DNA of 22,168 bases from a virus. Below are positions 1-22,168 of the stretch, one piece after another. The stretch's first letter is position 1, and every line of letters begins with the position of its first letter. Under the pieces are notes generated by a model that had not been told where the DNA came from, ran no database searches, and saw nothing but the letters and a program-made list of their open reading frames with translations. The DNA lies in the IMG/VR virus record IMGVR_UViG_3300009081_000045, positions 1-22,168 of that record; one strand, 5' to 3'. The translations under genes were made by a program, and so were the position numbers.

Positions 1-45
1 GTTGCGGTACTTGAAAATAAAAGCCGTAAATTAGCGAAAAAATAA
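1..45 (+). CDS. 3' end of an upstream gene (partial)
   Basis: Frame 1 is open from the window edge to TAA at 43-45 and gives a 14-residue tail, VAVLENKSRKLAKK, rich in Lys and Arg. It ends 3 nt before the endolysin start, the spacing seen throughout this genome, so it is probably the C-terminus of the preceding gene. A basic tail before an endolysin would fit a holin, but too little is visible to say so. Confidence 0.4.
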   Translation, partial: VAVLENKSRKLAKK

Positions 46-48
46 TTT

Positions 49-423
49 ATGAAGCTAACTAATAATTTTAATTTAAACGAGTTTAATAAGCACAATTTTC
101 CGCTTACTGAAACTATTTTACGTAACATTCAAGAACTTGCAAAGAACTTACAAGTTTTACGTGATGAGGTAAAGAAGCCTATTAAGATTACAAGCGGGTA
201 CAGAAACGCGGAATTTAATAAGAAAATAGGCGGTGCTACTCAATCGCGACACATTACGGGACAAGCTGCTGATTTAAAAATTGAAGGTTACACGCCTAAA
301 CAAGTAGCGGCAATAATTGAAAAGTTAATATCGGCTGGCAAAATGAAACAAGGCGGTTTAGGAATATATAAGACTTGGATACATTATGACATTCGCCTTA
401 CTAAAGCACGTTGGACTAAATAA
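49..423 (+). CDS. M15-family peptidase, phage endolysin
   Basis: This 124-residue protein is a single M15 (D-Ala-D-Ala carboxypeptidase-like) domain, expected to cleave the peptide part of peptidoglycan during lysis. Seen in the sequence are the SGYR strand motif (49-52), the zinc-binding S-x-H...D signature (Ser66, His68, Asp75) in SRHITGQAADLKI, and the second H-x-D (His112, Asp114) in IHYDIR. These match the metal and catalytic residues known for M15A enzymes. The length is that of a bare catalytic domain, with no separate cell-wall-binding region and no signal peptide, so it would need a holin or another route across the inner membrane. It sits directly before a small protein with a cationic C-terminal helix. 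Confidence 0.9.
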   Translation: MKLTNNFNLNEFNKHNFPLTETILRNIQELAKNLQVLRDEVKKPIKITSGYRNAEFNKKIGGATQSRHITGQAADLKIEGYTPKQVAAIIEKLISAGKMKQGGLGIYKTWIHYDIRLTKARWTK

Positions 424-429
424 ATAATT

Positions 430-717
430 ATGGCAAAGAAAAAAACAGTTAAAATAGATACGGATAACTTCGATCTAAATTTAGAAAAAGACGGTACAAA
501 CGTAAAGTTAGACATTGACACAAAGAACTTAGACATTCAGGTAGTACGTGACGAAATAAACAAAGAGTTTAATTTAGACGGTAAAAATATAGATATTCAC
601 GTGAAGAAAACCCCCGAGGGCGTGGAGGTGAAAGTCGATGCCAAAGGGGTTCTTTGGAAAGCAATTGCTAAAAGAATAGTAAAATTTATTTTAAGACGTT
701 TCAAAGTAGGAAAATAA
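430..717 (+). CDS. Small protein with cationic amphipathic C-terminal helix
   Basis: No family is recognised for this 95-residue protein. Residues 1-70 are charged and strand-like with near-repeated segments (VKLDIDTKNLDI, KNIDIHVKK). Residues 73-93 (GVLWKAIAKRIVKFILRR) change character completely, alternating hydrophobic residues with Lys/Arg as in membrane-active cationic peptides. It starts 6 nt after the endolysin stop and is the last gene before a terminator, so it probably belongs to the lysis operon. A role in perturbing the inner or outer membrane at lysis is an inference from helix and location only. A DNA- or membrane-anchoring tail is the main alternative. Confidence 0.65.
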   Translation: MAKKKTVKIDTDNFDLNLEKDGTNVKLDIDTKNLDIQVVRDEINKEFNLDGKNIDIHVKKTPEGVEVKVDAKGVLWKAIAKRIVKFILRRFKVGK

Positions 718-722
718 TTTTT

Positions 723-730
723 TATATTTG
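723..730 (+). promoter_or_regulatory. Bacteroidetes-type promoter, -7 box TATATTTG
   Basis: The octamer is an exact match to TAnnTTTG, the Bacteroidetes sigma -7 element, 5 nt after the stop of the previous gene. The -33 region (GTTTC around 698-702) is a poor match to TTG. The expected start is near 735, and the transcript would reach the terminator ending near 797 before any coding gene. Confidence 0.5.
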
Positions 731-734
731 TACG

Positions 735-797
735 CATTTCATACGATGCTTTGTTTAATTTATGATTGAAAAACCTCTACAACGGTAGGGGTTTTTT
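735..797 (+). ncRNA. Candidate short RNA between promoter and terminator
   Basis: A TATATTTG box is followed about 40 nt later by a strong intrinsic terminator, with no start codon leading to a meaningful ORF between them. The predicted transcript of about 60 nt begins with a small hairpin (GCAT 734-737 with ATGC 746-749), continues with an A/T-rich linker, and ends with the terminator stem. It may be a small regulatory RNA, or simply the start of a read-through transcript. No known family is recognised. Confidence 0.35.
769..797 (+). terminator. Intrinsic terminator after the lysis genes
   Basis: The arm AACCTCTAC (772-780) pairs with GTAGGGGTT (785-793) over nine positions with one T-G wobble and a 4-nt loop AACG. 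The stem extends by further A-T pairs into a run of seven T (792-798). It should end transcripts of the endolysin operon and of the short RNA inside this gap. Confidence 0.8.
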
Positions 798-838
798 TAT
801 GCTCAAAAAAAAATATTAAAAAAAAAATACTAAAAAGT

Positions 839-868
839 TTGTTATATTAAATTTTTATATTAATTTTG
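839..868 (+). promoter_or_regulatory. Strong Bacteroidetes-type promoter for the early small-gene operon
   Basis: TTG at 839-841 and TAATTTTG at 861-868 are separated by exactly 19 bp, matching the TTTG-N19-TAnnTTTG consensus. The first ATG is 24 nt downstream at 892, preceded by AAAGGA, an unusually good Shine-Dalgarno-like site for this genome. Genes from 892 to about 4040 follow with no other clear promoter, so this probably drives them all. Confidence 0.75.
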
Positions 869-891
869 GTCTATAATTAAAAACAAAGGAT

Positions 892-1095
892 ATGATAAAC
901 ATTAGTAAATCAGTAGAAGAAAGAGCAATTAACTTAATAATTAACGGAGTTGATGCAATAGAGGCGGTTAAACAAGCTATTAACGAAGAACAAAAGTTAA
1001 TCGAAGAAATGATAGCTCAACAAACTGAAAGAAGCGTAAAGGCTAAAAATCAAATTTGCAAGAATGTATATGGTTTAATTCATTTAACTTATTAA
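892..1095 (+). CDS. Small hypothetical protein, first gene of the early operon
   Basis: No family is recognised. The 67-residue product is mostly predicted helix: residues 1-45 alternate short hydrophobic patches with Glu/Lys (SVEERAINLIINGVDAIEAV), followed by a more basic tail with one Cys. The ATG at 892 is chosen because it lies 24 nt after a consensus promoter and directly after AAAGGA. The next gene follows after 2 nt. The first position after a strong promoter suggests early expression, and small helical proteins there often modulate the host, but no function can be assigned. Confidence 0.7.
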   Translation: MINISKSVEERAINLIINGVDAIEAVKQAINEEQKLIEEMIAQQTERSVKAKNQICKNVYGLIHLTY

Positions 1096-1097
1096 TT

Positions 1098-1319
1098 ATG
1101 GGGTTTACTACTCATTTTTGGAAATGTAAAGAATGCGAAAAATCAATACTTTACACCAGTAAACAAAAACATCCAAGCCTAACTCATTTATGTTATGAGG
1201 GTCAATTAAATAAAATAATAGGTTTTCAAATATATTTAAACGAAAAAGGATTAATTACAAATTACGACTGGGATTTTGAAAAAGAGGCTAAAACATTTTT
1301 AAAAATTATTAAATTATGA
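1098..1319 (+). CDS. Small putative zinc-finger protein
   Basis: The frame is open from ATG 1056, but I place the start at ATG 1098, giving 73 residues. This avoids overlapping the previous gene and puts the start 2 nt after its stop. The N-terminus has WKCKECEKS (Cys10, Cys13) and then THLC (His30, Cys32), a C-x2-C...H-x-C arrangement suited to one zinc ion. The C-terminal half is mixed and mostly helical. Arg is absent and Lys abundant, with AT-rich codons. The stop overlaps the next start as ATGA. The function is unknown; nucleic-acid or protein binding through the finger is possible. Confidence 0.65.
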   Translation: MGFTTHFWKCKECEKSILYTSKQKHPSLTHLCYEGQLNKIIGFQIYLNEKGLITNYDWDFEKEAKTFLKIIKL

Positions 1320-1516
1320 AAGATTATTGCGTTACATTAAGAATTACAAAACCGGATTTGTCATCTTATAAAATTAAATTTAATGATGCTATTGTAATTA
1401 AGCGTGAAGATGGAATTTTAGTTAGGCACATGACTTTAGGGGGTGAACTTTTAGCGTATTATCCTTTAACATGGGTTATTGAAGTTATTAAAGTTGATAT
1501 AAAAGAAAACAATTAA
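1316..1516 (+). CDS. Small hypothetical protein, beta-rich
   Basis: This 66-residue protein (MKDYCVTLRITKPDLSSYKI...) overlaps the previous gene by ATGA, indicating translational coupling. The pattern of alternating hydrophobic and polar residues (CVTLRITK, YKIKFND, VIEVIKVDIK) suggests a small beta-sandwich or OB-like fold. No family, signal peptide or membrane segment is seen. Confidence 0.65.
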   Translation: MKDYCVTLRITKPDLSSYKIKFNDAIVIKREDGILVRHMTLGGELLAYYPLTWVIEVIKVDIKENN

Positions 1517-1527
1517 AAACAAACATT

Positions 1528-1674
1528 ATGAAAAAACAAACAGGAATCTTTATTAATTTAGCTTTAATAGTAATTGGTTACAGTTACGAAAACTGGTTAT
1601 TATTAGGTGCTGGCGTATTATGTTTATCTTTAGTATTAATTTCTAAAACTAAAAGAGATGAAGTCAAAAATTAA
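1528..1674 (+). CDS. Small two-helix membrane protein
   Basis: This 48-residue ORF begins MKKQTGIFINLALIVIGYSY and continues through ENWLLLGAGVLCLSLVLIS to a basic tail TKRDEVKN. Two hydrophobic stretches (about 7-18 and 23-39) separated by a short polar turn predict an integral inner-membrane hairpin with a charged, probably cytoplasmic C-terminus. It lies 11 nt after the previous stop and overlaps the next start by 17 nt, consistent with a genuine operon gene. The function is unknown; small phage membrane proteins often act in exclusion or lysis timing. Confidence 0.6.
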   Translation: MKKQTGIFINLALIVIGYSYENWLLLGAGVLCLSLVLISKTKRDEVKN

Positions 1675-1828
1675 AAACGTGGTTAACACGTATTTCCCAC
1701 ACCGTCCTAACGTAGCTTATTTAAAGCGCAAATGGGTAACTAAAATTTGTCCTGAAGATAAAGGCGGTTCGTTCAACGAAAAGCTATACAATGATTATTT
1801 AGACGCTATAATAAATTACACAAAATGA
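1658..1828 (+). CDS. Small basic hypothetical protein
   Basis: This 56-residue product, MKSKIKNVVNTYFPHRPNVA..., is basic in its first half (KRKWVTK) and ends in a helix LYNDYLDAIINYTK. It overlaps the membrane protein upstream by 17 nt and the next gene by ATGA, leaving no gap in this operon. It uses the CGT, ACG and GTA codons typical of the phage core genes. No family is recognised. Confidence 0.55.
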   Translation: MKSKIKNVVNTYFPHRPNVAYLKRKWVTKICPEDKGGSFNEKLYNDYLDAIINYTK

Positions 1829-2094
1829 ACTGGCAAATTAAGCAAAAACGAACAAAACAAGTTACAGTTACGTTCGAATGGACAGAGAAAGGTGATTTAA
1901 TATCTATTTTAAGCGATTTAAGCGCGTTAATTAGCTCGGGAGTAGAAACGCACCACAATCAAAAGAAAAGCATTCTAACGGAAGATAAATGGCACGAAGT
2001 AGAATTTAGCCAAAAGTACGTGGATAAAATTCATGAAGAAGTAGAATCTGATATTAATGGAGAATTGAAATTAGTAATTAAAAGTAAAATTTAA
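1825..2094 (+). CDS. Small hypothetical protein, last gene before the repeat array
   Basis: This 89-residue protein (MNWQIKQKRTKQVTVTFEWTE...) starts in an ATGA overlap and ends inside the first copy of the boundary repeat: its TAA is the TAA of TTTAAATC. It contains two predicted strands (QVTVTFEW, GELKLVIKSK) around a helix (LISILSDLSALISSG). No catalytic motif is seen. It marks the left edge of the cassette array. Confidence 0.6.
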   Translation: MNWQIKQKRTKQVTVTFEWTEKGDLISILSDLSALISSGVETHHNQKKSILTEDKWHEVEFSQKYVDKIHEEVESDINGELKLVIKSKI

Positions 2095-2105
2095 ATCAGA
2101 ATAGA

Positions 2106-2279
2106 ATGAATGAGGAACAAAAAGAAATAATATTACTTGGCTCAAAAGAAGAAATATTAAACAAGTATACTGATTATGATGGTATCATTGATAGGTCACA
2201 AGCATTGATAGCAATGCAAGAATACGCAGAGCTTTACTATTTAGCCAAAACTAAAAAACAAACCTTTAAATCAGAATAG
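2106..2279 (+). CDS. Cassette gene 1, small hypothetical protein
   Basis: The ATG is part of repeat copy 1 and the stop TAG is part of copy 2. The 57-residue product (MNEEQKEIILLGSKEEILNKY...) is acidic and helical in its N-terminal half and ends YLAKTKKQTFKSE, where the last five residues are encoded by the repeat. No family is recognised. Arg is a single AGG codon and no ACG Thr codon is used, unlike the replication and terminase genes. Confidence 0.65.
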   Translation: MNEEQKEIILLGSKEEILNKYTDYDGIIDRSQALIAMQEYAELYYLAKTKKQTFKSE

Positions 2280-2280
2280 A

Positions 2281-2475
2281 ATGAAAACAGCAGTAGAGTG
2301 GTTAGTACAGGAATTACATGACAATGGATATTTCCATTATGGAGTTCCTGAAGATATAGTTAAGATAGCCGAAGGAATGGAGAAAACACAAGAAGCCAAA
2401 GAATATTTAAAAGGCTTTAGAGATGGTAAAGAATATGAAATAAAAATGAAACAATTAACCTTTAAATCAGAATAG
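2281..2475 (+). CDS. Cassette gene 2, conserved small helical protein
   Basis: The 64-residue product begins MKTAVEWLVQELHDNGYFHY, a start I associate with short hypothetical proteins common in Flavobacteriia and their phages, though no function is known. The middle (PEDIVKIAEGMEKTQEAKEYLKGFRDGKEYEIKM) is a likely long helix or helical hairpin. It begins on the repeat ATG and ends TFKSE from the next repeat. The resemblance is from memory and not verified. Confidence 0.7.
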   Translation: MKTAVEWLVQELHDNGYFHYGVPEDIVKIAEGMEKTQEAKEYLKGFRDGKEYEIKMKQLTFKSE

Positions 2476-2476
2476 A

Positions 2477-2824
2477 ATGGAAGATTTATTTAAAATTGAA
2501 CCGCAAAAACTACGCAGAATGAATCAAAAAGAATTTATAGAGAAAACAAAATCTGTTTTGGAAAAAATATACAATGTTTATTCTCAAGGATGGCAAAATA
2601 GACATTTAACTGATGATGAATTTCCTGAAGAAAGTGTATGTGATAAATGTACAGGATGCGGTTTATTTATTGACAATGGAGAAGAAAAAGAATGTTTTCA
2701 ACATTGGGAAAATGGAGATTGTTATCATAGATTTTGTGATTATGAACAGATTGGTATAGATTTAGAAAATCATATTGAAGACATATGTGATTTACTTTCA
2801 GTAGATGAAATAATTAACCTTTAA
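2477..2824 (+). CDS. Cassette gene 3, Cys-rich acidic protein
   Basis: This is the largest cassette product (115 residues). A central Cys cluster, CDKCTGCGLFID then KECFQHWENGDCYHRFC, provides CxxCxxC plus three further Cys and nearby His, a likely zinc- or metal-binding core. The flanks are helical and acidic (NHIEDICDLLSVDEIINL). It terminates at the TAA inside CTTTAAATC, a different frame of the repeat from its neighbours, so it lacks the TFKSE tail. No family is recognised. Confidence 0.7.
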   Translation: MEDLFKIEPQKLRRMNQKEFIEKTKSVLEKIYNVYSQGWQNRHLTDDEFPEESVCDKCTGCGLFIDNGEEKECFQHWENGDCYHRFCDYEQIGIDLENHIEDICDLLSVDEIINL

Positions 2825-2835
2825 ATCAGAATAGA

Positions 2836-3036
2836 ATGAGAAACATTAAATTTAAACTACATAAAATTGTAGGTAAGTGGGTGAATGATGATATAGATAT
2901 CATCCCATCAATAAAATTAAGAACTGGTAGTAAATCAAATGAAACCACATCTGTAACAACAACAATGGTGTGTTTAGCATGGTTAAAATGGGCTATTGGT
3001 ATATCAGTTAGTAAAATAACCTTTAAATCAGAATAG
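2836..3036 (+). CDS. Cassette gene 4, basic small protein
   Basis: This 66-residue protein (MRNIKFKLHKIVGKWVNDD...) is basic at the N-terminus, has a Ser/Thr-rich middle (SNETTSVTTTMVC) and a hydrophobic stretch LAWLKWAIGISVSK that could be a short membrane-associated helix. It ends TFKSE by reading through repeat copy 5. The function is unknown. Confidence 0.6.
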   Translation: MRNIKFKLHKIVGKWVNDDIDIIPSIKLRTGSKSNETTSVTTTMVCLAWLKWAIGISVSKITFKSE

Positions 3037-3037
3037 A

Positions 3038-3109
3038 ATGGAAATAGTATTAATAAGTATAATGAGTGCTTGTGTTGGGTTTATGCTTGGAATATGGTGG
3101 AATAATTAA
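3038..3109 (+). CDS. Cassette gene 5, 23-residue membrane microprotein
   Basis: This 23-codon ORF (MEIVLISIMSACVGFMLGIW plus WNN) starts exactly on a repeat ATG and stops at TAA 2 nt into the next repeat. It is a single hydrophobic segment with small residues and a Trp pair at the interface, a textbook membrane microprotein. That both ends coincide with the array repeat is the main support, since the ORF is too short for statistics. Confidence 0.55.
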   Translation: MEIVLISIMSACVGFMLGIWWNN

Positions 3110-3127
3110 CCTTTAAATCAGAATAGA

Positions 3128-3223
3128 ATGGCAGAAGAAGCAAAAATGGCTTTATTACTGGCTGCGGTTGGTTTTATAGCAATAGTAATTGGATCTATTT
3201 ATAATAAAATAAACGAAAAATGA
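3128..3223 (+). CDS. Cassette gene 6, 31-residue membrane microprotein
   Basis: This product (MAEEAKMALLLAAVGFIAIV then IGSIYNKINEK) has an acidic N-terminus, one transmembrane helix (about 8-24) and a basic tail, predicting one membrane pass. It begins on the last repeat ATG. Its TGA overlaps the next start as ATGA, so the array joins the rest of the operon here without a repeat copy. Confidence 0.6.
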   Translation: MAEEAKMALLLAAVGFIAIVIGSIYNKINEK

Positions 3224-3513
3224 AAACAGAAGTAACTTTAAAAGAATTGTATTTAACGCGTACGCCTTTTGCTATTATAAAAGCGGAAGAGTTTGGAGGC
3301 ACAATTTACTCTTTAGTATTTAGAAACCAGGGAATCAAAACATTTGAAATAGAAAAAGACGAAATAAACTATTTCTTTACTATTCAATCTAAGGCTAAGA
3401 AAATAGATTTTGGATATGAAGGTAGCGTGTTTAAATTTTTTGACTTTAAAAACAAGTTAAGCGTAGTAACAAGGCATCAATTTATTGAAGGTTTAAGACG
3501 TGGCGTAAAATGA
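3220..3513 (+). CDS. Small hypothetical protein
   Basis: This 97-residue protein (MKTEVTLKELYLTRTPFAII...) looks like a compact alpha/beta domain with strands IYSLVFRN, IKTFEIEKDEINYFFTI and VFKFFDFKNKLSVV, and a basic C-terminal helix FIEGLRRGVK. Core-type codons (ACG, CGT, GTA) reappear here after the array. ATGA overlaps join it to both neighbours. No family is recognised. Confidence 0.65.
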   Translation: MKTEVTLKELYLTRTPFAIIKAEEFGGTIYSLVFRNQGIKTFEIEKDEINYFFTIQSKAKKIDFGYEGSVFKFFDFKNKLSVVTRHQFIEGLRRGVK

Positions 3514-3638
3514 AAGTAAGACGTAATTTAACGCGGTTTAAACTATCTTCAAAGTGTGTAAGATATAAATACTTAATGCGCAGCTGGAAAAGTAATTTAA
3601 AAGTAACAATAGAAAGAATAAATTTAGAAAACGATTAA
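3510..3638 (+). CDS. Very basic 42-residue protein
   Basis: The product (MKVRRNLTRFKLSSKCVRYK...) has 13 Lys/Arg and few acidic residues, suggesting binding to nucleic acid or a membrane surface. It starts in an ATGA overlap and the following gene starts 2 nt after its TAA, which supports it as a real gene despite its size. No family is recognised. Confidence 0.5.
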   Translation: MKVRRNLTRFKLSSKCVRYKYLMRSWKSNLKVTIERINLEND

Positions 3639-3640
3639 TT

Positions 3641-3790
3641 ATGAAAGTATATTATTTAACTGAAGTAGAAAGAATCCACGATCAACAAACAAATTTAACG
3701 TATTACAGAGCGTTTTATTCAAATGGATTATTAGAAATAGGCGAAATATTTGAAATTAATTCTGCAATACCAACAGTAATTATAAAATAA
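3641..3790 (+). CDS. Small hypothetical protein
   Basis: The 49-residue ORF (MKVYYLTEVERIHDQQTNLT...) is packed tightly between neighbours, 2 nt after the previous stop and 7 nt before the next start. The predicted content is mostly strand (VYYLTEV, LTYYRAFYSNG, PTVIIK), with no Cys and no membrane segment. The function is unknown. Confidence 0.5.
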   Translation: MKVYYLTEVERIHDQQTNLTYYRAFYSNGLLEIGEIFEINSAIPTVIIK

Positions 3791-3797
3791 AAGTAAA

Positions 3798-4040
3798 ATG
3801 AAAAAAGTATTATTTATCGGATTAGCTTGTTTAAGTTTAACCAGCTGCTCAAAAGAATGTAATTGCGGAACTATTACAAATGATGAGATAATTTTAGATG
3901 CAAATAACAATACGTGTTATACGTTGACGGTTAGGAATTCGTGTTCGGGTAATTCTAAGACTTGGTGTTTTGATTACTCGGTATGGTTTGAAGGAAATGT
4001 AGGTGAAAATTTTTGTGTTACGAATGTAGATAGTTGGTAA
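3798..4040 (+). CDS. Cys-rich phage lipoprotein
   Basis: This 80-residue protein has a clear lipoprotein signal: MKK, hydrophobic VLFIGLACLSL and a lipobox LTSC with the lipidated Cys17. The mature 64-residue part carries six further Cys (21, 23, 40, 49, 57, 73), enough for three disulfides in the periplasm or at the surface. SKE after Cys17 loosely resembles the charged lipoprotein export signal that sends Bacteroidetes lipoproteins to the cell surface. As the last gene of the early operon it is a candidate superinfection-exclusion or host-surface factor (inference, by analogy with other phage lipoproteins). Confidence 0.75.
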   Translation: MKKVLFIGLACLSLTSCSKECNCGTITNDEIILDANNNTCYTLTVRNSCSGNSKTWCFDYSVWFEGNVGENFCVTNVDSW

Positions 4041-4063
4041 TTAAAAAATAATTACTATATTTG
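4034..4063 (+). promoter_or_regulatory. Promoter of the replication operon
   Basis: TTG (4034-4036), a 19-bp spacer and TATATTTG (4056-4063) form a near-perfect Bacteroidetes promoter. The -33 box lies at the end of the lipoprotein gene. The expected start is close to 4069, the first base of the leader hairpin. Confidence 0.75.
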
Positions 4064-4068
4064 TGAAC

Positions 4069-4160
4069 GGTTACGTCTGACACTATATAACCGAAAAGAA
4101 GTTATTAGCCTTTTAAATGAATGCGAAGTCAGACGCGCAGGATTTTAAGAGGCTTTTTTA
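4069..4160 (+). ncRNA. Structured leader RNA with complementary hairpin loops
   Basis: Hairpin 1 is GGTTA (4069-4073) with TAACC (4088-4092). Hairpin 2 is the terminator stem (4107-4117 with 4144-4154). The loop of hairpin 1 contains CGTCTGAC (4074-4081), which is exactly complementary over 8 nt to GTCAGACG (4128-4135) in the loop of hairpin 2. The RNA could therefore form a kissing-loop or pseudoknot. It lies between a strong promoter and the first replication gene, so it probably governs read-through into that operon, or is an independent short RNA. No known family is recognised. Confidence 0.6.
4107..4159 (+). terminator. Terminator/attenuator before the replication genes
   Basis: AGCCTTTTAAA (4107-4117) pairs with TTTAAGAGGCT (4144-4154) over 11 positions, with one T-G wobble, and runs into TTTTTT (4154-4159). 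The 26-nt loop carries the 8-nt element complementary to the upstream loop. The next start codon is only 13 nt after the T run, so the hairpin can act as an attenuator. Confidence 0.7.
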
Positions 4161-4172
4161 TTTTATACAAAA

Positions 4173-4766
4173 ATGGCAAAAGACAAAAAAGGATTTATTT
4201 TATATTGTGATGTTATTCACACCGTTGAAAAGTTAACGGATGAACAAGCTGGTAAATTGTTTAAGCATATTTTAAAGTATGTAAATGACCAAGATCCTAT
4301 TCCTGAAGATATAATTACGGAAATAGCATTCGAGCCTATTAAACAAAGTTTAAAACGTGATTTACAGAAATACGAAGGTATTCGAGTAAAGAATAAAGAA
4401 AACGCATTAAAGCGATGGAATGCGACCGCATCCGAACGCATACCAACGGATACCAAAAATGCCGATAGAGATAAAGATAGAGTAATAGATAAAGAAATAG
4501 ATAGTATAGAAGAACGTAAAAGCAAGTTTTACGCTTCGCTTTCTTTGTTTGTAAATGAGTATCCTAAAAAAATGCTACGAGAATTTTACGATTACTGGAC
4601 TGAACACGGGGTTAAAGATAAAAAGCTTAGATTTGAAAAAGAAAAAACATTCGGTATAGAACAACGCTTGCGAACTTGGTACAATAGAAACCCTAAACAA
4701 TACGACCAAGACAACGACCCGAACCCGCCCGAATATTATATCGCTAAAGCACAAGGATTATGTTAA
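4173..4766 (+). CDS. DUF6291-like phage replication-region protein
   Basis: This 197-residue protein opens with KGFILYCDVIHTVEKLTDEQ and AGKLFKHILKYVND, the pattern of the DUF6291 domain (about residues 6-70) found in phage replication modules of Bacteroidetes and Firmicutes. A highly charged linker (about 70-118, rich in Lys, Arg, Asp, Glu) leads to a second helical domain (about 118-185, YPKKMLREFYDYWTEHG) like the C-termini of replication initiator or replisome-organizer proteins. It overlaps the ATPase gene by 7 nt. The inferred role is origin binding or helicase loading. The DUF assignment is from pattern memory, and the biochemical role is not shown by sequence. Confidence 0.7.
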   Translation: MAKDKKGFILYCDVIHTVEKLTDEQAGKLFKHILKYVNDQDPIPEDIITEIAFEPIKQSLKRDLQKYEGIRVKNKENALKRWNATASERIPTDTKNADRDKDRVIDKEIDSIEERKSKFYASLSLFVNEYPKKMLREFYDYWTEHGVKDKKLRFEKEKTFGIEQRLRTWYNRNPKQYDQDNDPNPPEYYIAKAQGLC

Positions 4767-5767
4767 AAACAGCTGGAGACTCAATAGACTATTTATTGAA
4801 CTATCGTAATGGTAAAATAAAACAAGGTTTAGAAATAGGATGCGATTTAGACAATTATTTAAGATTCAAACCTAAACAACTAAATATCATTTTAGGACAC
4901 GACAACGTAGGTAAAACGTATTGGATAAATTGGTACTTTTTAAATTTGGCACTAAAACACGAATTAACGTTTTGTATCTGGAGTGGTGAAAATCAAAAAG
5001 GTCAAATATTACGTGATTTAATTCAAATGTATTCAGGTCAACAATTTAAAACACTTACTGAAGAAGAAATAATGACTTATTCAACTTATTTAGAACAATA
5101 CTTTCAATTTGTAGACAACTCAAAACTATACAAGCCTGAAGAATTGTTAAAGATATTTGAAGATAGTAATTGCAAAGTAGGTTTAATTGACCCGTTCACG
5201 GGTTTAGATAGGCAAATGACGTATGAAGGTAACTATGAATTCATGAATAAAGCGCGTCAAATGGTTAATTTTACGGGAATGACTTTGTACATAAACACGC
5301 ACCCGAATACTGAAAGCGGTAGGGGTGCAAATATTTACACGGAAGGCGAATGGAAGGGTAACTTAAAAGCACCGTTAAAAGACCATATTGAAGGTGGTAA
5401 AGCATTTAGTAACCGTTGCGACGATTTCTTTGTAATTCATCGTTTAGTAAAAGACCCTATAATGAAATATTCAACTTGGATCAACGTAGAAAAAATAAAA
5501 GACGTTGAAACAGTCGGTAAACACACTGGATTAAACGAACCAGTAATGTGTAATTTTAATTCGGGTTTAGGGTTTGTAATTGGTAACGTTGACCCGCTAC
5601 AAAAACACCGACCTAAAAGCGTAAAATCAAATAGTTTTCCTGTACGTAATCCTGATATTGTAAACGGAAAAGAATTACTTTCGTTTAGCGAACGAATGAA
5701 GCAAGGCGCATTTGAAGAATTAAAACCAATTGAAAACAAGAACGGCGAAATGACTATGCCATTTTAA
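4760..5767 (+). CDS. DnaB/RepA-like RecA-fold replicative ATPase
   Basis: This 335-residue protein has a RecA-type core. Walker A is GHDNVGKT (46-53), followed by the strand TFCIWSGENQ with the presumed catalytic Glu77, then Walker B VGLIDPF (140-146, Asp144) and the sensor strand MTLYINTHPNTES (174-186). The order matches hexameric helicases of the DnaB/RepA class. It lacks a separate primase or DnaB N-terminal domain, so it would be a stand-alone helicase core, probably loaded by the upstream DUF6291-like protein. The C-terminal 60 residues are polar and end ENKNGEMTMPF. A KaiC-like recombination ATPase is a less likely alternative. Confidence 0.8.
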   Translation: MLKTAGDSIDYLLNYRNGKIKQGLEIGCDLDNYLRFKPKQLNIILGHDNVGKTYWINWYFLNLALKHELTFCIWSGENQKGQILRDLIQMYSGQQFKTLTEEEIMTYSTYLEQYFQFVDNSKLYKPEELLKIFEDSNCKVGLIDPFTGLDRQMTYEGNYEFMNKARQMVNFTGMTLYINTHPNTESGRGANIYTEGEWKGNLKAPLKDHIEGGKAFSNRCDDFFVIHRLVKDPIMKYSTWINVEKIKDVETVGKHTGLNEPVMCNFNSGLGFVIGNVDPLQKHRPKSVKSNSFPVRNPDIVNGKELLSFSERMKQGAFEELKPIENKNGEMTMPF

Positions 5768-5777
5768 ATTAAGAAAT

Positions 5778-6068
5778 ATGCTTGAAATGATAAAACGTAA
5801 AGCGGGTTTAAACGTACTTTACTGGAAAATAAAATATAGTTTAGACAACATAAAAGAAAAACACGAACACCGTACCGACCTAATTGAATCAATGGAAAAA
5901 AGCCTAACCGAAGTAGGCGAAGCGGTGCAATACTTAAACCACGTAGACAAAATGTTAATGGCTACGAATAGACGAAACCACGAATTAGAACTTGAAAACA
6001 TAATGCTAAAACAAGAGAATAAGAGTTTGAATAAGCATTTAGAAATGTTAATAAGCGGTGAAATATGA
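5778..6068 (+). CDS. Coiled-coil small protein
   Basis: This 96-residue protein is almost wholly helical with heptad-like Leu/Ile/Met spacing through residues 20-92 (LDNIKEKHEHRTDLIESMEK and LELENIMLKQENKSLNKHLE). This predicts a coiled-coil oligomer. It begins 10 nt after the helicase gene and overlaps the next gene by ATGA. No enzymatic motif is present; a scaffolding role in the replication complex is possible but unproven. Confidence 0.65.
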   Translation: MLEMIKRKAGLNVLYWKIKYSLDNIKEKHEHRTDLIESMEKSLTEVGEAVQYLNHVDKMLMATNRRNHELELENIMLKQENKSLNKHLEMLISGEI

Positions 6069-6427
6069 AAACAAATGAATTAAGAATAGGAAACTATTTA
6101 AACGGAAAACAAGGTCACGTTATAGTGTCTGAAATTAGAACAAATAATAGTGTAAAAATACACGATAATACGAGTAGGTTTTATGTTGGAATTTGTTTGA
6201 TACCTATTAAAATAACAACAGAGTGGTTATTGAAATTAGGATTTGAATATAATGATAATATAGGTCTATATCAAAATGGTGGATTTGATGTTGATATAGA
6301 AGATGATGTATATTGTCATTTCTACATGAATGATTACGGCGATTGGTATAAATATATTGAATACGTTCATCAGCTTCAAAATTTATACTTTGCACTTACG
6401 GGTGAAGAACTAACGGTTGAACTATGA
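6065..6427 (+). CDS. Conserved Bacteroidetes phage hypothetical protein
   Basis: This 120-residue protein has a recognisable layout: ELRIGNYLNGK at the start, a middle ITTEWLLKLGFEY, and the ending YVHQLQNLYFALTGEELTVE. Proteins with this pattern are widespread in Bacteroidetes phages and prophages, without a known function. The first three quarters use only AGA/AGG for Arg and are AT-richer than neighbours, while the last 15 codons use ACG. ATGA overlaps link it to both neighbours. Confidence 0.75.
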   Translation: MKTNELRIGNYLNGKQGHVIVSEIRTNNSVKIHDNTSRFYVGICLIPIKITTEWLLKLGFEYNDNIGLYQNGGFDVDIEDDVYCHFYMNDYGDWYKYIEYVHQLQNLYFALTGEELTVEL

Positions 6428-6951
6428 AAAATAAAAAATGTAAATACTGCCGTCAACAATTCCAACCAATTACAACGCTGCAAAAAAATTGCTTCGACCC
6501 TAATTGTGTAACTGAATGGATAAACGATGTAAAACAAAAGAACTGGCAAAAGAAAAAAGCGAAGTTAAAAGCCGATTTAATGACCGTTCAAGACTATATT
6601 AAATTAGCGCAGCAAGTATTTAATAAATACATTCGTTTACGAGATGCTGGCAACCTTTGTATATCGTGCCAAAAAAAGCCGTTAAAAGAAAACGCTGGAC
6701 ACTTCTACAATGCTAATAATCATTGGAACGTACGTTTTGACGAACGCAACGTGCATTTACAATGCGAACACTGTAATACTTATTTAAGTGGTAATTTGAT
6801 TGAATACAGAAAGCAATTAATTAACAAGATAGGAATTGAACAATTAACACTTTTAGAGCTGGAAGCTAATAAAACACGGAAGTTTACAATAGACGAATTA
6901 AAGGAAATAATTAACAAGTATAAATTAAAGATTAAACAATATGGAAATTAA
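6424..6951 (+). CDS. ninG: NinG/Rap-family recombination nuclease
   Basis: This 175-residue protein matches the lambda NinG (Rap) family, structure-specific nucleases acting on recombination intermediates. Seen are the N-terminal zinc pair KKCKYC (Cys6, Cys9) with CFDPNC (Cys23, Cys28), the basic helix WQKKKAKLKADLMTVQDYIK, and the HNH-like zinc core with CISCQK (Cys79, Cys82), AGHF (His93), HLQCEHCN (Cys114, Cys117) and SGN. The length is typical of the family. It overlaps both neighbours by a few nt and lies between the replication and ERF/exonuclease genes, consistent with branch processing. Confidence 0.88.
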   Translation: MKNKKCKYCRQQFQPITTLQKNCFDPNCVTEWINDVKQKNWQKKKAKLKADLMTVQDYIKLAQQVFNKYIRLRDAGNLCISCQKKPLKENAGHFYNANNHWNVRFDERNVHLQCEHCNTYLSGNLIEYRKQLINKIGIEQLTLLELEANKTRKFTIDELKEIINKYKLKIKQYGN

Positions 6952-7123
6952 ATTAAAATGGATTTACCCAACTAAGGTAAAAAACAAGTACGGTTACATT
7001 TATAATTATTTTTACGTTCGTAGAAATAGGCAGTATCTTTATTCAAGCCAAAGATTAGAAGATGCGCAAGACTTTGTAATTAGATATGCTGAAAAGAATA
7101 ACATTAAAAACATTTACAAATGA
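6941..7123 (+). CDS. Small basic hypothetical protein
   Basis: This 60-residue protein is rich in Tyr, Lys and Arg (NKYGYIYNYFYVRRNRQYLYSS is the core region), with strand-strand-helix character (strands about 6-30, helix SQRLEDAQDFVIRYAEK). The shape recalls small three-stranded DNA-binding domains such as AP2 or integrase arm-binding domains, but no family can be confirmed. It overlaps NinG by 11 nt and the next gene by ATGA. Confidence 0.6.
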   Translation: MEIKLKWIYPTKVKNKYGYIYNYFYVRRNRQYLYSSQRLEDAQDFVIRYAEKNNIKNIYK

Positions 7124-7479
7124 TTACGGGATTTGAAGAACACACCAGCGAATTAACAGCTGAAGAAATGGAAATATTAAATATAGTAATTCACGGATTT
7201 AGGCAGTACAAGAAAAACAATCCGATTAAGAGCGAATTAATAGTAACACGAATGAATCAGTATTTACAATACAACGGATACAAAATTAAAATGACTGGTC
7301 CGCGTTTACGTAAAATGGTTAATTACATACGTTCAAATGGCTTAATTCCTTTAATAGCTAACTCACAGGGATATTTTACGAGCGATTGTAAGCAAACTAT
7401 AATCGAACAAATAACAAGCCTTCAGGAGCGCGCAAATTCAATTGAACGATGCGCACAAGGTTTAAAGAAATTTTTGTAA
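7120..7479 (+). CDS. Putative winged-helix DNA-binding protein
   Basis: In this 119-residue protein the middle (about 36-95) reads as helix, turn, helix, strands: NPIKSELIVTRMNQYLQYNG, KMTGPRLRKMVNYIRSNG, LIPLIANSQGYF. The ending GLIPLIANSQGYF resembles the wing of replication- or transcription-regulating winged helices. The C-terminal tail is helical with ERCAQGLKKFL. It lies between NinG and the recombination genes. A regulator or origin-binding accessory is plausible; enzymatic motifs are absent. Confidence 0.65.
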   Translation: MITGFEEHTSELTAEEMEILNIVIHGFRQYKKNNPIKSELIVTRMNQYLQYNGYKIKMTGPRLRKMVNYIRSNGLIPLIANSQGYFTSDCKQTIIEQITSLQERANSIERCAQGLKKFL

Positions 7480-7480
7480 A

Positions 7481-7705
7481 ATGAGAATATATATAATTAA
7501 GCATAAAGGAGCTAATATTTGGCAAAATACAGTTACCGAACAAAGAATTAAAATTAATAATGAAATTGAAATTTTAGTAGGTTATAGTTTTTTTAGAAAA
7601 AAAGATGCTTTAAAATATTTAAAAACATTTAAATACAGTGAATTTTTTGAAGTTGTTGGATGTACGGTTGATAAAACAAATGCGGATAATAGAAAAAAAG
7701 GATAA
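7481..7705 (+). CDS. Small hypothetical protein
   Basis: This 74-residue protein has a strand-rich start (MRIYIIKHKGANIWQNTV), then a pattern KKDALKYLKTFKYSEFFEVV familiar from short phage proteins of unknown function, ending VDKTNADNRKKG. Arg is encoded only by AGA and the gene is AT-richer than its neighbours. It begins 1 nt after the previous stop and is the last gene before a promoter. Confidence 0.6.
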   Translation: MRIYIIKHKGANIWQNTVTEQRIKINNEIEILVGYSFFRKKDALKYLKTFKYSEFFEVVGCTVDKTNADNRKKG

Positions 7706-7744
7706 TATTTTTTTTAAAACTATTCTTATATTAAAAATTTACAT

Positions 7745-7752
7745 TATATTTG
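7745..7752 (+). promoter_or_regulatory. Promoter of the recombination operon (-7 box)
   Basis: TATATTTG is an exact TAnnTTTG match, 22 bp before the ERF start codon. The -33 region around 7723-7725 reads TTC rather than TTG. The gap 7706-7774 is otherwise very A/T-rich with no terminator hairpin, so read-through from the upstream operon is also possible. Confidence 0.6.
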
Positions 7753-7774
7753 TAGAAAATTAAACAAAGTTATT

Positions 7775-8293
7775 ATGAAAAATTTATTAAAAAGTCTGGC
7801 AGCGTTCCAGCAAGAAGTGAAAGTAATTCACAAAGAAACGCAAGGGTACGGGTACTCATATAGTGATCTCCCTAAAATATTTAGCGAAGTAAATCCATTA
7901 CTACAAAAACACGGATTAGGATTTACACAGTTAATTAATTCACAAGACGGATTAAACTATCTTAAAACGGTTTTATTTCACGTTGAAAGCGGTGAAATGA
8001 TTGATTCAAATACTTTAATTCCATACGTACAATTAAAAGGAATGAACGACTTTCAAAGTTTCGGTTCTGGAGTTACGTATTTTCGTAGGTACTGTTTAAG
8101 TTCAATTTTAGGATTAGTAACCGACAAAGATACGGACGCGTCAGGCGAACAGGAAAAACCTAAAAAAGAAAGCTTGGATAATAAAAGGTTTACGGATGCT
8201 TTGAAAGCAATTAACGAAGGTAAAATTACTATCGAAAAGTTAAAAGAGAAATTTCAATTAAGCGAAGCACAAGAAAAAGCCTTGTTATTATGA
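7775..8293 (+). CDS. erf: ERF-family single-strand annealing protein
   Basis: This 172-residue protein matches the ERF family of phage annealing proteins, which coat single strands and pair homologous DNA. Characteristic segments are YSYSDLPKIFSEVNPLLQKH (27-46), HGLGFTQ, and FGSGVTYFRRYCLSSILGLV (96-115) followed by the acidic DKDTDA. The C-terminal 45 residues form a charged linker and a short helical domain. Its TGA overlaps the start of a YqaJ-type exonuclease, the usual two-component arrangement in which the exonuclease makes 3' tails that the annealing protein uses. It has its own promoter. Confidence 0.9.
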   Translation: MKNLLKSLAAFQQEVKVIHKETQGYGYSYSDLPKIFSEVNPLLQKHGLGFTQLINSQDGLNYLKTVLFHVESGEMIDSNTLIPYVQLKGMNDFQSFGSGVTYFRRYCLSSILGLVTDKDTDASGEQEKPKKESLDNKRFTDALKAINEGKITIEKLKEKFQLSEAQEKALLL

Positions 8294-8964
8294 AAGTACG
8301 TTGTTCACAAATCGGCAAAATAATGACGAACCCCCGCACAAAGGGGGAGCGTCTTTCGCTAACTACTAAAAGCTACATTTTAGAATTAGCAATTCAAGAG
8401 AAATACGGAATACATAAAGAGTTCTGGAGTAGATACACGGACAAAGGAAACGAAGTAGAACCCGAAGCGATTAAATTAACTGAAAGTGTTTTAGACGTAG
8501 GCTTTATTTACAAGAATGAAGAACAATTTTTTAATGACTGGGTAACTGGTAAACCTGATGTAAACACGGATGTACTGATTGACGTTAAAAGTTCTTGGGA
8601 TGCGTTTACATTTTTTGAAAAGGTAGTAGAAAACGAACTAAATAACAAAGATTATTACTACCAACTTCAGGGTTATATGTGGCTAACGGACAAACAAGAA
8701 GCTTTATTATGCTATTGTTTAGTTGATACGCCTTTACAAATAGTAGAAGACGAAATTAGAAGGGAACACTGGAAGCAAAACCTAATTAGTGAAAGCAACG
8801 ATTTAAGAGAGTTTGTAGAAGATAAGCATACATTCGGACACATACCTATGGAAAAGCGCGTTAAAACGCACGTAGTAAAGCGTGACGATGAAGTTATTGA
8901 AGCTATTAAAACACGAATAGAAGAATGTAACGAATATTATAACGAAATAATTAAATTAATATGA
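8290..8964 (+). CDS. YqaJ/lambda-type exonuclease
   Basis: This 224-residue protein has the PD-(D/E)xK layout of viral recombination exonucleases: helix with SRYTDKGNEVEPEAI (Glu55, Glu57), the acidic strand TGKPDV (Asp90), the core LIDVKSSW (Asp98, Lys100), and the helix DYYYQLQGYMWL (Gln125, Tyr129) typical of YqaJ proteins. It should digest one strand of duplex ends 5' to 3' to feed the ERF protein, whose gene it overlaps by ATGA. The size is normal and no key residue is missing. Confidence 0.88.
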   Translation: MKVRCSQIGKIMTNPRTKGERLSLTTKSYILELAIQEKYGIHKEFWSRYTDKGNEVEPEAIKLTESVLDVGFIYKNEEQFFNDWVTGKPDVNTDVLIDVKSSWDAFTFFEKVVENELNNKDYYYQLQGYMWLTDKQEALLCYCLVDTPLQIVEDEIRREHWKQNLISESNDLREFVEDKHTFGHIPMEKRVKTHVVKRDDEVIEAIKTRIEECNEYYNEIIKLI

Positions 8965-9218
8965 AAAATGATGTGTTTAATTTAGCTAAAAATTTAAAAG
9001 AACAGTATGATAGGCTTTATGAATATAGAAGGAAGTTACAGCATGCTAAAGGTTGTGGTTTAAATAAAGTATACTTAGAGTATACTGTTGGACCTTTTAA
9101 TACACCATGTGATGTATATTTTAAAAATTTAGATTTGATAAGAGAATCTATTGAAAAAGAAATAGAGTTGGTAACTGTTGAGTTAGATGAATTACAAAAA
9201 CAATTTGATAATCTTTAA
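8961..9218 (+). CDS. Small coiled-coil hypothetical protein
   Basis: This 85-residue protein is helical at both ends (NLAKNLKEQYDRLYEYRRKLQ and IRESIEKEIELVTVELDELQKQF), around a short middle with two Cys (HAKGCGLNKVYLEYTVGPFNTPCDVYF). It could fold as a helical hairpin or dimerise. Arg codons are all AGA/AGG, unlike the exonuclease gene it overlaps by ATGA. The function is unknown; its place suggests an accessory to recombination or an inserted small gene. Confidence 0.65.
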   Translation: MKNDVFNLAKNLKEQYDRLYEYRRKLQHAKGCGLNKVYLEYTVGPFNTPCDVYFKNLDLIRESIEKEIELVTVELDELQKQFDNL

Positions 9219-9229
9219 ACTTAATTAAT

Positions 9230-9385
9230 ATGAACCCCGAAGTGAACCAAGAAATACAAGACTTAAAAAAAGAACTAAAAGAAATAAAGCAATTAATAGA
9301 AGCTTTAACTGCGCTAACTGATGAAGGCGGTACTGTAAATGCTGATTCTTTAGTAATTAAAATGTTAAAAGTAAAAGTAAAATAA
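9230..9385 (+). CDS. Small acidic coiled-coil protein
   Basis: This 51-residue ORF (MNPEVNQEIQDLKKELKEIK then QLIEALTALTD) has clean heptad spacing over residues 6-30, then a short region EGGTVNADSLVIKMLKVKVK. It fills the gap between two genes, starting 11 nt after one stop and ending 2 nt before the next start. The coiled coil suggests dimerisation. No family is recognised. Confidence 0.55.
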   Translation: MNPEVNQEIQDLKKELKEIKQLIEALTALTDEGGTVNADSLVIKMLKVKVK

Positions 9386-9387
9386 AA

Positions 9388-9891
9388 ATGGAAAAGAAAA
9401 GTTGTAAACTAAGGTTAGAAAGAAAAGAAACAATCAATAAATATATTATTGCGTGTAATAAATTAAAAGAGCAATTTAATGATAAAACATTTTCTAAGCC
9501 TTATATTTTTTCAAAAGAAAATAAAATTAATAGCAAATTATTTTCTTGGTTATTTGAAAAAAATGTTATATATAGAGAATATGATGAAGAAGGTATTTTT
9601 TTGTATAAATGGGATGAAAAAATACCAATAACCCCAAAATTATTTTTAACTTTTTTAGATGATATGAGGGAAATAAATTATAAATCTAAATTAAAAAGAA
9701 AAATTACTATAGACAATAGTGTTAAAGAACCTACTTTATTTGATAAAGTTAATAATGGTATTGAGATAAACACCAACCCACCTAAAATAAAACAAGAAAA
9801 AAACGTATTGAAAAAACAACCTAAACAAATAGTTGAAAAACCACAACAAGAATTAGGGTTAATAAGAAGGTTTTTAAGATGGATTTACTAA
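9388..9891 (+). CDS. Hypothetical protein with Lys/Pro-rich linker
   Basis: Residues 1-95 of this 167-residue protein look like a small helical or winged-helix domain (SKENKINSKLFSWLFEKNV, then GIFLYKWDEKIPITP). Residues 100-150 are a low-complexity linker rich in Lys, Pro, Asn and Gln containing EPTLFD. The last residues, ELGLIRRFLRWIY, form a short amphipathic aromatic/basic tail that could dock onto a partner or membrane. It is one of the AT-richest genes here, and all visible Arg codons are AGA/AGG, pointing to a different origin from the adjacent exonuclease. No family is recognised. Confidence 0.65.
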   Translation: MEKKSCKLRLERKETINKYIIACNKLKEQFNDKTFSKPYIFSKENKINSKLFSWLFEKNVIYREYDEEGIFLYKWDEKIPITPKLFLTFLDDMREINYKSKLKRKITIDNSVKEPTLFDKVNNGIEINTNPPKIKQEKNVLKKQPKQIVEKPQQELGLIRRFLRWIY

Positions 9892-9907
9892 CAAATAATA
9901 AAATAAA

Positions 9908-10153
9908 ATGGAACAAAAAAACTACGGTAGTCTATCTACCAACAAATTTAAAAAACAAGATTCACACCCTGATTTTAAAGGTAGTATAACAATCAACGGA
10001 ATTAAGTACGAATTAGCTGGATGGAAAAAACAAGGCGACAACGGAGCTTATATAGGTTTACAAGCACAATTACCAAGGGATAATCAAAACGCCGTTAAAC
10101 AGCCTGAAACGCAGCCTAAAAACGATATATCCGACTTCTTAAACGATTTCTAA
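9908..10153 (+). CDS. Putative SSB-like small OB-type protein
   Basis: This 81-residue protein has a conserved phage pattern: GSLSTNKFKKQDSHPDFKGS then ITINGIKYELAGWKKQGDNG and AYIGLQAQ. This suggests a compact beta-barrel with aromatic residues on strands. After a polar linker it ends NDISDFLNDF, an acidic tail with terminal Phe resembling the protein-docking tail of single-stranded DNA-binding proteins. Its place in the ERF/exonuclease operon supports single-strand binding, but no SSB signature is certain and this remains inference. Confidence 0.6.
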   Translation: MEQKNYGSLSTNKFKKQDSHPDFKGSITINGIKYELAGWKKQGDNGAYIGLQAQLPRDNQNAVKQPETQPKNDISDFLNDF

Positions 10154-10363
10154 ATGAAAGCAAGTAAAATAATAGCAAATAGCGACGAGTTAACCCGTAA
10201 AATGTTACGGGACTACCTACAAAAACACGAACTATCATTGAATGCTTTTTGTTTAGATGCTAAACTTCATCAAAGTAATATTCACACGTTTTTAAATGGC
10301 AAGTCTTTAACAAGTAAAACGATCCAGCGTTTAGCGAAGTACCTAAATGAAAAAGGAATGTAA
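10154..10363 (+). CDS. Cro/XRE-type helix-turn-helix regulator
   Basis: This 69-residue single-domain protein contains a helix-turn-helix at about 28-50 (LSLNAFCLDAKLHQSNIHTF), then LNGKSLTSKTIQRLAKYL, a standard lambda-repressor-like fold. It begins 1 nt after the previous stop and its TAA overlaps the next start as TAATG. The size fits a Cro-like DNA binder acting on phage promoters. A perfect GTGT/ACAC inverted repeat lies about 130 nt downstream, but operators cannot be assigned. Confidence 0.8.
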   Translation: MKASKIIANSDELTRKMLRDYLQKHELSLNAFCLDAKLHQSNIHTFLNGKSLTSKTIQRLAKYLNEKGM

Positions 10364-10482
10364 TGAACTACTTAGTAAGAATAATGATATACATTGACGG
10401 GCAGTATCATACCCCTCAAGAGATACTTGATAAGATTAACGACCAAGGAGATGGGCAGTTAATACTGTCACAGGCTCATTAG
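10363..10482 (+). CDS. Small hypothetical protein
   Basis: This 39-residue ORF (MNYLVRIMIYIDGQYHTPQE...) starts in a TAATG overlap with the regulator gene, suggesting coupled translation. It has a hydrophobic strand-like start and a helix with PQEILDKINDQGDG. Base use shifts here, with more G and C than upstream, and continues so into the non-coding island. It is short and unrecognised. Confidence 0.4.
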   Translation: MNYLVRIMIYIDGQYHTPQEILDKINDQGDGQLILSQAH

Positions 10483-10517
10483 AGATAGTGGTGTAATGTA
10501 ACACGCCTTGGTTTTAT

Positions 10518-10610
10518 AGTCAGGTGGCAGATTGGTTATGCAATTGGTACTTCAAACGGAAAGTGTACATATCCTACCAAAATAAACAGGTTCGAATCCT
10601 GTCCTGACTA
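10518..10610 (+). tRNA. tRNA-like gene with enlarged anticodon arm
   Basis: The 93-nt element has a perfect 7-bp acceptor stem (AGTCAGG 10518-10524 with CCTGACT 10603-10609), discriminator A, TG at positions 8-9, a 3-bp D stem GCA/TGC with loop GATTGGTTA, and a canonical T arm ACAGG-TTCGAAT-CCTGT (10586-10602). The variable region is AATAA. The anticodon arm is abnormal: a 6-bp stem TTGGTA/TACCAA (10544-10549, 10575-10580) encloses 25 nt instead of 7. Inside, GGAAA/TATCC (one A-A mismatch) closes a 7-nt loop GTGTACA, placing GTA in the anticodon position. TCA in the 8-nt bulge is an alternative. No CCA is encoded. It may be a degenerate tRNA or a tRNA mimic. Confidence 0.5.
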
Positions 10611-10628
10611 CAAAGGCTCTGGTAAGCC

Positions 10629-10699
10629 AACCCCCTGTCACTTAGATCGGCACTATGTCACGGGGGGTTATAACGTTCAGTAATAACCGCTCGTTTTTT
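10629..10699 (+). promoter_or_regulatory. Competing hairpins and T run, attenuator-like
   Basis: AACCCCCTGT (10629-10638) pairs with ACGGGGGGTT (10660-10669) over ten positions, one a T-G wobble. GGTTAT (10666-10671) can instead pair with ATAACC (10683-10688). The two share 10666-10669 and exclude each other. A run of six T (10694-10699) follows the second hairpin, 20 nt before the zinc-ribbon gene start. The layout resembles a terminator/antiterminator switch, but the 5-nt gap between stem and T run weakens it. Confidence 0.45.
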
Positions 10700-10718
10700 A
10701 ATTTTAAAAACTAATCTT

Positions 10719-10955
10719 ATGATATACAACCAACTTAATTTTAATGATGAACTTCGGATAAAACGCTACCGTAAAAAATGGCGGTTATTTAGTGTTATAA
10801 GCCGTTTGTTCTGTATGCACTTTTGGAAACGAAATGGTATTTATGGAAAAGTTGATATATGGACTTGCTGCAAATGTGGCAAAAACTATTATCAGGATTT
10901 ACCATTCGATTCTCCACCGATAAGTTATATTGAAGACACTTCAAATGGCTTATAA
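10719..10955 (+). CDS. Small zinc-ribbon protein
   Basis: The centre of this 78-residue protein carries CMHFW (Cys32, His34) and WTCCKCGKNYY (Cys50, Cys53), a likely four-ligand zinc ribbon (C-x-H...C-x2-C). The N-terminus is basic and helical (ELRIKRYRKKWRLFSVISRLF) and the C-terminus is a short acidic tail. Similar short HFW/WTCCKCGK proteins occur in phages without known function (from memory). It stands alone between a structured leader and a promoter, like an inserted single gene. Confidence 0.7.
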   Translation: MIYNQLNFNDELRIKRYRKKWRLFSVISRLFCMHFWKRNGIYGKVDIWTCCKCGKNYYQDLPFDSPPISYIEDTSNGL

Positions 10956-10961
10956 CACAAA

Positions 10962-10989
10962 GCTAAAAGATGTTTCAATATTTTTTAGC
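10962..10989 (+). terminator. Weak hairpin after the zinc-ribbon gene
   Basis: GCTAAAA (10962-10968) pairs with TTTTAGC (10983-10989) with a 14-nt loop. A long T run lies only at 10999-11008, about 10 nt beyond the stem, so this is a doubtful intrinsic terminator. It could also be a processing or operator site. It follows the gene by 6 nt. Confidence 0.35.
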
Positions 10990-11016
10990 AACTGTTATAT
11001 TTTTTTTCTAAAAGTG

Positions 11017-11046
11017 TTGTTTATTTAAAAAGTTATATTAATTTTG
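11017..11046 (+). promoter_or_regulatory. Bacteroidetes-type promoter
   Basis: TTG (11017-11019), a 19-bp spacer and TAATTTTG (11039-11046) repeat the exact geometry and -7 sequence of the promoter at 839-868. The next ATG is 24 nt downstream, the same distance as there, so the two may be co-regulated. Confidence 0.75.
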
Positions 11047-11070
11047 AAGAAATAATTAAACGATAGCACT

Positions 11071-11436
11071 ATGAAAAAACGTAACACAACAGTAAAAAAC
11101 ATTGAAGTAAATAATGGCGTAGGATATTTTGATATTGATTGCGGCAAAGGTAAAGAGATGCAATTTCAATTCACGCCTGAATGGATATTAAAAGACGGTG
11201 AATTAGACGGTGTAACAATTAAATTAAGTAAATACGACTTATACGCTGAAGATGGGGCGTTAATAAGTTCTAAGCATTTAAACAAAAGAAACACGAAATT
11301 AATTTGTGAATATATTGAAAGCATTTTAGATAATGATCCGTATTCTTTTGAGTTTGATGAGTACGAATTAATGCAAGAAGAGTTTGATTTTAACCAAGAA
11401 ATGATATTTGAAGAGCGACGTTTGTCGAATATTTAA
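11071..11436 (+). CDS. Hypothetical acidic protein
   Basis: This 121-residue protein has a beta-rich first half (KNIEVNNGVGYFDIDCGKGK, MQFQFTPEWI, VTIKLSKYDLYA) and a strongly acidic C-terminus (about 100-121, with repeated Phe-Glu/Asp pairs such as FEFDEYELMQEEFDF). It is the first gene after a consensus promoter. An acidic tail of this kind can mimic nucleic acid, but nothing else supports an anti-host function. No family is recognised. Confidence 0.65.
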   Translation: MKKRNTTVKNIEVNNGVGYFDIDCGKGKEMQFQFTPEWILKDGELDGVTIKLSKYDLYAEDGALISSKHLNKRNTKLICEYIESILDNDPYSFEFDEYELMQEEFDFNQEMIFEERRLSNI

Positions 11437-11454
11437 AAAAATAGTATAACTTTG
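11421..11454 (+). promoter_or_regulatory. Putative promoter overlapping a gene end
   Basis: TAACTTTG (11447-11454) matches TAnnTTTG, and TTTG at 11421-11424 lies 22 bp upstream, slightly longer than the 19 bp of the other promoters. The GTG taken as the next start is only 5 nt after the -7 box, so transcription would begin at or inside that codon. Confidence 0.5.
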
Positions 11455-11458
11455 TAGT

Positions 11459-11659
11459 GTGAGATACATTCTACTACTACCGTTTTTGATAACCCTGTTT
11501 ATTTTAGATAGGGTTTTTCTTGTTTTGGTATATTGGAAAAGTGCGCATAAATTTGAAAGGTGGGTATATAAAGACGAATTAATATTGGAATCAATGTTTC
11601 GTGTTACAATAGGTTTATTAAGTTTTTTAGTTATTCAGTTATTTAGTTCACTTTGGTAA
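11459..11659 (+). CDS. Small membrane protein upstream of the sigma factor
   Basis: This protein has up to 66 residues and two hydrophobic segments (about 3-22 and 48-64) flanking a soluble middle WKSAHKFERWVYKDELILES. The outermost start is GTG 11459, which would be nearly leaderless behind the promoter at 11447. A TTG at 11486 is an alternative that loses part of the first segment. A weak hairpin (AACCCT 11491-11496 with AGGGTT 11510-11515, then T-rich) falls inside the gene. It overlaps the sigma-factor gene by 7 nt. The function is unknown. Confidence 0.5.
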   Translation: MRYILLLPFLITLFILDRVFLVLVYWKSAHKFERWVYKDELILESMFRVTIGLLSFLVIQLFSSLW

Positions 11660-12192
11660 ATGAAAAGTTTTTATTAGAACTAAGTAAACACCACAAAGAC
11701 TGGATTAAAATTGTAGGCACTTTTGGAGAAGAATTTTACTCTGAAGATATAGTTCAAGAAATGTATTTAAAAATGGCTGTAATAAATAACGTTGAACGGT
11801 TTTATTTAAACGGTAAACTGAATAAAAACTTTGTTTGGACGGTATTACGTAACATGACTTTTGATTATAAAAAAAGCAAAACACGGATAACAAAAGTAAG
11901 CATAACGGAAGCCTACCAGATAAAAGACGAATACTTGCCTGAAATACTTGAAGCAAAGAAACGATTAGAAATAAAGATAAACCAAGAGGTTAAACAATGG
12001 CACTGGTACGATCAACTATTATTTGACCTTTACAGAACTTCAGGAATGAGTACAAGGCAAATTGAAGGCGTTACTGGAATAAGTTTTAAAAGCGTATGGA
12101 AAACAATTAAGACTTGCAAAGAACGCTTAAAAGATAATGTAAAAGAAGATTACGAAGATTTTAAGAACCAGGATTACGAATTAATAAAATAA
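11653..12192 (+). CDS. Phage-encoded sigma-70-family (ECF-like) factor
   Basis: This 179-residue protein has a two-domain sigma layout: region 2 with YSEDIVQEMYLKM (29-41) and FVWTVLRNMTFDYKKSK (60-76), a linker, and region 4 with DQLLFDLYRTSGMSTRQIEG and VTGISFKSVWKTIKTCKERL (120-159), the -35-binding helix-turn-helix. No sigma region 1 or 3 is present. The start is TTG 11653, because the conserved segment LLELSKHHKDWIKIV begins right after it and the next in-frame ATG (11761) would cut region 2. It lies directly before the packaging and tail genes and may direct late transcription (inference). Confidence 0.8.
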   Translation: MVNEKFLLELSKHHKDWIKIVGTFGEEFYSEDIVQEMYLKMAVINNVERFYLNGKLNKNFVWTVLRNMTFDYKKSKTRITKVSITEAYQIKDEYLPEILEAKKRLEIKINQEVKQWHWYDQLLFDLYRTSGMSTRQIEGVTGISFKSVWKTIKTCKERLKDNVKEDYEDFKNQDYELIK

Positions 12193-12194
12193 AA

Positions 12195-12443
12195 ATGGAT
12201 AAAGAAAAATTACAAAGATGCAACGAACTATTAAAAAAAATAGAACATTGTCATCAACAAATAAAATATTTTGAATATTCACAATGTGAAAATGTAGTTG
12301 AAATGACTTCAAGCATTCGTTTCGGTACTTCAAATAACTTCGGTATAATTCCGAGTTGTCTTTTCCGTTCTATTGGTAGGATAGTTTTAAATGAATGGAA
12401 ACAAGAATTAATTGAGTTAGAAAATAAATTTAATTTAGAATAA
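12195..12443 (+). CDS. Small hypothetical protein
   Basis: This 82-residue protein has helical ends (KEKLQRCNELLKKIEHCHQQ and LNEWKQELIELENKFNLE) around a strand-like middle with FGTSNNFGIIPSCLF. Four Cys and two adjacent-helix His residues are present, without a clear zinc pattern. It begins 2 nt after the sigma-factor stop and ends 2 nt before the next gene. Proteins ending in ELIELENKF recur in Bacteroidetes phages (from memory); the function is unknown. Confidence 0.65.
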   Translation: MDKEKLQRCNELLKKIEHCHQQIKYFEYSQCENVVEMTSSIRFGTSNNFGIIPSCLFRSIGRIVLNEWKQELIELENKFNLE

Positions 12444-12445
12444 AA

Positions 12446-12844
12446 ATGACAAGAAAAAGACGAACAAAAGCTGAAATATTAGCGGCTAAAAGTGAAGGAT
12501 TAGGAGACACGGTAGAAAAGGTCTTAGAAGCTACAGGAGTTTCAAAGGTGGCGAAATGGTTACTTGGTGAAGATTGTAAATGTGACGAACGTAAAGAATG
12601 GCTTAATAAACAATGGTCGTATAGAAACGTACAATGTTTACAAGAAGACGAATACAATTATTTAAAAGAATGGTATTCTGAAACACGTTATTCAATGAAG
12701 CCTACCGAACAAAAAGAACTATTAAGAATTTATAATAGAGTATTTAAAGTAAATATGCAACCAACAAGCTGCGGTAGTTGTTTACGTGATGTAATGAATA
12801 AATTAGAAATATTATTTAACACGTACGAAGATGCCAATTCCTAA
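12446..12844 (+). CDS. Conserved phage protein upstream of terminase
   Basis: This 132-residue protein begins with a basic RKRRTKAEILAAKSEGLGDT and the helix VEKVLEATGVSKVAKWLLG, then CKCDERKEWLNK (Cys63, Cys65), and ends IYNRVFKVNMQPTSCGSCLRDVMNKL, where CGSC may pair with the first Cys pair to bind zinc. This arrangement just before terminase is familiar from Bacteroidetes phages (from memory), where it may act with packaging. It overlaps the next small gene by 14 nt. Confidence 0.65.
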   Translation: MTRKRRTKAEILAAKSEGLGDTVEKVLEATGVSKVAKWLLGEDCKCDERKEWLNKQWSYRNVQCLQEDEYNYLKEWYSETRYSMKPTEQKELLRIYNRVFKVNMQPTSCGSCLRDVMNKLEILFNTYEDANS

Positions 12845-13007
12845 GCCACGAAAAGACGAAAGTAAAAAAGACTTCGTTCAAAGGTGCATGATTGACGATA
12901 CAATGACTTTTGAATACGAAGATATAGACCAACGTTTAGCGGTATGTTCAACAACTTACGAAGAAAATTTAACAAAAGACGAATTAAAAAATGGCAAAAG
13001 TAGGTAG
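12831..13007 (+). CDS. Small conserved phage protein, PKPRKDESKKDF type
   Basis: This 58-residue ORF starts MPIPKPRKDESKKDFVQRCM and continues with DQRLAVCSTTYEE. Short proteins of this kind (Pro/Lys start, xFxxRCM, then QRxAVC) accompany packaging or portal genes in many Bacteroidetes phages and are sometimes fused to portal proteins (from memory). It overlaps the gene before by 14 nt and terminase small subunit by 17 nt, showing nested packing. The function is unknown. Confidence 0.6.
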   Translation: MPIPKPRKDESKKDFVQRCMIDDTMTFEYEDIDQRLAVCSTTYEENLTKDELKNGKSR

Positions 13008-13419
13008 ACCAAGAAACTTAGATAGTCCTGAACAACTATACGAAATATTTAAAAAATACAAAGAAGACGTAAAAGCCAACCCGAGAATTAAAAGCGTATT
13101 CGGAGGTAAAGAATTTGAAGAAAGAGCCGAGCCACTTGAAAGACCTTTAACAATGGAAGGATTCGAGATATTTTGCTGGGACGAAGTAGGAGTAGTTGAA
13201 GACTATTTCATGAATAGAGATAAAAGATATTCAGAATTTACCGCTATCTGTTCACGTATACGCAAAGAAATACGCGAAGATCAAATAACGGGCGGTATGG
13301 TAGGGCAGTATAACGCAAGCATTACGCAACGTTTAAACAACCTGAAAGAGCAAGTTGAACAAACGAATATCGAACAACCTTTATTTAAACTAAGTGATAA
13401 TAACGACGGCAATTCGTAA
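12991..13419 (+). CDS. terS: Terminase small subunit (DNA-packaging gp3 type)
   Basis: This 142-residue protein begins AKVGRPRNLDSPEQLYEIFK, has the segment RPLTMEGFEIFCWDEVGVVE and the helix FTAICSRIRKEIREDQITGG followed by GQYNASITQRL. This is the pattern of terminase small subunits of the GP3-package type, which bind the packaging site and regulate the large subunit. The length is typical. Its last 26 nt overlap the large subunit gene in another frame, and its place just before terL confirms the role. Confidence 0.82.
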   Translation: MAKVGRPRNLDSPEQLYEIFKKYKEDVKANPRIKSVFGGKEFEERAEPLERPLTMEGFEIFCWDEVGVVEDYFMNRDKRYSEFTAICSRIRKEIREDQITGGMVGQYNASITQRLNNLKEQVEQTNIEQPLFKLSDNNDGNS

Positions 13420-14551
13420 AATAGAAGCTTTAAAAAAACGAATTAAAATAATTCAAGGCGGTACTTCTGCGGGAAAAACATACGGAATATTACCGATTCT
13501 AATTACAAAGGCTGCAACGTACCCGAAAACGGAAATAAGCGTAGTTGCTGAAACAATACCTCACTTGCGTAGAGGTGCGTTAAAGGACTTCTTACGTATC
13601 ATGAAAGACACGGGTAGGTATTTTGACGAGCGCTTTAATAAATCGCTTTTACGATACGAATTTGCTAATGGTAGTTACATTGAATTTTTTAGTGCTGACG
13701 ATTCCAGCAAATTAAGAGGTGCAAGGCGTGATGTTCTATATATAAACGAATGTAACAACGTAACCTTTGAGTCTTATAACGAACTTGCTATACGTACAAA
13801 GAAAGCTATCTATTTAGACTTCAACCCGGCTAATGAATTCTGGGTACATACCGAACTAAAAGACGAACCCGACGCAGACTTTATAATCTTAACCTACAAG
13901 GACAATGAAGCCTTAGACAACTCAATAGTTGAACAAATAGAAAAGAACCGTTTAAAAGCCGAAACAAGCGCGTATTGGAGTAACTGGTGGAGGGTTTACG
14001 GACTTGGCGAAATAGGAATGCTTGAAGGCGTTATATTTAGTAACTGGAAAACTATTGATATACTACCGAAAGAAGCAAATTTAATAGGTATTGGATTAGA
14101 CTTCGGTTACACGAACGATCCAACTGCAATAATAGAAATATACAATTACAACGGGCAACGAATAATAAACGAACTGAAGTACCAAACGGGAATGTTAAAC
14201 AGTGATATTGCAAACGCACTACCGAAACACGTACCCGTTTACGCTGATTCAAGCGAACCGAAAAGCATTGAAGAAATAAAACGCTACGGAATAACAATTA
14301 AAGGCGTTACAAAGGGTAAGGATTCAATAAATTACGGAATAGATGTTATGCAGCGTAACGAATATTTAGTTACTTCAAATAGTACCAACCTAATTAAGGA
14401 ACTTCGAGCTTATTGCTGGGACACGGATAAACAAGGCACACGCTTAAACAAACCGATTGACACAAATAATCATGGTATTGATGCGCTACGATACCACGAA
14501 ATGGAAACGTTAGGAATGAATTCTAACTACGGTAAGTATCATATTTGGTAA
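13394..14551 (+). CDS. terL: Terminase large subunit
   Basis: This 385-residue packaging motor has an N-terminal ATPase with Walker A GGTSAGKT (22-29), Walker B VLYINE (114-119, catalytic Glu119) and the coupling strand LDFNPANEFW (141-150). The C-terminal RNase H-fold nuclease has acidic residues in LDFGYTNDP (Asp236, Asp242), YADSSEP (Asp285) and NNHGIDALRY (Asp363). The start is GTG 13394, needed for the conserved N-terminus TTAIRKIEALKKRIKIIQGG and giving a 26-nt overlap with terS. All motifs are intact. Unusually, no portal gene follows; tail genes do. Confidence 0.93.
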   Translation: MIITTAIRKIEALKKRIKIIQGGTSAGKTYGILPILITKAATYPKTEISVVAETIPHLRRGALKDFLRIMKDTGRYFDERFNKSLLRYEFANGSYIEFFSADDSSKLRGARRDVLYINECNNVTFESYNELAIRTKKAIYLDFNPANEFWVHTELKDEPDADFIILTYKDNEALDNSIVEQIEKNRLKAETSAYWSNWWRVYGLGEIGMLEGVIFSNWKTIDILPKEANLIGIGLDFGYTNDPTAIIEIYNYNGQRIINELKYQTGMLNSDIANALPKHVPVYADSSEPKSIEEIKRYGITIKGVTKGKDSINYGIDVMQRNEYLVTSNSTNLIKELRAYCWDTDKQGTRLNKPIDTNNHGIDALRYHEMETLGMNSNYGKYHIW

Positions 14552-14642
14552 ATAAATAATATTTCGCAGCCGTTTAAGTATGCAAATAGTGTAAATTATC
14601 TTTACAAACTACAAAAACACGAATTAAAAGTTAATATATAGA
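14552..14642 (+). promoter_or_regulatory. Gap before the tail genes with an inverted repeat
   Basis: This 91-nt gap has no ORF. It contains TGTAAA (14590-14595) and TTTACA (14601-14606) separated by TTATC, a 6-bp inverted repeat that could be an operator or weak hairpin. No TTG-N19-TAnnTTTG promoter is seen (TATCTTTA is one base off the -7 box). As the largest gap in the late region it may hold a late promoter for the phage sigma factor. Confidence 0.3.
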
Positions 14643-15368
14643 ATGAAAACAGAAATTGTAATCCCTACTTCATTAAGTGAAATTCCTTTAAAGAGCTACC
14701 AAGAATTTATGAAGGTAGTTGAAAAGTCAAACGACGAAGAATTTATAGGTCAAAAGACTATCGAAATATTTTGCGGTCTGAAAATGAAAGACGTTGTAAA
14801 AGTAAAATGGAGCGACGTTAAAAGCTTGACCCTACATTTAAACGAAATATTCAAAGCGAAGCCTAAGTTTCAAGCTACGTTTAAAATAAAGGATATGGAG
14901 TTCGGGTTTATTCCTAATCTGGAAGATATGAGTTTCGGTGAGTACATTGATTTGGAAAGTAATATATCAAGCGTAGAAACTTTTCACAAAGCAATGGCGG
15001 TAATGTACCGACCTATCACAAAGAAAGTAAAAGACCGATACGAAATATTTGAGTACAAAGGAACGGATGAATTTAGTGATGTTATGAAGTACGCTTCATT
15101 GGATGTTGTTTTAGGTGCAACGGTTTTTTTTTCGACTTTAGGAAGCGACTTAGTTCAACATACGCTTACCTCTTTGGAGAAGGAGATACAGAGGAATCCG
15201 AAGATAATGACTTTAGCGAAAGAACGCAATTTAATAAAAGATGGGGATGGTACAATTCAATCTATGCGCTTTCTCAAGGAGACGTTACAAAGTTTGATGA
15301 AGTTACCCGACTGGGAGTTAGAAAGTGTCTTACCTACCTCACTTATGAAAGACAAAAACGAGAAATAG
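14643..15368 (+). CDS. Tail assembly chaperone, zero-frame product (G-like)
   Basis: The zero-frame product has 241 residues. Residues 1-161 form the shared domain (TSLSEIPLKSYQEFMKVVEK, then FIGQKTIEIFCGLKMKDVVK and FGFIPNLEDMSFGEYIDLES) ending at VVLGATVFF on the T run. The zero-frame tail (about 164-241) continues STLGSDLVQHTLTSLEKEIQ and GTIQSMRFLKETLQSLMKLP, which reads like real protein. Such proteins keep the tape measure soluble and guide tail-tube assembly. Identification rests on the frameshift arrangement and position in the tail module; the position right after terL is unusual. The start ATG follows ATATAGA. Confidence 0.8.
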   Translation: MKTEIVIPTSLSEIPLKSYQEFMKVVEKSNDEEFIGQKTIEIFCGLKMKDVVKVKWSDVKSLTLHLNEIFKAKPKFQATFKIKDMEFGFIPNLEDMSFGEYIDLESNISSVETFHKAMAVMYRPITKKVKDRYEIFEYKGTDEFSDVMKYASLDVVLGATVFFSTLGSDLVQHTLTSLEKEIQRNPKIMTLAKERNLIKDGDGTIQSMRFLKETLQSLMKLPDWELESVLPTSLMKDKNEK

Positions 15369-15406
15369 AAGAACGAGAATTAAAAAAAATACAAAGACAT
15401 GGCTAA
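14643..15406 (+). CDS. Tail assembly chaperone, -1 frameshift product (GT-like)
   Basis: The run of nine T (15124-15132) gives a T-TTT-TTT heptamer in the correct register (15125-15131). A -1 slip there opens a second frame that is free of stops from 15080 to TAA 15404-15406. The fusion has 163 shared residues plus 91 new ones, 254 in all. The new part is acidic (GEGDTEESEDNDFSERTQF), then RWGWYNSIYALSQGDVTKF and EVTRLGVRKCLTYLTYERQK, a pattern known from T-type chaperone domains of tailed phages. Its stop overlaps the start of the next gene. Both frames are thus coding over about 235 nt. Confidence 0.85.
15125..15131 (+). other. -1 ribosomal frameshift slippery site T-TTT-TTT
   Basis: The zero frame reads GTT TTT TTT TCG across 15123-15134. 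Two Phe-tRNAs can re-pair perfectly after moving back one base, as for the classic X-XXY-YYZ heptamer. I see no strong hairpin just downstream, so the site may rely on the long homopolymer itself. Transcriptional slippage on nine T is the main alternative. Confidence 0.85.
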
Positions 15407-15854
15407 TTATTACACTGTTTTAGATACGTTAAAAACCAACTTAGAAAACGATCCATTTGTAAACACGGTTACTCAAGGCGATATTTTTGCGGTCGATTTG
15501 GCAAAGCAAACAATATTTCCTTTAGTTCATATTATAGTAAACAACGCAACGTTTGAAAGTAATATAATTCGTTTTAACGTGAGTTTAATGGCAATGGATA
15601 TTGTAAACAAATCAAAAGACGAAGACACAAATATATTTGACGGTAACGATAATGAGATTTACGTACTTAATACAATGCTTTCAGTATTGAATAGATTGTA
15701 CGAAGAACTTAGACGAGGCGACTTATTTACGGATGCTTTTCAAGTAGACGGTAACCCAACCTTAGAAGCCTTTGCTGAAAGATTTGAAAACTATTTAGCT
15801 GGTTGGACTATGACTTTTGATATTTTAGTTCCTAATGAAATGACTGTTTGTTAA
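15399..15854 (+). CDS. Putative tail terminator/completion protein
   Basis: This 151-residue protein (MANYYTVLDTLKTNLENDPF...) has the size and alternating alpha/beta feel of tail terminator proteins: an N-terminal helix, strands FPLVHIIVNNATFES and IIRFNVSLMAMDIV, a long helix around LNTMLSVLNRLYEELRRGD, and a final strand GWTMTFDILVPNE. Its start overlaps the frameshift product stop by 8 nt, tying its translation to the chaperone. It precedes an HK97-gp10-like gene, a common pairing. The assignment is by fold pattern and neighbours, not by a signature. Confidence 0.55.
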   Translation: MANYYTVLDTLKTNLENDPFVNTVTQGDIFAVDLAKQTIFPLVHIIVNNATFESNIIRFNVSLMAMDIVNKSKDEDTNIFDGNDNEIYVLNTMLSVLNRLYEELRRGDLFTDAFQVDGNPTLEAFAERFENYLAGWTMTFDILVPNEMTVC

Positions 15855-16390
15855 TGAGTGAAAGATTAAAAGCCTTAGAAAAGTTTCGTGATTTGGTAGT
15901 AGCTGAAGCAAAAGCCAATTTACAAAAGATGGGTAAAAATTCAAGCGGTAAATTATCGAATTCAATAAAAGGCGAAGTAAAAGAGATGCCTAATTCAATA
16001 GGTATTTATTTCGAGATGGAACCGTATGGAAACTTTCAGGATAAAGGGGTTGACGGTAAACGAGTAAAACACGGTTCGCCTTATTCATATAAGGATAAAA
16101 TGCCGCCACCAAGTAAGCTGGATAAATGGATAGTTCGTAAAGGTTTAGCACCACGTAACAACGGGAAATTTGCTGCACGCTCTGTTTCTGCTGCGGGCTT
16201 TAAAAAAAGTATTCAATTCTTAATTGCACGAAGTATTTATTTCAAAGGAATAAAACCAAGCCTATTTTTTACCAAGCCATTTGAAGCTGCCTACAAAACT
16301 TTACCAGATACGTTAATAGATAAATACGGTTTAGATGCCGAACAGCTTTTAAACGAAATATTAGACCAAAATTTAAAGAATATAAAATGA
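15854..16390 (+). CDS. HK97-gp10-like head-tail/tail completion protein
   Basis: I place the start at ATG 15854, which overlaps the previous stop as TAATG, rather than at a TTG 6 nt earlier; this gives 178 residues. The N-terminal helix ALEKFRDLVVAEAKANLQKM, the segment SGKLSNSIKGEV, the strand IGIYFEMEPYGNFQDKGVDG and the later helix FEAAYKTLPDTLIDKYGLDA are in the order of HK97 gp10-type proteins, which join head and tail or complete the tail. The length is slightly above usual. Its stop overlaps the next start by ATGA. Confidence 0.65.
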   Translation: MSERLKALEKFRDLVVAEAKANLQKMGKNSSGKLSNSIKGEVKEMPNSIGIYFEMEPYGNFQDKGVDGKRVKHGSPYSYKDKMPPPSKLDKWIVRKGLAPRNNGKFAARSVSAAGFKKSIQFLIARSIYFKGIKPSLFFTKPFEAAYKTLPDTLIDKYGLDAEQLLNEILDQNLKNIK

Positions 16391-17463
16391 GTATTTTTGC
16401 ACGTTCACCTTATATAGTAGAAATATCCGAAACGGGACAAGACGGTTCTAAGTTAGAAGTATTTATTTGGAACGGTACGGGGAGCGCACCAGCTTCGCCA
16501 AGTTACACTTTGAGTAAATTAATACCAGCTTCAAACAACGTAAAGACGTATTACAATATTTCACCTTACGTTCGTGAGTATATCAGTTGGAATACAAGAC
16601 AAGAAATTTATAATACTTTTCCAGCAAGTCAAACTACGCAATGGTGCAATGTTCAACTAAAAAGATACAAATTAGACGGGGGCGTTTACACGCTACTTAG
16701 TACAAATTCTTACGTAGCTTATGACGGTTTTGGTTGGTATGAACAAGGGTATAATTACACGCCGACTTACGACATATTACACGACGAAGGGACGTTTTTT
16801 TATTACTACGATGGCAAAAACCCAAGCACAAATTCAAGTAGAAGGGGTGGTCATATAATGGTTAAAACTGCGACAAGCTACAAAGCAAAATATACTAACT
16901 TGGCAACGGCTGCTACATTCACACAAAACTTAACAGACAATTCAATTTTAGACGTTCCTACCGTTTATGAAAATTATTATGCTGGTGGAAATAAATTAGA
17001 AATAATAATTAATATTTTAGGTACTGACGTAACTGTTTGGGAATCCAATTTTAAACCTTTCGAGCTATGCCGCTATACAGCCGTTTTGTGCGACTTTGTA
17101 AACCGTTATGGGTGTTGGCAGCGTACTTGGTTTTTCGCAGCGTCTAACGATACATTCAGCATTGAAAACACGGAATACAATTTAATGCAAAGCACGTTTC
17201 CTAACTACAATACTTTAGAAGGTCAACGCAAAGTATTTAATACAACTGCGAAAAGAAGCATTAAAGTAAATACGGACTGGGTAACTGAAAGCTACAACGA
17301 TTTGTTGGAGCAGCTAATGACAAGCGAAAGAATATTAATAAACAGTTTACCCGTAAAGATTAACACGAAGTCAACGGAGCTATTCAAGAATATAAACCAA
17401 AAAATGATTAACTATTCTTTGGAGTTTGACTTTGCCTTTAATGCAATAAACAACGTAATATGA
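16387..17463 (+). CDS. Putative tail/baseplate structural protein
   Basis: This 358-residue protein is rich in Tyr, Asn, Thr and aromatic strands (PYIVEISETGQDGSKLEVFI, and CDFVNRYGCWQRTWFFAASN) with few long helices, typical of virion structural proteins. It lacks a signal peptide and enzymatic motifs. ATGA overlaps link it to the gp10-like gene and to the following 774-residue gene, so the three are probably translated together. It may be a tube or baseplate component; no family can be named. Confidence 0.55.
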   Translation: MSIFARSPYIVEISETGQDGSKLEVFIWNGTGSAPASPSYTLSKLIPASNNVKTYYNISPYVREYISWNTRQEIYNTFPASQTTQWCNVQLKRYKLDGGVYTLLSTNSYVAYDGFGWYEQGYNYTPTYDILHDEGTFFYYYDGKNPSTNSSRRGGHIMVKTATSYKAKYTNLATAATFTQNLTDNSILDVPTVYENYYAGGNKLEIIINILGTDVTVWESNFKPFELCRYTAVLCDFVNRYGCWQRTWFFAASNDTFSIENTEYNLMQSTFPNYNTLEGQRKVFNTTAKRSIKVNTDWVTESYNDLLEQLMTSERILINSLPVKINTKSTELFKNINQKMINYSLEFDFAFNAINNVI

Positions 17464-19784
17464 GGCAAGTACAAGTTTATATTGAAGGACTTAAGATTGA
17501 ATTATTTGAAGACGAACAAATTAATGTTACTTCGAGCGTTCAAAACATTAACGATATTTCAAAAGTATTTACTGATTTTTCGCAAAGCTTTACCGTACCA
17601 GCTTCAACCGTTAACAATCAAATATTTCAGCACTTTTACCAAACGGATGTAGATAGTACAATAGACCATAACATAAGAAGAAACGCGTTAATTGAAATTG
17701 ATTTAACTACTTTCAGACGTGGTAAAATTCAGATTGAAAAGGCGAATGTAAAAAACGGAATGCCTGAAAATTACCAGCTTACTTTTTATGGTGAAATACG
17801 AACTTTAAAAGATTTGTTTGGCGAAGATAAATTGAATCAATTAGATTTTAACGCGCTGGAGTTTGCTTATACGGGTACTCAAATTTATAATAGAATAACG
17901 GATACTGCAACCGATTACGACGTTCGGTATCCTTTGATTGCAAGTAATAGAGTATGGACGTACCACCACGGGAGCGAAGATATTACACAAAACGCACACG
18001 CAATACAATACGATGAATTATTTCCAGCGGTAAAAATAAATAAAATATTTGACGAAATAGAAAACAAATACGGTGTTACTTTTACGGGGACATTTTTAAC
18101 AGACCCGAGATTTACAAAATGTTTTTTGTACGGTAAAAACACGAATGAATATACTTTTTTAACTGAAAGCACGGACGTTGTAATTGACCAAGTAATAGCA
18201 ACGGTAATTGAAGATAATACACTACCAAACCCAGGCGATTTAACATATACGGATATTTACCAAGACGAAATAAATGTATTATTTGCACAAGACGTTCAAT
18301 TTAGTGTAATTAGTTTTGAGGTATTAAATCAATCAGCAGTTGGAACTTGGTATATTGACGTATTTCAAGACGGTAGTTTTTATCAATCGATTGAAGGAAA
18401 TACTACGGGAGTTTTTGGTAATATAAGTTTTCAAAATGTTTCAGGATTAGACACGACTTTAACTTTCAAAATGAAAGCTACTGCGCCTATGAATATTGAT
18501 ATGTTAATTAATTACCAAATAACAGGAGTAAACGGGTTGAGTAATTACGCGCAAATAAGCACTGTACAAACTGTTTTAGCTGGTAATGTAAGCATTAATT
18601 CAACGCTGCCTGATATGAAGGTAGGCGATTTCTTTTCAGGCGTTTTAAAAGAGTTTAACGCAACTTGCGTAGCTACTTCAGAAAACACTTTTGAAATACT
18701 ACCTTTAGAAGATTGGTACGGTCAAGGGGCTATTGTAGATATTACACAATATACAGACATTGATTCAATAGATATTGAACGAATTAAGTTGTATAAAAAA
18801 ATAGCTTTTAAATATCAACAATCCGAAAGTTTTGTTAATCGTAATTTCTTTAAAATATCGAATAGCGAATACGGAAATATGGAATACCAATTTGCGTACG
18901 ATGGCGACGAGTATGTAATAGAAGTTCCTTTTGAAAATTTATTATTTACGCGTTCTATTGACAATTCAAATAATTACGCTATTTTAGGTTATTGCCTTAA
19001 TGAAAGCTTCAACGCTTATACGCCAAAACCGATGCTGCTTTATTTGTATGGCGAAAGTAATGATTTAAGTTCACATCCTATTAGATTTTACGATGGAACT
19101 ACGCACCAGGATATTGATTCATTTGCACAATTTGGTCAAGACCTTAGCTATCAAAACGAAAAATATAGTTTAAACTTTGGAGCTGAAAATTCAGTAATTC
19201 ACGAAGAAACAATACAACAAGGTTTATATGCTGAATATTATTTTCCGTATTTAGTTAATTTATTTAATTTAAAGAATAGATTAGTCAATGTAAAGACGAA
19301 TTTACCTATTTCCTTATTGACTAACCTACAACTAAATGATCGTCTTATTATAAGAGATAAACGCTATATAATAAACGAAATGAAAAGCAACTTAACTACG
19401 GGTCAAGTAGATTTCAGTTTGTATTTAGATTTCAGACCTTTAACAAGTGGTAAGCCTTACGTTCCGTCTTTTGATGCACAATGTTTAAACGTTCCTATTA
19501 ACTTTATTAACGGTGCGGTAAGTGCTACTATTACAACAACTTTTGGCGGCGTTACAATCACTCCAAGCACAATTACAAGTAGTCAAACAATAGTAGTTTG
19601 TATTCCTGAAAACACGAATACGCCTTCAAATATTTTAGCGGAAAATTCAGATAGTTTAATTACTGAAGAATTTCAAAACTTAATAACGGAAAATTCAAGC
19701 GTTCAAGTTATTACATTGACTGTAACGTACACTTTTGGGGATGGAAGCACAACAGTAAACACAATTCAAATATTACAACAATGA
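17460..19784 (+). CDS. Large tail/baseplate-like structural protein
   Basis: This 774-residue protein begins QVQVYIEGLKIELFEDEQIN then VFTDFSQSFTVPASTVNNQI, a start I associate with large structural proteins of Bacteroidetes phages. The body is beta-rich with repeated aromatic strands. The C-terminal 120 residues (FINGAVSATITTTFGGVTIT and VITLTVTYTFGDGSTTVNTI) resemble an Ig-like or bacterial adhesion-type beta-sandwich exposed on virions. It lies before the tape measure, whereas baseplate genes usually follow it. A role at the tail tip or in receptor contact is inferred from size, composition and place. Confidence 0.6.
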   Translation: MRQVQVYIEGLKIELFEDEQINVTSSVQNINDISKVFTDFSQSFTVPASTVNNQIFQHFYQTDVDSTIDHNIRRNALIEIDLTTFRRGKIQIEKANVKNGMPENYQLTFYGEIRTLKDLFGEDKLNQLDFNALEFAYTGTQIYNRITDTATDYDVRYPLIASNRVWTYHHGSEDITQNAHAIQYDELFPAVKINKIFDEIENKYGVTFTGTFLTDPRFTKCFLYGKNTNEYTFLTESTDVVIDQVIATVIEDNTLPNPGDLTYTDIYQDEINVLFAQDVQFSVISFEVLNQSAVGTWYIDVFQDGSFYQSIEGNTTGVFGNISFQNVSGLDTTLTFKMKATAPMNIDMLINYQITGVNGLSNYAQISTVQTVLAGNVSINSTLPDMKVGDFFSGVLKEFNATCVATSENTFEILPLEDWYGQGAIVDITQYTDIDSIDIERIKLYKKIAFKYQQSESFVNRNFFKISNSEYGNMEYQFAYDGDEYVIEVPFENLLFTRSIDNSNNYAILGYCLNESFNAYTPKPMLLYLYGESNDLSSHPIRFYDGTTHQDIDSFAQFGQDLSYQNEKYSLNFGAENSVIHEETIQQGLYAEYYFPYLVNLFNLKNRLVNVKTNLPISLLTNLQLNDRLIIRDKRYIINEMKSNLTTGQVDFSLYLDFRPLTSGKPYVPSFDAQCLNVPINFINGAVSATITTTFGGVTITPSTITSSQTIVVCIPENTNTPSNILAENSDSLITEEFQNLITENSSVQVITLTVTYTFGDGSTTVNTIQILQQ

Positions 19785-19942
19785 TTCAATTAATTTTAGA
19801 ACTCTTAAAAGCGGACGATTTCTTCGGAGTGAGTGAAATAGTGGACGTGGCAAAAGGAAAACACGAACTAACTGGAAATATTAAAAAGATTTATAAACAA
19901 GAAAAGCGTAAACAATGGCTGAAAAAAGAACGATTGAATTAG
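19781..19942 (+). CDS. Small protein overlapping the tape-measure start
   Basis: This 53-residue ORF (MIQLILELLKADDFFGVSEI...) begins in an ATGA overlap and runs 28 nt into the tape measure gene in another frame. It ends with a very basic tail (KKIYKQEKRKQWLKKERLN). The tight coupling and tail-module location suggest a small assembly factor. No family is recognised. Confidence 0.5.
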   Translation: MIQLILELLKADDFFGVSEIVDVAKGKHELTGNIKKIYKQEKRKQWLKKERLN

Positions 19943-21945
19943 AAATACAAGACAATAGCAAAACGCTAAAACAACAATACAAAGAGGCGGTTGCAGAATT
20001 ACAAAAAATGGTTTCTGCGTACGGTGAAATGTCCGACGAAGCTATTAACGCCGCTAAACGTGCTGCTGAATTAAAAGACCAAATTGAGGATACCAACGAT
20101 TTAATGAAGTCGTTTAAAGGGGAGGGTGCTTTTATAGCAATGAATAAAGCAATGAGTGCCGTTGCAAGTGGTTTTAGTGCCGTTGAAGGGGGATTAGCTC
20201 TAATAGGTGTTGAAGGTGAAGCGGTACAGGAAACAATGCTTAAAGTACAAGCGGCTATGGCTTTAGCGCAAGGTTTAGAAGGCTTAGAAGATGCTGGGCG
20301 TGCTTTTAAAAACTTAGGAGTTACAGCAAAAAACGCGTTAAGTGGAATTAAGTCGGGTGTTGCTGCAACTGGAATAGGTTTATTAGTCGTAGCCGTTGGA
20401 ACTTTAGTTGCATATTGGGACGATATTAAAAAAGCTGTTAGTGGTATTTCTGAAGAACAAAAACAATTAAATAAATTATCACATCAAAACGCTGTAATAG
20501 CAAAAGAAACTTACGACAGTTTTCAATTACAAGAAAATTCATTAAGGTTACAAGGTAAAACAGAAAAGCAAATATTACAATTAAAAATTGATAAATTAAA
20601 TGCTTCAATAAAAACTGCTGAAGTAGATTTAAAAAGACTTGAAGAAACTGCTAAATTAGAAATTGAAGCTGCTGCCAGAAATCAAAACATATTAAAAATG
20701 ATTATTAGGGGTGGCGTTGAACTTGCTGCTTTAGGTACGCGTTTACTTGTTGCCCCAATAGATTTGGTTTTAAAAACTGCTAATTTAGTTTCTGAAAAAT
20801 TAGGGTTTGGAACAATAACGGCTTTAAATTTGAATGCTGAAATTACGAAAATAAACGAAATGTATTCTGAGGTCGGTAGTAAATTTTTCTTTGACCCAGC
20901 AGCAGTAAAAGCTGATAGCGATGCGACTATTAAAACAGCAAAACAAGGTATTGCCCAAATGAAATCGGACAGAGATGGCTTACTATTACAAATAAAACAA
21001 GGCGATCAACAAGGAGCGCAAGACCGTGTAAATACGGAAAAAGGCGCAGCAAAAGAAAAACTTGATTTAGAGCGTGAAAACACTGACAAGCGTTTGGCGT
21101 TAATGGCTGATGGATACGATAAAGAAGTAGCACTTGCAAAGGAAAAAAATAAAAGAGAAAAAGAAGATTTACTTGCAAGTTCAAAAGATAAAATAGTTGA
21201 TGCAAAACAATTAGCTGAAGCACAAAAATTAATTGATGAAACGTTAAAAAAGGAATTACTTCAATTAGATATTAAATATAATAGTGATAAATTATTAACG
21301 TGGGAAGAAAAAAACAAAAAAGAAATTGAACAGAAACAAATTGAATTCGATGCCGAAATGGAAGCGGCTGCAAAACGTATTGAAATACGGGAAGCTGAAG
21401 CCGAAAAGAAAAAACAAATAGATAAAGAAGAAATAGAAAGACGGAACGAATTAAGGCAAAAAACGCTCCAACTGGCTGGAGATACTTTTAGCGCTTTAGG
21501 TGATTTAGCTGGTTCGTTTAATACTAAAAACGAAAAAGATGCACGTAAACAATTTCAAGTACAAAAGGCTTTTAATTTAGCCGCTGCAATTACAAACACT
21601 GCAATGGCGGTAACGGGTGCGTTGACTGCTGGTGGTAACCCGATTAAGTTAGCAACGGGTATGCAATTTGTCGAAGCTGGTATTGCTGCAACGGTTGGAG
21701 CTGCAAACATAATTAAAATTTCAAATTCTAAATTTGGCGGTGGTGGTTCAGGTGGTGGCGGTAATGATACTAACGTTCCAACTGGAGCTGCTCCTATGAC
21801 TGCGAACTTTAATACAATAGGTTCAAGCGGTATCAATCAATTAGCGCAATTACAACAAACGCCTACACAAGCCTACGTAGTTAGTGGCGAAGTAACAAGC
21901 GCACAGGCTTTGGATAGGAATAGAGTACAAAACGCTACATTATAA
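19915..21945 (+). CDS. Tail tape measure protein
   Basis: This 676-residue protein shows the tape-measure pattern: N-terminal coiled coil (about 13-67), Ala/Gly-rich helices (GLALIGVEGEAVQETMLKVQ and AMALAQGLEGLEDAGRAFKN), a hydrophobic segment GVAATGIGLLVVAVGTLVAY (148-167), then a long charged coiled coil (about 360-540), a second Ala-rich helix (AFNLAAAITNTAMAVTGALT) and a Gly-rich linker near 608-617. The C-terminus AYVVSGEVTSAQALDRNRVQ is familiar in Bacteroidetes phage tape measures (from memory). The protein sets tail length. The length implies a short to medium tail, and the hydrophobic segments fit membrane passage of DNA. Confidence 0.85.
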   Translation: MAEKRTIELEIQDNSKTLKQQYKEAVAELQKMVSAYGEMSDEAINAAKRAAELKDQIEDTNDLMKSFKGEGAFIAMNKAMSAVASGFSAVEGGLALIGVEGEAVQETMLKVQAAMALAQGLEGLEDAGRAFKNLGVTAKNALSGIKSGVAATGIGLLVVAVGTLVAYWDDIKKAVSGISEEQKQLNKLSHQNAVIAKETYDSFQLQENSLRLQGKTEKQILQLKIDKLNASIKTAEVDLKRLEETAKLEIEAAARNQNILKMIIRGGVELAALGTRLLVAPIDLVLKTANLVSEKLGFGTITALNLNAEITKINEMYSEVGSKFFFDPAAVKADSDATIKTAKQGIAQMKSDRDGLLLQIKQGDQQGAQDRVNTEKGAAKEKLDLERENTDKRLALMADGYDKEVALAKEKNKREKEDLLASSKDKIVDAKQLAEAQKLIDETLKKELLQLDIKYNSDKLLTWEEKNKKEIEQKQIEFDAEMEAAAKRIEIREAEAEKKKQIDKEEIERRNELRQKTLQLAGDTFSALGDLAGSFNTKNEKDARKQFQVQKAFNLAAAITNTAMAVTGALTAGGNPIKLATGMQFVEAGIAATVGAANIIKISNSKFGGGGSGGGGNDTNVPTGAAPMTANFNTIGSSGINQLAQLQQTPTQAYVVSGEVTSAQALDRNRVQNATL

Positions 21946-21956
21946 GTTTAATAGTT

Positions 21957-22168
21957 ATGGCAAAAGTTGAAATAATAGAACTACTAATAGACGACACAAA
22001 ATTAGAAGCTGGTATTAATGCCGTTTCAGTTGTTGAAAGTCCCGCGATTGAAGAAAACTTTATAGCGTTAAAAAAGCATGAAGTTGAACTAAAAGAAGTA
22101 GATGCGGAAAAACGTATTTTGATGGGTGCGGCTTTAGTGCCTAATAAACAAATTTACCGAAGAAATAA
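21957..22168 (+). CDS. XkdF-like prohead protease (5' part, truncated by window end)
   Basis: Seventy codons are visible. AGINAVSVVESPAIEENFIA (19-38), followed by KRILMGAALVPNKQIYRR (53-70), is the opening pattern of XkdF/S78_2-type putative prohead proteases, which process capsid and scaffold proteins. The start ATG is 11 nt after the tape-measure stop. The catalytic residues lie beyond the window. A head-maturation gene directly after the tape measure is an unusual order and suggests that portal and capsid genes follow. Confidence 0.7.
   Translation, partial: MAKVEIIELLIDDTKLEAGINAVSVVESPAIEENFIALKKHEVELKEVDAEKRILMGAALVPNKQIYRRN

Follow-up and report, generated by a model that had tools for sequence, protein, structure and literature searches.

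The ninR genes of lambda are interlinked, and the boundary or linker sequences of lambdoid phages differ from one boundary to the next; for these phages, exchange at linkers is a long-standing idea. Promoter-early stem-loops (PeSLs) are reportedly the subject of work by Arbiol in 2010 and Comeau in 2014. They are described as repeats between small genes of T4-type phages, which mediate shuffling by recombination between copies (PMC4503421). Cluster K mycobacteriophages carry SAS, a 13-bp sequence (GGGATAGGAGCCC) with an SD-like core, found essentially in one phage cluster; SAS has been proposed only as a translation signal, gene turnover at it being undemonstrated (PMC3203893). Campylobacter group II phages have modules of 28-55 kb and kb-long repeat regions, and the same source cites, in general terms, recombination at linkers (PMC4546147).

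The DNA analysed here, called the window throughout, is the whole of IMG/VR record IMGVR_UViG_3300009081_000045 (22,168 bp). Seven genes at 2086-3130 are linked in it by six plus-strand copies of one short sequence (TTTAAATCAGAATAGAATG; called the joint), which in the window reads AACCTTTAAATCAGAATAGA-ATG. We read this locus, with a probability of roughly 0.78, as an open-ended cassette array within a phage operon, the joint being both a stop-start module and the crossover site by which units move among phages. Array and flanks (window coordinates):

1825..2094, plus strand: left flanking gene, 89 aa, kept in relatives; TAA stop within joint copy 1
2086..2108, plus strand: joint copy 1; 2 mismatches (AAAA for AACC), last 19 nt identical
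2106..2279, plus strand: cassette A, 57 aa, M[N/D]EEQKEIILLG...TFKSE
2261..2283, plus strand: joint copy 2, 23/23
2281..2475, plus strand: cassette B, 64 aa, KTAVEWL family
2457..2479, plus strand: joint copy 3, 23/23
2477..2824, plus strand: cassette C, 115 aa
2816..2838, plus strand: joint copy 4, 23/23
2836..3036, plus strand: cassette D, 66 aa
3018..3040, plus strand: joint copy 5, 23/23
3038..3109, plus strand: cassette E, hydrophobic peptide of 23 aa
3108..3130, plus strand: joint copy 6, 23/23
3128..3223, plus strand: gene F, 31 aa, MAEEAKMALLL...; in relatives it is the resident gene to the right of the array
3220..3513, plus strand: right flanking gene, 97 aa, kept in relatives

A preliminary description of this DNA had reported identical repeats at the junctions of tiny genes, five of them perfect over 23 nt, at spacings of 90 to 359 nt. 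All of this was borne out: each of the six copies supplies, as its last three bases, the ATG that starts an ORF (57, 64, 115, 66, 23, and 31 aa for copies 1-6), copies 2-6 agree at 23/23 positions, the last 19 nt are identical in all six, and the joint-to-joint spacings are 175, 196, 359, 202, and 90 nt. Its statement that copy 1 lacks the first 4 nt was wrong; at those positions copy 1 has AAAA in place of AACC. No joint match was obtained in 100 dinucleotide shuffles of the window. In its stop-start form the joint reads TAG-A-ATG, with the stop one base ahead of the ATG. Over all copies, the upstream stop lies in or at the joint in three frames (core offset 12 for TAG, 2 and -5 for TAA), so the shared element is DNA and not one peptide tail. 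Selection on the peptide tail (TFKSE) alone is ruled out on the same ground; simple tandem duplication as the origin of the array is ruled out since the array genes are unrelated.

As with PeSLs, the joint copies lie between small genes that get shuffled. Unlike PeSLs, which are promoter-terminator motifs of T4-like phages, the joint is without promoter motif or stem-loop, sits at a stop-start overlap, occurs in phages with unrelated terminases, and is accompanied by a second shuffling site inside genes. With lambdoid boundaries it shares small genes chained by overlapping stop and start, and probably also recombination at conserved boundaries; it differs in that a single joint serves repeatedly: six boundaries of the window have it, and elsewhere it precedes about 100 gene families (core copies with at most two mismatches counted). 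The Campylobacter group II phages likewise have repeats that separate modules whose order changes, but the units here are single small genes, not modules of 28-55 kb. Literature searches found no description of the joint or of the KTAVEWL family. New with respect to the literature found are the use of one standard joint at many junctions in unrelated phages and the exchange of half-genes.

Relatives of the home locus were collected via the two flanking proteins, independently of the repeat. Among loci in which the left gene and the 3128 gene are 92-100% identical to those of the window, four hold no unit and one joint only ("empty" site; L005, L103, L110, L156), four hold one unit (L081, L119, L133, L143), L141 holds two, and the window holds five; in L005 and L103, joint copy 1 runs directly into the 3128 gene. 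L134, whose 3128 gene is 78% identical, holds three units. More distant home-locus relatives, 77-84% identical, have no joint (L169, L173, L175, L176, L178). In L129 and L133, KTAVEWL genes meet the left flank without a joint, which indicates other entry points besides the joint. The proposal of the preliminary description that a gene plus its repeat is an interchangeable unit is supported by this turnover at the home locus and by the unlinked neighbours described below; the same unit next to different genes, and gain, loss, and reordering among close relatives, which it had named as supporting observations, were all found, and the contrary arrangement that it had named, identical six genes in fixed order with diverged junctions, was not seen in relatives. 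Two other stretches of the window, 868-1517 and 3790-5627, are replaced or missing in relatives with flanks about 90% identical, and the array is thus one among several variable sites.

Cassettes of the window recur in other contigs. Cassette A has a 97% identical copy in L163, with a different right-hand gene, and is also present in L144, at the same locus, downstream of a KTAVEWL gene. Cassette B has copies of 90-92% identity in L030 and L060, and relatives of its C-half (77-81%) stand behind other N-halves in L071, L225, and L287. A cassette C homologue begins (MEDLFKIEL...) behind a joint where contig L098 ends; cassette D has an 84% identical copy in L001, a contig of 48 kb. Single genes are also common to contigs that otherwise differ: L011 (32 kb) and L045 (118 kb) have one 174-nt gene in common (96.6%), both flanks being dissimilar, and L031 (106 kb) and L032 (32 kb) one 120-nt gene (95.8%) in unrelated surroundings.

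More than one unrelated upstream gene was found for 26 of the 33 recurring families behind joints. A homologous upstream gene was retained in 8/73 pairs at joints (11%; mean over families 5%) vs 2845/6314 pairs at ordinary junctions of the same contigs (45%; family mean 48%; simple ORF caller, pair counts threshold-dependent and non-independent). Where downstream identity was 93-100%, the upstream neighbour was retained in 18% at joints vs 66% at ordinary junctions. Fisher p for joint vs ordinary linkage was 6e-10 (all pairs) and 7e-6 (93-100% subset), values that are indicative given the non-independence of pairs. Pairs sharing the downstream gene show identities of ~0.3 upstream, 0.93-0.99 in the joint, and 0.7-0.9 in the cassette. 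Where the upstream side is what a pair has in common, identity drops to 0.3-0.45 immediately past the ATG. The homology breakpoints coincide exactly with the edges of the joint.

The 19-mer TTTAAATCAGAATAGAATG was found in IMG/VR contigs, in no fewer than 119 stretches and often several times in succession; the reversed 19-mer, used as a control, gave no match in IMG/VR. All joint carriers are metagenomic assemblies, and the counts from pattern searches are of matches listed, so they are lower bounds. Joints lie on a single strand in 126/130 loci; within each of 32 long carrier contigs every copy is on one strand, and the joint read backwards was not found in these contigs. Among the matches listed, 210/211 exact cores have an ATG no more than 9 nt downstream. 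Predicted gene starts differ from the joint by no mismatch in 111 cases, by one in 32, and by two, three, or four in 8-10 each; the counts are bimodal, with a trough at 2-4 and background from 7 up, which makes the joint a discrete unit and no loose consensus. Between copies, the joint is identical over 19-40 nt. Carrier contigs measure from a few kb to 160 kb; a terminase similar to that of the window is absent in 21 of the 32 long carriers, some contigs being fragments.

The nearest matches of the window terminase are in Flavobacterium psychrophilum phages (55%), and this affinity, together with TTG-N19-TAnnTTTG promoter motifs in the window, makes a Bacteroidota host likely for the window phage. 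The carriers are uncultured phages, probably of Flavobacterium-like bacteria; no joint carrier was found among cultured phages. Across ~85,000 bacterial and archaeal species genomes (GTDB, one per species) there was no convincing occurrence of the 19-mer; the two genome-contig matches have one sequence context in common, followed by an 11-codon frame. Origin as a host-derived element was considered and rejected, these two matches lying in an unrelated context, other than that of the element described here.

Upstream of the array lies one promoter motif:

839..868, plus strand: Bacteroidota-type promoter motif TTG-N19-TAnnTTTG

From 868 to 4034 the coding strand has no further motif of this kind, so the array, by motif, is without a promoter of its own. 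Further motifs of this type were observed in the window at 4034-4063, 11017-11046, and 11422-11454, with a related repeat at 7714-7752; the repeated motifs are probable marks of operon starts. The leader of the joint has A at -3, -6, -12, and -13, positions at which A promotes initiation in Flavobacterium johnsoniae (PMC6847099). No hairpin was found in five joints that were folded, energies being no better than those of shuffles (z 0.06 to 1.15). An unstructured initiation leader at a stop-start, without its own promoter motif, suits a plug-in unit in an operon. From these features we infer that the joint drives translation; most likely it is a promoterless stop-start translation module and also a short-homology crossover site.

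The best surviving alternative, which we nonetheless consider unlikely, takes the repeat as merely a conserved translation-initiation site of the SAS kind and the turnover as ordinary phage mosaicism unconnected with it. Joint and SAS are alike as short conserved sequences just 5' of the ATG in many small genes, in a single orientation, with the upstream stop sometimes inside. Such a site would account for a repeat that always stands directly 5' of an ATG on the coding strand, for the fixed distance of the ATG in 93 of the 101 copies listed when the left half of the extended joint alone (CAATACTACAACGAAACCTTTAAATC) was the query, and for an unstructured leader with adenines at the positions favouring initiation in Flavobacterium. 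Unlike SAS, however, AACCTTTAAATCAGAATAGA-ATG is present in unrelated phages and before genes that turn over. Linkage of neighbours at joints is several-fold below that at other junctions of the same contigs, breakpoints match the edges of the repeat, an empty site retains exactly one joint, and mismatch counts are bimodal, not graded. Thr is encoded by ACC in at least 79% of tails vs 8% of Thr codons in the window, a bias that is unnecessary for initiation and that indicates that the DNA itself, beyond the peptide, is kept alike.

Exchange inside genes was seen in the commonest cassette family, KTAVEWL (MK(Q)TAVEW...EQAKEMEKEQI...EQYYNETFKSE), whose 238 distinct genes comprise 184 N-halves and 175 C-halves in 223 combinations. 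N-halves match at 99% or more in 47 pairs, of which 34 differ entirely in their C-halves (below 60% identity) and 12 have the same one. C-halves match at 99% or more in 39 pairs, and 28 of these combine them with unrelated N-halves. Since near-identical halves are joined to unrelated ones, exchange outpaces point mutation. The switch point between N- and C-halves lies in a conserved internal block of about 30 nt (consensus GAACAAGCCAAAGAAATGGAGAAAGAGCAGATA; EQAKEMEKEQI). The earlier reading of the cassettes thus stands for whole genes and has to be widened to exchange within genes, which it had not seen. Comparison of contigs shows gain and loss at a single locus, unlinked neighbours, sharp breakpoints, sharing of units, and reassortment of half-genes; it shows genes and half-genes that are swapped between unrelated phages at joints faster than the DNA mutates.

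For cassette B a small helical structure is predicted (mean pLDDT 74), which gave no match with E below 6 in the PDB. Searches with the cassettes gave nothing above the curated cut-off in Pfam and weak matches in PHROG, except for the cassette of L141 (phrog_21441, unknown function). Among isolates, a KTAVEWL homologue is present only in the Elemovirus phages of Flavobacterium sp. BAL314 (L185, L186, L187), as a single gene near a primase/helicase gene; no joint match was reported in these three regions and their gene order is alike, so the isolates provide no evidence of shuffling. The family forms a natural combinatorial library of half-genes and hints at an arms race.

Recombination genes of the window:

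6424..6951, plus strand: NinG/Rap-like DNA junction endonuclease (phrog_171, E 1.8e-51)
7775..8293, plus strand: Erf-like single-strand annealing protein, candidate recombinase (phrog_2324, E 1e-31)
8290..8964, plus strand: phage recombination exonuclease, candidate partner of Erf

Lambdoid phages, too, have NinG/Rap and an annealing protein of the Erf type. Exchange would proceed via phage single-strand annealing, in the window phage by Erf and the exonuclease, as the preliminary description had supposed. Red-beta requires identity over 23-27 bp, and on diverged DNA an Erf/Exo pair is as efficient at recombination as lambda Red (PMC3945230); joint identities of 23-40 nt fall in the range given for Red-beta. 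Among the 32 long carriers, 14 have Erf. The 18 Erf-less ones have no recognised RecT, and RecA was above cut-off in 2 of them; a single enzyme is therefore insufficient for all carriers.

In the proposed mechanism a unit would consist of a promoterless small gene and one joint copy, the joint holding the upstream stop (which different frames can reach), an A-rich initiation leader of Bacteroidota type, and the next ATG. Any unit inserted between two joints would be read through and translated. Identical over 19-40 nt, the joint could double as a place of crossover. A single crossover linking two copies would delete the unit that lies between them, and a unit would enter by exchange at two copies, or from an excised circle through one; circles as intermediates of exchange are inferred by us. 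Units would thereby circulate among otherwise unrelated phages. The internal KTAVEWL block EQAKEMEKEQI would act likewise, so that N- and C-halves are reassorted.

That a dedicated recombinase brings about this exchange by site-specific recombination at the joint, integron-like or otherwise, is very improbable. The array does recall integron cassettes in its promoterless single-gene units of one orientation, presumably read from a promoter outside, with exact boundaries and an open repertoire, common to unrelated genomes. Unlike integron cassettes, it has no attC-like hairpin and its boundary is a translation joint. A tyrosine integrase (PF00589) was above cut-off in 1 of the 32 long carriers and in none of the genes of the window, in a survey that covered recombinases of the tyrosine type; a site-specific recombinase is accordingly unlikely, and half-gene exchange at a second, unrelated internal block fits homology and not one recognition site. 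The term "recombinase-independent" used in the preliminary description can be kept in the sense of independence from a site-specific recombinase; as worded it cannot. Chimeras formed at the repeat by metagenome assemblers deserve hardly any credence. The carriers are all assemblies, and short-read assembly can go astray at repeats of 20-40 nt; against this, relatives of the home locus have collinear flanks left and right around differing contents, 20 of the 30 recurring N-C combinations are in loci that differ within 300 nt and hence in different genomes, and the same array occurs in contigs from different metagenomes (L129 and L137; L133 and L136).

Tiny genes of unknown function abound in phage genomes, where they come and go. 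How they move so precisely is an old question, with illegitimate joining plus selection set against recombination at conserved boundaries. For the array of cassettes with crossover at the joint, the standard joint, the sharp breakpoints, the empty sites, and the cassettes that a 32-kb and a 118-kb contig have in common open boundary-directed exchange to direct test. We put forward more tentatively, as an idea against which the balance leans slightly, a cassette economy free of site-specific recombinases that extends across unrelated phages, in which standard joints, at the ends of genes and within them, might be kept for reassortment of small genes and half-genes faster than mutation. If true, phages would have at their disposal a combinatorial repertoire of small proteins, perhaps for host takeover or anti-defence. 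The joint can serve as a search handle for cassette repertoires in metagenomes.

A homologue of the recombination exonuclease (MKIRCSQIGKLM...) was itself observed behind a joint in seven contigs (e.g., L004, L025, L052, L066), with six different upstream genes over the seven.
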